Positions 1-64,000 of a stretch of 64,000 nt of DNA are shown piece by piece (within the stretch, counting starts at the first letter, position 1; each line of letters opens with the position of its first letter). Made by a program: the position numbers and the translations under genes. The notes beneath the pieces were generated by a model. The model ran no database searches and was not told the DNA's origin. It was given only the letters and a program-made list of their open reading frames with translations. The DNA comes from Butyricicoccus sp. OM04-18BH (GTDB taxonomy: Bacteria > Bacillota > Clostridia > Oscillospirales > Butyricicoccaceae), in contig NZ_QULN01000005.1 in assembly GCF_003481705.1 (NCBI RefSeq), forward strand, positions 132,215 to 196,214, in the 5' to 3' direction.

Positions 1-1072
1 TTCCCGGGCGTTTCCGGTGCCACAGGCTCTTTTCCGACAGATACGACTGCTCATACAGCTGAAATACCGGCCGCAGCCTGTCGGTCAGGCCGTCCGCCCT
101 GCGGCTGTGCGAGAGCGCGGTCAGCACGGCGTCGAGGTCGCCGCGAACGTTCTGCTCCCGGCTCGTGAGGTTTTCGATCTTCTGCGTCGCGGCACGGGTA
201 TAGCGGCGCACCTGTGCGTCGATCTCATCGAGATAGTCGTGCTCCAGATCGTCATAGCACTCCTGCACCCAGAATATCCGGCGCAGGATGTCCGCGCGGC
301 AGTCCTCCATCGTGCCGCCGCGCCGCTCCTGCTGCGCCGCCCTCGCCATGGCGGCGAGCTGCTCGTCGTCCTCCGCCCAGCGCATGAGCACCGTGCGGAT
401 GGGCACGCGGTATTTCGGCACGGAGTCCTTGATCTTGAGCGGACGGATGTACGCCTCGATGACCTTCTGACCGAAATCATCGAAATAGGACGAAAGCACC
501 TCGCCGACGTCGTGCAGCTCGAGCTGCATCTGAAAATAGTGCTTTACGTTGTGATAGACCAGCCGGAGCAGGCGGATGAGCGCCTGCGTATTGTCGAAGG
601 CCGTATAGACCGCCGCCATCTTCTCATAGGCAGAGCCGGTCTCGTCCGCGACCCGGAGCGCGGAATAGGTGCCGAACACATAGGAAAAGCCGCGCGCCGG
701 CCTGTCATCGCGCAGCTCATGGAACAGCTCGAGCAGACGGCTCGCGTAGCCCGGCACGGTGATATACTCCCGGAAATCCGGGCCGCGCTCCTTCTCGAAC
801 CAGCCCTTCGCGCACAGCTTGCGGATGAGAAAGCGCGCGCGGCCGGAAATATCGCGCAGCTCGTTTTCGTCGATGTCCTCGCCCTCGAAGGTCGCGTCCG
901 CGAGCTGCTGCTCCAGACGGCTGCGCAGCATGGAGTACAGCTCGTCCTCGGGCAGCTTGAGCTTTTGCCGGTAGGCCATGCAGAGCACATCGAGCGCGTC
1001 CGCATATAGCGCCCGGTTCGGGGACGCGAGCGGCGAGAACAGCTCGTCCGGCACGGCTTCAAAAAATTTCAT
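1..1072 (-). CDS. jetA: Wadjet system protein JetA (DUF5716), partial at left edge
   Basis: The minus strand is open from an ATG at 1072 to the left edge, about 357 codons with no stop, so the C-terminus lies outside. An AGGAGG at 1081-1086 precedes the ATG. The protein begins MKFFEAVPDELFSPLASPNR and continues through segments such as ISGRARFLIRKL, ITVPGYASRLLELFHELRDD and SYVFGTYSALRVADE, which I recognise as the DUF5716/JetA family. JetA is the kleisin-like subunit of the Wadjet (JetABCD) SMC-type anti-plasmid complex. In such operons jetB (DUF4194), jetC (SMC/MukB-like ATPase) and jetD (topoisomerase-like nuclease) normally follow; they would lie left of the window and are not visible. 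Family call rests on memory of the sequence, not a search. Confidence 0.82.
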   Translation of the reverse strand, partial: MKFFEAVPDELFSPLASPNRALYADALDVLCMAYRQKLKLPEDELYSMLRSRLEQQLADATFEGEDIDENELRDISGRARFLIRKLCAKGWFEKERGPDFREYITVPGYASRLLELFHELRDDRPARGFSYVFGTYSALRVADETGSAYEKMAAVYTAFDNTQALIRLLRLVYHNVKHYFQMQLELHDVGEVLSSYFDDFGQKVIEAYIRPLKIKDSVPKYRVPIRTVLMRWAEDDEQLAAMARAAQQERRGGTMEDCRADILRRIFWVQECYDDLEHDYLDEIDAQVRRYTRAATQKIENLTSREQNVRGDLDAVLTALSHSRRADGLTDRLRPVFQLYEQSYLSEKSLWHRKRPG

Positions 1073-1269
1073 AAACGGTATCCTCCTGCGGAAGGAGCCC
1101 TTCCGCTCGTTTTTCGTCTGATACAATTATACGGTTTCCGCGCAGATTTTACAATGCACAGCTTGTCGGAAAAGTCCCTTTTCACGCAAAAGCGGTCCGG
1201 TCTCCCCTGCCGCATTCCGCGCGCTCTCCTGCTGAGCTGCCGCAGAGCGCCCTCGGCGGGCGCGTCAGA

Positions 1270-1313
1270 AAAACGAAAGCGGCCCGCCGTCCGCGTTTTG
1301 CAGACAGCAGGCC
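1270..1313 (-). terminator. Possible terminator after the CatA-like gene
   Basis: Reading the minus strand, an imperfect GC-rich stem (GGCCTGCTGTC paired with a GACGGCGGGCC-type arm around an AAAA loop) is followed a few bases later by a T-run. It lies just downstream of the CatA-like stop and upstream of jetA. The rest of 1073-1334 holds only the jetA ribosome-binding site. Confidence 0.45.
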
Positions 1314-1334
1314 GTTCCCGGAGGAGCATCCGCG

Positions 1335-2000
1335 TCAAAGTCCGGCCCCGGAGGCCGCGAGCGCGTCCATCTCCTCCTGAAGATAGCGGAAGAACAGCGC
1401 AGCGTGATAGCCGTCCGCAACGGCGTGCGCGATCGACAGCGCGACCGGCATTCTGACCGCGCCGCCGCTCTCCTCATACCTTCCCATCACGATAATGGGA
1501 AAGAAGGCCGGCTCGCTGCTGCCCGTCACGCGGCTGCCGCAGCCGGTGAACGAGACCCACGGCGTGCAGGAAACGCAGTAGAAGTTCGACGGCTGACCCG
1601 GCTTCGCCTTGATGCCGTGATTGCCGCCGAAGGTCTGCATATCCGCCGTGACCGCGCGGTAGAACGTGCCGAAATCGTCGGAGAAATCCGTCCAGCAGTC
1701 GGAAAACGTGCAGTCGTCCGCGTGAAAGATCGTGTAGTTGGGAACGACCCGGTCCCAGACGCACAGCTCGCCGTCCGCGTTCCGGAACATACGGAAATTC
1801 TCGATGCGACCGAGCGTCCGGGTGACGCAGTAGATCGCCGCAGGGTAAAAGCGGTATCCGTTCGCGCGGCAGAAACCGAGCAGATTTTTCACGTTTACGG
1901 GTGCGGTCATGTTGAATTCGACCTTGAGTGTCTGCGTGTAATAGCGGTAGTGCTCACGGCGCGGCCAGGTTGCCATGTCGATTTTTGTGTAGTGCTCCAT
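1335..2000 (-). CDS. Type A chloramphenicol acetyltransferase-like protein
   Basis: A 221-residue protein, the usual length for type A chloramphenicol acetyltransferases (CatA). Recognisable blocks are WPRREHYRYY near the N-terminus, a central NFYCVSCTPWVSFTG, and the C-terminal catalytic motif HxxxDG (HAVADGYH, residues about 192-199), where the first His would be the general base attacking acetyl-CoA. In resistance enzymes the motif is usually HHAVCDGFH; here the residue before the catalytic His is Ala and Cys is replaced by Ala, so this is a divergent chromosomal homologue whose acceptor may not be chloramphenicol. AAGGAGAT lies about 10 bases before the ATG. The gene stands alone between a convergent-facing terminator and the divergent yedF promoter. 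Confidence 0.85.
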   Translation of the reverse strand: MEHYTKIDMATWPRREHYRYYTQTLKVEFNMTAPVNVKNLLGFCRANGYRFYPAAIYCVTRTLGRIENFRMFRNADGELCVWDRVVPNYTIFHADDCTFSDCWTDFSDDFGTFYRAVTADMQTFGGNHGIKAKPGQPSNFYCVSCTPWVSFTGCGSRVTGSSEPAFFPIIVMGRYEESGGAVRMPVALSIAHAVADGYHAALFFRYLQEEMDALAASGAGL

Positions 2001-2158
2001 TTTCGGCTGTATCTCCTTTTGTACTGCGGCAGATCGGATGGATATATACTTCCATCATACCGCAAACACGCGGAAACGCAAGCGTTTTTTGCGGCGGATC
2101 TCCCGAAGGACAGAAAAGCGCCGTTTCCCGGCTGTCTCCTGCGCAATATGGAGAACGA

Positions 2159-2188
2159 TTGAAAAAGGGCGCACTGTCGTGCTATAAT
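2159..2188 (+). promoter_or_regulatory. Sigma70-type promoter of the yedF operon
   Basis: TTGAAA at 2159-2164 and TATAAT at 2183-2188 are separated by 18 bases. They sit about 30 bases upstream of the yedF ribosome-binding site (AGGAGG, 2207-2212). Confidence 0.7.
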
Positions 2189-2219
2189 AACAGCAGAATA
2201 TCCCGAAGGAGGAAGTTTG

Positions 2220-2828
2220 ATGATTGAGGTAAATGCGATGGGCGAGGCATGCCCGATCCCGGTCGTAAAAACACTGCACGCGCTGCAGGAGCTGAACGGC
2301 GCCGGCACGGTACAGACACTCGTGGACAACGAGATCGCGGTGCAGAATCTGACGCGCCTTGCAGAGAGCAAGGGCTGCACCATCCGGACCGAAAAGCGCG
2401 GCGAAAAGGAGTTCTGCGTGACCATCACGACCAAGGGCGCGGTCGCGGAGAGCGGAGACGAGGAAATTTCCTGCACCGTACCGGCCGCGCAAAAAAAGAC
2501 CGTCGTTGTCATTTCTGCCGACCACATGGGCGAGGGCGACGACGAGCTGGGCCGCATCCTGCTCAAGGGCTTCCTGTTCGCGCTCACCCAGCAGGAAAAG
2601 CTGCCGTCGACCCTCCTGTTCTACAACGGCGGCGCGCGCGTTACCTGCGAGGGCTCGCCGTCGCTCGAGGATCTGAAAAATCTCGCCGCGCTCGGCGTCG
2701 AGATCCTGACCTGCGGCACCTGCCTGAGCCACTACGGCCTGACCGACCGGCTTCAGGTCGGCGGCGTTACCAACATGTACGTTATCACCGAAAAGCAGAT
2801 GCAGGCCGATCTGGTCCTTCGTCCGTGA
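2220..2828 (+). CDS. yedF: Sulfurtransferase-like selenium metabolism protein YedF
   Basis: Residues 1-70 form a TusA-like fold with the signature MGEACPIPVVKTL; the Cys in CPxP is the persulfide/selenide carrier position. The second half (from about residue 95, VVVISADHMGEGDDELG) is a DsrE-like domain, giving the two-domain arrangement typical of YedF. The ATG at 2220 has AGGAGG seven bases upstream; a TTG one codon earlier is less likely. The stop overlaps the ATG of the next gene (TGATG), so the genes are translationally coupled. With DUF3343 and a class V aminotransferase following, this is the arrangement seen in selenium-utilising Clostridia, although selA, selB and selD are not in this window. 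The selenium role is inferred from family and context. Confidence 0.88.
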   Translation: MIEVNAMGEACPIPVVKTLHALQELNGAGTVQTLVDNEIAVQNLTRLAESKGCTIRTEKRGEKEFCVTITTKGAVAESGDEEISCTVPAAQKKTVVVISADHMGEGDDELGRILLKGFLFALTQQEKLPSTLLFYNGGARVTCEGSPSLEDLKNLAALGVEILTCGTCLSHYGLTDRLQVGGVTNMYVITEKQMQADLVLRP

Positions 2829-3070
2829 TGCGGCGCAGACGGCCGGTGCTCGTGATCGCGTTTTCCTCGACCGAGCAGGCGCTTGCCGCAGAGGCGCTGT
2901 TTACGAACGGCGGCCTGCCCGGGCGCATGATCCCCATCCCGTCGCAGGTCAGCGCCGGCTGCGGTCTCGCATGGAAGGCGGAGGTCGACGAAAAGCCGCA
3001 GCTCCTTGCGGCTCTGGCGCAGGCAGGCTGTGGCTACGAAACAGACGCGGTCGTCCAAATGTACGGCTGA
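2828..3070 (+). CDS. DUF3343 small protein
   Basis: An 80-residue protein starting at the ATG that overlaps the yedF stop. After a basic start it reads VLVIAFSSTEQALAAEALF and contains IPSQVSAGCGLAWKA, which fits DUF3343, whose members begin with a strand-helix unit and carry a SAGCG-type motif with one conserved Cys. DUF3343 proteins are regularly encoded between YedF and cysteine desulfurase-like enzymes. Biochemical function is not established; a role in handling sulfane sulfur or selenium is inferred from neighbours. Confidence 0.8.
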   Translation: MRRRRPVLVIAFSSTEQALAAEALFTNGGLPGRMIPIPSQVSAGCGLAWKAEVDEKPQLLAALAQAGCGYETDAVVQMYG

Positions 3071-3085
3071 CAAAGGGAGACAGAC

Positions 3086-4222
3086 ATGATCTATCTGGAT
3101 AATGCGGCGACAACGCTGCACAAGCCGCCGGAGGTTGCCGAGGCGGTGAAAAACGCGATACTGACCGCCGGGAATGCCGCACGGGGCGCGCACGGCGCGT
3201 CGCTGTCTGCGTCGCGCATGGTATTCGAGACGCGGAGCAGACTGGCGGAGCTGTTCGGCTGTCCGCGCGCGGACCATGTCGTTTTCACGGCAAACTCGAC
3301 CGAGGCGCTGAATATCGCGGTCTACGGACTGATTTCGGCGGGCGATCACGTCATTTCGACCGATCTGGAGCACAATTCCGTGCTGCGCCCGCTGTACGAT
3401 ATGCAGACGCGCGGTGCGGCGGTCGATTTTGTCCGCGCGGACCGCCGCGGAAACATCCGATACGAGGACATGGAGGCGCTGTTCCGCCCGAACACAAAGG
3501 CGGTCGTCTGCACGCACGCCTCCAATCTGACCGGAAATATGCTCGATATTGCCCGGATCGGCGCGATGGCGCACGCGCACGGCGCGCTTCTGGTGATCGA
3601 CGCCTCGCAGACCGCCGGAGCGGCGCCGATCGATATGCAGAAAATGGGCATTGATGTGCTCTGCTTTACCGGCCACAAGGGTCTGATGGGGCCGCAGGGC
3701 ACCGGCGGCCTGTGCATCCGGCCGGGCGTGGAGCTGCGGCCGCTGCTGCGAGGCGGCACAGGCGTGCACTCCTACGACCGGGAACAGCCGCAGGAATATC
3801 CGGCACGGCTCGAGGCCGGAACGCTCAACGGTCACGGTCTTGCCGGACTGCACGCAGCGCTCGATTTTATCCTGCGGCAGGGCGCAGAGTCCATCGGCGC
3901 ACGGGAGCGGCAGCTGATGCGCCGGTTTTACGAGGGCGTGCGCGGCATTCCCGGCGTGACAGTCTACGGTGATTTTACCGCGCCGGAGCGCGCGGCGATC
4001 GTGACGCTCAACATCCGGGATTACGACTCGGCCGAGATCGCGGATATTCTGGCCGAGGACTACGGCATCGCGACACGGGCCGGAGCGCACTGTGCGCCGC
4101 GTATGCACGAGGCGCTCGGCACGGTGCAGCAGGGCGCGGTGCGGTTCAGCTTTTCCTTCTTTAATACGGAGGAGGAAGCGGACGCTGCTGTTTCCGCCGT
4201 CCGGGAACTTGCCGAGGAATAA
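3086..4222 (+). CDS. Class V aminotransferase, cysteine desulfurase-like
   Basis: A 378-residue PLP enzyme of the SufS/CsdA-like group. Visible features are the N-terminal MIYLDNAATTLHKP, the substrate-pocket segment FTANSTEALNIA, the aspartate block LLVIDASQTAG, the Schiff-base lysine in FTGHKGLMGPQG (about residue 199), and the C-terminal loop RAGAHCAP carrying the candidate catalytic cysteine (about residue 341). AGGGAGA precedes the ATG by about 9 bases, 15 bases after the DUF3343 stop, so it is third in the yedF operon. It likely releases sulfur or selenium from cysteine or selenocysteine and passes it to YedF. The clustering favours selenium metabolism over housekeeping iron-sulfur assembly, but substrate preference cannot be read from sequence. 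Confidence 0.87.
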   Translation: MIYLDNAATTLHKPPEVAEAVKNAILTAGNAARGAHGASLSASRMVFETRSRLAELFGCPRADHVVFTANSTEALNIAVYGLISAGDHVISTDLEHNSVLRPLYDMQTRGAAVDFVRADRRGNIRYEDMEALFRPNTKAVVCTHASNLTGNMLDIARIGAMAHAHGALLVIDASQTAGAAPIDMQKMGIDVLCFTGHKGLMGPQGTGGLCIRPGVELRPLLRGGTGVHSYDREQPQEYPARLEAGTLNGHGLAGLHAALDFILRQGAESIGARERQLMRRFYEGVRGIPGVTVYGDFTAPERAAIVTLNIRDYDSAEIADILAEDYGIATRAGAHCAPRMHEALGTVQQGAVRFSFSFFNTEEEADAAVSAVRELAEE

Positions 4223-4283
4223 AGCGCAAACCGGGGGCGTGTACCTCGGTTTGCGGACGTCCGTGTTCTGCGAAGGCAAAACA

Positions 4284-4320
4284 CAGATTGTCGGAAAAAC
4301 GAAGCTTTTCGAAAATCTCA
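4284..4320. repeat. Dispersed 36-bp hairpin repeat, copy 1
   Basis: An imperfect inverted repeat beginning CAGATTGTCGGAAAAACGAA and ending in a TTTTCGAAAATCTCA-type arm. Nearly the same unit occurs at 11489-11525 and 63091-63126. It sits between the convergent class V aminotransferase and codB genes, next to a terminator. Confidence 0.75.
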
Positions 4321-4349
4321 AAGCCCCCGTTCGCGTGAACGAGGGCTTT
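4320..4349. terminator. Bidirectional terminator
   Basis: AAAGCCC-C-CGTTC, a GCGT loop, then GAACG-AG-GGCTTT form a strong stem between two convergent genes (plus-strand aminotransferase, minus-strand codB). The remaining 4350-4440 shows nothing else. Confidence 0.7.
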
Positions 4350-4440
4350 GCCGTATCAAACAGAACAGTGAGCTATGCTCCGATTTCTGTTTTCCTTATC
4401 GATCCGCGCAGACAGGATGCAGATCATCCCGAATACGAGA

Positions 4441-5679
4441 TTATCTGTTTTTCCGGGCGTGGCCGATCAGGTAGCAGACAGCGGCTACGATCATGCCGTT
4501 GATGGAGGCGATGCCCCAGGACACAACATTTGCAACCACGGCGCCCAGGATGACGCCTGCGACCGCATACCAGTTGACCGTCTCGGTGACTTCGACGTCC
4601 CGGTACTTCTCGCGGTCCATGAAGAAGCTCATGACGAGGATGATGCCGACCGGGGGCAGCGTGCAGTTCAGAATATTCAGCCAGCCGCAGAAGTTCCAGT
4701 ACAGCCAGACGGCGAGCGCCGTGCCGACGATGCCGGAGATGAGGACCATCGGCTTTTTCTTCTGACCGAAGATGTTCGCGAGACCCAGACCGGCCGAGTA
4801 GAGCGCGTTGTCGTTGGTCGTCCAGATATTGAGGCCGAGCACCAGAATAGCCAGATAGAACAGACCGAGGTTGATCATGACCTCGAAAATGTCGTTGCCG
4901 CCGACGTAGACCGAGGAGATCGCGCCGAAGAAGAACATCAGCGAGTTGCCGATGAAAAAGGCGATGACGGTCGTGATGGCGCCGATCCTGCCGTTTCGCG
5001 CAAAACGGGAGAAATTCGGGGTCGCCGTGCCGCCGGAGACAAACGAGCCGATGACCAGACCCGCGCCGCCGATGACGGTCAGCGTGCCGCTGGATTTCGC
5101 GAACTGGTCGATGATCGTGCCGTCGCCGCGCGAGACCGCCATGACCATGGCGATCGTACCGAGAATGGCGACGAGCGGAACCGCGATGTAGCTGATGAGC
5201 GTCAGCGACTTGATGCCGAAGTACGCCGAAGCGGTCATGCACGCGCCGGCGATGATGACGAGCGCCCATTCCGCCGCGGTGCTGCCGCCGAGCAGCTCAT
5301 TTGCGACCGGAATGGCGAACATGGCGATGCCGACGCCGAACCAGCCGATCTGCGTGAAGGAGATCATCGCCGAGGGCAGATACGAGCCCTTGCTGCCGAA
5401 GGCCTTGCGCGCGAGCAGATCAAGGCTCATGCCGGTCTCCGCGCCGACGTAGCCGAGCAGGCCGGTGTACAGGCTGAGGATGAGGCCGCCGATGATGAGC
5501 GAGACAAGGAAGCCGCCGAAATCCAGACCGTCGGCCAGCTCCTGACCGACCCACATGCTCGCCGAGAAAAAGGTGAAGCCGAGCATGATCATGAACATGG
5601 TCACGATGCCGCGGCGCGCATACTGCGGCACCGCCGCCTCCGCAAAGTCGATATCTACCGTCGCTTGTTCTTTTTTCAT
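4441..5679 (-). CDS. codB: Cytosine permease (NCS1 family)
   Basis: A 412-residue membrane protein with about twelve hydrophobic segments. The N-terminal region (MFMIMLGFTFFSASMWVGQE) and the segment SFVSGGTATPNFSRFARNGR match the cytosine permease branch of NCS1 cation symporters; LNIWTTNDNALYSAGLGLAN is the characteristic late-helix region. It starts at 5679, 32 bases after the PRTase-like gene, so both are one transcript. No cytosine deaminase is present, so the substrate could be cytosine or a related base handled by its upstream partner. The ribosome-binding site is weak, consistent with coupling to the upstream gene. Transcription probably ends at the hairpin at 4320-4349. Confidence 0.88.
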   Translation of the reverse strand: MKKEQATVDIDFAEAAVPQYARRGIVTMFMIMLGFTFFSASMWVGQELADGLDFGGFLVSLIIGGLILSLYTGLLGYVGAETGMSLDLLARKAFGSKGSYLPSAMISFTQIGWFGVGIAMFAIPVANELLGGSTAAEWALVIIAGACMTASAYFGIKSLTLISYIAVPLVAILGTIAMVMAVSRGDGTIIDQFAKSSGTLTVIGGAGLVIGSFVSGGTATPNFSRFARNGRIGAITTVIAFFIGNSLMFFFGAISSVYVGGNDIFEVMINLGLFYLAILVLGLNIWTTNDNALYSAGLGLANIFGQKKKPMVLISGIVGTALAVWLYWNFCGWLNILNCTLPPVGIILVMSFFMDREKYRDVEVTETVNWYAVAGVILGAVVANVVSWGIASINGMIVAAVCYLIGHARKNR

Positions 5680-5711
5680 TGATTACCGTCCAATCTTTTG
5701 CTGTGAATCTG

Positions 5712-6809
5712 TTACAGGATGTACTTTTTGAGCGTCGAGGTGAACTCCTCGATTCGCTGAAGGGCGATCTGCTCGAGCGAGATGCCGCGCAGGCTCTCGA
5801 CGAAGCCGCGCTCCTGCTGATACAGCCAGCGCGTCAGCTTTTCATCGAGTTTTCCGTAGTGGCAGTCTCTGACCCAGTCCTCGTAGGAGATCGGCAGAGC
5901 GTGGCCGAGCTTTTCCTCGAGCAGCGCCTGCTTGTCGATCTTATCCGCACGCTCGAGAATGCCGTTCCAGAATTCGAGTACCTCGTCGATGTGCTCATGG
6001 ATCTCGTAGCGGCGCGCGCCGCCGTCATAGATCGTGCACTTTTCGAACAGCGGGTTCTGCATGGAAAGTGTCTCGCGGCGGAACGCCGGGGCAATGATGC
6101 CGCCCTTCCAGTAGAAGTCGATGAGCGCGCGGTTGATGCCGGAAACGCCCTTGTCGCCCTCCTCGTAGCAGCTGAACACGCCCTCGTAGTACACGGTGAT
6201 GAAACCCTCGAAGTCCGGCCAGTAGGTGCGGATCTCTCGGGTCAGCTTTTCGAGGATCTCGATGCCCTGCGTGCCGCCGATGGTGAACAGAACGATGTTG
6301 CGCAGCTGTGCGCCCTGTCTGCGGTAGTAGTCGGTGACATAGCGCAGACACTGCACGAGCGTTTCGCCCGAGGCGATGATGTCGCCGATCATGAGCGTGC
6401 TGTTGGGCACCATGGTCAGCTTGCAGTATTTGATGTCGAGCGACATCTCATCGTTCTCGCCGAACACGCGCTCGCTGGACATAAAGCTGATGTCGTGCAC
6501 GCGGATGTGTTCCTTGTAGCAGCTCTCCTCGAGCGGATAGTTGAGCGCGCCGCGCAGGATGGAGAGAATATTGGCGGACGTGATTTTCTTCTGCTCCTTG
6601 AGGTAGTACATCATCTGCGAGGTCGCGGTGACGAGCGAGGCATAGACCTCGTAGCCGACGACCTCGGGATGGTTCATCAGCTTGCGCGTCTCCGCCTCGG
6701 AAACGATGTAGTACTCGTTGAGAAAGCTGCCGCCCTCGAGGCGGTAGCAGTCCACGCCCTGGTCGCAGAATTCCGGGACAATGTGGACGTCGTTCCAGTT
6801 TTCGATCAT
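5712..6809 (-). CDS. Phosphoribosyltransferase-fold protein partnered with cytosine permease
   Basis: A 365-residue soluble protein. The segment TLMIGDIIASGETLVQ (about residues 140-155) resembles the PRPP-binding loop of type I phosphoribosyltransferases, and SILRGALNYPLEE resembles the preceding PPi loop. Unlike classical enzymes the loop has Gly-Asp-Ile rather than two adjacent acidic residues, and about 200 residues follow the core, so it is an atypical member. ATG at 6809 follows GGGAGG by about 8 bases; an upstream TTG is less likely. It is the first gene of an operon with codB, suggesting salvage of an imported base to a nucleotide, or a regulatory PRPP sensor. I do not recognise a characterised homologue; a purine, pyrimidine or regulatory role all remain open. 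Confidence 0.6.
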   Translation of the reverse strand: MIENWNDVHIVPEFCDQGVDCYRLEGGSFLNEYYIVSEAETRKLMNHPEVVGYEVYASLVTATSQMMYYLKEQKKITSANILSILRGALNYPLEESCYKEHIRVHDISFMSSERVFGENDEMSLDIKYCKLTMVPNSTLMIGDIIASGETLVQCLRYVTDYYRRQGAQLRNIVLFTIGGTQGIEILEKLTREIRTYWPDFEGFITVYYEGVFSCYEEGDKGVSGINRALIDFYWKGGIIAPAFRRETLSMQNPLFEKCTIYDGGARRYEIHEHIDEVLEFWNGILERADKIDKQALLEEKLGHALPISYEDWVRDCHYGKLDEKLTRWLYQQERGFVESLRGISLEQIALQRIEEFTSTLKKYIL

Positions 6810-6822
6810 TTCATTTTCCTCC

Positions 6823-6950
6823 CACAAAAAAGGACCGGCTGCCGTTTTAGGGGCAGGGGGTCCTTGGTCATACAGGTCTGTTCAGGGAAACGGGCGGGTG
6901 TCCGCATGATGTGTATTCGTGCCGCATATCCGTGCGCCTCCCTTTTTTCG
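6823..6950 (-). promoter_or_regulatory. Transcription-attenuator leader (possible riboswitch) for the PRTase-codB operon
   Basis: Between the promoter and the ATG at 6809 lies a leader of about 130 nt. Its 3' end is an intrinsic terminator (AAGGACC pairs with GGTCCTT, 6830-6865, followed by six T on the minus strand) placed directly before the ribosome-binding site. Upstream, GGGAGGCG can pair with a CGCC-CGTT-TCCC segment, closing a structured domain that contains a GCGG-ACAC-CCGC hairpin. This is the layout of a metabolite- or protein-sensing attenuator. It lacks the UCUACC core of purine riboswitches and I could not assign a class. Confidence 0.55.
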
Positions 6951-6958
6951 ACTACTTT

Positions 6959-6988
6959 ATTATACGGGACAGAGCGTGTGGTTATCAA
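6959..6988 (-). promoter_or_regulatory. Promoter of the PRTase-codB operon
   Basis: On the minus strand TTGATA (6983-6988) and TATAAT (6959-6964) are separated by 18 bases, just upstream of the structured leader. Confidence 0.7.
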
Positions 6989-7008
6989 TAAGGGGGAGTG
7001 TATTATAT

Positions 7009-7053
7009 CTATGGCAGCACCGCACAATGAAAACTGCGGCGGTATTTCCCTAT
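7009..7053. mobile_element. Miniature inverted-repeat element, 37 bp, copy 1
   Basis: A 37-bp unit (7013-7049) begins GGCAGCACCGCACAATGAAA and ends in the inverse of GGAAATACCGCCGCAG. It is flanked on both sides by CTAT (7009-7012, 7050-7053), a 4-bp target duplication. Ends match the larger element at 15935-16095. Confidence 0.7.
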
Positions 7054-7057
7054 CGTA

Positions 7058-7083
7058 AAGAAAAGAAGCCCGCGAGGGGCTTC
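7058..7083 (-). terminator. Terminator of the SLH surface gene
   Basis: On the minus strand GAAGCCCC-TCGC-GGGCTTC is followed by TTTTCTTT, 15 bases after the stop of the SLH gene. Confidence 0.8.
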
Positions 7084-7097
7084 CTTTGGAGCGGTGT

Positions 7098-10000
7098 TTA
7101 CTTGGTAAATGCGATGGTCGGTTCAGCACCAAGGATGAAAGACCCCGGCATCGTAACGGTAAAGTTAATAGTCGAAGTACCATCGGAGATTACAAGCATA
7201 CTCGTCTTGGTATCAAACATTTCGTACGGAATCTTCAGAGAAATGTTATTCTCTTCGATATAATATGCTCCGCCGTTATCAAGGTTATAGATAGAACCGG
7301 TTTTGTCATATGCTACATCATTTACAGTAACAGTTAAATTCTGCGCTAGCCACTTTTCTGCATTGGAAAATGTGAGCGTACAATATACGTTGCTGCCTTT
7401 GGTAATCGTCGGCAGTTCGGTCGGAACCTTTACTTCGCTCTCGCCCGGCTCAGTCGGGGTGGTCGGCTCGGTGGGGTCGGTCGAACCGCTGACTGTCAGT
7501 TCATAGGAAACATCAGCATAGTCCGGTGCGGTAAGCGTGATGGTGTAGGTGCCGGGCTGCTTGAACAGAGAGGCAAAGAGGTCGAGCCTGTCATAATCGC
7601 GCACAGCGCCGCCGTTCTCGCTGCCGGTAGAATACAGACGGAATTCCTTCTCGTCGAAGCTGAAACTGCTGATGTTCTTGGTCAGCGTGGTATCGTTTAC
7701 CTTAACCGAGGTTACTGCATTCAGATACTCTTTCAGGTCGGTGGCGTTCAGTCCGTTGAAGCTGAAGCGATAAACCGGATACTGCGTTCCGTAGAAATCA
7801 GAAATGCTTTTCTGTTCATACGAGGAAATTTCCGGTGCAGTCTTGGTATCAGGCGTATCTACTTTTTCCATCGTAAACTCCGCCATCAAATTCTCGTAAT
7901 ACTCTGCCGACAGGGTGAGCTGATAGCTGCCCGGCTTGACGTTGTGCAGGATGAGGCTCTTGTTATCCTCCGCGATTTCGTAGTAAACCGCGTCGCTGCC
8001 TTCAACGCCCTTGCTGTAAACCGTATCGTCGCCGAGCTTTACGGATTTCAGATTTTTCAGGAAATCGCCCTCCGAGCCGTTGACGGTCAGGGTGACGGTC
8101 TGCGCATCCTGATCGACCTTTGCCAAGAGCGAGAGTTTTTCCTCGTTCACCTTGCTGTAAGTAAACTTCACAGTCTGCGGCTTATAGCCTGCGGACTCGA
8201 TTTTCAGCGCGTTCTCGCCGACATGGAGCAGGTCCTTTTTCAGCGTGATGGTGTTACCGTCAATGCTGTAATACTCCTCGCCAAGCTCACGCCAGTCGCC
8301 GTTCAGGTAGAGCGCGGAAACCTTGCCGAGGTAATCCTCGCCGTTTGCGAAGGTCAGAACAACGTCCTCCCCCTGCTTGTTCTCCGAAACAGCCGGTGCG
8401 ATGTAATCGAGCTTGCCGGACGCGGTGCTGTCCTGAATGTCGCCGAGCAGGCCGTCCTCAAGGATCGCCTTGGTGGCGTGCGGCGGGAATACGCTTGCCT
8501 CATGGCTCGACTGGAAATCTGCGTAGGACTTCCACAGCTTACCGTTACGGTCGGTCGAAACGTAGTCCGTGTAGTCCGTGCCGCTGAAATACTTGACGTC
8601 GCCCTTGTTGAATACGCTGTCCAGTGTGGAGGCGTTGTACTTCCAGTATTCGAGAACCGCAGTCGAGTCGGCAGTCGATTTGTTCAGCTTATCGAGCACG
8701 TTCGCGTTCGCGACAAGGTCGCTGTCGAACAGGAAATCGGTCGAAATCGCGTAGCCGCCGGACGAGCCGTCGCTGCTGCTGCCGCCGGAAGTGCTTCCGG
8801 TCGCGCGGCTGATGGCGTCATAGGTGATGGCGTTCTGTTTGGCCGGCTGTTCGCCCTCCGCTACCGTAAAGCTCTTGCTGAACTTCTTAAAGCCGTTCGC
8901 CTCGATGGTGAGCGTATATTCGCCCTTGTACGGCAGGTTGTTGCGGCCGTCCGTTGCCGAAACATCGTTATAGAGCACGAACAGGTCCTGACTGATGAGG
9001 TAGTAATCCTTGATTTTTTCGAGCGTCTTGGTTGCGCCGGTCGGGTCGGTGAGCGTTACCTTTTCAATCGGGTCCACGATGCCGTAAACCAGATTACTAA
9101 CCGCGAAGTGCAGATTTACGCCCGACTGCGGTGTTTCCTTTACCCTGAGTTCGGGAGTTGCGTAATTCTGGACATGGATGGACGCGAGCGCCGTGGACTT
9201 GACGTTGTTGCCGTCGGTCGAGGTCACGCGGACGTAATAGCGGCCGTTGGAGCGGAAATTATCCTGGTTGAACGGAATGGTCAGCGTCGCGACCGTGCTG
9301 CCGTTGTGCTCCGCCGTGCCCTTCGTAAAGTTCAGATTGCGGTTCCACGTGTTCTTGTACTGGTCGTAGGCGACGAGCTGAACCGCGCTTTCGCTCGACG
9401 AAGCGTCATAGGACGCGATATTGTCGAACCACGCCTTGTCGGCTTCCGAGGTGTAGTTGAACATCACGACAACGCTGCCCTCGCCGTTCTCATTCAGAAC
9501 GAGCGGCTCGGAATAGCTCGGGTGCTCGCTGCGGACAGCAGAAGTGCCGAAGGTGGTCTTGCTCGGCAGGACGCGCACGTTGCCTGCGTTATCATAGTTG
9601 GTGAGGTAGTAATCCCAGAGGTCGAGCGGACCGTGCTTAATGAAGTAATCCGGCAGGTAGTCCTCGCCGGTGTAGACCGCGCCCTCTGCGGCCGTGCCGA
9701 GAGAGATCGTCTGCGTCTTTGCGCCGCTTGTCAGCGTGACCGAACCCGGCTGCGCCACGAGCGGAATTTTCGCAACGGCGCCGTCATCGGTCACCTTGGA
9801 AACCGCATTCTTGACGTCCGCGCCGTCTACCGTAACGGTCGTGCCGCCGAGCGTGAAGCCGTCCTTGAAGCTGAGCGCGAGATATGCGCCGGTGTCGGTG
9901 GTGACGACCTTGGCGTCCGCGATTGCGGCCTGCGTCACCTGACTGCCGCCCGAAGTAGAGCCGCCGGACGAAGAACCGCCAGAGGACGAACCGCCGGAAG

Positions 10001-11084
10001 AACTGCCGCCGGAGGAGCCGCCCGAAGCGCCGCCGGAGGTCGAGGTGCTAACGGTCTCAGTCTTGCCTGCGTCAACCGCCTTGCTGCCGGCCTTGACGCC
10101 GAAAACGCCTGCGGCGGCGGAAACCTTGGTGCCGGTGGTGGAAACCGAAACGTTATTCGCGTGCGCCTGTACCGCGCCGACCTTGCCGGAGCCGGAGATT
10201 TTCGCGCCGTCCGCGATGACGGTAATGCTGTCAACCGTACCGGAAACCGCGATGTCGGTGTTTGCGGCGATGCCCTTGCCGGCCTTGGTGTTCGCGAAGT
10301 TTACGCCGCTCTCGCCGCCGCGCAGCAAAATGCGGCCGGTGACGGTGACGTTCGAGAGGTCGATCTGCGATACGCCGTCCGCGATGATCAGATCGCCGTT
10401 GATGGTCTTTCCTGCGAGCGATACGCTGTTGTCGCGCACGATGAGGCTGCCGTCCACGGTTTCGGGGAGCGATGCGCTTGCGTCCGCATAGGTGCTTGCC
10501 ATATCGCTGATGATTTTGGCAAATTCCGCGCGGGTAATGTTGCTTTTCGGGTTCAGCGCGCCATTCGCGCCGTTTACATAGCCGTTTTCAACGAGCGCGG
10601 CCGCGCTGTCCGCCGCCCACGAAGAAACGCTTGCGCTGTCCGAGAAAACGTTCAGCGAAGCGGTGCTGCCGCTTTCGTGCGCAAACGCGCGTGCCAGTAC
10701 GGTGAACGCCTCCTCGCGAGTGATGGGGCGTTCCGGGTTCAGCTGACCGTTCGCGCCCTGAAAGGTGCCCATGGCAACCGCTGCGGCGAGGTCGCTTCTG
10801 TACCACGCATCCGCGCTCACATCGTTGTAGCCGGAGAGGTCGGCGGTCTTTTTCGCGGCAAAGGCGCGGTTGATGATGGCGGCCATCTGCGCGCGGGTCA
10901 GCAGGCCCGCACCGTCAATCCGTCCGTTCGCACCGTTCAGCAGACCGTTGTCCACGGCGCGGCGCAGACCGGCTGCGGACCAGTCGGTCGGGAAATCGTG
11001 AAAATCCTCGGGGGACGCGGCGAATGCGTTCGGTACGAGCATCGCGCCGGCCAGCAGCAGAGCGAGGGTTTGTTTCTTCTTCAA
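7098..11084 (-). CDS. SLH-domain surface protein with HID/DUF1533-like repeats
   Basis: A 1328-residue exported protein. Residues 1-22 are a signal peptide ending NAFA. Three SLH domains occupy about residues 25-200 (LTRAQMAAIINRAF, ITREEAFTVLARAF, ITRAEFAKIISDMA), anchoring the protein to secondary cell-wall polymer. A short beta-solenoid-like region follows, then a Gly/Ser linker (about 345-385). The remainder is a series of beta-sandwich units; several end in segments such as GENALKIESAGYKP and GSYQLTLSAEYYENL, resembling the hemoglobin-interacting (HID, DUF1533) domain. A Pro/Thr/Glu tract precedes the last unit. The ligand is unknown; HID-type domains occur in streptococcal heme receptors but here are probably structural. 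RBS is AAGGAGG. Three GTTA-N8-TAAC palindromes lie upstream, suggesting regulated expression. Confidence 0.85.
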   Translation of the reverse strand: MKKKQTLALLLAGAMLVPNAFAASPEDFHDFPTDWSAAGLRRAVDNGLLNGANGRIDGAGLLTRAQMAAIINRAFAAKKTADLSGYNDVSADAWYRSDLAAAVAMGTFQGANGQLNPERPITREEAFTVLARAFAHESGSTASLNVFSDSASVSSWAADSAAALVENGYVNGANGALNPKSNITRAEFAKIISDMASTYADASASLPETVDGSLIVRDNSVSLAGKTINGDLIIADGVSQIDLSNVTVTGRILLRGGESGVNFANTKAGKGIAANTDIAVSGTVDSITVIADGAKISGSGKVGAVQAHANNVSVSTTGTKVSAAAGVFGVKAGSKAVDAGKTETVSTSTSGGASGGSSGGSSSGGSSSGGSSSGGSTSGGSQVTQAAIADAKVVTTDTGAYLALSFKDGFTLGGTTVTVDGADVKNAVSKVTDDGAVAKIPLVAQPGSVTLTSGAKTQTISLGTAAEGAVYTGEDYLPDYFIKHGPLDLWDYYLTNYDNAGNVRVLPSKTTFGTSAVRSEHPSYSEPLVLNENGEGSVVVMFNYTSEADKAWFDNIASYDASSSESAVQLVAYDQYKNTWNRNLNFTKGTAEHNGSTVATLTIPFNQDNFRSNGRYYVRVTSTDGNNVKSTALASIHVQNYATPELRVKETPQSGVNLHFAVSNLVYGIVDPIEKVTLTDPTGATKTLEKIKDYYLISQDLFVLYNDVSATDGRNNLPYKGEYTLTIEANGFKKFSKSFTVAEGEQPAKQNAITYDAISRATGSTSGGSSSDGSSGGYAISTDFLFDSDLVANANVLDKLNKSTADSTAVLEYWKYNASTLDSVFNKGDVKYFSGTDYTDYVSTDRNGKLWKSYADFQSSHEASVFPPHATKAILEDGLLGDIQDSTASGKLDYIAPAVSENKQGEDVVLTFANGEDYLGKVSALYLNGDWRELGEEYYSIDGNTITLKKDLLHVGENALKIESAGYKPQTVKFTYSKVNEEKLSLLAKVDQDAQTVTLTVNGSEGDFLKNLKSVKLGDDTVYSKGVEGSDAVYYEIAEDNKSLILHNVKPGSYQLTLSAEYYENLMAEFTMEKVDTPDTKTAPEISSYEQKSISDFYGTQYPVYRFSFNGLNATDLKEYLNAVTSVKVNDTTLTKNISSFSFDEKEFRLYSTGSENGGAVRDYDRLDLFASLFKQPGTYTITLTAPDYADVSYELTVSGSTDPTEPTTPTEPGESEVKVPTELPTITKGSNVYCTLTFSNAEKWLAQNLTVTVNDVAYDKTGSIYNLDNGGAYYIEENNISLKIPYEMFDTKTSMLVISDGTSTINFTVTMPGSFILGAEPTIAFTK

Positions 11085-11110
11085 GGGTTATATCCTCCTT
11101 ATCGGTTGCG

Positions 11111-11126
11111 GTTACCCGAAGCTAAC
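11111..11126. promoter_or_regulatory. Candidate operator GTTA-N8-TAAC, site A
   Basis: GTTACCCGAAGCTAAC lies about 27 bases upstream of the SLH gene start. It is one of three same-spaced palindromes in this intergenic region and is 14/16 identical to a site at 19249-19264. Confidence 0.5.
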
Positions 11127-11222
11127 CGTTTCAGCAAAAAATGTCCTTTCCCGTCGGAAAGGATGAAAGGCAGTACCGTATGCCTGCGCAGAAGCGCTCT
11201 GCGGGCAGATCATGCGGTTAAA

Positions 11223-11238
11223 GTTAACGCGCGCTAAC
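11223..11238. promoter_or_regulatory. Candidate operator GTTA-N8-TAAC, site B
   Basis: GTTAACGCGCGCTAAC, with arms extended by A/T to an 18-bp imperfect palindrome, in the region upstream of the SLH gene. Confidence 0.5.
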
Positions 11239-11341
11239 TCAAAGTGCTAATAAAATACCATATCTCCTTTGCGTTGTCAACTCCTGTTTTTTGCAGCAGT
11301 TAACAGGCCTGCCACGCAAACGACACACAAAGCACACAATT

Positions 11342-11383
11342 TGCGGCAAACAAGTTAGATGGCGCTAACTTATTTGCCGCACA
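11342..11383. promoter_or_regulatory. Candidate operator site C inside a larger palindrome
   Basis: AGTTAGATGGCGCTAACT (11353-11370) is nested in a longer inverted repeat with TGCGGCAAA and TTTGCCGCA outer arms. The whole could be an operator or a hairpin. The rest of 11384-11488 shows nothing I recognise. Confidence 0.5.
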
Positions 11384-11488
11384 ATGCCGATAAAAATTTT
11401 TCGTCCGGTTCCGTCCTCCTCATCCGACTCATCCTGACGGCGGCGCCGTCTCGCGCTCGTCAAGCAGTACGACGGCTATGAGGAAACG

Positions 11489-11525
11489 CAGATTGTCGGA
11501 AAAACGAAGTTTTTCGACAGTCTCA
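11489..11525. repeat. Dispersed 36-bp hairpin repeat, copy 2
   Basis: CAGATTGTCGGAAAAACGAA followed by the inverse arm TTTTTCGACAGTCTCA. It overlaps the stop codon of the following minus-strand gene and matches copies at 4284 and 63091. Confidence 0.78.
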
Positions 11526-11771
11526 GGCCCTGGCCTCCACGAACCACCGGCTGCCCTCCTGAAACAGGTAGGTCTCCCGGCCGTTTATCCGGACGGTATA
11601 GCGGATGCCGCCTCCCCCCACCTTCGTCGAGGACGCGCGGCATTTATACCCGAGCTGCTCGATCGCGAACACGCGCCCGTTCATCCACCGGATCAGCCGC
11701 GGAAGCATCGTGCCGTCCTCATCAATATCCACGTTGACGGAAACATAGGTTTTGGTGTATCTTTCGGCCAT
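11523..11771 (-). CDS. DUF6504-like small protein of the polymerase cassette
   Basis: The chosen ATG at 11771 has GGAGG about 8 bases upstream and gives 82 residues starting MAERYTKTYVSVNVDIDEDG; a longer reading frame to 11906 runs through the promoter and is unlikely. The pattern LIRWMNGRVFAIEQLGY, then KVGGGGIRYTVRI and SRWFVEA resembles DUF6504, a small protein linked to ImuA/ImuB mutasomes in other bacteria; this match is by pattern only. It is transcribed divergently from the XRE gene from a consensus promoter overlapped by operator boxes, so it probably responds to the same signal as the polymerase operon. Confidence 0.6.
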   Translation of the reverse strand: MAERYTKTYVSVNVDIDEDGTMLPRLIRWMNGRVFAIEQLGYKCRASSTKVGGGGIRYTVRINGRETYLFQEGSRWFVEARA

Positions 11772-11840
11772 ACTGCCACCTCCGATGTGCTGCTGCCGCG
11801 CTTTCTCTTGACGAGATGCGCAATTTATTGTATGATAAAT

Positions 11841-11927
11841 GCGTAAACAGTTTACGCTTTTATTATACGCATTTGTTTTACGCATGTCAATGGAAATTTC
11901 GAGCATTCATGCAATCCGTTTACGCAT
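11841..11927. promoter_or_regulatory. GCGTAAAC operator array between divergent genes
   Basis: A perfect 17-bp palindrome GCGTAAACAGTTTACGC (11841-11857) plus two further half-sites, GTTTTACGCATG (11875-11886) and GTTTACGCAT (11918-11927). They overlap both the minus-strand promoter and the region just upstream of the XRE gene at 11950, the usual position for autoregulation by an XRE repressor. Confidence 0.7.
11862..11890 (-). promoter_or_regulatory. Consensus promoter of the DUF6504-like gene
   Basis: On the minus strand TTGACA (11885-11890) and TATAAT (11862-11867) are 17 bases apart, a perfect sigma70-type match. A GCGTAAAA box overlaps the -35 and spacer, so a bound repressor would block polymerase. 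Confidence 0.8.
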
Positions 11928-11949
11928 CACAAAATAAGGAGGCAGCACA

Positions 11950-12360
11950 ATGAGGTTTGGCGAAAAGCTCCGAAAGCTGCGCAAGGACAGCCATCTGACG
12001 CAGGCGGAGCTGGCGAAGCGCGCCGGTCTGGGACTGAAAACCATTACAAATTACGAAAAAGGCACTACTTATCCGCAGGACCGCAGGGTCTACAGCGTGC
12101 TCGCCGAGATCCTCGGCACGAGCGCGGACTACCTGCACAACGAAAACGACGATTTCGTTTCGATGGCCGAAAAAGAATTCGGCTATCGCGGCCGCATCGG
12201 CGCGGAAAAGCTCGTCGGCGAGCTGACCGGTCTGTTCGCCGGCGGCGAGATGGCCGAGGAGGACATGGACGAGCTTATGCTCGCCATTCAGGAGGCCTAT
12301 GTCGACGCCAAGCGGCGCAACAAGAAATATGCGCCGAAAAAATATCAGCAGCAGCCTTGA
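11950..12360 (+). CDS. XRE-family transcriptional repressor
   Basis: A 136-residue protein with an N-terminal helix-turn-helix at about residues 5-60 (GEKLRKLRKDSHLTQAELAKRA, then LKTITNYEKG). The rest, to residue 136, is a helical tail rich in acidic residues with AEEDMDELMLAIQEAY, likely for dimerisation. AAGGAGG precedes the ATG by about 7 bases. The next gene encodes an ImmA/IrrE metalloprotease. In ICEBs1 (ImmR/ImmA) and Deinococcus (DdrO/IrrE) such a protease cleaves the XRE repressor to switch genes on after DNA damage; the same logic is inferred here. The GCGTAAAC array directly upstream is the probable operator. Confidence 0.87.
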   Translation: MRFGEKLRKLRKDSHLTQAELAKRAGLGLKTITNYEKGTTYPQDRRVYSVLAEILGTSADYLHNENDDFVSMAEKEFGYRGRIGAEKLVGELTGLFAGGEMAEEDMDELMLAIQEAYVDAKRRNKKYAPKKYQQQP

Positions 12361-12375
12361 AGCGGGGTGAGTCAC

Positions 12376-12891
12376 TTGCTGAAAAACCATAACGAGGCCG
12401 TCCGCACCGCCGACCGGCTGGTCCGGAAATACGGTACGCGGGACGCCGACCAGCTGGCCGAGGCGCTCGGTCTGATCGTCATGCCGCGTGCCTTTAAACA
12501 CCAGAAGGGCGTATACAAGGTCATCGAGCGCAACCGCTATATCTTCATCAAGCAGGACCTGCATCCGGTCATGCACAATATCGTCCTGCTGCACGAGATC
12601 GGCCACGACCAGCTGCACCGCAGCGCCGCCATCGCCGCCGGCGGTTTTCAGGAATTCAACCTTTTCAACATGGCCGACCGCGCGATGGAATACGAGGCCA
12701 ACATGTTCGCTGCACAGGTCGCGCTGCCCGACGAGGAAATCCTCGAGTATATCATGCGCGGCTGCGACGTCGCGCAGATCGCACAGCTGATGCACTCGGA
12801 CATCAACCTCGTCGCGCTCAAGACCGCCGAGCTCAACCGGCAGGGCCGCCGCTTCCGTCAGCCCGAGCACCGATGCGACTTTCTGAAGTGA
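12376..12891 (+). CDS. ImmA/IrrE-family metallopeptidase
   Basis: A zinc metalloprotease-type protein of about 171 residues. The HExxH motif is HEIGH (with preceding VLLHEIGHDQLH) and a downstream Glu in MEYEANMFAAQ is the probable third metal ligand, as in ImmA and IrrE. I favour the TTG at 12376 because GGGGTGA sits about 6 bases upstream; a GTG at 12367 is the alternative. It directly follows the XRE repressor gene, so cleavage of that repressor is the likely function, activated by a DNA-damage or ssDNA signal in known systems. The downstream genes, including a Y-family polymerase, would be the output. Confidence 0.88.
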   Translation: MLKNHNEAVRTADRLVRKYGTRDADQLAEALGLIVMPRAFKHQKGVYKVIERNRYIFIKQDLHPVMHNIVLLHEIGHDQLHRSAAIAAGGFQEFNLFNMADRAMEYEANMFAAQVALPDEEILEYIMRGCDVAQIAQLMHSDINLVALKTAELNRQGRRFRQPEHRCDFLK

Positions 12892-12901
12892 GGTGGCCGC
12901 T

Positions 12902-13798
12902 GTGAATACCGCATATTTTCATCTGCCCGGCCTGTTCGAGTTCTACGAACTGTACCGCGTATTCCTGCCGCTGTTCCGCGAGCACCGGGAATACTTCTAC
13001 GGCTGGTGCGAAATCGGCTCGATCTACGGCGCACCGGCGGACTGTCTCTGGGGCGGCGGCCGTGCCGGGTTCGGAGAGGCTTCGCCGCGCGATGTGCTCG
13101 CGCTCATGCAGAAATACGGCATCTCCGCGCGTCTGACGTTCAGCAATTCCCTGCTCCGCGAGGAGCACCTGTCCGACCGGAAATGCAATGCGCTGTGCCG
13201 CCTGTTCGCGGAGAGCGGCGGCGTGCAGAACGGCGTCATCGTCCACTCCGACCTGCTGCTCGAGTATCTGGTGCAGCGCTGGCCGGGTCTTTACTTCGTG
13301 TCCTCGACCACCAAGGTGCTCACCGATTTTCGCGAGCTCAAAAGCGAGCTCGACCGCGCGGATTTCCGTTATGTCGTGCCGGATTTTCGCTTGAACCGGC
13401 AATTCGACGCACTTTCCGCCCTCACGCAGGCACAAAAGGACAAGGTCGAGTTTCTGTGCAACGAGTGCTGCTGGTTCGGCTGCACCGACCGGAAGCGCTG
13501 CTACGAGACCGTCAGCCGCATGAACCTCGGCGCGGCCTGCCCGGAGCACCGCTGCGCCGCGCCGGACGCGGACGGCGGCTACCGCTTCTCGAAGGCGATG
13601 AAAAATCCGGGATTTATCGGCGTGCGCGACATCGAGGACATTTATCTCCCGATGGGCTTTTCGCAGTTCAAGATCGAGGGCCGCAGCCTCGGCAGCGCGC
13701 TCGTTCTCGAATTTCTGCTGCACTACATGACCCGGCCCGAGTATCAGCTGAACGTCCGCGAGGAGATCTATCTGGACAACACGCTCGACCTGTTCTGA
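12902..13798 (+). CDS. U32-peptidase-like protein in the polymerase cassette
   Basis: About 298 residues from a GTG at 12902 with GAGGTGG six bases upstream. A TIM-barrel-like pattern is suggested by alternating strands (YFYGWCEIGSIYG, ARLTFSNSLL, GVIVHSDLLLEYL, LYFVSSTTKVL). Two Cys clusters (LCNECCWFGC with RKRCYE, then CPEHRC) and the late segment FSQFKIEGRSLGSALVLEF resemble peptidase U32 family proteins, where KIEGR is characteristic and cysteines can bind an iron-sulfur cluster. The assignment to U32 is moderate. Members act in RNA hydroxylation or ubiquinone pathways rather than as proven proteases; its role beside a repair polymerase is unknown. Confidence 0.55.
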   Translation: MNTAYFHLPGLFEFYELYRVFLPLFREHREYFYGWCEIGSIYGAPADCLWGGGRAGFGEASPRDVLALMQKYGISARLTFSNSLLREEHLSDRKCNALCRLFAESGGVQNGVIVHSDLLLEYLVQRWPGLYFVSSTTKVLTDFRELKSELDRADFRYVVPDFRLNRQFDALSALTQAQKDKVEFLCNECCWFGCTDRKRCYETVSRMNLGAACPEHRCAAPDADGGYRFSKAMKNPGFIGVRDIEDIYLPMGFSQFKIEGRSLGSALVLEFLLHYMTRPEYQLNVREEIYLDNTLDLF

Positions 13799-13816
13799 CG
13801 AAACGGAGGATTTTCC

Positions 13817-14392
13817 ATGCTGCAAAAAGTAAACCGTCTGCTGACCATTCTGATGCTCTCGCTCATCGGCGTTTTCCTCGGCTACAGCATTTACACCTGT
13901 GCGGACTGCCGCGCCCGTCCCGGCCTGTACGAACTGTATTCCGCGCCGTGGTACACGCAGCTCTTAGTCTACGGCGCCTGCGTGCTGGTCCTGCTGGCCA
14001 TCCTGCTCGCCGCAAAGCTCGTCATCCGTTATCTGTATGCCAAACGTCAGCGTGCCATAGCTGCTGCGATGCGAAAGCGCAATGCGTCGCGTGATTATTA
14101 TGATGACTGGTATCCTGTTATCCGTGATGATGTGATCGCCTGCATCACAAAGGAAAAAACATATCCATGGGGTACGGATGATCTTGTAAAAACCTATAAA
14201 TGCCTTGTATTCTGGCGCAGCGACCGTGTTTATATGTGCGTAGAGCGCTTTGTGGAGCTTTCCACCAATGAATACCGGTGCTGCCCTGAGTATACATGGA
14301 GCATTGGCAAAACACTCGAGTCGTTTACCGAGATGTCCGAACAGCAGTTTGTTGGCAAAGCGTATAATATCTGGTGTAACGGCGCACGGTAA
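13817..14392 (+). CDS. Small membrane protein of the cassette, possibly chimeric
   Basis: A 191-residue protein with two hydrophobic segments (about residues 10-25 and 45-70) separated by CADCRARPGLYELY, followed by a basic stretch and a soluble C-terminal half. I do not recognise the family. Base composition changes at about 14040: the first 75 codons are GC-rich like neighbours, while the C-terminal part is visibly richer in A and T at third positions (for example DYYDDWYPVIRDDV). This could mark a fusion or a recombination event. GGAGG precedes the ATG. It lies between the U32-like gene and the polymerase in the same orientation. Confidence 0.65.
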   Translation: MLQKVNRLLTILMLSLIGVFLGYSIYTCADCRARPGLYELYSAPWYTQLLVYGACVLVLLAILLAAKLVIRYLYAKRQRAIAAAMRKRNASRDYYDDWYPVIRDDVIACITKEKTYPWGTDDLVKTYKCLVFWRSDRVYMCVERFVELSTNEYRCCPEYTWSIGKTLESFTEMSEQQFVGKAYNIWCNGAR

Positions 14393-14428
14393 TCCTGCTG
14401 TTATTACATCCGAAAGGAGGCTGTGAAC

Positions 14429-15934
14429 GTGTCCGCTCACACTTATCTTGCCATCGACCTGAAATCCTTCTACGCCTCCGTAGAGTGCCGAGAGAGAGGG
14501 CTCGACCCGCTCGACACCAACCTTGTCGTCGCGGACGAGCGCCGCACGGACAAGACCATCTGTCTCGCCGTCACGCCGTCGCTCAAAAGCTACGGCATTT
14601 CCGGCCGCGGACGGCTGTTCGAGGTGCGCCAGCGCGTCAGGGAAGCGAATATCGGCCGCCGCCACGATGCTCCGGGGCATCAGCTCTCCGGCTCGTCGTT
14701 CTCCTTCTCCGAACTGCAGAGCAGCCCCTCCCTCGCCGTGGATTTCATCATCGCACCGCCGCGCATGGCGTATTACATGGAGTACAGCAACCGCATTTAC
14801 TCCATCTATATGAAATACGTCGCGCCCGAGGACATCGTCGTCTACTCCATCGACGAGGTGTTCATGGATGTGACCGGCTATCTGAACACCTACGGTCTGA
14901 CTGCGCATGAGCTCGCCATGAAGATCATCCTCGATGTGCTGAACACGACCGGCATCACCGCGACAGCCGGCATCGGCACCAATCTGTTCCTGTGCAAGGT
15001 GGCGATGGACATCGTGGCCAAGCACATCCCGGCCGACCGCAACGGCGTGCGCATTGCCGCGCTCGACGAAATGAGCTTCCGCCGCAGACTGTGGTCTCAT
15101 CAGCCCATCACTGATTTCTGGCGCGTGGGGCGCGGCTACGCGAAAAAGCTCGAGCAGCACGGCATGTTCACCATGGGCGACGTCGCGCTCTGCTCGGAGC
15201 GCGACGAGGAGCTGCTGTACCGCCTGTTCGGCAAAAACGCCGAGCTGCTCATCGACCACGCCTGGGGCTGGGAGCCGTGCACCATCGAGGCCATCAAAAA
15301 GCTGCCGCCCTCGCTCAAGAGCATCAGCTCCGGGCAAGTGCTCACCTGCCCCTACCCTGCGGACAAGGCGCGGCTCGTGCTGCGCGAGATGGCCGATCTG
15401 CTTGTGCTCGATCTGGTGGACAAGCGGCTCGTCACCGACCAGATCGTGCTCACCGTCGGCTACGACATCGAAAATCTGACCGACCCGGCACGCCGCCGGC
15501 GCTATCACGGCAAGACCGAGGTCGACCGCTACGGCCGCACGCTGCCCAGACAGGCGCACGGCTCGATCAATCTCGACGGCTACACCGCCTCCACGCATCA
15601 GATCATGGAGGCAGCCTCCGCCCTGTTCGACCGGATCACAGACCCCGATCTGCTCATCCGGCGTATGTATCTCGTCGCCAACCGCGTGCTGTTCGAGAAC
15701 GACGCGCCGCGCCGGAACGACTGTGAGCAGCTCGACCTGTTCACCGACTACGCCGCCGAGGAGGAAAAGCGCCGGAAGGAGGAGGAAGCACTTGCGCGCG
15801 AGCGAAAGCTCCAGCAGGCCGCCCTCGCCATCAAGAAAAAGTTCGGTAAAAATGCCCTCCTCAAGGGCATGAACCTCGAGGAGGGCGCGACGGCGCGCGA
15901 CCGCAACAGCCAGATCGGCGGTCACAAGGCCTAA
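14429..15934 (+). CDS. Y-family DNA polymerase (DinB/UmuC type)
   Basis: About 501 residues from the GTG at 14429, chosen because AGGAGG ends eight bases before it (an earlier GTG at 14423 is too close). Catalytic elements are visible: YLAIDLKSFYASVE with the first metal-binding Asp, and YSIDEVFMDVT with the acidic pair of the active site. The helix-hairpin region (FWRVGRGYAKKLEQHGM) and a long C-terminal little-finger part follow, then a charged tail (EEEKRRKEEEALARERK). The internal segment with SYGISGRGRLFEV is the polymerase IV/UmuC steric gate region. It performs translesion synthesis and is likely the main effector of the protease-repressor cassette. Its TAA stop lies in the target duplication of the miniature element that follows. 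Confidence 0.92.
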   Translation: MSAHTYLAIDLKSFYASVECRERGLDPLDTNLVVADERRTDKTICLAVTPSLKSYGISGRGRLFEVRQRVREANIGRRHDAPGHQLSGSSFSFSELQSSPSLAVDFIIAPPRMAYYMEYSNRIYSIYMKYVAPEDIVVYSIDEVFMDVTGYLNTYGLTAHELAMKIILDVLNTTGITATAGIGTNLFLCKVAMDIVAKHIPADRNGVRIAALDEMSFRRRLWSHQPITDFWRVGRGYAKKLEQHGMFTMGDVALCSERDEELLYRLFGKNAELLIDHAWGWEPCTIEAIKKLPPSLKSISSGQVLTCPYPADKARLVLREMADLLVLDLVDKRLVTDQIVLTVGYDIENLTDPARRRRYHGKTEVDRYGRTLPRQAHGSINLDGYTASTHQIMEAASALFDRITDPDLLIRRMYLVANRVLFENDAPRRNDCEQLDLFTDYAAEEEKRRKEEEALARERKLQQAALAIKKKFGKNALLKGMNLEEGATARDRNSQIGGHKA

Positions 15935-16099
15935 GGCAACACCGCACAATTAAAGCTGCGGCGCTTTGCGGAAATTTTGTGCCCTGACTTTGTTGCGATT
16001 TCACGGTAATACATCAAGTATTACCGCAAAACCGCGCCTTGTCAGAACGCAAAATTTGCTCGCAAATCGCTCTTGTTCAATTATGCGGTATTGCCCTAA
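15931..16099. mobile_element. MITE-like element, 161 bp, copy 2
   Basis: The left end GGCAACACCGCACAATTAAA (15935) and the inverse right end, GGCAATACCGCATAATTGAA read on the other strand (ending 16095), match at 17 of 20 bases. CTAA occurs on both sides (15931-15934 and 16096-16099) as a 4-bp target duplication. No coding capacity. It separates the polymerase stop from ygjV; 16100-16233 shows nothing else. Confidence 0.82.
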
Positions 16100-16233
16100 C
16101 AGAGAAAACCGCGGCATATGCGGCCTGTTCTGCGCCGCAGCGCCGCAAACTTGCAATAATTTCTGCAATATGATACGATAAATGCAGCGTATTTCCATGT
16201 ACTCGATCATCAAAGAAAGCGAGAACCTTTTTT

Positions 16234-16776
16234 ATGTTTGCACAGCTCGTCGGACTGTTCGGGACCGCGCTGTTCTTCGCGTCCTATCAGTGCAGGGACA
16301 ACAGGCAGCTGTTTCGCGTGCAGTTTCTGTCCTATCTCTGCTACACCGCCCATCTGTTCCTGCTCGGCGCAGCCACCGGAGCCGTCAGCTATCTGATCAA
16401 CACCTTCCGCTCCTTCTGCCTGAGCAGCAGATACGATTTCCTGCGCAGCCGCGCCATGGGCGCGGTCATCTGCGTGTTCCAGATTCTCGCCCTTGTTTTC
16501 ACCTGGTCGGGATGGCTGTCCGTCCTCCCTGTCGCGGCGAATATCGCCACGACCATCGGCGGCTACACCTATAATGCCCGTACCATCCGATCGGTCGGCA
16601 TGTTCATCAACTCGCCGCTCTGGATCGCATACGACATCATCGTCGGCTCGTGGGCCGGCATTCTGGACGAGATCGCGACCGAAGCCTCCATCCTCCTCTC
16701 GATTTTCCGCTACGGCTGGAAAAGCCTCGGCGGGCAGAGCAGCAGTGCCGAAGTCAGTCGAGCGGCGCAGGAATGA
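16234..16776 (+). CDS. ygjV: YgjV family membrane protein
   Basis: A 180-residue protein with about five to six hydrophobic segments. It begins FAQLVGLFGTALFFASYQCR and contains VQFLSYLCYTAHLFLLGAATGA and NSPLWIAYDIIVGSWAGILDE, matching the YgjV (Imp-YgjV) inner-membrane family. Function is unknown; homologues are frequently near regulators or repair genes. It lies between the polymerase and yolD in the same direction, so it may be read with the cassette although the miniature element intervenes. Confidence 0.82.
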   Translation: MFAQLVGLFGTALFFASYQCRDNRQLFRVQFLSYLCYTAHLFLLGAATGAVSYLINTFRSFCLSSRYDFLRSRAMGAVICVFQILALVFTWSGWLSVLPVAANIATTIGGYTYNARTIRSVGMFINSPLWIAYDIIVGSWAGILDEIATEASILLSIFRYGWKSLGGQSSSAEVSRAAQE

Positions 16777-16818
16777 CCGCAGCCTGTTCCGCGTGCCCGA
16801 GAAGAAAGCAGGTGTCTT

Positions 16819-17253
16819 ATGGCCTACAACCCGAAATACGATGACATCATCGACCATCCGCATCATGTTCCGCGCAGCCATCCACGGATGCCGCTGTCCG
16901 ACCGCGCGTTTCAGTTCGCGCCCTTCGCGGCGCTCTCCGGCTACGCCGATACCATCCGCGAAACGCAGCGTCTGACCGAGCGGAAGATCGAGCTCGACGA
17001 GGGCACGATCGAGATGCTCAACCGCCGCTGCCGCCGTCTGATGGATACGCTCGACAGCCGTCCGACCGTCAGCATCACCTACTTCAAGCCCGACGAGCGC
17101 AAGGAGGGCGGCGCGTATCTGACCGTGACCGGCGTTGTGCGCAAGCTCGACCCCGCCGCGCGGCGCATCATCATGCAGGACGGCACCGTCATCCCCACCG
17201 CCGAGATCTCCGCCATGGAGGGGGAAATCTTCAGCGATATGGATGAATGGTAA
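16819..17253 (+). CDS. YolD-like family protein
   Basis: A 144-residue protein. The signature FQFAPFAALSGYADTIRE (about residues 32-50), followed by an Arg/Glu-rich helix and a beta region (VSITYFKPDER, VTGVVRKLDPAARR), fits the YolD-like family (PF08863), small partners of Y-family polymerases in Firmicutes. The ATG follows a GAAGAAAGCAGGTG region acting as ribosome-binding site. Together with the polymerase gene it suggests a complete UvrX/YolD-type mutagenesis unit ending at the terminator at 17274. Confidence 0.85.
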   Translation: MAYNPKYDDIIDHPHHVPRSHPRMPLSDRAFQFAPFAALSGYADTIRETQRLTERKIELDEGTIEMLNRRCRRLMDTLDSRPTVSITYFKPDERKEGGAYLTVTGVVRKLDPAARRIIMQDGTVIPTAEISAMEGEIFSDMDEW

Positions 17254-17273
17254 AAAGACTGTCTCGAAAACCA

Positions 17274-17309
17274 GCAGGGCGTTCCCTTCTTTGGAAACGC
17301 CCTGCTTTT
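17274..17309 (+). terminator. Terminator ending the polymerase cassette
   Basis: GCAGGGCGTT pairs with AACGCCCTGC around a 12-base loop and is followed by TTTT. Confidence 0.85.
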
Positions 17310-17326
17310 GTATCAAATTACCGTGC

Positions 17327-18793
17327 TCAGTACATCATTCTGCCCTCTGTCGCGTCAAACTGAAGCGCGAACTGGATAGTTTTGAACGCGCTGCTGCTCC
17401 ACATGCCTTCCCTCGCAGTCCGCGCCGGGTACTGTGCCCAGGTGTTCTGATGCGTATAGTTGACCCAGCTGTTGACGTAGGTGTCCTCCTGCGCGGTCTG
17501 TATCGGGAAGCAGACGTAGCCGCGCTGATTTTCGCTGCCGCGCGGCATGGAGAACGCGCCGGTCAAGTTGATGCTGCTCTGCGAATTGCCGAAAAAGTCG
17601 GTCGTGAAGGTGTCCTGCGTGTCGAGCGAGTGATACGCCGCCGCGAGCGTCTGACCGTCCCTTCCGCACAGCACACGGCCGGTCGCGTCGCCGTCCGGCC
17701 ACCAGTCACTCTGCCCGTTCGGCCACAGCTGAACTGCCTCGGTGCCGCAGTAGTTCATCGGCTGCGTCCAGAGAAAATGATGGAAGATGATCCATCTGTA
17801 TTCGCCGACGCGGACCGCCACGCCGGTCAGGCGCAGCTCCTTTGCATCGTACACCGTGTCGATGCGGTAGCTGTTTTCGCCGGTCTGCGTCGTCACTTCT
17901 CTGCCGTCGTTCACCGGCTTGTCCTCTGTTCGGCTCAAAATCTGCGTCGCGCCCTCGCACATGGCGATGTCCTCCGAGCTGAGGTCATTCAGCACCGCCT
18001 CGGGAAAGCCGAGCTCGAGCAGCTTCGCCTTTGTGCTCTGCACCTCGGCCTGCGCCGAATTATCGAGCGGCGTCCACTCCATCGGATAGCTGCCGCCGAA
18101 CGCATAGCCGCAGGCCATGCCTGCCGCGAGGAGCACGGCGAGCGACAGCACGAGCTGCCAGTCCTTTACCCTGACCGGAACGGGCGTAATCGTGCAGCCT
18201 GCGTTATCCAGCTCGCCTGCGAGCGCGAACAGCCTGCGCATGATGATGATGTATGCTGCGATCATAACGCTGAGCATAATCCAGCCGCTCCAGCTGATCA
18301 GACCGAGCGCGCACAGCACGACATTCCATACGATCAGCGCGGCGGCCGCACCGCATTTCGCCCCAAAGCCTGCCTTCTGCCGCAACGCCTTCAGGCCGCT
18401 CCACAGGCAGACCACCTGCGCCAGCACTATCACCAGATTAAACAACGTCAGCACCACTGCGGCCGTTGTCCCCGTCAGCACATCCGCATAGATCGTCGTA
18501 TCCAGTATCATCCACACGGTAATGTAGAACGTGCGGAGGATGGCGATGACATAGCCGCCCTTGAAGCCTGCGTTTTCCCGGCGCAGTGCGCGAAGGCCGA
18601 CCAGCAGAAATACCATGCCGATCGCCGGGAGAATGTAGTTCAGACACAGCACATTCAGTGTCAGTCCCGTGAGGGTCATGCCGATCAGCACGCGCTTGAG
18701 CGCCTGACCGCACCATGCGCCGCTGTCCGCCCCACAGCTCGACAGCCCCTCCGGTTCGATGATGTTCATCGTGGTTTTTTCCTGTTCGTTCAT
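17327..18793 (-). CDS. Unrecognised multi-pass membrane protein
   Basis: A 488-residue protein. ATG at 18793 follows GAAAGAGGTG; the reading frame is open further upstream to 18916 but lacks a ribosome-binding site. After a soluble N-terminus of about 25 residues there are roughly six hydrophobic segments between residues 35 and 215, a seventh at about 228-248, and then a soluble, probably extracellular domain of about 240 residues (from YPMEWTPLDNSAQAEV) rich in aromatic residues, with IIFHHFLWTQPMNY and TDFFGNSQSSINLTGAFSM. I do not recognise the family. It faces away from the polymerase cassette. Confidence 0.75.
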   Translation of the reverse strand: MNEQEKTTMNIIEPEGLSSCGADSGAWCGQALKRVLIGMTLTGLTLNVLCLNYILPAIGMVFLLVGLRALRRENAGFKGGYVIAILRTFYITVWMILDTTIYADVLTGTTAAVVLTLFNLVIVLAQVVCLWSGLKALRQKAGFGAKCGAAAALIVWNVVLCALGLISWSGWIMLSVMIAAYIIIMRRLFALAGELDNAGCTITPVPVRVKDWQLVLSLAVLLAAGMACGYAFGGSYPMEWTPLDNSAQAEVQSTKAKLLELGFPEAVLNDLSSEDIAMCEGATQILSRTEDKPVNDGREVTTQTGENSYRIDTVYDAKELRLTGVAVRVGEYRWIIFHHFLWTQPMNYCGTEAVQLWPNGQSDWWPDGDATGRVLCGRDGQTLAAAYHSLDTQDTFTTDFFGNSQSSINLTGAFSMPRGSENQRGYVCFPIQTAQEDTYVNSWVNYTHQNTWAQYPARTAREGMWSSSAFKTIQFALQFDATEGRMMY

Positions 18794-18854
18794 GCGAAAC
18801 ACCTCTTTCCTGCCTTTGATGGCTAACCTCAGTATAGCATAGAAGGAAGATATT

Positions 18855-19013
18855 TCATAGTGGAAACGCAATAAAGAAAAACGAAAATATGCAGTCTGTA
18901 TTGTGCAGATTAACAAGCAGCCAAAAGGAGGACGAACGTTCGTCCTCCCTGTGTTTTATAGTAGAACATTTCGCCTTCGTCCGCATTTCCAGTACATACT
19001 CTGGATTTGCCAT
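18855..19013 (-). other. Short ORF with strong RBS, probably a gene stub
   Basis: ATG at 19013 follows AAGGAGG at good spacing and gives 52 residues (MANPEYVLEMRTKAKCS...). A perfect palindromic terminator (18927-18948) lies inside the frame, so only the first ~20 codons look gene-like. Probably the 5' stub of a lost gene; no family recognised. Confidence 0.35.
18927..18948 (-). terminator. Perfect 22-bp palindromic terminator
   Basis: The arm GGAGGACGAAC and its exact complement form an 11-bp stem with no spacer, followed on the minus strand by TTTT. Confidence 0.7.
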
Positions 19014-19063
19014 GCTGCTTCCTCCTTTTTCCTTCACCAGTATCCTGGTCTCGGTGAATATAT

Positions 19064-19246
19064 GACCGGCACGTCTTGATGCACCCTGCTCAAATTCGCG
19101 TACACATCGCACAAAATCTCCGCATGATTTCCGGCTTCGCGGGCGATGTCTTCCGGGGTGAGCATCCCGAAAAGCTGACGACTTACTTTGACGGTGCGCC
19201 CACCGGCTACTATGATCTGTGGCGTGTGGAGAACGGCAGGTTCTGA
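19064..19246 (+). pseudogene. Possible remnant of a SnoaL-like protein
   Basis: One plus-strand frame without a proper start reads through HPEKLTTYFDGAPTGYYDLW and ends RVENGRF before a TGA at 19246. The final motif (YDxxRVENGR) is typical of the C-terminal half of NTF2/SnoaL-like proteins, where EHWD would normally follow. I take it as a possible truncated remnant; the identification is weak. Confidence 0.3.
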
Positions 19247-19248
19247 TT

Positions 19249-19264
19249 GTTACCCGGAGGTAAC
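19249..19264. promoter_or_regulatory. Candidate operator GTTA-N8-TAAC, site D
   Basis: GTTACCCGGAGGTAAC, with six-base perfect arms, lies 23 bases upstream of the -35 of the PNPOx-macrodomain-sirtuin promoter. Near-identical to site A at 11111. Confidence 0.5.
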
Positions 19265-19286
19265 CATACCACAATATTGTGCGTAC

Positions 19287-19315
19287 TTCACAAACCGTAC
19301 AAATCGCATTACAAT
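19287..19315 (+). promoter_or_regulatory. Promoter of the PNPOx-like gene
   Basis: TTCACA (19287-19292) and TACAAT (19310-19315) are 17 bases apart. The region resembles the rpiR promoter at 50666 almost base for base. Confidence 0.65.
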
Positions 19316-19359
19316 CAAAACATCAAGTAAAAACAACAAATTTTTTGGAGGTACTCATC

Positions 19360-19755
19360 ATGAACAAAGTCGTTGAATTTCTGAATGCCAACCCTGTACA
19401 GTATCTGGCTACCGTCGGTCGTGACGGCAAAGCCAAGTGCCGCCCCTTCATGTTCTCCGGCGAGATGGACGGCAAGCTGTGGTTCTGCACCAACAACACC
19501 AAGGACGTCTATAAGGATATGCAGGAGAACCCGGAAATCGAGATCTCCGTTTCCAGCCCGGACTATGCGTGGATTCGTCTGCACGGCAAGGCTGTGTTTG
19601 AGAACAACATGGCTGCCAAGGAAATGTGCATCCGGAACCCCATCGTGAAGGGTCAGTACGGCGAGGCCACCAACCCCCTCTTTGAGGTGTTCTATCTGGA
19701 TAATGCCCACGGCATCATCGCCGACTTCTCCGGCAACCCTCCCTACGAGTTCTAA
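19360..19755 (+). CDS. Pyridoxamine 5'-phosphate oxidase-family (split-barrel FMN) protein
   Basis: A 131-residue protein; ATG at 19360 follows TTGGAGGT. N-terminal VVEFLNANPVQYLATVGRDG and then KCRPFMFSGEMDGKLWFCTN is the typical start of small PNPOx-like flavin-binding split-barrel proteins; FEVFYLDNAHGIIADFSG closes the barrel. These proteins bind FMN or F420-like cofactors and usually act as reductases of unknown substrate, not in vitamin B6 synthesis. A terminator-like hairpin follows, so the macrodomain gene may be read only partly from this promoter. A palindromic candidate operator lies upstream. Confidence 0.85.
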   Translation: MNKVVEFLNANPVQYLATVGRDGKAKCRPFMFSGEMDGKLWFCTNNTKDVYKDMQENPEIEISVSSPDYAWIRLHGKAVFENNMAAKEMCIRNPIVKGQYGEATNPLFEVFYLDNAHGIIADFSGNPPYEF

Positions 19756-19762
19756 GAAACAC

Positions 19763-19801
19763 GCGGCGGCCACACCGAAAGGGCGGCCGCCGCATCCTTT
19801 A
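19763..19801 (+). terminator. Terminator-like hairpin after the PNPOx-like gene
   Basis: GCGGCGGCC pairs with GGCCGCCGC around a loop; a short T-rich stretch (ATCCTTTAT) follows. Probably partial termination. Confidence 0.55.
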
Positions 19802-19830
19802 TAAAATCGTTTCATTAAGGCGGTGAAAAA

Positions 19831-20601
19831 ATGACCCAGGCACAGCGGCGGCTGTTTCTCATCCAGTCGCTTTTGAAAGAGAAAACAGAATATCGGGATA
19901 TTGCTATTCCGGCAGAGCCGGAGAGTCAGCGTCAGCTTTTGCGGGGACTGATGAACATTCGTGCGTCCCGGCGCACGGACGGGGCGTTTCTGAAAACACA
20001 GGACGCCTATCTGCAAGGCGAAACCGCCGCAAAGGGTATCACGGATATTGCCGACCTGACACCCATTCAGCCGGGGCTGTATCTCTGGCAGGGCGATATT
20101 ACCACGCTCCGCTGCGATGCCATCGTCAATGCGGCAAACTCCGGCATGACCGGCTGCTATATTCCCAACCATCGCTGCATTGATAACGCCATTCACACTT
20201 TTGCAGGCGTGGAACTGCGGCTTGCCTGCGCGGAATTGATGGAACAGCAGGGCCATCCCGAACCCACCGGTCAGGCGAAAATCACGCCCGCGTTCAATCT
20301 GCCCTGCCAGTATGTGCTGCATACGGTCGGTCCGATCATCAGCGGTCGAGTAACCAAAGAGGACAAAGAACTGCTGGCTTCCTGCTACCGCTCCTGTCTG
20401 ACTCTGGCGGCAGAGAACAGCTTGGAAAGCGTGGCGTTCTGCTGTATTTCCACGGGAGAGTTCCATTTTCCAAACGAGCAGGCGGCGCAAATCGCCGTGG
20501 AAACCGTGAACCGGTTTATGAATAGAAAAACCAGTGTCAAGAAGGTGATCTTCAATGTTTTCAAGGATTTGGACAAAGCCATCTATAAAAAGCTGCTCTA
20601 A
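19831..20601 (+). CDS. Zinc-dependent macrodomain protein-ADP-ribose hydrolase
   Basis: A 256-residue protein. After an N-terminal helical region (about 1-75) the macrodomain reads LYLWQGDITTLRCDAIVNAANSG, with the ADP-ribose contact in GDIT and VNAAN. Immediately after, GCYIPNHRCIDNAIH provides the Cys-His-Cys set that binds zinc in the Zn-Macro subfamily. CCISTGEFHFPNEQAA is the distal phosphate loop. Such enzymes remove mono-ADP-ribose placed by class M sirtuins, and the sirtuin gene follows after four bases. Known pairs act on lipoylated GcvH-L together with LplA2; neither gene is in this window, so the substrate here is open. Confidence 0.9.
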   Translation: MTQAQRRLFLIQSLLKEKTEYRDIAIPAEPESQRQLLRGLMNIRASRRTDGAFLKTQDAYLQGETAAKGITDIADLTPIQPGLYLWQGDITTLRCDAIVNAANSGMTGCYIPNHRCIDNAIHTFAGVELRLACAELMEQQGHPEPTGQAKITPAFNLPCQYVLHTVGPIISGRVTKEDKELLASCYRSCLTLAAENSLESVAFCCISTGEFHFPNEQAAQIAVETVNRFMNRKTSVKKVIFNVFKDLDKAIYKKLL

Positions 20602-20605
20602 GCCG

Positions 20606-21439
20606 ATGGAACGGCTGAAAGCAGCATTACAGGACTGTGATGCCGTGGTCATCGGCGCAGGTGCAGGACTGTCCACGGCGGCGGGCTTCACTTACACCGG
20701 CGAACGGTTTGAGCAGCATTTCTCCGACTTTTCTCAGAAGTACGGCATTCAGGATATGTACAGCGGCGGCTTCTATCCCTTCCCCACGATGGAAGAATTC
20801 TGGGCGTATTGGAGCCGGTACATCTACATCAACCGCTATATGGATGCCCCCAAACCGGTCTACGATGATCTTTTGAAGCTGGTGCAGGACAAGGATTATT
20901 TCGTTATCACGACCAATGTGGATCACTGCTTTCAGAAGGCGAGCTTTGATAAAAAGCGGCTGTTCTACACGCAGGGCGATTACGGTCTGTTCCAGTGCAG
21001 TGAGCCGTGCTGTCAGGAGACCTTTGATAACGAAGCGGTCATCCGGGAAATGGTCAAGCGGCAGAAAGATATGAAAATCCCGCCAGAGCTGCTCCCCGTC
21101 TGCCCCCACTGCGGGAAACCACTGACCATGAACCTGCGTTCTGACAACAAGTTTGTCGAGGACGAGGGCTGGCATCGGGCAGCGGAGCGGTATGAGAATT
21201 TTCTCCGTACCCGTGAAGGCGGAAAAATTCTCTTTCTGGAGTTGGGCGTTGGCTATAATACCCCGGTCATCATTAAGTACCCCTTCTGGCAGATGACGGC
21301 AAAGAACCCGAACGCCACTTACGCCTGTATCAACCAATGGCAGGCAGTTTGCCCTCAGGGAATTGAGCAACGATCAATCTGCATGAATGCAGATATTGGA
21401 CAGGTTTTGCAGAGCCTGTCTGATGCTGCAATTCAATAA
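20606..21439 (+). CDS. Class M sirtuin (SirTM), protein ADP-ribosyltransferase
   Basis: A 277-residue protein starting at ATG 20606, four bases after the macrodomain stop. The NAD-binding start is VVIGAGAGLSTAAGF, and YFVITTNVDHCFQ corresponds to the TQNID region. Where deacylase sirtuins carry the catalytic His, this protein has Gln (LFYTQGDYG), a hallmark of class M sirtuins, which transfer ADP-ribose instead of deacylating. A zinc site is formed by CSEPCC and CPHCGKP. It probably modifies a partner protein reversibly with the upstream macrodomain acting as eraser, possibly during oxidative stress. A strong terminator follows at 21444. Confidence 0.9.
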   Translation: MERLKAALQDCDAVVIGAGAGLSTAAGFTYTGERFEQHFSDFSQKYGIQDMYSGGFYPFPTMEEFWAYWSRYIYINRYMDAPKPVYDDLLKLVQDKDYFVITTNVDHCFQKASFDKKRLFYTQGDYGLFQCSEPCCQETFDNEAVIREMVKRQKDMKIPPELLPVCPHCGKPLTMNLRSDNKFVEDEGWHRAAERYENFLRTREGGKILFLELGVGYNTPVIIKYPFWQMTAKNPNATYACINQWQAVCPQGIEQRSICMNADIGQVLQSLSDAAIQ

Positions 21440-21443
21440 AAGA

Positions 21444-21489
21444 AAGCAGTTCTACCACGCATGTATTGTGTGATAGAACTGCTTCTTTT
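21444..21489 (+). terminator. Terminator after the sirtuin gene
   Basis: AAGCAGTTCTA pairs perfectly with TAGAACTGCTT and is followed by CTTTT, just past the sirtuin stop. Confidence 0.82.
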
Positions 21490-21632
21490 GCATTTTCTGC
21501 GCAGGTATTGCAAAGGAAGTATCCATTTGCCGCTGGATTTCCAATATCGGCGCTAAACCGGCCCTGTATCCCACGCCATCTGAAAACCGGCGAAGTGTTG
21601 GGCCGGTGCATGAGCATGGGAAAGAAGGAAGT

Positions 21633-22152
21633 ATGAAAACAATGGATCAAAAAGAATTCGCCCGTGAAAATGTGTTTGGCTTGGGGGGCAGAGAACACGG
21701 CCTATGCCAGGCATTTCATCGGGCAGTCGTATCTGAACCCGCTGACAAATCCGGAAAGCGGACTTTTCCTGGCAAATGTCACCTTTGAGCCGGGATGTCG
21801 GAACAACTGGCATATCCACCACGCAAAAAAAGGCGGCGGGCAGATGCTGATCTGCACCGCCGGTGAGGGCTGGTATCAGGAGAAAGGCAAAGCGCCGGTG
21901 TCTCTGACTGCCGGCACGGTCATCACCATTCCGCCCGAAGTTAAGCACTGGCATGGAGCGAAGAAGGACAGCTGGTTTTCCCATATTGCTGTCGAGGTTC
22001 CCGGCGAGGATACCTCCAACGAGTGGTGCGAGCCGGTGACAGAGAAAGAATACTGTGAATTGGAGGAAAAAGGACAGAACCTCTATCCTATTAGCGGAAT
22101 AAGGTTCTGTCCATGCCGTTTTTACGGCCGTATTCTCATGATCGTGAAATGA
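21633..22152 (+). pseudogene. Cupin-domain protein, frameshifted in a G6 tract
   Basis: ATG at 21633 (GAAGGA upstream) encodes MKTMDQKEFARENVFGLGG and then runs into the wrong frame. The correct continuation AENTAYARHFIGQSYLNPLT lies in another frame; six G at 21683-21688 instead of five explain the shift. The main body is a cupin: CRNNWHIHHAKKGGGQM gives metal-binding His residues and VKHWHG the second motif. Homologues join ENVFGLG directly to AENTAY, so the N-terminus is intact apart from one extra G. The C-terminal frame runs past the usual family end through a hairpin at 22071-22112. It is either a pseudogene, a slippage-controlled gene or a sequencing error. Family members are small metal-cupins often called carboxymuconolactone decarboxylase-like; substrate unknown. 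Confidence 0.75.
22071..22112. terminator. 11-bp-stem hairpin between convergent genes
   Basis: GGACAGAACCT pairs with AGGTTCTGTCC around a 19-base loop between the cupin and GntR genes. No clear T-run, so terminator function is probable only from position. Confidence 0.45.
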
Positions 22153-22838
22153 AACAGGTCGCTGCGCAGATAATCGACCGAATACAGCGTCGGATTGCCG
22201 CGCGAGTCGTAATGACACTGTCTGAAGCCGAACGCGCTCTGACCCTCGCGCAGACGAAGCATTTCGCACAGCGGGTCATTCTCTGCCGGGATAAACAGCT
22301 CGGTGCTCGCGCGGCTGATATAGATCCCCTCGCTCTCCTCGAGGAAGGCAAACAGCGACTGCGGGATTGCGCCATGCATCTTTTCCGCGTATTTTTCCGG
22401 CAGATACCCCAGACTGACCGCGATCACATCCTCCTCGGTGCGGCGGATATGTTGAATGATCACAAACTCGGCTGTTTCCGGCGCTTCGAAAAACCGGCAG
22501 ACCTCCTCCGGCGCTGTGCCGACCGTACAGGTCATGCACGAGCCCTGCTCGCGCAGTCCGGCCTCCGCGATCATCTTAGACAGGCTTTTCAGCTGCGAAA
22601 GGTCGTTCGTAATGCGATGCGACGGCTCCTGAAGATACGTGCCCGAGCCGTGTCTGGAATACAGCACGCCCTCGCCGCGCAGCAGGCCGAGCGCCTTGCG
22701 CCAGGTCTCCCGGCTTACGCCGAGCATTTCCGCCATGCTGGACTCGGACGGTATTTTTGTCCCTGCTTCGAACGCTCCATCATGATACAGCGCAAGAAAT
22801 TCCTCTTTTGCGCGCAAAGCGGAAGATTTCCCTCTCAT
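22122..22838 (-). CDS. GntR-family regulator with UTRA ligand domain
   Basis: A 238-residue protein. Residues 5-75 are a winged helix-turn-helix (IPSESSMAEMLGVSRETWRKAL, then YSRHGSGTYLQ) of the GntR family. Residues about 95-235 form a UTRA-type effector domain (VIIQHIRRTEEDVIAVSLGYLP, ISRASTELFIPA, LYSVDYLRSDLFHFTIMRI), as in HutC/FadR-like sugar and amino-acid regulators. It is a lone gene facing the cupin; its target is not evident. The 285 bases upstream (22839-23124), shared with the divergent LysR gene, show no clear operator. Confidence 0.85.
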   Translation of the reverse strand: MRGKSSALRAKEEFLALYHDGAFEAGTKIPSESSMAEMLGVSRETWRKALGLLRGEGVLYSRHGSGTYLQEPSHRITNDLSQLKSLSKMIAEAGLREQGSCMTCTVGTAPEEVCRFFEAPETAEFVIIQHIRRTEEDVIAVSLGYLPEKYAEKMHGAIPQSLFAFLEESEGIYISRASTELFIPAENDPLCEMLRLREGQSAFGFRQCHYDSRGNPTLYSVDYLRSDLFHFTIMRIRP

Positions 22839-23124
22839 TTTCGTCCTCCCGACTGCATCCGCACGACCCGGTCATGCGATATGCCAGTTTTTTCTTTCTG
22901 TTTGGTACGCTCTGTCCATCTAAAATTATACAGCATCCATGCCGCTTTGCAAGAGCGTAATCACGAAAAGGCCGGTTCCGTTCGCCGCGCGCCCGGTTGT
23001 GCATCACAAGGACATTCCTGCAAAACGCCGCAGAAAAAGTCGAAAACGCACATTGACATCAGCGTCCGGACAGCGTATGATGTGGCTATATCCCGGCGCT
23101 CCGCGCCAGAAAGAGGCTCTTTTC

Positions 23125-24030
23125 ATGACATTGCAGCAGCTTGCCTATCTTGTCGCCGTGGCCGAATGCGGCAGCATCACCGACGCAGCCGAACGGCTTT
23201 TTATCTCGCAGCCGAGCCTGAGTGCTGCTATCCACAATCTGGAGAAGGAAATGGGCGTGACCGCCTTCGTGCGCTCGAACAAGGGCGTTGCCGTCACGCG
23301 TGAGGGCGAGGAGCTGCTCTCGTTCGCCCGGATGCTGCTCGAGCAGGCCGACATCATGCAGGAGCACTTCGGCGCAGGCCGGCGGCGCGATCCCCGGTTC
23401 TGCGTGTCGTGCCAGCATTATTCGTTCGCGGTCAACGCCTTTGTCGATGTGGTGCAGCAGTACGACGCCGACCGGTACAGCTTCATCCTGCGCGAGACGC
23501 AGACCGGCGAGATCATCGACGATGTTTCCTCCGGCCGGAGCGAGCTCGGTCTGCTCTACCTGTGCGAGAGCAACGAGAGTGTGCTCTCCAAGCTGCTGCG
23601 CAAAAACGAGCTGGTGTTCGAGGCGCTCTTCACCGCCGAGCCGCACGTTTTCATCAGCAGAGACCACCCGCTCGCCGCCAGGGCGCGCATCACGCTCGAT
23701 GAGCTGCGCCCCTACCCCTATCTTGTGTTCGAGCAGGGCGAACGCAACTCGTTCTATTTTTCCGAGGAGCTGCTGAGCATGCTCGATATGCCGAAAACCA
23801 TACAGGTGCGCGACCGCGCCACGCTGTTCAGCCTCGTCATCGGTCTGAACGGCTTCACGGTCAGCTCGGGCATCATCGATCCAAAACTCAACAGCCCGAG
23901 CATCATCGCGCGCCCGCTCGACATGGACGGCAGCATGCGCATCGGACTCATCCGCAAGAGAAACATAGTGCTCAGCCGCTATGCCGTATCCTATGTCACG
24001 GCGCTGAAAAAGCATTTGTCCATAGACTAA
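23125..24030 (+). CDS. LysR-family transcriptional regulator
   Basis: A 301-residue LTTR from ATG 23125. The helix-turn-helix spans about residues 1-60 (LQQLAYLVAVAECGSITDAA, then SQPSLSAAIHNLEKEMG). The effector-binding half follows (RFCVSCQHYSFAVNAFVDVV, RSELGLLYLCESN, LVFEQGERNSFYFSEELL) with a shape typical of the CysB/CbbR-like fold. It is convergent with the Gfo/Idh gene and separated by a shared terminator. The regulated gene is not obvious. Confidence 0.88.
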   Translation: MTLQQLAYLVAVAECGSITDAAERLFISQPSLSAAIHNLEKEMGVTAFVRSNKGVAVTREGEELLSFARMLLEQADIMQEHFGAGRRRDPRFCVSCQHYSFAVNAFVDVVQQYDADRYSFILRETQTGEIIDDVSSGRSELGLLYLCESNESVLSKLLRKNELVFEALFTAEPHVFISRDHPLAARARITLDELRPYPYLVFEQGERNSFYFSEELLSMLDMPKTIQVRDRATLFSLVIGLNGFTVSSGIIDPKLNSPSIIARPLDMDGSMRIGLIRKRNIVLSRYAVSYVTALKKHLSID

Positions 24031-24037
24031 AGAAAAC

Positions 24038-24061
24038 AGCCGCAGGCTTACGCCTGCGGCT
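24038..24061. terminator. Bidirectional terminator
   Basis: AGCCGCAGGC-TTAC-GCCTGCGGCT, a perfect 10-bp stem between convergent genes. Confidence 0.82.
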
Positions 24062-24088
24062 GATCGGCTCTCTTTCTTTATATGCGTA

Positions 24089-25261
24089 TCAGTTTTCTTC
24101 CGGAAAATGCAGCGGCAGCGCCTTCGGCTGCTCGAACGTGGTCGTGGTCTCGCAGAAAACGTGCTCGCGGGCACTCCTCAGGATGCACTCCATCACCTCG
24201 AGCGAATGCAGCGCCATGTCGCCCGAGGCGCGCGGCATGCGGCCGTTCTGAAGCGCATATGCCAGATCGACCAGACCGATGCCGCGCGGGTTTTCCGCAT
24301 GGCTGACCGAGTTGAACGGATGACAGTTCGGTACGACCGGCCACGGCGTATCTACATTCTCCGGGCGGCGTTCCGGGTCTGCCCAGCGGTATTCGCCCGG
24401 CGTGCGCATCAGCGTATCGCCGCCGAACAGGTTCGGGCCTGCGATCGGGTCCTTTTCGTCGATGAGCACCGTACCCTCGGTGCCGTAAAGCTCCATGCGC
24501 GGAAGCTCGCTGTCCCAGACGTCAAAGCTGCACGTCAGCGTCACCTGCGCACCCGAGCAGAACTCAAGAATAGCGTTGATATGCGTGTCCACATCGACCG
24601 GCAGCACCGTTCCCTTTGCCGGGCCGGACGGCACGGAGCGCGTCTGCGCGGCACGGGTCGCCATCGCGCAGACCCGGCGCACCGGGCCCAGCAGGCTGAG
24701 CAGCGCGGTCACATAATACGGACCCATGTCGTAAAGCGGGCCTGCGCCCGGCTGATAGAAGAACGCGGGGGCCGGATGATGGAACTCGTGGCCGTGACCG
24801 ACGAACCACGCGCCGCCGCCCGTGATCCTGCCGAGCCTGCCGCTGTCGATCAGCTCGCGGATGTTCTGAAGGCGGCCGCCGAGGAAGGTATCCGGGGCGC
24901 AGCCGATGAGCAGGCCCTTTTCCTTCGCGAGCTCGACCAGCTCTTTGCCCTCCGCGAACGTCATGGCGAGGGGCTTTTCCGTGTAGACATGCTTGCCGGC
25001 CTTGAGCGCGGCGAGATTGTACTCATAATGCGCCTGCGGCGTGGTCAGGTTGAGCACGAGGTCGATGTCCGGGTCTGCGATCAGCTCCATGCCCGACGCA
25101 TAGGCCTTCGGGATACCGTGCTCCGCGGCCTTGCGCTGCGCCTTTTCCAGACCGCGCGACGCGCACGCCACGACCTCCACCGCATCATATTTTTTCAGAT
25201 TGTTCAGATATACATTGCTGATGTCACCGATGCCGATGACGCCGACACGAAGCTTTTTCAT
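24089..25261 (-). CDS. Gfo/Idh/MocA-family oxidoreductase
   Basis: A 390-residue protein from ATG 25261 with GGAGGG seven bases upstream. The Rossmann motif is VGVIGIGDISNVY near the N-terminus, and TEKPLAMTFAEGKEL contains the conserved EKP lysine of the family. The C-terminal domain includes GPLYDMGPYYVTALLSLLGP, with the DxGxY/H-type catalytic region. It probably oxidises or reduces a sugar, inositol or sugar-acid with NAD(P). It stands alone, with no adjacent sugar transporter, so substrate cannot be inferred. A -10-like TATAAT lies upstream at about 25306-25313. Confidence 0.87.
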   Translation of the reverse strand: MKKLRVGVIGIGDISNVYLNNLKKYDAVEVVACASRGLEKAQRKAAEHGIPKAYASGMELIADPDIDLVLNLTTPQAHYEYNLAALKAGKHVYTEKPLAMTFAEGKELVELAKEKGLLIGCAPDTFLGGRLQNIRELIDSGRLGRITGGGAWFVGHGHEFHHPAPAFFYQPGAGPLYDMGPYYVTALLSLLGPVRRVCAMATRAAQTRSVPSGPAKGTVLPVDVDTHINAILEFCSGAQVTLTCSFDVWDSELPRMELYGTEGTVLIDEKDPIAGPNLFGGDTLMRTPGEYRWADPERRPENVDTPWPVVPNCHPFNSVSHAENPRGIGLVDLAYALQNGRMPRASGDMALHSLEVMECILRSAREHVFCETTTTFEQPKALPLHFPEEN

Positions 25262-25373
25262 TGCTTTTCCCTCCATACAGCAGCCTGCGGCTGTCTTGCT
25301 GTTTCTATTATAATAGATAGACGCCGCGCTGTCTTTCATTTTCTTGCGAAATGCCGGACATTTTTATTTCCGG

Positions 25374-25392
25374 AGACCACAATTGGTGGTCT
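25374..25392. promoter_or_regulatory. Palindrome upstream of the oxidoreductase
   Basis: AGACCACAATTGGTGGTCT has seven-base perfect arms about 110 bases upstream of the Gfo/Idh start. Candidate operator; no cognate regulator identified. Confidence 0.4.
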
Positions 25393-25464
25393 GGTATCGG
25401 AAAATAAAGGTACGATTGATTGCTGCCTGCGGTCAATTCCTGACGCCGAAACAGTCAGCACATA

Positions 25465-25507
25465 AAAAGCCGCTGCATGACGAAGAAATCCTCTCCCCAT
25501 GCAGCGG
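25465..25507 (-). terminator. Terminator of the NSS transporter gene
   Basis: On the minus strand CCGCTGCATG pairs with CATGCAGCGG and is followed by CTTTTTATG. Confidence 0.85.
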
Positions 25508-25518
25508 TTTTCATTATT

Positions 25519-26919
25519 TTATCCGATCTTCGACAGGATGCCGGTCGACTGAAGGAACAGCACGAACATCATCACCGGCGCGACATAGCGGATCATGACG
25601 CAATAGAGCTTTTTGCGGCGGAAGGTCTCGCCGTTGCGCTCCATCTCGTCGATGACGTAATCCGGCGTCATCACCCAGCCGATCAGAACGGTGGACAGCA
25701 GCGCGATGAACGGCATCATGACGCTGTTGCTGACGTAGTCCATGATGTCGAGCAGCTGGCCGACCGAGCCGTTCGGCAGCAGCACCTCTACATAGAATAC
25801 ACTGTAGCCGAGCGCGATAACGGCAGACGCCGCCAGATAGATGACCGACAGCACCAGGACCGTCTTTCTGCGGCTCGTGTGGAAGATCTCCATGCAGTTG
25901 GCCGTAATGGACTCCAGAACCGAAATGCAGGAGGACAGCGTCGCGAAGATCGCGGTGACGAAGAACAGAATGCCGACCGCCGTGCCCGCTCTGCCCATCG
26001 CGGCAAAGACCTTGGGCAGCGAGATGAACATCAGGCTCGGGCCTGCGCCCATGCCCTCGGTGCCCGAGAACACATAGACCGCCGGAATGATCATCATGCC
26101 TGCGAGGAACGCAACACCGGTATCGAAGATCTCGATCTGGTTGACCGCGCGGTTGAGGTCGACCTCCGGGTGCACATACGAGCCGTAGGTGATCATGATG
26201 CCCATGGAAACGCTCAGCGAGAAGAACAGCTGACTCATCGCATCCAGAAGGATCTGGAGAAAGCGCTGCACGGTCAGTCCCTCGAGGTTCGGCGTCAGAT
26301 AGTACAGAAAGCCCTGCCAGCCGGTTACGACCTGTCCGTCCGCGTTCGTGTGACTGAGCGTCAGCGAATAGCACGCGATGACAACGACCAGCACGAGCAG
26401 CACCGGCATCATCCAGCGCGATACCTTTTCAATGCCGTTCTGCACGCCGTTGTAGACGATGAGCGCGGTAACGCCCATGAACAGCAGCGCGAACACCACC
26501 GGCGACACCGGCGAGGTGATGAACGAGGTGAAGTAATCGTCCGCCGCCGCAGCACTCGCCTGACCGGAGACGTAAACGACCGCATATTTTGTGATCCAGC
26601 CGCCGATGACCGCGTAGTACGTCATGATGAGCACGGGCACGAGGAAGGTCAGGATGCCCAGACCCTTCCACTTCGGGCGCATCTGCTCATACGCGCCGAT
26701 CGCGCTCTTATGCGTGCGGCGGCCGATGGCGATGTCCGATGTCAGCAGCGTGAAGCCGAACGTCAGCACCAGAATAAAGTAGATGATGAGGAACAGACCG
26801 CCGCCGTCCTTGGCCGCCAGATACGGGAAACGCCACAGATTTCCCACACCGACCGCGCTTCCTGCCGCGGCAAGGACAAACCCCAGCTGTCCCGAAAAGT
26901 GATTTTGCTTTTTTTCCAT
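25519..26919 (-). CDS. Sodium-dependent transporter, NSS/SNF family
   Basis: A 466-residue membrane protein with about 11-12 segments. The N-terminal HFSGQLGFVLAAAGSAVGVG and NLWRFPYLAAKDGGG are the signature of the neurotransmitter:sodium symporter family (LeuT-like), covering TM1 and its unwound Na+/substrate site. Bacterial members carry amino acids such as Trp, Tyr, Leu or Ala. ATG 26919 begins MEKKQNHF; AAGGAG lies upstream at slightly long spacing. The divergent LysR-type gene at 27110 and a palindrome in the shared region suggest local control. Substrate unknown. Confidence 0.88.
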   Translation of the reverse strand: MEKKQNHFSGQLGFVLAAAGSAVGVGNLWRFPYLAAKDGGGLFLIIYFILVLTFGFTLLTSDIAIGRRTHKSAIGAYEQMRPKWKGLGILTFLVPVLIMTYYAVIGGWITKYAVVYVSGQASAAAADDYFTSFITSPVSPVVFALLFMGVTALIVYNGVQNGIEKVSRWMMPVLLVLVVVIACYSLTLSHTNADGQVVTGWQGFLYYLTPNLEGLTVQRFLQILLDAMSQLFFSLSVSMGIMITYGSYVHPEVDLNRAVNQIEIFDTGVAFLAGMMIIPAVYVFSGTEGMGAGPSLMFISLPKVFAAMGRAGTAVGILFFVTAIFATLSSCISVLESITANCMEIFHTSRRKTVLVLSVIYLAASAVIALGYSVFYVEVLLPNGSVGQLLDIMDYVSNSVMMPFIALLSTVLIGWVMTPDYVIDEMERNGETFRRKKLYCVMIRYVAPVMMFVLFLQSTGILSKIG

Positions 26920-27006
26920 TGTGAAATTTTTCTCCTTACCCCAAAATTCCTGTACAGCTAACATACCACATGATAGAATATAAGTAAAATAAATGTTTTT
27001 ACTGCT

Positions 27007-27029
27007 ATACATTACATCCGGTAATGTAT
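27007..27029. promoter_or_regulatory. Operator-like palindrome between transporter and LysR gene
   Basis: ATACATTAC-ATCCG-GTAATGTAT has nine-base perfect arms with a five-base centre, flanked by CTATAC on both sides. It lies midway between divergent starts (26919 and 27110), where a LysR regulator would bind. Confidence 0.6.
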
Positions 27030-27109
27030 GCTATACAAAAGCAAGGCGGCATCCGTCAATTGCTTTACAAGCATCATGCTGTACCGAATATCGAAAAGGA
27101 GGAATACCT

Positions 27110-27985
27110 ATGCGCGAGGTGCGCGATCGCTATGAAATCTTTCTTAAGGTCTGCGAGACCGGCAACTTCACAAAGGCCGCCGAGGCGCTGAACTACACGC
27201 AGTCCGGCATCAGCCAGATGATGGCGGGGCTCGAGGAGGAGCTCGGTGTGCAGCTGTTCGCCCGGGCAAAGAAGGGGGTCGTCCTGACCGACAACGGGCA
27301 GCGGCTCATCCCCTACATCCGCGAAATGGTAAACCAGAAGGAAAAGCTGCGTCAGGCGGCCTTCAACATCAACAACAAGGTCGAGGGCAGACTGCGCATC
27401 GGCAGCTTTTCGAGCGTGACGGCGATGTGGCTGCCGCACGTCGTGTATTTTTTCAAAGAGAACTATCCGCAGGTCGAGGTGCAGATCTTCGACGGCAACT
27501 ACGACGAGATCCATGACTGGATCATCCGCGGGCAGGTGGACTGCGGCTTTCTCTCGTCCATTCTGGCGGAAGATCTGACCTTTTATCCGCTGCATCAGGA
27601 TGCGCTCTGCGCCGTGCTGCCGCGGGAGCATCCGCTCGCGCAGCGCAGCAGCGTCACCCCGGAGGAGCTGCTCCAGTACCCGTTCATCATCGAAACGCCC
27701 GGCTGCGACAACGACATTCTGCATCTGCTGGAAAAATATCCGCACAAGCCGCAGACCGTGTACAGCTTCCGCGACGATACGCTGATCGTTGCCTTCGTCA
27801 AGCACGGCCTCGGCGTCACGATCTCGCAGGAGCTTGCCATGCAGGCGTTCGCAAACAATGTGGAGATCCGCCCGCTCGTGCCGGAGAGCTTCCGCACCAT
27901 CGGTCTCGCGTTCGCGCGCACCGCAAGCTCGGTCACGGCGCGGACGCTGCTCGAATATTTGCAGGCAAATCTGTGCGGCGCGTGA
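27110..27985 (+). CDS. LysR-family regulator divergent from the NSS transporter
   Basis: A 291-residue LTTR from ATG 27110 (AAAGGAGG upstream). Helix-turn-helix FLKVCETGNFTKAAEALNYT with SQMMAGLEEELGVQLF; effector domain with RLRIGSFSSVTAMWLPHVV, GQVDCGFLSSI and VKHGLGVTISQEL. Position opposite the transporter suggests it controls that gene and senses its substrate. The stop at 27985 is four bases from the convergent hcp stop. Confidence 0.88.
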   Translation: MREVRDRYEIFLKVCETGNFTKAAEALNYTQSGISQMMAGLEEELGVQLFARAKKGVVLTDNGQRLIPYIREMVNQKEKLRQAAFNINNKVEGRLRIGSFSSVTAMWLPHVVYFFKENYPQVEVQIFDGNYDEIHDWIIRGQVDCGFLSSILAEDLTFYPLHQDALCAVLPREHPLAQRSSVTPEELLQYPFIIETPGCDNDILHLLEKYPHKPQTVYSFRDDTLIVAFVKHGLGVTISQELAMQAFANNVEIRPLVPESFRTIGLAFARTASSVTARTLLEYLQANLCGA

Positions 27986-27989
27986 GCGG

Positions 27990-29561
27990 TTATCCTCTTC
28001 CCAGAATGGCGTCCATATCCTGCTCGGGCGCGGTGGTCGGGTGCAGATCGTAAGTCTCTACCAGCATTTTCACCACGTTTTCCGACAGGAACGCCGGCAG
28101 CGTCGGCCCGAGATAGATATTCTTCACGCCGAGCGCAAGCAGCGTCAGCAGGATGCACACGGCCTTCTGCTCGTACCACGAGAGCACGAGTGTGAGCGGC
28201 AGGTCGTTCACCGTGCAGCCGAAGGCATCCGCCAGCGCGAGCGCGACCTTGATGGCGCTGTATGCGTCGTTGCACTGTCCCATGTCGAGAATGCGCGGCA
28301 GACCGCCGATCTCGCCGAGATCCAGATCATTGAAACGGTATTTTCCGCACGCGAGCGTCAGAACAAGCGTATCCATCGGCGTCTGCTTGACGAACTCGGT
28401 GTAGTAGTTTCTGCCGGGGTGCGCGCCGTCGCAGCCGCCGACCAGAAAGATATGACGCACCTTTCCGCTCTTGATGAGCGAAATGATCTCCTCCGCGTGC
28501 GAGAGCACGGCTCCGTGCGCAAAGCCGGTCATGAGCATATGGCCGCCGTTGATGCCGCTCATGCTGTGGTCATGCTCGTAACCGCCGAGCGCAAGCGCCT
28601 GCTCGATAAGCGGCGAAAAGTCCTTGCGTCCGCAGGCATCCGCCTCAATGTGGCGCAGACCCTCATAGCCGACCACCGATGTGGTGTACACACGGTCCCG
28701 ATAGCTCGGCCGCTGCGGCATCAGGCAGTTCGTCGTGAACAGGATAGGCGCCGGGATGTTCTCGAACTCGCGCTGCTGGCTCTGCCACGCCGTGCCGAAG
28801 TTACCCACAAGCTGTGGATACTTTTTCAGTCCCGGATAGCCGTGCGCAGGCAGCATTTCGCTGTGCGTATAGATATTGATGCCCCTGCCCTCGGTCTGCT
28901 CGAGCAGCTGCGCAAGATCGGCCAGATCATGACCCGAAACCACGATGAACGGGCCTTTTTTGATGTCGGTCGGCACCTTTGTCGGCTGCGGCGTACCGAA
29001 GGTGCCGGTGTTGGCACGGTCGAGCAGCTCCATGCAGCGGAAATTCATCTGTCCGAATTCGACGATGAGCGCAAGCCATTCCTCCACAGAATGCGGCCGG
29101 TTGACCGCACACAGTCCCTTATAAAACCACGCGCTCACCTCGTCGTCCACGTAGCCGAGGTTCATCGCGTGATGCGCATACGCCGCCATGCCCTTCATGC
29201 CGAACAGCAGCGTCGACCGCAGAGAGACCGTATCCGTGTCGCCCTTCCAGAGCTCCACGACCTTGCACGGCGCGCCGCCGAAGCTGTCGCGTTCTGCGCG
29301 CACGCGCGCGGTAAATTCCGCGATCGCACGATTGTCAAAATTGACGTTGGTCAGTGTGGTAAACAGACCGTCCGCCAACAGCCGGTCGGCCGTCGGCGTG
29401 CGCTGTCCGTCCGCTGTCGCCGCCTCCGCCAGACCGATCAGCTCGCGTACCAGTTCGTCCTGTAAATGCGCTGTCTCCGGCTGCTTGCCGCACACACCTG
29501 TGCTGACGCAGCACTTTCCGCCTGCCGTCTGCTGACACTGAAAGCAAAACATTTCTGACAT
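27990..29561 (-). CDS. hcp: Hybrid-cluster protein (hydroxylamine/NO reductase)
   Basis: A 523-residue protein beginning MSEMFCFQCQQTAGGKC. The N-terminal cysteines (C6, C9, C18, C24 with C-x2-C-x8-C-x5-C spacing) bind the [4Fe-4S] cluster in the form typical of strict anaerobes. Later blocks include ILFTTNCLMPQRPSYRDRVY, HIFLVGGCDGAHPGRNYYTE and VLTLACGKYRFND, which carry cysteines and other ligands of the hybrid Fe-S-O cluster. Hcp reduces NO and hydroxylamine and protects against nitrosative stress. No hcr reductase is adjacent, as is usual in anaerobes. GGAGCG lies upstream of the ATG. The 186-base upstream region shared with the ECF gene has no recognised NO-responsive operator. Confidence 0.93.
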   Translation of the reverse strand: MSEMFCFQCQQTAGGKCCVSTGVCGKQPETAHLQDELVRELIGLAEAATADGQRTPTADRLLADGLFTTLTNVNFDNRAIAEFTARVRAERDSFGGAPCKVVELWKGDTDTVSLRSTLLFGMKGMAAYAHHAMNLGYVDDEVSAWFYKGLCAVNRPHSVEEWLALIVEFGQMNFRCMELLDRANTGTFGTPQPTKVPTDIKKGPFIVVSGHDLADLAQLLEQTEGRGINIYTHSEMLPAHGYPGLKKYPQLVGNFGTAWQSQQREFENIPAPILFTTNCLMPQRPSYRDRVYTTSVVGYEGLRHIEADACGRKDFSPLIEQALALGGYEHDHSMSGINGGHMLMTGFAHGAVLSHAEEIISLIKSGKVRHIFLVGGCDGAHPGRNYYTEFVKQTPMDTLVLTLACGKYRFNDLDLGEIGGLPRILDMGQCNDAYSAIKVALALADAFGCTVNDLPLTLVLSWYEQKAVCILLTLLALGVKNIYLGPTLPAFLSENVVKMLVETYDLHPTTAPEQDMDAILGRG

Positions 29562-29747
29562 GAAAACACGCTCCTTTTTCGGATAGTGTTTCCCACGGAA
29601 CGGATGTTATGCAGATAAATGTGCTCTCGCAGCTGTTCATCCCGCTCCATCTGACCTTAATAAAAATCCGCGAACTGACGCTATCAAACAGTTCACGGTC
29701 TGATATAATGGATAAGAGATGAATATGGAAAGCGAGAGAAAACAGTT

Positions 29748-30254
29748 ATGGATTTGAAACGAATCGTGCGCATCGCCATGATGGCGGCGCTCATTTTCGC
29801 CGGAACGTACACCTTCAAAATACCGATCGCCATCACCGGCGGCTATACGCATCTGGGTGACTGCGCGATCTTTGTCGGCGTTATGCTGCTCGGCCGAAAG
29901 GACGGCGCACTTGCGGCGGCGCTGGGTGCAGCCCTCTCCGACCTGCTGAGCGGCGCGATGCTGTGGGTCCTGCCGACCTTCATCATCAAGGGCATTATGG
30001 CGCTCATCATGGGTCTGGCCGTAGAAAAGCTCATGCCGGAGCACAGATACGGCTGGCTCATCGGCGAGGTTCTGGGCGGCGTCTGCCAGATCGTCGGCTA
30101 TCAGCTCGTCAAGATCGTGCTCATCAGCCCTGCGGCGGCAATCGCCACCATTCCCACCATCACCATGCAGACGATTGCAGGTATCGTTATCGCCTCGGTC
30201 GTGATCACGATCATGCAGTCCTCCAACCTGGTCGAGCGCCTCAAGCGCAGCTGA
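29748..30254 (+). CDS. ECF transporter S component
   Basis: A 168-residue membrane protein with about five to six segments. The N-terminal LKRIVRIAMMAALIFAGTYT and GGYTHLGDCAIFVGVMLLGR fit the ECF S-component fold, with the Ala-rich TM1 that contacts the shared T component. TATAAT at 29704-29709 gives a probable -10. The energising module EcfA-EcfA'-EcfT is not in the window and would be shared (group II). The amidohydrolase gene follows within 14 bases, so the imported compound may be its substrate; the vitamin is not identified. Confidence 0.83.
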   Translation: MDLKRIVRIAMMAALIFAGTYTFKIPIAITGGYTHLGDCAIFVGVMLLGRKDGALAAALGAALSDLLSGAMLWVLPTFIIKGIMALIMGLAVEKLMPEHRYGWLIGEVLGGVCQIVGYQLVKIVLISPAAAIATIPTITMQTIAGIVIASVVITIMQSSNLVERLKRS

Positions 30255-30267
30255 GAGGAGCGGCAAT

Positions 30268-30999
30268 ATGAAAAAGATCGATGCACATGCACATATCGGT
30301 GACTTCGGCAGCTGGGCCGGTGTAGACGGCTCCCCTGAGCAGCTGATCGCGTTCATGGATGAATATGAAATCGAGCAGACCGTGCTCTGCGCGAAGGATC
30401 ACACAAGAAACGAGGGTGTCGCGGAGGCGGTCGCCCGTTATCCGAGCCGCTTTATCCCGCTCGTATACCTCAATCCGCTCGAGGGCGCGGACATCTGCCG
30501 CGAAAAGGTCGAGACCTATGTCGACGGAAAGGGCTTCCGCGGCATTAAGATGAATCCGCTGCGCCATGCGTTCGTAGCGGACGATACCGCAGTCGATCCG
30601 GTGATGGAGATGGCGCGCAGCCGTCATCTTCCTGTGTTCATTCACTCCGGCCATCCTCCGTATTCGCTGCCGTGGAGCATCGCGCTGCTCGCGGAGCGCT
30701 TTCCCGAGGTCAAGACCGTAATGATCCACATGGGTCACGGACACGGCGTTTACATCGACGCCGCGCTCAAGATGGCAAAGCGCTTCCCGAACATTTATCT
30801 TGAGATGTCCGGTATGCCGATGGGCGTAAAGATCCGTCAGGCCTACGAAGAGGTCGGTCACGACCGCATCATGTTCGGCACGGATTATCCGTTCCACCAT
30901 CCTTCGGTGGAGATCCAGAAGGTCCTTACCTGCGGACTGGACGAAGCCGCCATGCAGGATGTGTTCTACAACAACGCAAAAAAGCTGCTCGGCGAATAA
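30268..30999 (+). CDS. Amidohydrolase-family metal-dependent hydrolase
   Basis: A 243-residue TIM-barrel hydrolase of the amidohydrolase-2 type. Metal ligands are visible: the N-terminal HxH in KKIDAHAHIGD, His in VFIHSGHP, His in VMIHMGHG and the late Asp in IMFGTDYPF. FRGIKMNPLRHAF gives the phosphate/substrate strand. GAGAGGAGCGGC provides the ribosome-binding site. It is cotranscribed with the ECF S component. Families of this type act as decarboxylases or hydrolases of small cyclic compounds; substrate not predicted. Confidence 0.85.
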   Translation: MKKIDAHAHIGDFGSWAGVDGSPEQLIAFMDEYEIEQTVLCAKDHTRNEGVAEAVARYPSRFIPLVYLNPLEGADICREKVETYVDGKGFRGIKMNPLRHAFVADDTAVDPVMEMARSRHLPVFIHSGHPPYSLPWSIALLAERFPEVKTVMIHMGHGHGVYIDAALKMAKRFPNIYLEMSGMPMGVKIRQAYEEVGHDRIMFGTDYPFHHPSVEIQKVLTCGLDEAAMQDVFYNNAKKLLGE

Positions 31000-31019
31000 G
31001 AACAGCAGCGCCCTCGGAT

Positions 31020-31042
31020 GCGTTTGCGCAGCAAACGCTTTT
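31020..31042 (+). terminator. Terminator of the ECF-amidohydrolase operon
   Basis: GCGTTTGC-GCA-GCAAACGC followed by TTTT, 21 bases past the stop. It is nested in a wider pairing of GAACAGCAG (31000) with CTGCTGTTC (31063). Confidence 0.75.
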
Positions 31043-31142
31043 GAATGCGCGCTGCCACGCGACTGCTGTTCCGGCGTAAAAAGCGCGACGACCGCTCGTC
31101 TGACACACGAACGGTCATCATAAATAAACTTTGGTGACTTGA

Positions 31143-31170
31143 GGGGCGCTGCTGTAACAGCGTCCCTTTT
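31143..31170 (+). terminator. Second terminator-like hairpin
   Basis: GGGGCGCTG pairs with CAGCGTCCC and is followed by TTTT; perhaps belongs to a lost gene. Another hairpin with a T-run (CCGGCT/AGCCGG) lies at about 31181-31217. Confidence 0.5.
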
Positions 31171-31305
31171 CCTATAGGGCCGGCTTTGCCAAACAGCGGA
31201 GCCGGGTGCTTTTTCATACATGAAAACCGCAGAAATACCGCCTTGCGCGTCCCCTCCGCGCATGGTAAGATAGTTCTGATAAACCGCAAGGGAGACGCAC
31301 GAATC

Positions 31306-31371
31306 ATGGCAAAAACCGCAAAACACAGAGAAATGGACATGCTGCACGGCCGGACAGCGCGAAGCGTGTAA
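31306..31371 (+). pseudogene. N-terminal stub of a MATE efflux protein
   Basis: ATG at 31306 with GGGAGA upstream encodes MAKTAKHREMDMLHGRTARS and stops after 21 codons. The segment EMDMLHG is the usual start of MATE-family transporters (MDMLxGSIWxKI). The rest of the gene is missing, so this is a deletion scar. Confidence 0.5.
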
Positions 31372-31402
31372 ACCGCGTCTGTTTATGCGCCCGGAACCAA
31401 AT

Positions 31403-31434
31403 AGCAAAAAAATCCCCCGGCTTTCGCCGGGGGA
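31403..31434 (-). terminator. Terminator of the vWA-SLH surface gene
   Basis: On the minus strand ATCCCCCGGC pairs with GCCGGGGGAT and is followed by seven T. Confidence 0.88.
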
Positions 31435-31446
31435 TGCAGTGAAAAT

Positions 31447-34400
31447 TTACTTTTCCAGTTCGGTCCAGTCGCGGGTCTTGCGAAGCTTGGTCCACTTCTC
31501 GAACTTGTTCTCCTTGGTCTTGTAATAGTGGCTGTTGGTGGCCTCCTGTACCGCCAGATAGAACCACTGAGAAGCATCGGAATTATCCGGCCACTTGATC
31601 ATGCTGTCGAGCAGATCGCTGCTGTTCTCGGGCAGACGGTTGAGTACGCGGTTGACAAGCGTCATCGCCTCTGCGCGGGTGATATACTGGTTCGGACGGA
31701 ACGTACCATCCGGATAGCCGTTGATCCAGCCCTTGTTTGCGGCGATACCGATCTCATTCTTTGCCCAGTGAGATGCGATATCCGTGAACTTCGAGGACGT
31801 ATCCGTGTTCTTATCGTCGAAGCGAGCGGCGATTGCGGCAAATTCCGCACGGGTGATCGGCGCATTCGGCGCGAACGTGCCATCGTTATGGCCCTTCACA
31901 ATGCCCATCGAGGACAGCGTGGAGACAGCATGGTTAAACCACTGACCGCGCGTCACATCCGACAGGCTGTTGGACTGGGTGGAATTTGCGGTGCGGACTT
32001 CCTCGGTCAGCAGACGGAAGAAGATGGTTGCCACTTCTGCGCGGGTGATGTTGCCGTTCGGCTCAACGTTGCCGTTCGGGTAGCCGACGATGTAAGCATA
32101 ATGATCGTCACCGTTCAGACCGGTCGGTACATCATCCGGAATGGTAACGGTAGGCTTGCGGCCTCCGCCGCCACCGCCGCCGGAGGAGGATTTTTTCACG
32201 GTATAGGACACCGAAGGCTTCGGGAAGTCCAGAGGATTGAGCGGCGCACCGGCGCTGTTGATGGCGTTCAGAACGGCGCGCTTATTGGTGAACAGTGCCT
32301 TGTCGGCAGGAACATTCTTTTCGCCCTTCAGATCCTCCGTGCCGTAGGTGCCGGGGGCAGTTTCAGGCTTGGTCAGCTTGACGGTATAGGTCAGCTGAAC
32401 CGGCGCGAAGTTGGAGACGTTCTCGTTGATGGTCCAGACGAAGGCATCCGCAGTCGGATCGTACAGCACCTTGAAACGGCAGTTATTTTCACTCAGATTT
32501 TCGACATCATCACCGAAATAGGTCATGTTGCCGTTTGCCTTGGATTTCAGCTCCGTGCCGCCGACAGTCAGCTTCAGCGAGCCGGGAACAAAATCGAACG
32601 CATCGCCCATCTGGTCCTCCACCGTAGAGCCGGCGCTGACGGCGTAGAGGATGTCGTTCTGGATCTTGCCGAAGTCTACCGTTTGGCCATTGGCCAGGTA
32701 GCGCATAAAATCCGGACCCCAAAGATAGTCGGTCGGGCGTCCGTTAACAACTGCGTAGCAGTTGTATCCCGCCGCCTGTGCTTCCTGATAAACCTGATAG
32801 GTCAAATACAGAGCCTTATCAATGGAGTTCGCATAATTCTTAGAAGAATCATCCTCGGGAGTACATTCTGTTGCTGTTCCACCGTAAGGATATTCATATT
32901 TCGTGCCCTGAGCCTCAACCTGTTTACCAATCTCGGTCATCCGTGCAGACCAGCTAGCAGGAGGATTATTGCTGCCATATTTAGATTTCCAGTTGTCGGG
33001 GCCAGCCCAGTGTTTCCAGGCATCAGCAAAAAAACTCCATGCGGTAACAGTAGGCTCCGCATTATACATATAGGTAATACCATCACTTACGAAAATCAGG
33101 TATTTCCGATTTGCGGCAACTTCGGTATCCTCGTCCAGCAGCTGCTTGCCCGCAAGAAGTCCGGCGTGGGTGTTTGTTCCGCTTTCAATCGTTTGCTTGA
33201 TTGCGTTTTCAATGGTCTCGTAACCGGTAGCAAGATCTGTAAGCGGAGTTACGTTTGCCTGTTTATTGAAGATTACAACGCCGACCTTGACCTTTGCTTT
33301 CGTTTTTTCCGTCTGCTCTTTCAGCGCAGTAAGCATCTTCAGCGCCTGTTCTTCCATCTTTGCGCTCGTGGACTTATCCAGCACGAATACCACATCCGAT
33401 GCCAGCGCTTCCTCTGCACTCGGCAGAGACAGCGTCACATTGGAAGTCCAGGTGTTCGTATCCAGCGCCGTTGCGGTCTTGGATCGGGAAACGTTCCACT
33501 CAATGGGGTCGGTGCCGCCGGAGGAGTTTTTCGTAAAGGTCCAGACGCCGTGCAGCGTAAGGTCTGCGGTCAGCTGCTGCTCGCCGGTCAGAACCGTACC
33601 GTCATCCTTTTTCCAGCCGTTGAAAGAGAATGTACCGTTCACGCCGTCCTTCGAGCCGGACACGCTGGCCGGAACCTCTGCGACGGTGTAGCTGCTGCCG
33701 TTGACCAGCGTCTGCTTCGCCGGAGCGGTATAGCCTTCCGGCAGGTCGCCGGTAACATCATACGTCAGCGTGTACATCAGCGGATGCGCCGCCTTGAGCG
33801 TCAAAACGCCCTTCAGATCCGTGCGCTGCGTGTACGGAACCGCATAGATATCACCTTTTCCCGGATGCGCGTTCCAGCGTGCAGTTCCTTCGCCCATTTT
33901 ATCGCTGTCGATATACCAGTTGTCAACAGCATCACCGCAATCCAGTTTCCAGCTGTCAGCAGTTTCGCCTAACTGCACAGTGCAGCCTTCTGTGCCTACG
34001 CCAGTGGAATAAATGTCATCAGCCCGGACACTGGCATGGTTGTTGTAAATCGACGCCTGTTTCAGGTCAGCTTTGATACCATACGCAGAGGGATAGGAGT
34101 CAATATAAATACCGCCGCCCTGCTTTGCATGGTTGTCGGTTATCAGCACATCTCCCAGATTCAGAACGTCACGTACACCTGTTGCAATAGCAAGTTTTGC
34201 AGAATCATTTTTCTCTCCAATGTTGGCCTTCATATAGATGGCACCGCCATAGGTTTTAGCAGTATTACCGCTGATTGTACCTTTTTCGATGGTAACACCG
34301 CCGTAATTAGTTGCCCAAATTGCGCCACCTTCATAACCCGTTGTGGTGTTATTGGTGATAGTACCGTTCTTCATCAGAAAACGCGAACCATTACCGGTCA

Positions 34401-35217
34401 GATAAACTGCACCGCCGCGATAAGATGCCGTATTGCCGTCTATAATTGACTTGCCATCCATAATGAAAGTAGCAGTTACGCCTTTCCCACCATAGGCATT
34501 ATTAATTCCATCATGGAAAAGGGATGCACCTAAACCAACAGCACCACCGACAGACGCCGAGTTTCCGTTGAGTTTCGTGTCAACAATCTCACAAACGCAA
34601 TTATAGTATCCATCGTATGCCCAGCCCGACGCCAGATAAATAGCGCCGCCGCTAGCACCAGTAACCGTATTATCTCTGATTTCCGAGCCGGTAATCTTAA
34701 CATTTGCGGAACCACCGATATTTACACCGCCACCCGATGTAGCCGTATTCTTCTCGATGATGCAGTTTTCAATCTCAATATTACCTCTCTTGATGTCAAA
34801 ACCGCCGCCATTTGTTGCATGGCCGCCGGTGACAGTGCCGTTCTTGACGGTTACGTCCATATCTTTATCTTCGCCCGAAATGGAGACAACCGTTTTCTTG
34901 CCATCACCCGACAGCGTATACCCGCCGAGGTCAAGCGTCAGAGACCTGTTAATCTCGATATTTTCCGTAACATCATGGAGCATGACGATAGTGACATCGC
35001 TGTTTGCATCATAAATGTTTGCAGCATCAATCGCATCAGCAATAGTCGGATACTTGTTCTCACCGATCTTTGCAGCGTATGTCTGCCCTGCGGGCTGACC
35101 CTGACCTGTCGTATCCGGCGTATTTTCATCCGCTAACGCGAACGGAGACATTGCCAGCAGCATGGACGCCGCCAGTATACTGGCTAATAATCGCTTGTTC
35201 TTTCCTGTTTTCATCAT
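31447..35217 (-). CDS. Surface protein with beta-helix, vWA and C-terminal SLH domains
   Basis: A 1256-residue exported protein. Signal peptide 1-29 (ends PFALA). Residues about 50-430 form a right-handed parallel beta-helix (repeated NGTITNNTTTGYEGGAIW-like turns rich in GGAIY). A bacterial-repeat/InlB-like unit with FNGWKKDDGTVLTGEQQ follows (about 490-565). A vWA domain begins near 605 with DVVFVLDKSTSAK, holding an intact DxSxS MIDAS. A Gly-rich linker (about 1015) leads to three SLH domains (NITRAEVATIFFRLL, ITRAEFAAIAARF, ITRAEAMTLVNRVL). It is probably a cell-wall-bound adhesin. Two c-di-GMP-I riboswitches lie in its leader, so the second messenger controls its expression. The ribosome-binding site GGAGGG is directly after a hairpin. 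Confidence 0.88.
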   Translation of the reverse strand: MMKTGKNKRLLASILAASMLLAMSPFALADENTPDTTGQGQPAGQTYAAKIGENKYPTIADAIDAANIYDANSDVTIVMLHDVTENIEINRSLTLDLGGYTLSGDGKKTVVSISGEDKDMDVTVKNGTVTGGHATNGGGFDIKRGNIEIENCIIEKNTATSGGGVNIGGSANVKITGSEIRDNTVTGASGGAIYLASGWAYDGYYNCVCEIVDTKLNGNSASVGGAVGLGASLFHDGINNAYGGKGVTATFIMDGKSIIDGNTASYRGGAVYLTGNGSRFLMKNGTITNNTTTGYEGGAIWATNYGGVTIEKGTISGNTAKTYGGAIYMKANIGEKNDSAKLAIATGVRDVLNLGDVLITDNHAKQGGGIYIDSYPSAYGIKADLKQASIYNNHASVRADDIYSTGVGTEGCTVQLGETADSWKLDCGDAVDNWYIDSDKMGEGTARWNAHPGKGDIYAVPYTQRTDLKGVLTLKAAHPLMYTLTYDVTGDLPEGYTAPAKQTLVNGSSYTVAEVPASVSGSKDGVNGTFSFNGWKKDDGTVLTGEQQLTADLTLHGVWTFTKNSSGGTDPIEWNVSRSKTATALDTNTWTSNVTLSLPSAEEALASDVVFVLDKSTSAKMEEQALKMLTALKEQTEKTKAKVKVGVVIFNKQANVTPLTDLATGYETIENAIKQTIESGTNTHAGLLAGKQLLDEDTEVAANRKYLIFVSDGITYMYNAEPTVTAWSFFADAWKHWAGPDNWKSKYGSNNPPASWSARMTEIGKQVEAQGTKYEYPYGGTATECTPEDDSSKNYANSIDKALYLTYQVYQEAQAAGYNCYAVVNGRPTDYLWGPDFMRYLANGQTVDFGKIQNDILYAVSAGSTVEDQMGDAFDFVPGSLKLTVGGTELKSKANGNMTYFGDDVENLSENNCRFKVLYDPTADAFVWTINENVSNFAPVQLTYTVKLTKPETAPGTYGTEDLKGEKNVPADKALFTNKRAVLNAINSAGAPLNPLDFPKPSVSYTVKKSSSGGGGGGGRKPTVTIPDDVPTGLNGDDHYAYIVGYPNGNVEPNGNITRAEVATIFFRLLTEEVRTANSTQSNSLSDVTRGQWFNHAVSTLSSMGIVKGHNDGTFAPNAPITRAEFAAIAARFDDKNTDTSSKFTDIASHWAKNEIGIAANKGWINGYPDGTFRPNQYITRAEAMTLVNRVLNRLPENSSDLLDSMIKWPDNSDASQWFYLAVQEATNSHYYKTKENKFEKWTKLRKTRDWTELEK

Positions 35218-35264
35218 GAAAATCCCTCCTTCAGTAGCAATAGACTACTATGAAGAAGCTGCAT

Positions 35265-35350
35265 CAGGAAACCGGCTGCCATGCGGAAGACGGTCTTCCG
35301 TTTAGGCCCCTGGCTTTGCGAAACCGGCTTTCACCGATCGTGCCCTTGTC
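35265..35350 (-). ncRNA. Cyclic di-GMP-I riboswitch, proximal copy
   Basis: The minus strand contains CGCAAAGCCAGGGGCCTAAA, then CATGGCAGCCGG, the conserved GEMM-I core (CGCAAAGC, CCUAA, GGCAGCCGG) with both helices (GGAAGAC/GTCTTCC). It ends about 50 nt before the start of the surface gene. A hairpin (CTTCATAGTAG/CTACTGAAG) lies between it and the GGAGGG ribosome-binding site, a plausible expression platform. Confidence 0.88.
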
Positions 35351-35432
35351 TGTACAACTTACTCCTTAATGAGTAGCACAGATGATTGTGTTTTCCTTGG
35401 AACTGCTTCGGACAGTACAGAGACGATTCAGC

Positions 35433-35493
35433 TTCCAAATAAAATCCCCCCTTACAGTGCGCACAGCTCTGCAAGGAGGGTACAAAGTATCGT
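35433..35493 (-). terminator. Terminator-like hairpin between the two riboswitches
   Basis: After the distal aptamer the minus strand has CCCTCCTT pairing with AAGGGGGG, followed by ATTTTATTT. It could be the expression platform of the distal riboswitch. Confidence 0.6.
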
Positions 35494-35580
35494 CGGCAGC
35501 CGGCTGCCATGCGGAGGACAAGCTCCGTTTAGGCCCATCTGGCTTTGCGGCACCGGCTTTCACCGGCTGTGCCTTTATCT
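35494..35580 (-). ncRNA. Cyclic di-GMP-I riboswitch, distal copy
   Basis: The minus strand contains GCCGGTGAAAGCCGGTGCCG, CGCAAAGCCA, GGGCCTAAACGGA and CATGGCAGCCGGCTGCCG. It is very similar to the proximal copy (core segments nearly identical). Both lie in the same leader. The stretch 35581-35880 upstream has no other feature I recognise apart from the likely promoter region of the leader. Confidence 0.88.
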
Positions 35581-35897
35581 GTACCTGCACCCGTTCCCGA
35601 GAGTCATGCACAGATTTTCAGTTGAGGTCTGCTGTTTAAGACGATATGCGAAGGGCGCATACCGAACTTCGCTGCACGGACGGACAAAAAGTCCCGCGTC
35701 AGCGCTGTCTGGTCTTTCCTATCTAAAGTGTACCCCATTGCAGGCAGCTTTGTCAACCGTTTTTCCTGTAAAAGGAGGAAACTCCCGCAGCGCGCAGGCG
35801 GCGATGAATAAAGTTTACAAAAATTTTGTTTTTTCTCCTTTCAATCTCCTTTTAGATGGTATATACTTTCCCCATCACAGGAAAGGATAGAGAAACT

Positions 35898-36002
35898 ATG
35901 TTACACAGCAAAACAATGACGCAGGTCCTTAAGGCCTGCCCGGCAGAGGCGATCTGCTACCGGTACGGCTTCGGCAACGAAAAAACAAAGGAGAACTCAT
36001 AA
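35898..36002 (+). CDS. Small DUF1858-like protein or leader peptide
   Basis: ATG at 35898 with GAAAGGATAG upstream encodes 34 residues (MLHSKTMTQVLKACPAEAIC, then YRYGFGNEK). The pattern TMTQVLKACPAEAICYRYGF resembles the first helix region of DUF1858 domains (TVxEVLExxPExxxVLxRYGF), cut short. Its TAA directly abuts the ATG of the lipoprotein gene, so it may be a real short gene translationally coupled to it. A -10-like TATACT lies upstream at about 35863-35868. Confidence 0.5.
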   Translation: MLHSKTMTQVLKACPAEAICYRYGFGNEKTKENS

Positions 36003-36845
36003 ATGAATATCAAACGTGCAACCGCCCTTGCCCTCAGCCTGAGCCTGCTGCTGGGCGCCGCTGCGTGCGGCAAGTCCGGCTCTGAAGCTGCCGATACCGG
36101 CAGCAAGACCTCCGCGCAGCTGCTCGAGGAGGAAAACGCCATTCTCGGCGCACATCAGGAGCTGTGGGATCAGGTTTTCGCCTCCATGGACAAATCCTCT
36201 CCCGCAACGTCGAAAAACTACGGCGATGTCCTGCTGAGCGCGGTGGAGAACTGCAAGGACAAGCTCTCCGACGAGGATTATCAGACGCTGAAAAGCGATG
36301 CCGAGAGCATCCGCTCGATCGAAGAGCAGATCGCGGCCCTGCCCGCTGACGACAGCGCCGGCCAGAGCGAAACGGACGCGGCCAGTGCGTTTCCGGAGTT
36401 TACAGGCAAGGATCTCGACGGGAATGCGGTCGACAGCAGCCTGTTCGCGAACAACGCCTACACGGTCGTGAACTTCTGGTTCAGCGGCTGCAAGCCCTGT
36501 GTCGCTGAGCTGGGCGAGCTGGACAAGCTGAACCAGACCGCAAAGCAGCAGGGCGGCGAGGTGATCGGCATCAATACCGAAACGCTCGACGGCAACGCCG
36601 ATGCCATCGCCACCGCAAAGGATATCCTGCAAACCAAGGGCGCGACCTACCGCAATATCTATTTCGATTCCTCGAGCGACGCCGGCACGTTCGCCCTCGG
36701 CATCATGGCCTTCCCGACGACCTATGTGTTCGACCGGAACGGAAACGCAGTCGGCGAGCCGCTGCTCGGCGGCATCGACAACGCCGATAATCTGGCGCAG
36801 CTTCAGAAAAACATCGACGCCGCCCTCGCCGCCGATCAAAAATAA
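36003..36845 (+). CDS. TlpA-like thiol-disulfide lipoprotein
   Basis: A 280-residue lipoprotein. The signal peptide ends in a lipobox LGAAAC, so Cys22 would be lipidated and the protein held outside the membrane. Residues about 40-120 are a helical region (EEENAILGAHQELWDQVF). The C-terminal thioredoxin-like domain starts near 128 (FPEFTGKDLDGNAVDSSLF) and has the redox CxxC in NFWFSGCKPCVAELGEL, with the cis-Pro region IMAFPTTYVFDRNG. It is of the TlpA/ResA class that reduces or delivers electrons to extracytoplasmic thiols. It follows the 34-codon ORF without gap. No partner CcdA is adjacent. Confidence 0.9.
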   Translation: MNIKRATALALSLSLLLGAAACGKSGSEAADTGSKTSAQLLEEENAILGAHQELWDQVFASMDKSSPATSKNYGDVLLSAVENCKDKLSDEDYQTLKSDAESIRSIEEQIAALPADDSAGQSETDAASAFPEFTGKDLDGNAVDSSLFANNAYTVVNFWFSGCKPCVAELGELDKLNQTAKQQGGEVIGINTETLDGNADAIATAKDILQTKGATYRNIYFDSSSDAGTFALGIMAFPTTYVFDRNGNAVGEPLLGGIDNADNLAQLQKNIDAALAADQK

Positions 36846-36857
36846 GACAGAGCACAG

Positions 36858-36896
36858 TTAAGGCAACACCGCACAATTAAGCTCCGGTTGCCTTAA
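36858..36896. mobile_element. Miniature inverted-repeat element, 31 bp, copy 3
   Basis: A 31-bp unit GGCAACACCGCACAATTAAG...GGTTGCC (36862-36892) flanked by TTAA on both sides (36858-36861 and 36893-36896). Same left end as the element at 15935. Confidence 0.7.
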
Positions 36897-36897
36897 A

Positions 36898-36955
36898 GGG
36901 GCTGACTCAGGTGATTTCATGCAATCATTCCGAGTCAGCCCCTGCCTGTTTTTAT
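36898..36955 (+). terminator. Terminator of the TlpA-like gene
   Basis: GGGGCTGACTC pairs perfectly with GAGTCAGCCCC, with a T5 run at 36949-36953. Confidence 0.8.
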
Positions 36956-37008
36956 CGAAAAAGCGCCTGCTCCGATGTTCCATCTGATGACACCGGGGCA
37001 GGCGTTTG
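36956..37008 (-). terminator. Terminator of the ATP synthase operon
   Basis: On the minus strand CGCCTGCCCCG pairs with CGGAGCAGGCG and is followed by CTTTTTCG, just after atpC. Confidence 0.82.
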
Positions 37009-37016
37009 GAGAGAGG

Positions 37017-37414
37017 TCAGCGGGTCGCCTTCAGTCGTGCCATGGCACGAGCCAGCGCCGCCTTGGATAGATGATATTCGCGAATACTCTGCTTCTGGCG
37101 CAGGCGCTCCTCGGCGCGCTCGCGGGCGCGCTCGGCACGCTTGCGGTCGATCTCCTCGGGCCGCTCTGCGCTGGATACCAGCAGGATGACATAGTCCGGC
37201 ATGATCTCGGCAAAGCCGTCGCTGACGACCACCTCGTGCCGGACACCCTCGGCGTGAAACCGGACTGTACCCGGACGAAGTGCGGTAACGACCGGCTCAT
37301 GCCCCGGCTGCACACCGTATTCACCGTCGAGCGCAGGCATGACCAGACTGTCCGCCGGGCCGGTATAAAACTGACGGTCCGGCGTGATGATCTCCAGATA
37401 GAAGGTGTTTTCCA

Positions 37415-37415
<1 letters not shown>
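37017..37415 (-). CDS. atpC: ATP synthase epsilon subunit
   Basis: 132 residues. N-terminal beta-sandwich (FYLEIITPDRQFYTG, YGVQPGHEPVVTAL) and a C-terminal helical hairpin rich in Arg/Glu (RAERARERAEERLRQKQS) that can inhibit the enzyme. ATG at 37415 overlaps the atpD stop (TGATG). It is the last gene of the operon, as usual. Confidence 0.93.
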
Positions 37416-38830
<1,415 letters not shown>

Positions 38831-39771
38831 CTATGCGCGGCTGCCGTCCGCCAGAAAACGGACGGTTCGCGTCGGAATCGAACGGCGCGGCTGCGGCGTC
38901 TCTGTCGCGCTGCCCTGCGTGCCGCCGACGATCTCGGTGATCTCCTGCGTGATGGCGGACTGCCGTGCGCGGTTGTAATGCAGCGAAAGCGATTTGAGCA
39001 TATCACGCGCGTTGTCCGTCGCGGCATCCATAGCCGTCATGCGGGCATTCTGCTCGGCGCAGAACGACTCGACCAGCGCGCCGAACAGCTCGCCCTTGAC
39101 GTAGCCCGGCACCAGATGCTCGAGCACCCGGTCAGCCGAGGGCATATACTGCACCGTCTGATGATAGGGGCCGTTCTCGCCCGGACGCAGCTCCCACGGG
39201 AACGCATCGACGTCCAGCGGGAGCAGCTTCTGCACGCGCGGCTCGAGCCGCATGGGCGTTACCATTTCCGTGTAGATGACATAAACGTCATCGAGCCGGT
39301 CCTCGCGGAACAGGCGGATGAAAATATCCGCGATATCACGGGCGCGGGCGATCGTCGGGTCCTGCACCGTGAACATGAACTCGCCGTCCACGCGGATGTC
39401 GCGCTCGGCAAAGTAGGCGCGTCCCATCTGACCGATCAGGAACAGCGTGGGGTCGTCCTCCTGCGCCAGCTGCTCCTCGGCCAGCCGAAGGACATTGTGG
39501 TTGTACGCGCCGGCCAGACCCTTGTCGCCCGTGATCACGATATAGCCTGCCCTGCGGTGTTTCCGCTCGGGGCGCTTATCGAAGTAAATATGCTCGATCT
39601 CGGGAGAATGGTGCAGGATATCCGCGATCGTGGAGCTGATCTTCATAAAATACGGCTGCACGCTGTTCAGCTGCTGCCGCGCCCGGCGCAGCTTGGAGGA
39701 CGAGATCAGATACATCGCGTTCGTGATCTTGAGCGTCTGCTGCACGCTGTCAATACGGGTTCGGATCTCCT

Positions 39772-39784
<13 letters not shown>
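38831..39784 (-). CDS. atpG: ATP synthase gamma subunit
   Basis: 317 residues, slightly longer than typical (about 285-295). N-terminal [22 protein letters not shown] forms the coiled-coil axle; [19 protein letters not shown] is the central domain; the C-terminal helix carries [21 protein letters not shown] tail of about 25 extra residues follows ([18 protein letters not shown]). The start overlaps the end of atpA by 13 bases. Confidence 0.94.
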
Positions 39785-41280
<1,496 letters not shown>

Positions 41281-41293
41281 TGGTTTTCACCCC

Positions 41294-41800
41294 TTACAGG
41301 TCATGCGCCAGTGCGCGAAGCTGTCCGCGCACGCTTTTATCGTATGTTACGCCGTCGATCTCGGCTGTAAAGCCGCCGAGCAGCGTTTCGTCCGTCACAA
41401 TCTCGAACGTAACCGCGCGGTAGCCGTGCCGTGCGCACAGCAGGCGGGCCAGTGCGCCGAGCGACTGCTCCTCCGGCTCACGGGCGCTGCGGAATACACA
41501 CAGACCCTCGCCGTTTTCGCGCAGCTCGAGCAGACGGAACTGCCGGACGATCTCGGGCAGGAGCGCAAAGCGGTTTTTATCCGCCAGCAGCAGATAGAAA
41601 TGCCGCAGCGCTCCCCGCGCATAAAAATCGGGCAGCCGGGCCAGCACGGCCTTTTTCTCCCGTGCCGACACGGCGGGCGAGCACAGGGCGTCCCACAGCT
41701 CCGCGCAGCCGGTCAGGCAGTCGGCAGTGCGCCGCAGCTCGCTCAGCGTGCACCCGGCATGGCGCAGCGCCCCGGCATACTGTACGGCGGTCGAGCTCAT
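41294..41800 (-). CDS. atpH: ATP synthase delta subunit
   Basis: 168 residues, the usual size. N-terminal helical domain (AVQYAGALRHAGCTLSELRR) and a C-terminal region ending VTDETLLGGFTAEIDGVTYDKSVRGQL, in which the LLGGF-x-x-x-I-D motif is characteristic. Part of the peripheral stalk. The start overlaps the atpF stop by 4 bases. Confidence 0.93.
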   Translation of the reverse strand: MSSTAVQYAGALRHAGCTLSELRRTADCLTGCAELWDALCSPAVSAREKKAVLARLPDFYARGALRHFYLLLADKNRFALLPEIVRQFRLLELRENGEGLCVFRSAREPEEQSLGALARLLCARHGYRAVTFEIVTDETLLGGFTAEIDGVTYDKSVRGQLRALAHDL

Positions 41801-42288
41801 CGTGCGGCCTCCGTTTCTTCGCGCAGGAAATCGTCGATCATAACGCGGTCGGTGTCGCTGTCGAGCGTCTGCCGGGATACCTTTGCGGTGGTCAGCAGAA
41901 CGAGAGCGGCGAGCTCCTTTTTCGCCTCGCGGAGCATCTGCGCCCGCTCGGATGCACGGCGCTGCGCCGACTGCTCCTCCAGACGCTGCACGGCGGTGCG
42001 GGCCTCCGCGACCAAACGGTCGTATTCCTGCTGACCGCGTGCGCGGGCGTCCTCTATGATCTGCGCGGCCTCCGCCTTCGCAGAGGCGAGCTGCGCCGCA
42101 TGCGCGGTCTGCTGCTGCTCGGCCTCGGCCAGACGCCTGTCTGCCTGATCGAGCGTGTCCGATACCTCCTGTGCGCGGTCGTCCAGCATTCTGGTGATCG
42201 GCCCGAACAGGAATTTCTTCATCAGCACGAACAGGATCAGCAGGTCAACAAACACCCAGATGATCTGTGCATTTAGATTGAGGATCAT
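41797..42288 (-). CDS. atpF: ATP synthase b subunit
   Basis: 163 residues. One N-terminal transmembrane helix (IIWVFVDLLILFVLMKKFLF) followed by a long charged coiled coil (ARAEEQQQ-like, AEAEQQQTAHAAQLASAKAE). GGGGTGAG precedes the ATG. Forms the peripheral stalk linking a and delta. Confidence 0.94.
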   Translation of the reverse strand: MILNLNAQIIWVFVDLLILFVLMKKFLFGPITRMLDDRAQEVSDTLDQADRRLAEAEQQQTAHAAQLASAKAEAAQIIEDARARGQQEYDRLVAEARTAVQRLEEQSAQRRASERAQMLREAKKELAALVLLTTAKVSRQTLDSDTDRVMIDDFLREETEAAR

Positions 42289-42303
42289 TCGATCTCACCC
42301 CGA

Positions 42304-42519
42304 TCAATTCATGAAGATGAGCAGGATAGCGATCAGGAAGCCGTAGATGGCGGTTGCCTCTGCCAGCGCACAGCCGAGGATCAGGTTCTTGCTGATCTGG
42401 CCCGAGGCCTCCGGCTGACGGGCGATGGCCTCCGAGGATTTCGCGGTCGCGTAGCCGATACCGAGACCGGCGCCGATGCCGGTCAGAACTGCGATAGCCG
42501 CACCAATTGCAATACTCAT
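42304..42519 (-). CDS. atpE: ATP synthase c subunit, proton type
   Basis: 71 residues with two transmembrane helices. The ion-binding carboxylate is Glu54 in ALAEATAIYG. The residues that create a sodium site in Na+-ATPases are absent: position 21 is Ile (GLGIGY) where Na+ types have Gln, and Ala55 follows the Glu where Na+ types have Ser or Thr. This predicts proton coupling. Confidence 0.94.
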   Translation of the reverse strand: MSIAIGAAIAVLTGIGAGLGIGYATAKSSEAIARQPEASGQISKNLILGCALAEATAIYGFLIAILLIFMN

Positions 42520-42551
42520 TTTTTGTAGTCCTTTCTCAAATAAAACAGTGG

Positions 42552-43238
42552 TTACTCAAGCGATTCCGACAGGAAAAGCGTCGTCAGAAAGACGAATACG
42601 ACTGCCTGTAGCATGCCGTCGAACACATCGAAATACAGGCTCAGCGGGATGGGCACAACGACCGGAACGGCCATCTTGACCAGCTCCATAATGACGAAGC
42701 CGGCGAAGATGTTGCCGAACAGTCGCATGCAGAGCGACAGCGGCCGAATGCCGATCTCCATGATGTTGAGCGGCGTGACGACCGCGACCGGCTCGCTGAA
42801 CTTCTTCAGACCGCCGCGCAGACCGTGGAAGCGGAACTGCGCGCCGTAGATCAGCAGGGCGCTCATGATCGCCAGACCGGCGGTCACGTTCAGGTCCTTG
42901 GTCGGCGGGGTAACGCCGAACAGTCCGGCCATGTTCGCCAGCGCGAGATACAGACCGACCGTGCCGAGATACGGCGCGAACAGGCGCCAGTATTTGTCGC
43001 CCAGCGTGTCGCGGCAAAAGCCGTTGATGAAGCCCACCAGCATTTCAGCGGCCGCCTGCCGGCGTCCCGGCCGTTTTCGCAGCCCGTGCGTCAGCCAGAC
43101 GGCGAGCAGGGTCAGCACCGCTATGATGACCCAGCTTACCACGGCGGATTCCGGTACCGGTATCCCGCCAAACAGCGGAATCTCGAACGCAATGTGGGTT
43201 TGCAGCTCGGCATTCAATTCCGCTTTGATTTCTCCCAA
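42552..43238 (-). CDS. atpB: ATP synthase a subunit
   Basis: 228 residues with five to six membrane segments. The conserved stretch SLCMRLFGNIFAGFVIMELV contains the essential Arg facing the c-ring. Blocks FVGVTPPTKDLNVT-like (LFGVTPPTKDLNVTAGL) and PLNIMEIGIRPLSLC are typical. First gene of atpBEFHAGDC; there is no atpI. GAGGTGATG precedes the start. Confidence 0.95.
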   Translation of the reverse strand: MGEIKAELNAELQTHIAFEIPLFGGIPVPESAVVSWVIIAVLTLLAVWLTHGLRKRPGRRQAAAEMLVGFINGFCRDTLGDKYWRLFAPYLGTVGLYLALANMAGLFGVTPPTKDLNVTAGLAIMSALLIYGAQFRFHGLRGGLKKFSEPVAVVTPLNIMEIGIRPLSLCMRLFGNIFAGFVIMELVKMAVPVVVPIPLSLYFDVFDGMLQAVVFVFLTTLFLSESLE

Positions 43239-43273
43239 AGGGCATCACCTCGTTTGTTTTGCTTTGCGTTCCT

Positions 43274-43302
43274 ATTGTAGAAATCCGACGGGTTCTGCGC
43301 AA
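43274..43302 (-). promoter_or_regulatory. Promoter of the ATP synthase operon
   Basis: On the minus strand TTGCGC (43297-43302) and TACAAT (43274-43279) are 17 bases apart, about 36 bases upstream of the atpB start. Confidence 0.6.
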
Positions 43303-43413
43303 GCTTACGAAAATAAAAAAAATAAACCCGCGCAATTTGACGGGTTTCATAAAATTTCCGAAAGCGATTTGATGAATTTTGACCAGCGTGCTATGATATA
43401 AAATAGCTTTTCC

Positions 43414-45054
43414 ATGGGGGGAATGAAATTGACAAATACATATTCTTCCGGCTCGCTGCACCGGCGTGTGCGCCGGATGCTGATCCTGTGCATTGCCGTG
43501 GTCGTACTTCTGGCGACGTCGGTCGGCCTGGGCATCAGTCTGCATCAGGAGGTGCGCACGCGCGATCAGCTGCTGTCCAACGCCGCTCAGATGGCGGCCG
43601 ACGCGCCGCTCCTGACGGATACGATCCAGACCGATACCGCGCAGCAGTATCTCGAACGGACCGTCCGCCGCGTAGCCGCGGTGGATATGCTCGGCATATA
43701 TGACGTACAGGGCAGACCTTTGGTATTCTACGATCTCGCCGCCGGCGAGGGAGAGGCGTCCGTGCTGCCGATCCTGCGGGCCGATACGGTCCGCCGCCTG
43801 TACAGCGAGCAAAAACCGCTGCTTTCCAGCGATGAGATGCCGGAGGGCGCCGACCGCTGCGCCTACGCCGTGGTGCGCGATGAAAACGGACAGGCGTTCG
43901 GCATCGTGATGGCGGGTCTGTATCTGCGCTCCTATCGCCGGACGGTGCTGCGCGTGCTGCTGTTCTACTGTCTGATCACCCTGCTCGCGCTCGGTGTCGG
44001 CAGTCTGCTCAGCGTGCGCTTCTCTAATCATATCAAGCAGGAGCTGCTCGGCTATGAGCCGGATGCGTTCCGTCAGCTGTTTTTGCAGCGTATGGATATC
44101 CTCGATGCGCTCGACGAGGGTCTGCTGGCCATTGATTCGCACAGCACGATCACCTATATCAACCGTGCGGCGGCGGACATCCTCAGCATCCGCACGAGTG
44201 ATGCGCTCGGACAGCCGCTCAGGGCGATCTATCCGCGTTCGACCATCGCGCGCGTCATGCAGACCGGAAAAAGCGAGTACAACATCAGTCTGGAATCCAT
44301 CAAGCACGTTTCGGTCATATCCGACCGCATGCCGCTCTGGCGCGACGGGGAGATCGAGGGCGCGATCGCTATTTTCCGCAACCGCACCGAGGTCACAAGG
44401 CTGGCGCAGGATCTGACCGGCGTACAGCATATCGTAGAGGCGCTGCGGGCGTATACGCACGAATTCACCAACAAGCTGCATGTCATTCTCGGTCTGCTCC
44501 AGCTCGGGGAAAACAGGCAGGCCGAGGAATACGTTCTGCGTCTGACGAAGACGCGCGCACACTCGATCAGCTATATCTCCGAGCGCATTCAGGAGCCGTC
44601 GGTCGCGGCTCTCCTGATCGGCAAATCATACCGCGCCGCCGAGCTGGGCATTCGGTTCGTCCTCGACCCGGCCAGCGAGCTGCGCGGGGACGGACAGTAC
44701 CTGCCGGCCAGCAGCCTGATCACCATCCTCGGCAATCTGACGGAAAATGCGTTCGACGCCCTGCGCAGCGCACCGGAGAATGCGCAGAAGGAAGTGACGG
44801 TCAGCATCCGCGAGGGTGAGCACGGCATGCTCCTCAGCGTGGATGACAGCGGCACAGGCATGGCAGCGCCGCAGCTCGACCGTATTTTTGAGCGCGGCTT
44901 CTCGACCAAGGGCGAGGGACGCGGCACAGGACTTTCGCTCGTCAAGGAGACCGTAGATGCCTTCGGCGGCACGATCCGCGTGGAGTCCGAGCCGGGCATC
45001 GGCAGCTCATTCATCATCACACTTTCCGACGCGGAAAGCCGCGCACAGACCTAA
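43414..45054 (+). CDS. CitA/DcuS-type sensor histidine kinase
   Basis: Up to 546 residues. TM1 about 22-45, an extracytoplasmic sensor of about 115 residues with VDMLGIYDVQGRPLVF, TM2 about 178-200, a cytoplasmic PAS domain (about 215-320) with DEGLLAIDSHSTITYINRAA, then the SpoOB-type dimerisation helix holding the phospho-His in YTHEFTNKLHVILGLLQLG, and an ATPase domain with NLTENAFDAL, DDSGTGM and GRGTGLSLVKE. This is the CitA/DcuS/DctS class that senses di- or tricarboxylates. The start is uncertain: ATG 43414 lacks a Shine-Dalgarno, while TTG 43429 lies seven bases after a G6 tract. The response regulator follows 16 bases later. No carboxylate transporter is adjacent. Confidence 0.87.
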   Translation: MGGMKLTNTYSSGSLHRRVRRMLILCIAVVVLLATSVGLGISLHQEVRTRDQLLSNAAQMAADAPLLTDTIQTDTAQQYLERTVRRVAAVDMLGIYDVQGRPLVFYDLAAGEGEASVLPILRADTVRRLYSEQKPLLSSDEMPEGADRCAYAVVRDENGQAFGIVMAGLYLRSYRRTVLRVLLFYCLITLLALGVGSLLSVRFSNHIKQELLGYEPDAFRQLFLQRMDILDALDEGLLAIDSHSTITYINRAAADILSIRTSDALGQPLRAIYPRSTIARVMQTGKSEYNISLESIKHVSVISDRMPLWRDGEIEGAIAIFRNRTEVTRLAQDLTGVQHIVEALRAYTHEFTNKLHVILGLLQLGENRQAEEYVLRLTKTRAHSISYISERIQEPSVAALLIGKSYRAAELGIRFVLDPASELRGDGQYLPASSLITILGNLTENAFDALRSAPENAQKEVTVSIREGEHGMLLSVDDSGTGMAAPQLDRIFERGFSTKGEGRGTGLSLVKETVDAFGGTIRVESEPGIGSSFIITLSDAESRAQT

Positions 45055-45070
45055 GGAGGAACGATCTGCA

Positions 45071-45745
45071 ATGTATACAGTGGTCATTATTGAAGATGAT
45101 CCGATGATCACGCGGCTGAACCGCCGTTATGTGGAGCAGGACAGCCGTTTTGCCGTCGTACAGACCTTTTCGGCGGCGCATCCGGCTCTGTTCTGGCTTC
45201 AGCACAATCCGATCGACCTGATCATCCTGGACGTTTACATGCCGCAGATGAGCGGCACCGAGCTGCTGCTGCAGCCCCGCGCGAAGGGCGTGGACGCGGA
45301 CGTGATCATGGTAACGTCTGCAAACGATGCCAAAACAGTCAATGACGCGGTACGGCTGGGCGCCGTGGATTATCTGGTCAAGCCCTTTGCCTATGAGCGG
45401 TTTCAGCAGGCGCTCGAGGTGTTCTGCCGCCGCCGGGAAAGCGTGCAGCGCGACAGCTTCAGTCAGGATGCGCTCGATCACACGCTGTTCCGGCAGACGG
45501 CGCCGGCGCCGTCTGCTGCTCCCCCGAAGGGCCTGCAAAGCCAGACTCTTGCGCGGATCGAGACCTATCTGCGCGCCGCGCCGGACGAGCGGCACACGAG
45601 CGATGAAATCGCCTCGCACGTCGGTCTGTCGGTCGTAACCGTGCGCCGGTACATGAATTATCTGACCGACCGGCAGATCATCGGCAGCGAAATGGACTAC
45701 CTCACCGGCGGTCGGCCGTGTCTGGTGTATTTTCTGCGGCAGTAA
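45071..45745 (+). CDS. CitB/DcuR-type response regulator
   Basis: A 224-residue protein from ATG 45071 (AAGGAGG upstream). Receiver domain: VVIIEDDPM (acidic pair), LIILDVYMPQMSG (phospho-Asp near residue 55), MVTSAND and LVKPFAYERF (Lys). The C-terminal part has a helix-turn-helix of the CitB type (TSDEIASHVGLSVVTVRRYM). Partner of the upstream kinase; likely activates genes for carboxylate uptake or fermentation located elsewhere. Confidence 0.9.
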   Translation: MYTVVIIEDDPMITRLNRRYVEQDSRFAVVQTFSAAHPALFWLQHNPIDLIILDVYMPQMSGTELLLQPRAKGVDADVIMVTSANDAKTVNDAVRLGAVDYLVKPFAYERFQQALEVFCRRRESVQRDSFSQDALDHTLFRQTAPAPSAAPPKGLQSQTLARIETYLRAAPDERHTSDEIASHVGLSVVTVRRYMNYLTDRQIIGSEMDYLTGGRPCLVYFLRQ

Positions 45746-46307
45746 GCGGGCGGTCTGCGCGGATACCGGGGGATTTCAGCGAAAAAACGCAGAGAGAAAG
45801 TTCTTCAATTACTTTGCCGCCGCCTGGAACCGGGACGGACCGGCTCTGCGCATGGCAGGAAAGCTGCTGGATACCGCCCCGGCGGACCATCATCTGCTGC
45901 TCCTCTCTTCTGAATTTTGCTGGATTTGTCCCTCTGCTAATCAACTACAACCTTTGCCCTCAAGAACTGACAAAACCTTTTAGAAATTTTTATGAACGCC
46001 AATCTGAACAGCAAAAACCGGAGCGTACAGCCTGAAATTCAGCTGTGCGCTCCGGTTTGTTTTGATGGTGCCAATATTGCGTTTTTTGCGTAGAAGATGT
46101 TGTAACAAGCAACGGATTTGATTGTTCAAATCCAGCCCCGCAGGGAAAAATCTCTGTGACCCTTACTGTCTTTTTGCAGCGACTCGATATTTTTCTTCAT
46201 CTTGCGCGACGGCACATCGGGTAAAAACGAAAGAAAGCAGCAATGCAGCCTCCAAATACGAGGCGCATCACCGCTTTGGTTTTCTGTTTTTTGAAATCCG
46301 GTGTGGG
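45746..46307. other. 562-bp gap with a terminator and gene debris
   Basis: No intact gene. A terminator-like hairpin (AACCGGAGCG paired with CGCTCCGGTT, then TGTTTTG) lies at 46017-46061. GGATTTGA-TTG-TTCAAATCC forms a hairpin at about 46115-46134. Minus-strand codons at about 46140-46210 spell KKNIESLQKDSKGHRDFSLR in an open frame without start, possibly the tail of a lost gene I cannot name. Confidence 0.4.
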
Positions 46308-47000
46308 TTACAGCTCTTCCACCGACACAATTCCCTCGCGCCTGCCGACAAGTGTCAGCAGCTTTTCTACGCCGCAGCTGCGCGGCAGGCGCAGCGTAAA
46401 GATAGCGCAGGCGTTATGCTCACCGTTTTCTGCCGAGCGCGTAATCTGGATGTTCAGCACTTTAATATTGCAGCTGCGGTAGAGCTGAAGCACATCGTCC
46501 AGACAGTGCTTGCCCTCGTATTCCATATACAGATTGATCTCCGGCACATTTTCGAGCACGCGGTACTCGATACGCGAGAACACAAGCTCGGCGAGCATGA
46601 TGAACACGGTCGCGAGAATGCCGCCCTCGTAGAAGCCGCCGCCAAAGGTGAGGCCGATGATGGCCGAGGTCCAGAGACCAGCCGCCGTGGTCAGACCCTT
46701 GACGCGCTGCCGCTTGGTAACGATGATGGTGCCCGCACCGATGAAGCCAATTCCGGCAACGACCTGCGCGCCCAGACGCGCCATATCGGTGAAATAGTGC
46801 ATATTCAGATACAGATACTGACTCGTCAGCGTGGTGATGGCCGCGCCGATGCAGATGAGGATGTGCGTGCGGAAGCCGGCCGGGCGGCGCTTGTACGAGC
46901 GCTCGATACCGATAATGCCGCCGCAGATGAGCGCGCAGGCCAGACGCACGAACACGGAAAGCGTCGTCACGTCGCGCAGGCCGTCAAAAACAGATAACAT
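46308..47000 (-). CDS. MgtC/SapB family membrane protein, second copy
   Basis: A 230-residue protein. Five or so hydrophobic segments carry the MgtC signature: CALICGGIIGIERSYKRRPA then GFRTHILICIGAAITTL, and QVVAGIGFIGAGTIIVTKRQ with VKGLTTAAGLWTSAIIGL. A C-terminal soluble ACT-like region follows (INLYMEYEGKHCLDDVLQL). MgtC proteins are linked to magnesium limitation and modulation of the F-ATP synthase. It starts 14 bases after its paralogue, so the two are an operon. Confidence 0.9.
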   Translation of the reverse strand: MLSVFDGLRDVTTLSVFVRLACALICGGIIGIERSYKRRPAGFRTHILICIGAAITTLTSQYLYLNMHYFTDMARLGAQVVAGIGFIGAGTIIVTKRQRVKGLTTAAGLWTSAIIGLTFGGGFYEGGILATVFIMLAELVFSRIEYRVLENVPEINLYMEYEGKHCLDDVLQLYRSCNIKVLNIQITRSAENGEHNACAIFTLRLPRSCGVEKLLTLVGRREGIVSVEEL

Positions 47001-47013
47001 AGCAGTCCACTCC

Positions 47014-47739
47014 TTACAGCTCTTCGATCACGCAAAGGCAGTCCAGCTCCGCCAGATCGGAGAGAAGCTGCGTGTGCGGTATTTTTTCATTGAGGCGGAT
47101 CGAGAAGATCGCACTTGGGTGCAGCGCCTCGCCACTTTTGTTCCGCTCGATATCGATGTCGTAGATCTGCACGTTCTGCGCTTTCAGCTGATTGATGATG
47201 GTACTGATGTCCCCGAGCGAATAGAACTCCATGTACAGATTGATGTCACGCGCGTTCTCCTGTATGTACGCATCCACAATTGGGAACAGGCGGATGCTGA
47301 GAAATATCATCGCGAATGCGATGAACACGCACTCGTAAAATCCTGCGCCGACCGCAAGGCCGGTGCAGGCCGATGCCCACAGACCAGCGGCAGTGGTCAG
47401 GCCCTTGACCTGCTGGCGGCCGGTAACGAGAATGGTTCCTGCGCCCAGAAAGCCGATGCCGTTGATGACCTGTGCGCCGAAACGCGAAACGTCGGTTTTT
47501 ATGCCGATCTCTGCGCAAATATCCGACCACGGCCCTGTCACCATGGTAAATTCGTACAGGCTGAGCAGCACGGTCAGCGCTGCGCCAAGACAGACGAGCA
47601 TATAGGTGCGGAAACCGGCCGGACGGCGCTTGCGTCCGCGCTCCAGACCGATGCAGCCGCCGAGCAGCATCGCAAGGGCGAGCCGCACTACGACCGAGGC
47701 GAAATGAAGTTCGCGCAGGTATTGTATCATTCCACTCAT
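47014..47739 (-). CDS. MgtC/SapB family membrane protein, first copy
   Basis: A 241-residue paralogue of the downstream gene: LAMLLGGCIGLERGRKRRPA, GFRTYMLVCLGAALTVLL, NGIGFLGAGTILVTGRQQ and VKGLTTAAGLWASACTGLAV, with a soluble C-terminal domain (IVDAYIQENARDINLYMEFY). The central loop is longer than in its partner (GPWSDICAEIGIKTD). ATG 47739 is chosen although GAGGAG is 13 bases away; earlier frame extensions run into the upstream terminator. No M-box riboswitch fits in the short upstream gap. Confidence 0.88.
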   Translation of the reverse strand: MSGMIQYLRELHFASVVVRLALAMLLGGCIGLERGRKRRPAGFRTYMLVCLGAALTVLLSLYEFTMVTGPWSDICAEIGIKTDVSRFGAQVINGIGFLGAGTILVTGRQQVKGLTTAAGLWASACTGLAVGAGFYECVFIAFAMIFLSIRLFPIVDAYIQENARDINLYMEFYSLGDISTIINQLKAQNVQIYDIDIERNKSGEALHPSAIFSIRLNEKIPHTQLLSDLAELDCLCVIEEL

Positions 47740-47762
47740 TTGATGTAGGTTCTCCTCACTCG

Positions 47763-47806
47763 ATAAAAAGTGCACACGCTGCCAATATGTATGCAGCGTG
47801 TGCAGC
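47763..47806 (-). terminator. Terminator after the EEP hydrolase gene
   Basis: On the minus strand GCTGCACACGCTGC pairs with GCAGCGTGTGCAC, followed by TTTTTATCG. Confidence 0.82.
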
Positions 47807-47828
47807 TTTCTACAATAGATTTCAGTAT

Positions 47829-48872
47829 TTACTTTGCGAAGCGACAGTCTGCCCAGCAGGCGTTGTGGTCGGACAGCTCGGGACCGGTGAACTTCGCCAG
47901 CGCGCTGCCCGGCTCGGCCCAGGTGCAGTCCTTCGTTTCGGTCGAAATCGTGCCGTGATCGACGCATTCCATGCCGCGCGCCATCAGCCAGTCCAGCTTG
48001 AGCAGCATGCTCTTGCCGCCCGGCATCGGCTTGCGGCGCGTGCCCTCGATGCTGCTGAACTCGCGGTAGGAGAAGCCGTTTTCCTCGGCCTGCGGCAGGA
48101 CGCGCTCGTATTTCTCGACCGCCGCCATGTGCTTCGCGAGGCGCTCCGGGTCGTTGAACAGCGCGGTGAAGCCCGGAATATCGTTGCCGTCGAAGGTGTT
48201 GGTGTTCAGGTCGCCGCCAATCATGACCGGCGTGTCCGGCGCGAACGAACGGCGGATCTCATCATATACGACTGCCATCTGCGCTGCGCGGCCCTCGCTG
48301 TCCGCACGGTTCTCCAGATGAACGCTGACCGCGCCGACCTCGCGTCCGCCGATGTCGAGCGAGCAGACGATGGCGACACGTGCGCCGATGCGCTTCTGGC
48401 GGTCGTAGTACCAGTTGTACTGCTCGGGCATATGAACGACCTTCGCCCAGCGGATGGGCCAGCGGGAGAACAGGGCGTTGCCGTGGAAGCCCTTGTTGTC
48501 CTCGGGATTTACCAGCTCGATGAACTCCAGACCATAGGCATAGTTCATGCCGATGGACTTGGCGATCTCATACGCCACGTTGCAGTTGCCCGAACGGACC
48601 GCGCCGTCATCCAGCTCGTTGGCGTAGATGATGTCCATGTTTTTGAGGTCGGGGCACATATTGAGAAAGTCGATGGTTTCGTGAAGCGTCTGGCCGCGTT
48701 CGATGTTGAACACGACATGGCGCAGCACCTCGGGCACCTCAGCCGGTGCCTCGACCAGATTGTGCACCTCGCACTGCTGGTACTGCGGAATTTTATCCAT
48801 TACCTTGAACTGACCGAGCGTCGGTACCAGATTGCCGAGGGCGATACGGTTTTCATAGGACATAGTTTCCAT
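47829..48872 (-). CDS. Endonuclease/exonuclease/phosphatase (EEP) family hydrolase
   Basis: A 347-residue protein of the EEP (DNase I-like) fold. Metal and catalytic motifs: VVFNIERG, DIIYANELDDG (Glu), GNALFSRWPI, AVSVHLENR, MIGGDLNTNTFDG (Asp, Asn) and the final PELSDHNACWADCR (SDH). The group includes phosphodiesterases, nucleases and sphingomyelinase-like enzymes. It lies downstream of a GPH symporter (146 bases apart) in the same direction and under the probable control of a divergent RpiR regulator, which suggests a carbohydrate- or phosphodiester-related substrate. No signal peptide is visible. Confidence 0.85.
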   Translation of the reverse strand: METMSYENRIALGNLVPTLGQFKVMDKIPQYQQCEVHNLVEAPAEVPEVLRHVVFNIERGQTLHETIDFLNMCPDLKNMDIIYANELDDGAVRSGNCNVAYEIAKSIGMNYAYGLEFIELVNPEDNKGFHGNALFSRWPIRWAKVVHMPEQYNWYYDRQKRIGARVAIVCSLDIGGREVGAVSVHLENRADSEGRAAQMAVVYDEIRRSFAPDTPVMIGGDLNTNTFDGNDIPGFTALFNDPERLAKHMAAVEKYERVLPQAEENGFSYREFSSIEGTRRKPMPGGKSMLLKLDWLMARGMECVDHGTISTETKDCTWAEPGSALAKFTGPELSDHNACWADCRFAK

Positions 48873-49018
48873 TTGTTTGTTACACGCCTTTCAAGTTTGT
48901 TATGCGCCGGGATAGGGCCATGCGAAATAAGGGGCAGCCGGCAGAATACATGACTCCGCCGGCTGTTGCCATATAAGGGAAGAAAAAGATGATTAGTGAG
49001 TGTCAGAGTCTGTCGGAG

Positions 49019-50428
49019 TTATGCGTTTGCAGCGGCCTTTTCTGCCTCAGCAGCTTCGCGCTGCTTCATCTCGGTGATAATGCGCGGATAGATCTTATCG
49101 AGCTTGTAGAACAGAAGCAGTACGCCGATGCCGCCCCAGGCGATGATGTTGCCGATGATGTAGATGGCGATGAGCATCTGAGACTGTGCGGCATTGATGG
49201 TTACGGTGCCGGCGAAGCCTACGAGGCTCATCAGGGCGCCGAAGATCGCGCTCGTCATGCCGGAGCCGAACTTCTGGCCGGCGGTGGTTGCGGAAACCAT
49301 CAGGCCCTGTACGCGGATGCCGCTCTTCCATGCGCCGTATTCGATAACGTCAGCCAGCATGGAGTATTTTACGCCGCGGAAGCAGCCCTTGCCGATGCCG
49401 CGCATGACGCAGGCGAACAGCGCAAGATTGAGGGCGCTCGGGTTGATGAACAGGGAAACCGTGCCGATAACGGCGACGATTGCGCCGATGAGAGCGACAT
49501 TGCGCTTGCCAAACTTGGCGATGAACGGGGAGAGGACAAGAACGGTGACGATCTGCGGAATGGATTCGAAGGACGCGAGTGCGCCGAGCAGGTCGCGGTT
49601 GCCGAGGATGTACTGCGCGTAATAAGCGTTGCAGGTGCCGGTGACGGCTTCATAGAAGGAGAGGAACACGGCGAGCATGAAGAACATGATGAAATACTTG
49701 TTCGTCACGCACAGCTTGATGCCCATCCAGAGCGGAACGTTCTTGCCGTCCTTGGTTTTGGTTTCTTCCTTGACGCGCTCGTGGCAGTTCTTGAAGCAGA
49801 TGAACAGCATGATGATCGAGACGATGGCGTAGAGAATGGAAACCTCGATCCATGCCTGCTGGGTGTCGCCCAGACGGGTGACGAGCGGGAAGGTAATGGC
49901 GGTGATGACCATGTTGCCGAGGGCGGACATACCGGTACGGAACAGGTTGACAACGGCGCGCTGGTCGGTGTCGCGGGTCATCAGCGTTGCCAGCGTTGCA
50001 TACGGGAGGTTCAGTGCGGTGTAAACAACGGTGGTGCAGAAGTTATAAGTAATGAAAACGTAGATGCCCTTGACGATCGGGGTTGCGGGCGGAACGGTGA
50101 ACAGCAGGATTGCTGCGATGCCGTACGGAATCATCATCCAGAGGATCCATGCACGGGACTTGCCGTGCTTGGAATGTGTGCGGTCAACCAGGTGACCGAT
50201 CAGTACGTCGGAAATACCATCGAAGAAACGCGAGAACAGCATGATGGTACCGATCATTGCTGCGGAGATGCCGACTACGTTGGTGTAGAAGTAAATCAGC
50301 AGCGAGGTTGTCAGGGCGTAGACAACGTTACAGGCAACGTCGCCGAGGCCGTAGGAAAACTTTTCTTTGAGATGGATCTTCTCAAATTCCTTATCACCCG
50401 CGAAAGTCGGGTTGCTGGATTTGCCCAT
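49019..50428 (-). CDS. GPH-family sugar:cation symporter
   Basis: A 469-residue transporter with about 12 segments. After a short polar N-terminus it reads KEKFSYGLGDVACNVVYALT, and FFDGISDVLIGHLVDRTHSK then GKSRAWILWMMIPYGIAAIL; these are hallmarks of the glycoside-pentoside-hexuronide:cation symporters (MelB-like), including the Asp residues for cation binding in helices II and IV. AALNLPYATL-type segment (YTALNLPYATLATLMTRD) is also typical. It probably imports a glycoside or hexuronide. The RpiR gene is divergent and likely its regulator. Confidence 0.9.
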   Translation of the reverse strand: MGKSSNPTFAGDKEFEKIHLKEKFSYGLGDVACNVVYALTTSLLIYFYTNVVGISAAMIGTIMLFSRFFDGISDVLIGHLVDRTHSKHGKSRAWILWMMIPYGIAAILLFTVPPATPIVKGIYVFITYNFCTTVVYTALNLPYATLATLMTRDTDQRAVVNLFRTGMSALGNMVITAITFPLVTRLGDTQQAWIEVSILYAIVSIIMLFICFKNCHERVKEETKTKDGKNVPLWMGIKLCVTNKYFIMFFMLAVFLSFYEAVTGTCNAYYAQYILGNRDLLGALASFESIPQIVTVLVLSPFIAKFGKRNVALIGAIVAVIGTVSLFINPSALNLALFACVMRGIGKGCFRGVKYSMLADVIEYGAWKSGIRVQGLMVSATTAGQKFGSGMTSAIFGALMSLVGFAGTVTINAAQSQMLIAIYIIGNIIAWGGIGVLLLFYKLDKIYPRIITEMKQREAAEAEKAAANA

Positions 50429-50665
50429 GGTTTTTGCTCAGTCCTTTTTTATTTTTCTTTTCTTACCAGTTGCAGCGATACAGACCGTCCGGTGCGCCGG
50501 GCGCATCGGGAGTGGGTCTGCCTTTGAGACGTTGTCCGGACTCGTCTCTCGCTATACCCTTTCAGTGGAAGTCCGTTCCACCGAACATTTACAAGTATAG
50601 CACTGAGCGGAATAAAATTCAATAATTCATGTTGTAAAAAGAATAATGTTCATTTTTGTGCATCC

Positions 50666-50694
50666 TTCACAAACCGGAAGAATTGTGTTACAAT
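50666..50694 (+). promoter_or_regulatory. Promoter of the rpiR-type gene
   Basis: TTCACA (50666-50671) and TACAAT (50689-50694) are 17 bases apart, 35 bases upstream of the ATG. Nearly the same sequence forms the promoter at 19287. Confidence 0.65.
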
Positions 50695-50729
50695 GAAAAC
50701 ATAATATGACACAGATAAAAGGTGAGCGT

Positions 50730-51566
50730 ATGGATAAAAACGTTTATGCTGCAATTCAGTCGCAATATGCGACTTTTTCCAAGGTTGGAAAGCGGATTGC
50801 CGACCATATCATAGCCGATCCGGTACATATTACCTCGATCAGCATTCAGCAGATGGCCGCCGAGCTGGGCATCGCAGAATCGAGTATTATTCGATTTTGC
50901 AAGATCCTCGGCTGCGCCGGGTTCAGCGAGATGAAGCTGCTGCTCGCGAAGTATTCGCCCAAATCAGTTCGAACAATATTCGAAGATTTGTCCGAAACCG
51001 ACAGTATTCAGACCATTTCCGAGAGCGTGTTTGGCCGCAACATCGACACGCTCGAGCGTGCGCTCCAGCTGCTCGACTTCCAGAAGATCGAGCAGGCGGT
51101 CGATGTGCTCAGTCGCGCCGAAAACATCCTCATTCTCGGTGTCGGCGCATCCGGCACCATCGCAGAGGACTTCTACATCCGTCTGATGCGCATCGGTTTC
51201 CGTGCGGTGTCGCTGACCGACTCGCATCTGATGCAGATTCAAGCAAGCCTGTGTATGCCGAATACCGCCGTGATCGCGATCTCGCACACCGGCAAGACAC
51301 GTGAGATCGTTTCCGCCGTCCGTACGGCGAAAGAGCACGGCGCGCAGACCATCGGCATCACCGGCTTCCCAGACACCCCGCTCAAAGCATCGAGCGACCT
51401 CTGTCTTGAGCTTTATTCGCCTGACCAGCTCTTTGTTTCGCCGCGTGTTGCACAGTTCTCGCTGATCGATTCGCTGTATGTCAGCCTTGCCATCCGCCAG
51501 AAAGACCGCGTTGTCCGCAATATCGAGCAGGTAAACGAGGCGCTCCGGCCGCTCCGCATGGAGTAA
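50730..51566 (+). CDS. MurR/RpiR-family transcriptional regulator
   Basis: A 278-residue protein from ATG 50730 (AAAGGTGA upstream). N-terminal HTH_6 domain (FSKVGKRIADHIIADP, QQMAAELGIAESSIIRFCKI, GFSEMKLLLAKY) and a C-terminal SIS domain (NILILGVGASGTIAEDFYI, AVIAISHTGKTREIVSAV) that binds a phosphosugar. Divergent from the GPH symporter and EEP hydrolase, which are its likely targets. Confidence 0.9.
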   Translation: MDKNVYAAIQSQYATFSKVGKRIADHIIADPVHITSISIQQMAAELGIAESSIIRFCKILGCAGFSEMKLLLAKYSPKSVRTIFEDLSETDSIQTISESVFGRNIDTLERALQLLDFQKIEQAVDVLSRAENILILGVGASGTIAEDFYIRLMRIGFRAVSLTDSHLMQIQASLCMPNTAVIAISHTGKTREIVSAVRTAKEHGAQTIGITGFPDTPLKASSDLCLELYSPDQLFVSPRVAQFSLIDSLYVSLAIRQKDRVVRNIEQVNEALRPLRME

Positions 51567-51622
51567 AAGACGAGAAAACACGGCTTTCGACAAACAAAAA
51601 TGCAAATGTAACGCCGACGAAT

Positions 51623-51785
51623 GAACACGGAACCTCTGAGATCCGTTGCAGCGATAGATAGCGCCGATGGCGCTGACCGTAGATGCCGATTGGTTCCAGC
51701 TCCGGTTCTTCATCACCGGCAACCAGATAATAATCTCCGACCAGTTCGTAAGTCCTGTGTGTTCGTCCGTTATGAATTTTTCCAT
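51623..51785 (-). pseudogene. tnpV: TnpV remnant of a Tn4451-like element
   Basis: ATG at 51785 begins MEKFIT, but the characteristic TnpV sequence TYELVGDYYLVAGDEEPELE then PIGIYGQRHRRYL lies in another frame, so at least one frameshift is present. The rest of the protein (about 80 residues) is missing. A scar of a conjugative or mobilisable element. Confidence 0.65.
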
Positions 51786-51853
51786 TGTAACAACCTCCGC
51801 TTTGTTTTGTGATTCTATGATAGCGGAGATTGCTCAAATAGGCGATGTACGAA

Positions 51854-51888
51854 AATCCCCTGCCGAGAAATATTCTCAGCAGGGGATT
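51854..51888 (+). terminator. Stem-loop after the RpiR region
   Basis: AATCCCCTGC pairs with GCAGGGGATT; inside it GAGAATA-type bases pair again. No long T-run; termination is plausible only. Confidence 0.5.
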
Positions 51889-51889
51889 C

Positions 51890-52283
51890 GTGTCTTTACG
51901 GCCCTTATGCGCTAATTTTGAATTGCTTCGTTATCAGCGCTGTCTGCATTGGACTTCACCCCCAATGCAGCTGTCCCATTTTCTTCTTTTCGATTTTCTT
52001 GAACTGCGTGATGGGACATTCCCTGTACTATTCGTCTGTCCCCTTCCCTCTCATACTTTGGGATGATTTACAGGTTCCACAAGAACGGTATACTAAGAAT
52101 GGTGTTGCGGGACAGCAGGTCTCCGCCGGATTATATGTGGCGAATAGACATCAATATTATGCGAATTGCAAATTTTCCTCTTGAAACCTCGGTTTCGTTC
52201 ATCTATAATTACAGTAAGATTTTTGGTCGATGCGGTGAGCAAAGTATCCGTCCCTCATCGGCAGCAGAAAGGATGCGAAGCGC
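51890..52283. other. 394-bp gap without recognised gene
   Basis: AT-richer DNA than its surroundings, with several short frames and no convincing start. It lies between a TnpV remnant and the LytTR gene and is probably debris of the same mobile element. The promoter of the LytTR gene should be here but I cannot assign it. Confidence 0.4.
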
Positions 52284-53084
52284 TTGCAAAAAACAAATTT
52301 TCTCACCATTACCTACGATCGAAAGAAGCTTTCGATCGATATCCGCACGATCCTGTATATTCAAATGCACGAAAACATGGCGGAGATACACACCTCCGGC
52401 GGTAAGGTCTACAAGAGTTTGATCTCGCTGGAGCGGCTGGAAAGCACTCTAGGCGACTCGTTCCTCAAGGTGCACCGCAGCCGGCTGGTATCGGTGATGG
52501 CGATACACGACATTACGGACAAAGTAAACCTCAACAACGGCGAACAGCTCGGCTATGTTGCCCGCCGCAAAAAGGAGCTGACCGCCGCACTGGCCGAAAA
52601 GCGTGCTCGGCTGATCGGTACGCTGGACAGCGAAACGCTGCCTGTGCCCCATGATGAGCTGCACGCACAGTACCGCTGCTTCGATGCGCTGCCGATTGCG
52701 TTCACCGATATCGAAATGGTGCTCGATGATGACAAAAACGCTGTTGACTGGATTTTTCGATATGCCAATCCCGCGCTTGCGCGGCTGGAAAAGACGCCGC
52801 TGCATGAGCTGATCGGGCGCTCGTTCCATAGCGTGTTTCCCAACATGGACAGCAAGTGGCTGAAAAGCTACGAACGCGCCGCACTCTACGGTGAAACACT
52901 GGAGCTGATCGCTCACAGCCCGGAGATCGACACGTATTTGAAAATTATCTGCTTTCCGACCCAGCCGGGACATTGCGGCTGCCTGTTGTTCGACATTGCA
53001 GAGATGAAATTCGCGGAGGACAGCGGTGACGCGCACAACGCCAAGCTGCGGTATTTCGCGAAAATACTGGAACAACTTGTCTGA
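52284..53084 (+). CDS. LytTR-PAS transcriptional regulator
   Basis: 266 residues, starting at a TTG (52284); AAAGGA lies about 13 bases upstream, so the start is uncertain. Residues 1-100 are a LytTR DNA-binding domain (DIRTILYIQMHENMAEIHTS, SLISLERLESTLGDSFLKVH, RSRLVSVMAIHDI). Residues about 130-255 form a PAS-like sensor (PIAFTDIEMVLDDDKNAVDW, IFRYANPALARLEKTPL, ELIGRSFHSVFPNM). The order LytTR then PAS is the reverse of the usual output position and there is no receiver domain. The adhesin gene follows 45-58 bases later in the same direction with no terminator between, so the two may be cotranscribed or the regulator may control the adhesin. Confidence 0.8.
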   Translation: MQKTNFLTITYDRKKLSIDIRTILYIQMHENMAEIHTSGGKVYKSLISLERLESTLGDSFLKVHRSRLVSVMAIHDITDKVNLNNGEQLGYVARRKKELTAALAEKRARLIGTLDSETLPVPHDELHAQYRCFDALPIAFTDIEMVLDDDKNAVDWIFRYANPALARLEKTPLHELIGRSFHSVFPNMDSKWLKSYERAALYGETLELIAHSPEIDTYLKIICFPTQPGHCGCLLFDIAEMKFAEDSGDAHNAKLRYFAKILEQLV

Positions 53085-53142
53085 TTGCTGCGAAAGCAGC
53101 CGGAAATAGACTCCAAGGAGGAGAAAATATGAGAAAGCAAAA

Positions 53143-56100
53143 ATGGCATATGAAATCCCATATGTCCCGACAGGTACCCGCTTGGGCAAAAAGGCTCTTG
53201 CGCTCTTTTTGAGTTTGGCGATGTGCCTGAGTATGCTGCCGACGGTAGCGCTGGCGGACAACAAAGACGCTGCCACAACGGATGAATACGGATTTGATCT
53301 GTCTACACCGGACAGCTTTAAAGCAGACGACGGCAAGCAGCCCTTTGGCAACAGCAAAGACATCAAGGGCAATCTGAACCCCACCAAGGAGATCAGTATC
53401 CTGGAGTCGAGCGGCAATTACTATAGCAGCCGCGTGTACGATTTTGACGAATCGAGCATTCTGAAAGGCGCGAGCGGCGGCGTATTCAGTTCGAGCGACT
53501 ATTACGCCGGTCTGGACAGCACGAAGTTTTCGACCGCGTCGGCGATGAGCAATAAGATCGATAAAGGTGAGAGCTCGCCCTATCGCTATGTCAGTGCGGT
53601 GGCTTATGACCCTGATGGCAGCGGACGCGATGATAAAGTTGCGTACTGGGGTGCTGCGCGTGATACTGGCAGCAACGATTACAAAATGAAGCTGCATGTA
53701 TTTGATGACCATTCGGGTCAATTTGGCAGCAGCAGCAGTATCAAGTACGGAGGCTCTGACGCAAACGACGCTTACAGCTGGATGAGCAAGCTGAGCGGCT
53801 ACAACGCCGAGGGCTATACCGCTATCACGGCGGGTGACTTTGACGGCAACGGCAAGGAAACCGTGGTGTTTTATGATCCGGCAAAAGGCAATCTGATGCT
53901 CAGAAGCAATAATGGAGACTATCACGGCGGTGAAAATGTACTGAACATCGGCACTGACGAAACGCTGAAGAATTATTTCGGCAAGACGCTGAATGACATT
54001 CAGCTTCTGGACAAAGACAGTCAGCAGCGTATCGCAGAAAACACCGCCATGGTACATCTGGAAGCGGCGGATCTGGACGGCAAAGCGGACAACAAGGGCG
54101 AGCTGATCGTCACCGTTTCGCTGGGCAATCTGTATGGTGAGAACGGTGTCGGCGAGCGCGGCTCGGTTGTCATGGTGCTGTCCAAGAATGGCAACGGTAA
54201 CTGGGAGACCGTCTGGCACTATCAGTTCAGCCATGTGTACGCCGCCAATCAGCCGGACAACAAGCACGATACCGGCTGGCATCTGCGCGCCGCGGCAAGC
54301 CGCGCGGAGGATATCGACCATGACGGCGCGATGGAGATCGTCACCGCCGGTGTCGGTGCAGACGACAACGACAATGACGATAACTTCCATGACGAAGGCT
54401 ATTTCGCAGTCATCACCCGATACACCGGCAACGGCTATAAGGTGGACACGTCGGAGCATAACAGCGTATCCTGCCAGACCGGCTTCTATGTGAAACAGGC
54501 TGGCGACAACAATACGAACTGGGTCGGTGAGCAGGATTCGTACTTGCAGTATATGAACCCGTGCTCGCTGGGTATCGTGCGGTTTGACGGACGCGGCACC
54601 GTGCCGTATATCGTTATCCGCGGTCAGATCTTCAAATACAATTCCAAAAGCGGAACGCTGGACGGCGCAGATACAAAGACACAAGGTCTGGATAATGTTC
54701 TGAAGGACCGCAAGATCATCAACCAGCCGATCGTCGGCAACTTTGACGGCAACGCGGCGGGTCGTGAGCAGATCCTGTTTACGGTATCGTCCGGAGACGG
54801 CAACGGAAAGGTCAACATCGGCGGCTATTACTACAAGCCGTCTGACTATGAGAGCAGCAAAGCAACCGGTCCGTATCAACATACAGGCAAGGGCAAGAAC
54901 GCCATGGATGACGCCAGCGGCGATCCCGGTGAAGGTCTGCGCAGCTGCCGCTGGGGTATGAACGCCTGGGGCATCGCCGAAATCGCGCTGGCGGCGCCGG
55001 ACATCGACAATGACGGCCTCATTGCGGACTATCAGGGCAAGGAATACGCCTATAATGACCCGCAGGTGCTGGCCGTTATGGAAGCGCCCCCGTATTTCGA
55101 GGACATTGAGTACAACAACGCCGGCGAGACCGCAATCTCCTTCTCTAAGGGCAGCGGCTCCTCCTCCGGCACCAGCACCGCGAACCGAATCGGCGCCTAT
55201 GTTTCCTTTGAGCAGGATTTCTCTTTTGGCGGCGTAGTCGATCTGGGCGGATTTGAGTTTGAAACCGCGTTTGAAGCCGAGTGGAACAACTCCATTGAAA
55301 TTGAGAAGAGCTTTACCATGACAAACAGCTTTTCCACCGAGCAGGCGGAAAGCGCCGTGGTGCTGATCTGCATTCCGGTCACGGTCTATCACTATAACAC
55401 CACGTCGGCGGACGGCTCCAAGAGCACGATGGATATCACGGTAGCGGACGCGCCGATCTACAAAACCATTCCGCTCTCGGAGTATAACGCGGCGGCCGGA
55501 CAGCGCGGGGATCCCCAGATCGGCAGCGACATTATCGCCTCCACGGCGGGTCAGCCCTCCACCTACCGCAGCACGACGACTGGACTCAAGAACGCCGTGA
55601 CCACCAACAAGGGCACCAACGGCGGCTGGTTTGCAACCGAGGCCGGCGAAAGCTCCAAGTCCCAGTCCGTAGCGTTCGACACCACGAAGACCAACACGAA
55701 GGAGCTTACCTTTAATGTTGATGCCAAAGCCGGCGCCGGTGTGGGCGGATTTAAGTTCGGTCTGAGCGGCGGCACATCCACCGGCAGCAGCACGAGCAGT
55801 ATCTCCACCGAGGGCATCGAGCGCAGCGGCACCGTGCACGATCTGCCGAAGAGCACAGAAGGATACGGCTTTTCGTGGCAGTTTGTCGGCTGGGAGACCA
55901 CGCTGAAGACCGGCGGCCTTTCGTACAATGTTCCGGTGCTGAGCTATCTGGTGCAGAACGTAAAGCAGCCGCCCAGCAAGCCGCAGAATCTGGAAGCCAA
56001 GGAAGTCACCACCAACAGCGTGACCCTGGAGTGGGAGAGCGGCTTTAGCACGGCAGCGCAGTATCAGGTTTACCGCTATATGCCGAACAACACCAGCGGC

Positions 56101-56400
56101 ACGAAGTATGCCCTGTTGGGCACGGTGAGCGGTCTGGCAGCCGATAAGGACGGCAAATACACGCTGACCGATACCGAAGTACAGCCGAGCACGCAGTATC
56201 AGTATGTGCTCAAATCGGTCGGCACAGACGGAAGATCCACGGATTATACCGATCCGCTGGCGGTCACTACGCTGTCGGACGGCGATATGCCGAAAATTAC
56301 GCAGCAACCGGAGAGTACGAGCGTTCGCCCCGGTACCGATGCTGTATTTACCATTTCTGCAACCCCGACCGGAGGAGCAAAGAGCGTTACCTATAGCTGA
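53143..56400 (+). CDS. Giant adhesin, N-terminal part (ends at in-frame TGA)
   Basis: 1085 residues in this frame. Signal peptide 1-38 (LGKKALALFLSLAMCLSMLP, TVALA). Residues about 130-600 contain FG-GAP/VCBS-like units (TAITAGDFDGNGKETVVFYD, AEDIDHDGAMEIVTAGVG), suggesting a beta-propeller. A fibronectin type III domain spans about 942-1044 (KPQNLEAKEVTTNSVTLEWE). An Ig-like domain starts at about 1047 and is interrupted by TGA 56398, where homologues have Trp. The frame continues directly at 56401, so this and the next entry were one gene of about 2,850 codons. A strong AAGGAGG lies before an ATG at 53129, but that ATG is out of frame; one extra A in an A5 tract would join them. Confidence 0.8.
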   Translation: MAYEIPYVPTGTRLGKKALALFLSLAMCLSMLPTVALADNKDAATTDEYGFDLSTPDSFKADDGKQPFGNSKDIKGNLNPTKEISILESSGNYYSSRVYDFDESSILKGASGGVFSSSDYYAGLDSTKFSTASAMSNKIDKGESSPYRYVSAVAYDPDGSGRDDKVAYWGAARDTGSNDYKMKLHVFDDHSGQFGSSSSIKYGGSDANDAYSWMSKLSGYNAEGYTAITAGDFDGNGKETVVFYDPAKGNLMLRSNNGDYHGGENVLNIGTDETLKNYFGKTLNDIQLLDKDSQQRIAENTAMVHLEAADLDGKADNKGELIVTVSLGNLYGENGVGERGSVVMVLSKNGNGNWETVWHYQFSHVYAANQPDNKHDTGWHLRAAASRAEDIDHDGAMEIVTAGVGADDNDNDDNFHDEGYFAVITRYTGNGYKVDTSEHNSVSCQTGFYVKQAGDNNTNWVGEQDSYLQYMNPCSLGIVRFDGRGTVPYIVIRGQIFKYNSKSGTLDGADTKTQGLDNVLKDRKIINQPIVGNFDGNAAGREQILFTVSSGDGNGKVNIGGYYYKPSDYESSKATGPYQHTGKGKNAMDDASGDPGEGLRSCRWGMNAWGIAEIALAAPDIDNDGLIADYQGKEYAYNDPQVLAVMEAPPYFEDIEYNNAGETAISFSKGSGSSSGTSTANRIGAYVSFEQDFSFGGVVDLGGFEFETAFEAEWNNSIEIEKSFTMTNSFSTEQAESAVVLICIPVTVYHYNTTSADGSKSTMDITVADAPIYKTIPLSEYNAAAGQRGDPQIGSDIIASTAGQPSTYRSTTTGLKNAVTTNKGTNGGWFATEAGESSKSQSVAFDTTKTNTKELTFNVDAKAGAGVGGFKFGLSGGTSTGSSTSSISTEGIERSGTVHDLPKSTEGYGFSWQFVGWETTLKTGGLSYNVPVLSYLVQNVKQPPSKPQNLEAKEVTTNSVTLEWESGFSTAAQYQVYRYMPNNTSGTKYALLGTVSGLAADKDGKYTLTDTEVQPSTQYQYVLKSVGTDGRSTDYTDPLAVTTLSDGDMPKITQQPESTSVRPGTDAVFTISATPTGGAKSVTYS

Positions 56401-56433
56401 CAGAGCAGAACGGACGGCGGACGCTGGACCGAT

Positions 56434-59400
56434 TTGAACCAGAACACGCCGAATCTGACTGTCGAAAATCCCACGAAGAGCATGAGCGGCACCGAATACC
56501 GCTGCATCGTTTCGCAGACCAATATGAAGACGGAAAAATCGTCGGTGGTTTACTCGAATACGGTCAAACTGACGGTCGACAAGGCGAGCAGCACAACTGA
56601 GCTGGGAACCAGCCGTACCGGCGGCAATGCAACCCATGAAACTACTGTCGAGACGAAGAAAACTGTCACGGCAGAGTATAAACAGGGGAATGCAACCTAC
56701 CAGAAGTATAAAAATGCGTACACTGAAGACGATAAAATCACAGGCGATGTTTTCGGCGGCAGTGACAGTACTGGCTATCATTATTATACGGGGCTGACGG
56801 CGGGTGCTGAATCGAATGCCAACGGTGTATATACCGTATCTGGCACAGCTGTGCCTCTGACCGCCGCAACGGATCGCATAACACTGGACGGAAAGGCGTA
56901 TGAGATCAGCGATAAAGGCTTCAAGCGGACGCCGAAGGCCGAAGAAATCAACGGAACAACCTATACGGTGTACACCGCAACCGGTGTTGCCGGTGAATCA
57001 GGAAAAACGGAAACACTGACGCTGTATCGTAAGGATGACAAGTATTATCGCAAAAATAGCGATAGTACGACCACTGAAATGACAGCAGCGAACACCATCG
57101 GCGATGCTGCCAATACCTATCGTAAAGACAGCCTGACGCCCGTTTATGTGACCGAGGGCGACTATACGGTTCTTACCTATACTACGGAAGACGAGACTCC
57201 GACTACGCTCACCATCTACGAGCGGAACGGCACCTACTACTCGAAGAATGGAAACACCTACACCAGCCTGTCTCTGGTGACGGGGCTGTATCAGAACGGC
57301 GAAGGCAAGCTGTTCAAGCCCGGCGCTGCCGTAACAACGGAGATTACGGTCTCCGGCAGCAAGGAGCAGGTAAAGGGCGAGCCCGTTACGCTGACCGCCA
57401 ACGTGAATGTCACGGACACCGGCGCCGCAGCCAACGGCACGGTCACCTTTGAAATCACGAACACGACCACCGGCAGCGTGACGCGCCAGCAGGTAAGCAA
57501 ATCCCCCGGAGACCCCAAGGTCTCCTACAGCTGGACACCGAGCGAGGCGGGCGTTTACAGCATTGTGGCGATTTTCGGCGGCAACAGCGAGACGGCGGCT
57601 TCGCGCAGCGGCGCAGTCACCTACTATGCCAAGGCGGCAGACGATCTCTATGAGATTGAGGTGCGCGACTGCACTTATGGCGAAACGATTTCTCCGAGCC
57701 TCAAGAGCGTAACGATTAGCAACGGCTCCGGCAGTGCTTCCGGTGCAGACAAGTCCGTCACCTACGCCGCCTACAAGGTTGGCGCGACTATCGCAGTGGC
57801 AGACTGGGAATCCGGTAAAACGCTGGTTCCGGGCACCTATCGCATTACCGCTACAGCAGACGATAAGCTGCTGGCCAGCAAGTATATCACCGTAAGCAAA
57901 AAGCCGATCACGATTACGGCTCCCACGGCGCAGGATGGTCAAATTACCTTTACGGACAAGGATGGAAATCCAGGTTTTGTAATTGGTGATAATTATACAG
58001 ACCTGTTCAAGACAGAGGGTATGCCGACCGATAAGACCGCCGGTGTATACAATGTCAGCGTGGTTTACGATGAAAGCATTCCCGAATTTACCAACAAGCA
58101 GGCGGAATTCTTCTCCAAGTACACGCCTACGCTGAAAAGCTCCATGGTGCTTGTGAAGGCAAATGCCTACACGGTAACCTACTCCAATGGTAACAACGGC
58201 ACATTGAAGGGTTATCAAGGCGATTATTCGACCTCCTTTAACAGCGGTGCCCAGATCGCCAGCGGCAGCAATGTGATTTTCACCGCTACGCCGGAAGAAA
58301 ACTATCAGGTTTGGAAATGGACGGTGAACGGTGTTGAAGTGACGAAAAGCACTGATGACTACACCCTCTCCGATGATAAAAAGACGCTGACCATTTCCAG
58401 TCTGAATGGTGCTTTGGATGTACAAGTTGAATTCTCCAACCAGTTCTACACGGTATCGGCACTGAGCAATGACGGTAACGGCACTGTCACTGCTACAGTA
58501 GGCGGCGTTTTGACAGCTGGTTACGTGCTCAGCGGCACCGAGGTTACCTTTACCGCAGCGCCGAAGACCGGCTATGTTGTAAAGCAGTGGACGGTCAAAC
58601 GCGGAACAGACGCATCCGAACCCCAGAAGAACACGGACGGCACTGTTTTCAGCGGCAACGAGCTGAAGCTGACCATCACCGCGAATACGACGGTCAGTGT
58701 AACCTTTGAGCAGACGGCACAGTTCACCGTACACTATTCCGCTGTAGACCAGAAAAATACGGACAAGATTGTTGCTCTGAGCTTTGAAACGACCGGTCTG
58801 ACCGAAGGCAAGGGCGAAAAGGGCTCTACGGTTACGCTGACCGCGAAGCCGTCCTCCGCAATGGGCATTGCCGGCTGGCAGTACAAGACCAAGCCAGACG
58901 GCGACTGGAGCAACACGAGCGCTACCGGACTGAGCTACACGATTCGCAATCTGCAATGCGATATCTGGGTACGCGCACTGGTCAACGACAGCGCAACGCC
59001 GACAAAGGTATCTTTCGGTATCGTAAATGAGAAGAACCCATCCGTTGCAGGAGGCGGCACGCTGACCGCAAAGTATACCGCAAACGGTGCAGAAATTCAG
59101 AGTGGCAACGGTTGCACGACCTACAGCAGCATCACTTTTACCTATGAAGAGCCGACCGCGTATGAGGTCGTAGGCTGGAAGGTAAACGGTAACGAGGTAG
59201 CGGCAGTCCGCAACGGCAAAACCTTCACCTACACCATCGACAGCCTGACCACGGCAACTACGGTCAACATGGTGGTTCGGCCGAAGCCTACGGTAGCAAT
59301 TACACCGCCGGAATCGCCGGAAATCGGCACGTTCAGCGTAACATACACGCTGAAAGATAAAGAGGTAAAGCCGGAAGAGGAAAACGGCACAAAATATGTC

Positions 59401-61689
59401 TACTCCGGTACGAAGGCAACCGTAACCGCAACGCCGGGCAATAATTATGTTGCAACGGATGTAAAGGCGGATTGGGGCACTGGAAACACCAGTACACCGA
59501 ATGCCGGCAAGGTGAACGGTGAACAAAAGGTGGAGATTGCTGCAATCACCGCAAACACTATCTTCTCTGCAACCTTTGTGGAAAAGCCTAAGGTAACGAT
59601 TGAGACCGCTACGGGCGGTACCGTTACGGTCAAGGGCACTGTAAACGGCAAGGCAAATACCACGCTGAAGACTGGCAACTATGTAGACTTCGACACCGAC
59701 TTGACCGTTACGCTGGCACCGGGTAAGGGCTACGAGGTCGGCGATATTACCGGAGCCGCTCCGCAATACACCGACGGCGACGGCACTACAACCGATAACA
59801 AGTCCTACACCATCAGCAAGGTGCAGGGCAACCAGACCATCAAGCCTGTCTGGTCGGCAATCCCGACCACTACGGTCAACTGGTCTGTCATCGACAAGAC
59901 GCCGAACACGGACGGCGGCACGGACGGCACGCTCACGGCGACTGTCACCCGCAAGAACATGGACAGCTACAAGGTGACCGACTCCACCGCTGGTACACTT
60001 ACGGTTTACCGCGACTCGGTCGTTACCTTCACCGCAACGCCGGAGACCGGCTATAAGACCGGCGGATGGCAGCTCAACGGCGAAAAGCAGGGCAGCCAGC
60101 CGACGCTTACCATTACAAACGACATTGTAAATACTACGCAGAAGGTTGAAGTTCAGTTTGACCCGCTGGGCAAGCAGGTGACCTACGGCTTCCAGGCAGA
60201 CAGCGCGAATGCTGCGGCGCATAAGGCACAGCTTACGGCGCAATTCAAGCCGAACAGCGGCACGGAAACCAACTTTGAAAGCGGCACCACGCCGACCACC
60301 GATGGTTCCATCACCTTTACCGTTTCCGGTCTGGATGACGGCTACGAGGTAGAAGGCTGGTATGTGAACGGCAGCAAGCAGGATGGTGAAACCGGTACGA
60401 CCTTTACCCATGAGGTAACGCACGATGTCGGCATGGATGTGCGGGTCAAGATCGTCCGCAAGTCGTATACGGTGAACTTCTCCGCAACGAACGGCACGAA
60501 TGCGTTCGACTCCGGCGCAGAGCAGCCTGCCGGCTCGACCATCGTCTTTACGGCACAGCCGAAGGACGGTTATCAGGTCAAGGGCTGGTATACGGCGGCT
60601 GACGGCACGACCGCAATCACCGGAACGACATCCGAGCAGAACAGCTACACCATTACCAATCTGACCGATGAAGCAACGGTATATGTAGCATTTGAACCGA
60701 TTCCGACCTATGATATTACGCTCAGCACGACCGGTCTGGGCCATGTCACCGCAACGGTAAACGGCAAGGACGCTAAAATCGCGGACGGCAAGCTGACGGT
60801 AAGCCGTCACGACAATGTAGTCCTCACCGCAGTACCGGATGCAAACCAGTATCTGACCGGCTGGACGCTGGACGGCGAAACCAAGGGCAACAGCAGTCTG
60901 TCGCTGACGCTGGACGATGTAACCGAGGGTCACGCAGTTGCAGCAGACTTTGCGGCAAGCCAGCTTGTTACGCTGAAAACGGTCTGCGGCGCAAATGGCA
61001 CGCTGACCGCTCAGGCTGGCTATGGCGACGCACTTCAGACCATCGACGCCTCCTCCGAATCCGGTATTCAGGTGGAGAAGGGCAAGAAGGTCGTTCTGAC
61101 TGTCACTCCGGGAACAGACTACATGGTAGAGAAGTGGATGGTCAACGGCACGGTTCAGGATAACCTGTCCAACACGCTCACCATCGAAAATCTGAACGAG
61201 AATACCACGGTTGCGGTTGCGTTTGAGACGCCGCTGACGCTGTATTCGATTCCGCAGAGCGACAAGGGCTACACCGTAAGCGATGTGAAGAAGACCCCGA
61301 ATGATTACGGCAACGAGAATCAGATTCGCGCAAGAGGCACGGTCACCTTCACCGTAGCACCGGTAAGCGGACCGTATCTCACCGCACTCACGGTAAACGG
61401 CAAGAATTGCCTCGCTACGATCAGCAACGATGGCAACGAGAACAAGCTGACGGTCGTGAACAATCGGAACGGCAGCTACACCATCACCGTTGCGAATGTC
61501 ACCAAGAATATCGAACTGACGGCAGCTTCCATGAAATTCCGTACGGAGAAAACAGAACTCTCCGTTCCGAAAGAGCTGAAGGAGCAGTACGCCGATACCG
61601 ATGCGCGGTGCAAGCTGGTCGCACTCACCGCCGAGGGCGATGTGGTTTCCATGACGCTAAGCGAGCTGAAAGCGCTGATTTCCGCTTAA
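56434..61689 (+). CDS. Giant adhesin, C-terminal part with Ig-like and bacterial-repeat domains
   Basis: Same frame as the preceding part; the first 11 codons after the TGA (56401-56433) also belong to it. The listed start is only the first TTG. Residues 1-45 finish the Ig-like domain (YRCIVSQTNMKTEKSSVVYS). A second Ig-like domain lies at about 290-405 (KGEPVTLTANVNVTDTGAAA). From about 575 onward come roughly twelve repeats of about 85-95 residues of the bacterial-repeat (InlB/Flg_new-like) type, each with a YTVTYS... strand, an FTATPEENY-like turn and a xxGWxVNG core (for example VVGWKVNGNEVAA). There is no LPxTG, SLH or other anchor at the C-terminus, so attachment is unexplained. If not translated by readthrough, this part has no signal peptide and would not be exported. 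Confidence 0.78.
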   Translation: MNQNTPNLTVENPTKSMSGTEYRCIVSQTNMKTEKSSVVYSNTVKLTVDKASSTTELGTSRTGGNATHETTVETKKTVTAEYKQGNATYQKYKNAYTEDDKITGDVFGGSDSTGYHYYTGLTAGAESNANGVYTVSGTAVPLTAATDRITLDGKAYEISDKGFKRTPKAEEINGTTYTVYTATGVAGESGKTETLTLYRKDDKYYRKNSDSTTTEMTAANTIGDAANTYRKDSLTPVYVTEGDYTVLTYTTEDETPTTLTIYERNGTYYSKNGNTYTSLSLVTGLYQNGEGKLFKPGAAVTTEITVSGSKEQVKGEPVTLTANVNVTDTGAAANGTVTFEITNTTTGSVTRQQVSKSPGDPKVSYSWTPSEAGVYSIVAIFGGNSETAASRSGAVTYYAKAADDLYEIEVRDCTYGETISPSLKSVTISNGSGSASGADKSVTYAAYKVGATIAVADWESGKTLVPGTYRITATADDKLLASKYITVSKKPITITAPTAQDGQITFTDKDGNPGFVIGDNYTDLFKTEGMPTDKTAGVYNVSVVYDESIPEFTNKQAEFFSKYTPTLKSSMVLVKANAYTVTYSNGNNGTLKGYQGDYSTSFNSGAQIASGSNVIFTATPEENYQVWKWTVNGVEVTKSTDDYTLSDDKKTLTISSLNGALDVQVEFSNQFYTVSALSNDGNGTVTATVGGVLTAGYVLSGTEVTFTAAPKTGYVVKQWTVKRGTDASEPQKNTDGTVFSGNELKLTITANTTVSVTFEQTAQFTVHYSAVDQKNTDKIVALSFETTGLTEGKGEKGSTVTLTAKPSSAMGIAGWQYKTKPDGDWSNTSATGLSYTIRNLQCDIWVRALVNDSATPTKVSFGIVNEKNPSVAGGGTLTAKYTANGAEIQSGNGCTTYSSITFTYEEPTAYEVVGWKVNGNEVAAVRNGKTFTYTIDSLTTATTVNMVVRPKPTVAITPPESPEIGTFSVTYTLKDKEVKPEEENGTKYVYSGTKATVTATPGNNYVATDVKADWGTGNTSTPNAGKVNGEQKVEIAAITANTIFSATFVEKPKVTIETATGGTVTVKGTVNGKANTTLKTGNYVDFDTDLTVTLAPGKGYEVGDITGAAPQYTDGDGTTTDNKSYTISKVQGNQTIKPVWSAIPTTTVNWSVIDKTPNTDGGTDGTLTATVTRKNMDSYKVTDSTAGTLTVYRDSVVTFTATPETGYKTGGWQLNGEKQGSQPTLTITNDIVNTTQKVEVQFDPLGKQVTYGFQADSANAAAHKAQLTAQFKPNSGTETNFESGTTPTTDGSITFTVSGLDDGYEVEGWYVNGSKQDGETGTTFTHEVTHDVGMDVRVKIVRKSYTVNFSATNGTNAFDSGAEQPAGSTIVFTAQPKDGYQVKGWYTAADGTTAITGTTSEQNSYTITNLTDEATVYVAFEPIPTYDITLSTTGLGHVTATVNGKDAKIADGKLTVSRHDNVVLTAVPDANQYLTGWTLDGETKGNSSLSLTLDDVTEGHAVAADFAASQLVTLKTVCGANGTLTAQAGYGDALQTIDASSESGIQVEKGKKVVLTVTPGTDYMVEKWMVNGTVQDNLSNTLTIENLNENTTVAVAFETPLTLYSIPQSDKGYTVSDVKKTPNDYGNENQIRARGTVTFTVAPVSGPYLTALTVNGKNCLATISNDGNENKLTVVNNRNGSYTITVANVTKNIELTAASMKFRTEKTELSVPKELKEQYADTDARCKLVALTAEGDVVSMTLSELKALISA

Positions 61690-61696
61690 AGCCTGC

Positions 61697-61736
61697 AAAA
61701 AACAGACCGACATTCACTCTGTCGGTCTGTTTTTTG
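61697..61736. terminator. Bidirectional terminator between adhesin and traX
   Basis: AACAGACCGAC pairs with GTCGGTCTGTT with T-runs on both strands, between convergent genes. Confidence 0.88.
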
Positions 61737-61740
61737 CGAT

Positions 61741-62718
61741 TTACAAATAATACTTCAACAGCTTGAGCTGCGTCAGCGGACCTTTCGCTGCAATCACCAT
61801 CGCCCAGATCACCGCGAGGTGCAGCGGATACGCCGCATAAAAGGCTTTGTTCAGCTTCGGGTGCGGTTTCCGGCTGCGCTCGCCGTTGTACAGCAACAGA
61901 AGGAGCGCTGCCGCCGCCGTGCCGCAGATCGAACCCCAATCCGGCATACCGAGCGAGGAATAAAACAGCGCACCCCAGAGTAAAACAACAAGCGCGCGGC
62001 TCCATCGGCTCTCGGCATACGACAGGCACAAAATCAGCAAAATTCCCCATACACCGTAGTCGATGTTGCACCGGAGATGCGCAAGCGGATACCGCTCAAA
62101 CAGCAGCACAGCAAACACGAGCACCGCAAACCGCGCGAGCCAATCCCGCAGGGCTAGGTGCTTTCGCCAAACGTGCAGCAGCGCGACCGCGATTGCCGAG
62201 GCAAGGAGCAGCACGGTGCACAGCCGGCGGAAGCGCGAGTCAAACTCCGGCTCCGCCGTATAGACCGCGAAGCCGCCGCAGGCGAGCAGGAGCACCGCAA
62301 GCCCTTTGGACTGAATCACCCGCGCCAGCGGCTTTTTACGAAAGAAAACCAGCAGAACCAACCCGATAAACAGCGTAAACAGAATATTTAAGCTTCGGAA
62401 CGCCCGACTCGGGTTAATGGGAAACACCTCTCCGAACGCGGGCTCGAGATACCCGCGGTTGAGCGTAAACGCATACGGAAGCTGCGAGATGACCCCGAGC
62501 AGCAGCAGACGCCCGCCGTATCGGCGGAGATCATGGCTGTGGCGGAATCCTTCGACCAGACAGAAGGCATAAATCGGAAACGCCATGCGTCCGATTGCTC
62601 TGGAAATCATATACACCTTGCTAAACCCCGGAAAAAACACCCTGTCCAGACGGCACGCCGCCGCATGGTCGATCACCATCGCAAGGAACGCGGCAAGCTT
62701 CAGCATCAGTTCGGTCAT
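61741..62718 (-). CDS. TraX family membrane protein
   Basis: A 325-residue protein with about nine hydrophobic segments. The N-terminal LKLAAFLAMVIDHAAACRLD, MISRAIGRMAFPIYAFCLVE and GFRHSHDLRRYGGRLLLLG are typical of TraX-type acyltransferase-like membrane proteins (PF05857), first known for N-acetylation of F-pilin. Chromosomal copies are common in Clostridia; the acceptor is unknown. Late segment HPKLNKAFYAAYPLHLAVIW also fits. AGGAGGGAC precedes the start. Confidence 0.87.
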   Translation of the reverse strand: MTELMLKLAAFLAMVIDHAAACRLDRVFFPGFSKVYMISRAIGRMAFPIYAFCLVEGFRHSHDLRRYGGRLLLLGVISQLPYAFTLNRGYLEPAFGEVFPINPSRAFRSLNILFTLFIGLVLLVFFRKKPLARVIQSKGLAVLLLACGGFAVYTAEPEFDSRFRRLCTVLLLASAIAVALLHVWRKHLALRDWLARFAVLVFAVLLFERYPLAHLRCNIDYGVWGILLILCLSYAESRWSRALVVLLWGALFYSSLGMPDWGSICGTAAAALLLLLYNGERSRKPHPKLNKAFYAAYPLHLAVIWAMVIAAKGPLTQLKLLKYYL

Positions 62719-62930
62719 AACAGTCCCTCCTTTCCGACTGTTGCGGAAAGCGGCATCCGGAGGAGTATTGACGCTGATCGAATGCCGCTTTGTTTCCTAT
62801 GCTTTTACAGTTCTATTATATCGGTTTCCGAAGATTGTCACAATATGGAATTCCCACAAAGTCGGAGGTCGGTTGTCGTGCAGATTGGATAAGAAAAACG
62901 CCGCCTGCCCACATCATTCCTTGATGTAGC

Positions 62931-63038
62931 GTGCTGAACGGCAAGGGCGGCAGTCTTCTTGCCCCGACCGGCACCGCAACTCGTGCCGAGATCGCCGCAA
63001 TCATGCAGCGCTGGTGCGAGAAGATCGTTCAAAAGTAA
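62931..63038 (+). pseudogene. C-terminal stub of an SLH-domain protein
   Basis: A frame without start reads VLNGKGGSLLAPTGTATRAE then IAAIMQRWCEKIVQK and stops at 63038. LAPxGTATRAEIAAILxRF is the usual end of a third SLH domain. The rest of the gene is missing. The remaining 62719-62930 and 63039-63090 show no other feature. Confidence 0.7.
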
Positions 63039-63090
63039 AACCAAATACGCCGAATGGCATGAAAAAGGAGCAGTCTATGGCTGCTCCTTT

Positions 63091-63126
63091 CAGATTGTCG
63101 AAAAAACGAGGTTTTTCGACAGTCTC
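63091..63126. repeat. Dispersed 36-bp hairpin repeat, copy 3
   Basis: CAGATTGTCGAAAAAACGAG followed by the inverse arm GTTTTTCGACAGTCTC. Same unit as at 4284 and 11489. Confidence 0.78.
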
Positions 63127-63198
63127 GGAGCGTATAGCATGAAATTGCTGTACGCTCTTTTTATGGTCTTGCAATCTATTTCCCAATAGCATGAATTT

Positions 63199-63999
63199 TT
63201 ACACGTTCCCGCGGAATTTAATCGTAATATCCGTCATATTCATGCGCTCTCTGGGAAACTGGTGCCGCTCGAGGTAGTCGTAGAGCAGGCGAATCGGGAG
63301 CGTGCCCTGTGTTTTGACGTCCTGCCCGATGATGAAATCGACCGTGCCGTTTTTGACCATTTTGATGTTGCCCTCGGTGATGTCGTGAACGACGATGTGC
63401 AGCTTTTCGTTGCGGTGTGCAGCGTGCACGGCGCGGTAAACGCCCTCCCGTCCCGCGGAGGTCAGATAGATGCCGCGCAGCTCGCTGTCCGACTGAATGG
63501 CGCGCATAGCGATGCGCTCGGAAAGGCTTTCGTCGAGGAACGAGCATTCCGGGTGTAGGACCCGGATATCCGGAAAGCTCTCCGCCATTTCGGTGCTGAA
63601 GCCGGTAAAACGCTGCGAGTCGGCATAGTGACCGCTGCGCTGACCCAGAATCGGCAGCACGCTGCCGTGCCCCTGCATGACCATGCCGAGCAGCGCAGCG
63701 GCGGCGCGGCCGCTCGCGATGTTGTCCGCGCCGACATAGGCGATGCGGTTCGCGTCGGTGATATCCGTGTTGAATGTCACGACAGGGATGCCCTGCTGCT
63801 CGCTGAGCGTGTTTATCCTGTCGCGCACGAGCGTATTCGCGAGCGGCATGAGCGCGAGGCCGTCGATGTGCTCGGTTGTTACCAGCTCATCGATCAGCGT
63901 CAGCTGATGCTGCACATCCATATCCTGCATCGCGCGCACGATGACCGTGATGTTCGGGAGAAGCTCACGCTCGGAAAAGCTCTCGAACAGCTCGCACAG
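63199..63999 (-). CDS. LacI-family regulator (sugar-binding part), truncated by right edge
   Basis: At least 267 codons, open to the right edge; the DNA-binding N-terminus is outside. The visible part is a periplasmic-binding-protein-like effector domain: HIDGLALMPLANTLVRDRIN, IPVVTFNTDITDANRIAYVG, NIASGRAAAALLGMVMQGHG, then YLTSAGREGVYRAVHAA and VDFIIGQDVKTQGTLPIRLL, as in LacI/PurR repressors of the peripla_BP_4 type (e.g. CcpB-like). A transmembrane-free cytoplasmic regulator is more likely than an exported binding protein because the upstream frame (LCELFESFSERELLPNITVI) has no signal sequence in what is visible. The sensed sugar is unknown. Confidence 0.78.
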   Translation of the reverse strand: MCELFESFSERELLPNITVIVRAMQDMDVQHQLTLIDELVTTEHIDGLALMPLANTLVRDRINTLSEQQGIPVVTFNTDITDANRIAYVGADNIASGRAAAALLGMVMQGHGSVLPILGQRSGHYADSQRFTGFSTEMAESFPDIRVLHPECSFLDESLSERIAMRAIQSDSELRGIYLTSAGREGVYRAVHAAHRNEKLHIVVHDITEGNIKMVKNGTVDFIIGQDVKTQGTLPIRLLYDYLERHQFPRERMNMTDITIKFRGNV

Positions 64000-64000
64000 C

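Follow-up and report, generated by a model that had tools for sequence, protein, structure and literature searches.

Two c-di-GMP-I riboswitches in series, with a predicted terminator and a Shine-Dalgarno hairpin, ahead of an SLH/vWA surface-protein gene

The minus strand of the window, the whole 64-kb stretch of DNA that was analysed, carries at 31447..35217 a riboswitch-preceded gene for a surface protein of 1256 amino acids, defined by its open reading frame and by Pfam matches to Beta_helix, SHIRT, VWA/VWA_2, GBS104-like_Ig and, in three stretches, SLH. The VWA/VWA_2 match and the three SLH stretches bear out the preliminary description, in which a vWA and SLH surface protein had been placed downstream of the riboswitches. 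The N-terminus of the protein is signal-like when judged by eye, on which basis the protein is called secreted, and it probably functions as an adhesin. Upstream of the gene, a cmscan search of the entire window at Rfam gathering thresholds returned two matches, both to the c-di-GMP-I aptamer family RF01051 (gathering score 35) and both on the minus strand: copy 1 at 35492..35583 (67.5 bits, E 4.6e-11) and copy 2 at 35264..35354 (56.5 bits, E 2.3e-08), each covering the model over its full length (1-87 of 87). The earlier proposal of two such riboswitches before one gene, for which an Infernal search with this model had been named as the check, is thus upheld for both copies. The gap of 137 nt between the copies (229 nt from start to start) also agrees with the 140-230 bases given before, and the hairpin proposed behind each copy is present twice upon folding. 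However, the term "nearly identical" fits the cores better than the whole length, over which 76 of 94 aligned columns agree.

Both copies have, in the cmscan alignment, the GAAA tetraloop, the CGCAAAG segment and the CC close to the 3' end, which we take to be c-di-GMP-I features by their known role, and a G at model position 11, presumably the counterpart of G20 in the Vc2 riboswitch. At this ligand-contacting site c-di-GMP is associated with G and c-AMP-GMP with A, as described in a review of tandem riboswitches (PMC9481103). With G at the selective position in either copy, the same ligand is expected for both, a c-AMP-GMP reading is rejected and the "two-input" control suggested earlier is not sustained; judged from these residues, c-di-GMP is the probable ligand of both aptamers. 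The leader has the build of a tandem, with two complete units on the same strand before one gene and a platform behind each, and the position of a terminator between the copies rules out a cooperative dual aptamer of the glycine type acting on a single platform. A steeper response from the tandem copies is possible. The only promoter-like match on the minus strand between 34900 and 36100 is TTGACA-18-TACACT at 35727..35756 (10 of 12 consensus positions), a weak candidate given that the scan finds two matches over both strands against a shuffle mean of 1.0. Since this consensus scan found no promoter-like site between the copies, these are probably co-transcribed.

In Agathobaculum butyriciproducens (locus L001), a mosaic relative of the gene has the same aptamer pair in front of it, in the same order and with the same platforms; the aptamers there score 70.5 and 60.2 bits, so that copy 2 lies about 10-11 bits below copy 1 in both species. 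Cross-species counterparts agree in 83 of 92 and 81 of 91 columns and sister copies in only 76 of 94 and 76 of 92, and because the copies thus resemble their counterparts more than their sisters, the duplication looks older than the species split. The leader is common to these two species only, with a match in one of 87 family genomes. Genome-wide counts refer to the relative genome G001 alone, used as a proxy, which has 9 GGDEF and 2 EAL matches. In this proxy genome, a related single unit shows six U behind its SD hairpin. In the relative, the SD of a neighbouring transglutaminase unit comes right after the aptamer, within the P1 3' region; this sequence arrangement suggests an OFF switch, and that both senses of control may occur in the genus.

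The two platforms differ in anatomy, a distinction absent from the earlier proposal, as are the upstream hairpins described below. Copy 1 is followed by a predicted intrinsic terminator (35437..35480, minus strand; CCCUCCUUGCAG / CUGUAAGGGGGG then AUUUUAUUU) that consists of a hairpin of -22.4 kcal/mol plus a U-tract and has a counterpart in L001. Behind copy 2 lies instead a predicted SD-sequestering hairpin (35226..35258, minus strand; -14.4 to -14.5 kcal/mol), whose stem contains the core of the SD sequence AGGAGG (35230-35225; mean unpaired probability 0.16 in the local fold). Terminators were scanned with the aptamer end included, under two U-tract rules and a limit of -9 kcal/mol, a rule of our own applied without a shuffle control; under neither U-tract rule was a terminator found downstream of window copy 2, where the U-run is GAUUUUC with the AUG immediately after. 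The copy 2 SD hairpin of L001 does satisfy the relaxed rule (four or more U in eight). Three substitutions separate the two species in this hairpin, one in the loop, one at a bulged base and one that turns a U-G pair into U-A; none of them breaks a pair, and a fourth falls just past the stem in the alignment.

Each aptamer is in turn preceded by a hairpin that involves its own 5' flank. At copy 1, this anti-P1 hairpin (35577..35615, minus strand) pairs AUCUGUGC (35615-35608) with GUACAGAU (35584-35577), has a z of -3.0 in the upstream fold and keeps its UCUGUGC arm in the relative; at copy 2 (35349..35382, minus strand), UCUGUGCUACUC (35382-35371) pairs with GAGUA and GUACAGA (within 35364-35349), with a z of -2.6 and both arms identical in L001. 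The upstream UCUGUGC...GUACAGA hairpin occurs in all five Agathobaculum units folded (z -2.6 to -3.4), among them a third unit of the relative; its basal 7 bp are the same across the five units and therefore yield no covariation. As a general trait of c-di-GMP-I riboswitches such a hairpin was rejected over 61 riboswitch loci of the order, a set in which each locus of an array is counted separately and from which L023 (33.6 bits), L001, L035, L036 and the regions L066-L087 are excluded. In this set the mean upstream z is -0.78 versus -0.94 in control stretches, and z falls below -2 in 12 of 61 cases in either group; the P1 strand is paired as a 3' arm at 17 of the 61 loci and combines this with z < -1.5 at six, four of them in G001.

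In both copies the aptamer 5' flank (strand 2) can pair either with the upstream anti-P1 strand (strand 1; OFF) or with the 5' arm of the platform (strand 3; ON). The copy 1 switching strand GGGUGCA (35586..35592, minus strand) can pair with UGUACCC (35484-35478), which extends into the terminator foot, and no other upstream stretch pairs better with the terminator arm. At copy 2, the 5' flank (35364-35350) can instead pair with CUGAUGCAGCUUCUUC (35252..35267, minus strand), which comprises the P1 3' strand and the anti-SD arm; this pairing reaches -18.3 kcal/mol and stands out from shuffles (p 0.0045 and 0.0070). The flank of the own aptamer is the best upstream partner of the platform 5' arm in four of four units (two in the window, two in L001), although for copy 2 of the window and copy 1 of L001 the margin is only 0.3 kcal/mol. 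Pairing of strands 2 and 3 clearly beats shuffles in only two of five units (p 0.0045-0.0070), namely the single unit s3 and copy 2 of the window, with p 0.06-0.15 in the remaining three, and the platform arm tested alone gives p 0.045, 0.031, 0.31 and 0.061 in the four tandem units.

All folds are ligand-free, their energies containing no c-di-GMP term. The copy 1 antitermination fold appears as a forced state and in growing transcripts that lack strand 1, being the minimum free energy (MFE) structure from +15 to +40 nt in the window; in folds without strand 1, as in the L066 copy 1 length series, P1 is overstated because the transcript starts inside the anti-P1 hairpin. The forced-state folds of both copies contain the entire anti-P1 hairpin. 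With strand 1 present, the MFE of window copy 1 retains the anti-P1 hairpin at eight of eight lengths, and P1 is seen only at +20 to +30 in window copy 2 (three of nine lengths) and at none of nine in L001 copy 2. Forced P1 versus forced anti-P1 then differ by -3.1 to +5.0 kcal/mol at lengths up to +35 in four units, values that are not strictly comparable because the forced P1 measures 7, 4, 8 and 8 bp in window copy 1, L066 copy 1, window copy 2 and L066 copy 2, respectively; from +46 on, the OFF ensemble is ahead by 3.7 to 13.4 kcal/mol. Forcing P1 raises the mean unpaired probability of the SD modestly in the window, from 0.24 to 0.32 (0.51 with extended P1), and in L001 from 0.21 to 0.60 (0.54 with extended P1).

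The anatomy of the leader is solid: two aptamers, a terminator, an SD hairpin, possible alternative pairings and occurrence in a second species. The reading that we favour, with somewhat better than even confidence, is that the leader is a coherent ON switch with two stages and a single ligand, which would act by antitermination and then on translation. Without c-di-GMP, the upstream anti-P1 hairpin would hold the 5' strand of each aptamer and the platforms would fold, so that the copy 1 terminator would stop most transcripts and the copy 2 hairpin would mask the SD in those that escape. Upon c-di-GMP binding, each aptamer would recruit its 5' strand to form an extended P1, which in copy 1 would take the terminator 5' arm and allow readthrough, and in copy 2 would take the anti-SD arm and free the SD. 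Full expression of the SLH/vWA adhesin would require both aptamers to be occupied, restricting the adhesin to high c-di-GMP; copy 1 would act once per transcript and copy 2 over the whole life of the mRNA. The ON direction is predicted from these folding models, with mixed statistics, and the role of the anti-P1 hairpins in switching is likewise model-based and may be real. An extension of this reading, offered tentatively and rated a little short of even, is that the c-di-GMP-I cassette of Agathobaculum would place part of its expression platform ahead of the aptamer, on the 5' side. This would be a four-strand relay (OFF, 1-2 plus 3-4; ON, 2-3) with its threshold set via the anti-P1 hairpin; a first such cassette acting on transcription, followed by a second acting on translation, would then put a variable SLH adhesin under a coherent AND gate with the same ligand at both inputs.

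The leader could also be an ordinary pseudo-cooperative doublet, both platforms being mainly transcriptional and the copy 2 hairpin a weak terminator that contains the SD by chance. Twenty-four arrays bear on this, the window and 23 chosen by eye among the matches listed as copies on the same strand with starts within ~350 nt (L073 is included with a second match marginally below the cut-off); 10 of the proteins encoded downstream of the arrays were analysed with Pfam. Among the matches listed, 13 of the 24 have a terminator candidate behind every copy, 12 by the scan rule plus L084, whose second hairpin is -8.9 kcal/mol, and the hairpin 5' arm overlaps the aptamer end in L069 copy 1 and both copies of L086. 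These arrays favour the doublet, as do the relaxed-rule match of L001 copy 2 and the six U behind the related single unit, but behind the window's own copy 2 no terminator was found under either rule, its short U-run meets the AUG at once and the SD core sits in the stem, and we consider this explanation unlikely.

Flagellar c-di-GMP-I targets are lowered in expression by c-di-GMP, and one or both copies could likewise be OFF switches, as the relative's transglutaminase unit with its SD right behind the aptamer would illustrate. Against this, the platform hairpins are the stable ligand-free default and the best pairing found that would open them is an extension of P1 by the aptamer itself, which makes an OFF switch less likely still. 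That one copy is merely a redundant or decayed duplicate, as the 76 of 94 agreeing columns and the lower copy 2 score in both species could suggest, is very improbable, given that the copies are nearer to their cross-species counterparts than to their sisters and that both are kept well above threshold.

Tandem c-di-GMP-I riboswitches as such are already known and common, with 347 doublets and 12 triplets reported (PMC9481103); it is the build, a terminator and then an SD hairpin, that is less usual. The tandem Bc3-5 of Bacillus thuringiensis, a triple riboswitch that is described as turned ON through loss of terminators and so is a precedent for the ON reading, shares with such doublets and with the window the aptamer class, several full units per leader, a platform for each and (in the window by prediction) ON antitermination, but its three units are described with one shared terminator mechanism, whereas for window copy 2 an action at the ribosome site is predicted, and an anti-P1 hairpin lies upstream of each window copy (PMC4759541). 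The SAM-II/SAM-V bi-mechanism couples, as the window does by prediction, a unit 1 terminator to SD control at unit 2 under a single ligand, but there ligand binding terminates at unit 1 and two aptamer classes are involved, whereas the window has one class and is predicted to be ON (PMC9481103). Table 1 of that review has no c-di-GMP-I entry under bi-mechanism, and the review states that tandems had not been comprehensively evaluated for it. Two-level action of a c-di-GMP-I riboswitch is described for Bc1, a transcription-translation dual regulator with one aptamer, two terminators and incoherent effects, in contrast to the two aptamers with one platform apiece found here (PMC11218506), and Bc2 also precedes a surface adhesion gene, that of a collagen adhesion protein, although its leader is described with one riboswitch (PMC4933901).

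Although tandems are abundant, the reason for stacking two c-di-GMP-I riboswitches can seldom be easily tested. In the window the copies seem cleanly different in mechanism and separable, one affecting transcript completion and the other ribosome access, for the same ligand and one adhesin gene. The leader is also a case in which part of the switch may reside 5' of the aptamer. Agathobaculum is a genus of gut commensals for which a literature search in combination with c-di-GMP found nothing; this locus suggests that surface proteins of the genus may be under the control of c-di-GMP.

A covariance search of the whole 64-kb window (cmscan, Rfam 15) returned exactly two above-threshold matches. 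Both are full-length minus-strand c-di-GMP-I aptamers (RF01051, gathering cut-off 35 bits); copy 1 spans 35583-35492 and scores 67.5 bits, and copy 2 spans 35354-35264 and scores 56.5 bits. This bears out the preliminary description, which had proposed that two such riboswitches precede one adhesin gene. The copies lie 137 nt apart and agree at 76 of 94 columns. The adhesin gene (35217-31447, minus strand) opens with an ATG at 35217, which has a good SD (GAAGGAGG) and is located 46 nt past copy 2. Its 1256-aa product combines a signal-like N-terminus with Beta_helix, SHIRT, VWA and GBS104-like Ig domains and three SLH stretches. A promoter-like TTGACA-18-TACACT occurs at 35756-35727 on the minus strand in a weak motif scan (two matches on both strands versus a shuffle mean of 1.0), and the same scan found no second minus-strand candidate in 34900-36100.

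The tandem arrangement is real and of a kind already known. For c-di-GMP-I, the review PMC9481103 counts 347 doublets and 12 triplets, and PMC12452182 reports that c-di-GMP is enriched in tandems, that c-di-GMP-I tandems in Bacillota have a transglutaminase-like gene as a target and that the second riboswitch of a tandem may control transcription or translation.

In the window, copy 1 is followed by a terminator with a 12-bp stem (-22.4 kcal/mol) and then AUUUUAUUU, and copy 2 by a stem of -14.4 kcal/mol that encloses the SD core (SD mean unpaired 0.16, local ensemble); no terminator is recognised after copy 2 under either of two rules. The corresponding hairpin in L001, the adhesin locus of the relative Agathobaculum butyriciproducens, passes the relaxed terminator rule only. 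Among all upstream positions, the best partner of the platform 5' arm is the aptamer's own 5' flank in four of four units, with a runner-up just 0.3 kcal/mol worse in two of them. Upstream of this flank stands a hairpin termed anti-P1 (P1 is the aptamer basal helix), with a common base (UCUGUGC/GUACAGA) and differing upper stems. Five units carry it (z = -2.6 to -3.4), namely the two window copies, the two L001 copies and a third, single unit of the relative; this last unit, on contig C1 of the relative's genome (G001), precedes another secreted surface-type protein. An anti-P1 stem has been described in a TPP riboswitch (PMC11487190). The alternative partners and the upstream hairpin together bring four strands into play: anti-P1 (1), the 5' flank (2), the P1 3' strand with the platform 5' arm (3), and the platform 3' arm or SD (4). 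Pairing of 1 with 2 and of 3 with 4 would constitute the OFF state, and pairing of 2 with 3 the ON state. The system would be OFF by default, and a P1-stabilising ligand would have a stretch of transcript lengths in which to act.

With strand 1 included, forced P1 versus forced anti-P1 gives -3.1 to +5.0 kcal/mol in the four units as far as +35 nt beyond the aptamer, and from +46 onward the OFF state is ahead by 3.7 to 13.4 kcal/mol. Forcing P1 increases SD accessibility in the window by little, from 0.24 to 0.32 (0.51 with an extended helix), and in L001 from 0.21 to 0.60 or 0.54. Against the ON reading, in which c-di-GMP raises expression, speaks the fact that window copy 1 retains the anti-P1 hairpin in its MFE structure at all eight lengths, that window copy 2 forms the P1 helix at +20 to +30 only, and that L001 copy 2 forms it at no length folded. 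Strand 2-3 pairing clearly beats shuffles in only two of five units (p about 0.005; 0.06-0.15 in the other three), and pairing of the 5' flank with just the platform arm yields shuffle p values of 0.045, 0.031, 0.31 and 0.061 in the four tandem units. Because folding energetics and shuffle statistics are mixed, the modelled ON reading is held as likely only. The triple riboswitch Bc3-5 is described as ON through terminator loss (PMC4759541).

A pattern-based protein scan covering 84,980 species genomes turned up a single close adhesin relative, that of A. butyriciproducens DSM 100391 (L001). A left-flank gene, named by eye as hydroxylamine-reductase-like, and the ATP synthase genes are 86% and 88% identical in DNA to that genome, respectively, so the window's species is close to A. 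butyriciproducens (Agathobaculum-like), yet distinct. Contig C23 of the relative carries the left-flank gene together with the riboswitch-adhesin locus and also a thioredoxin-like gene, which, being just 69% identical to the one adjoining the window's locus, is perhaps not the same gene in both species. The ATP synthase genes lie on another contig, so the gene neighbourhood is at best partly shared. The L001 pair (70.5 and 60.2 bits, RF01051) has platforms matching the window's, and an alignment of 501 columns, beginning ahead of copy 1 and extending into the first part of the gene, shows 84% DNA identity. Since cross-species counterparts (83/92 columns for copy 1, 81/91 for copy 2) agree better than the sister copies do in the window (76/94) or in L001 (76/92), the duplication looks older than the species split.

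Over 239 residues of its C-terminal part, which holds the SLH domains, the adhesin is 94% identical between the two species, and the head has diverged: VWA, GBS104-like and Beta_helix have no match in the relative's adhesin at E 0.001, the vWA/Ig part being matched in the window's protein only. Judged by sequence, the two proteins are mosaics; between window 31447-35217 and L001:8415-11396, SLH DNA is 93% and SHIRT-region DNA 96% identical. The shared leader and changed head indicate that the riboswitch pair was retained through the change in its target's exposed part. Some 30 bases at window 36856-36888, with 94-100% matches at nine places in the relative's genome, are probably a dispersed intergenic repeat. 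Near the relative's adhesin locus, L001:2569-6573 encodes a 1334-aa SLH protein with an Aerolysin family match (29.7 bits, cut-off 24.3), and a single c-di-GMP-I aptamer (L001:6848-6936) directly precedes a transglutaminase-like gene; its 3' end is continuous with the SD, which suggests an OFF switch beside an ON/ON pair.

RF01051 scores above cut-off in 17 of 87 family genomes and, at the level of the order, in 82 of 295 sampled. Arrays were classed for the window and 23 others picked among the matches listed for these genomes. Among these, a terminator candidate follows every copy in 13 of 24 (L084 only under a looser terminator energy limit), none is present in five (L067, L072-L075), and terminator(s) followed by none before the start are found in six, i.e., the window, the relative's pair (L066), the L076 triplet, L080, L082 and L082b. 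Folding predicts a mostly paired SD (mean unpaired <=0.16) in the window, L066, L076 and L080, and gives values of 0.31 and 0.27 for L082 and L082b. With an SD predicted to be mostly paired in four of six such arrays, a bi-mechanism build, in which the first unit acts on transcription and the second on translation with the same ligand, would be a minority yet not unique among the arrays classed. This type is named in PMC9481103 for SAM-II/SAM-V and other SAM pairs, whereas here it is predicted for c-di-GMP-I, which is absent from the bi-mechanism list in that review, by its own account not a comprehensive evaluation of tandems. In the open-licence literature only this review matched a search for a bi-mechanism c-di-GMP riboswitch, and absence there is a weak indication. 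As a general c-di-GMP-I feature, the upstream anti-P1 hairpin is ruled out, since 61 loci show no excess over control stretches; six of them have the hairpin by both anti-P1 measures, four from G001.

Several arrays deserve separate mention. In the L076 triplet (G310:C1:1428500-1433500), copies 1 and 2 are followed by terminators and copy 3 by a hairpin covering the SD; the ATG of a beta-helix protein gene lies 37 nt past copy 3. This locus may represent the transcription-then-translation build in a second lineage. In L072 (G056:C105), L073 (C220) and L074 (C28), three doublets of one genome, RF01051 matches overlap by 9-11 nt, leaving no space for an intervening platform; by analogy with glycine riboswitches, they are candidates for a dual-aptamer, single-platform switch. 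cmscan gives one match per locus in all three, and the second match of L073 (34.8 bits) is below the cut-off of 35. The second L072 aptamer has UUA before GC, so its G20 position may differ, and the downstream frame encodes a 1012-aa protein containing a thioester (TED) domain. L082:601-1678 (G223:C28) contains two copies of a doublet, 776 nt apart, before a 75-aa frame and a 422-aa LRR_5 protein, respectively, with similar N-termini. The L067 doublet also precedes a transglutaminase-like gene.

In all, the analysis adds to this known kind a predicted split of labour between the two copies, along with an anti-P1 hairpin that is lineage-specific and lies 5' of the aptamer; each is open to direct test in a laboratory strain.
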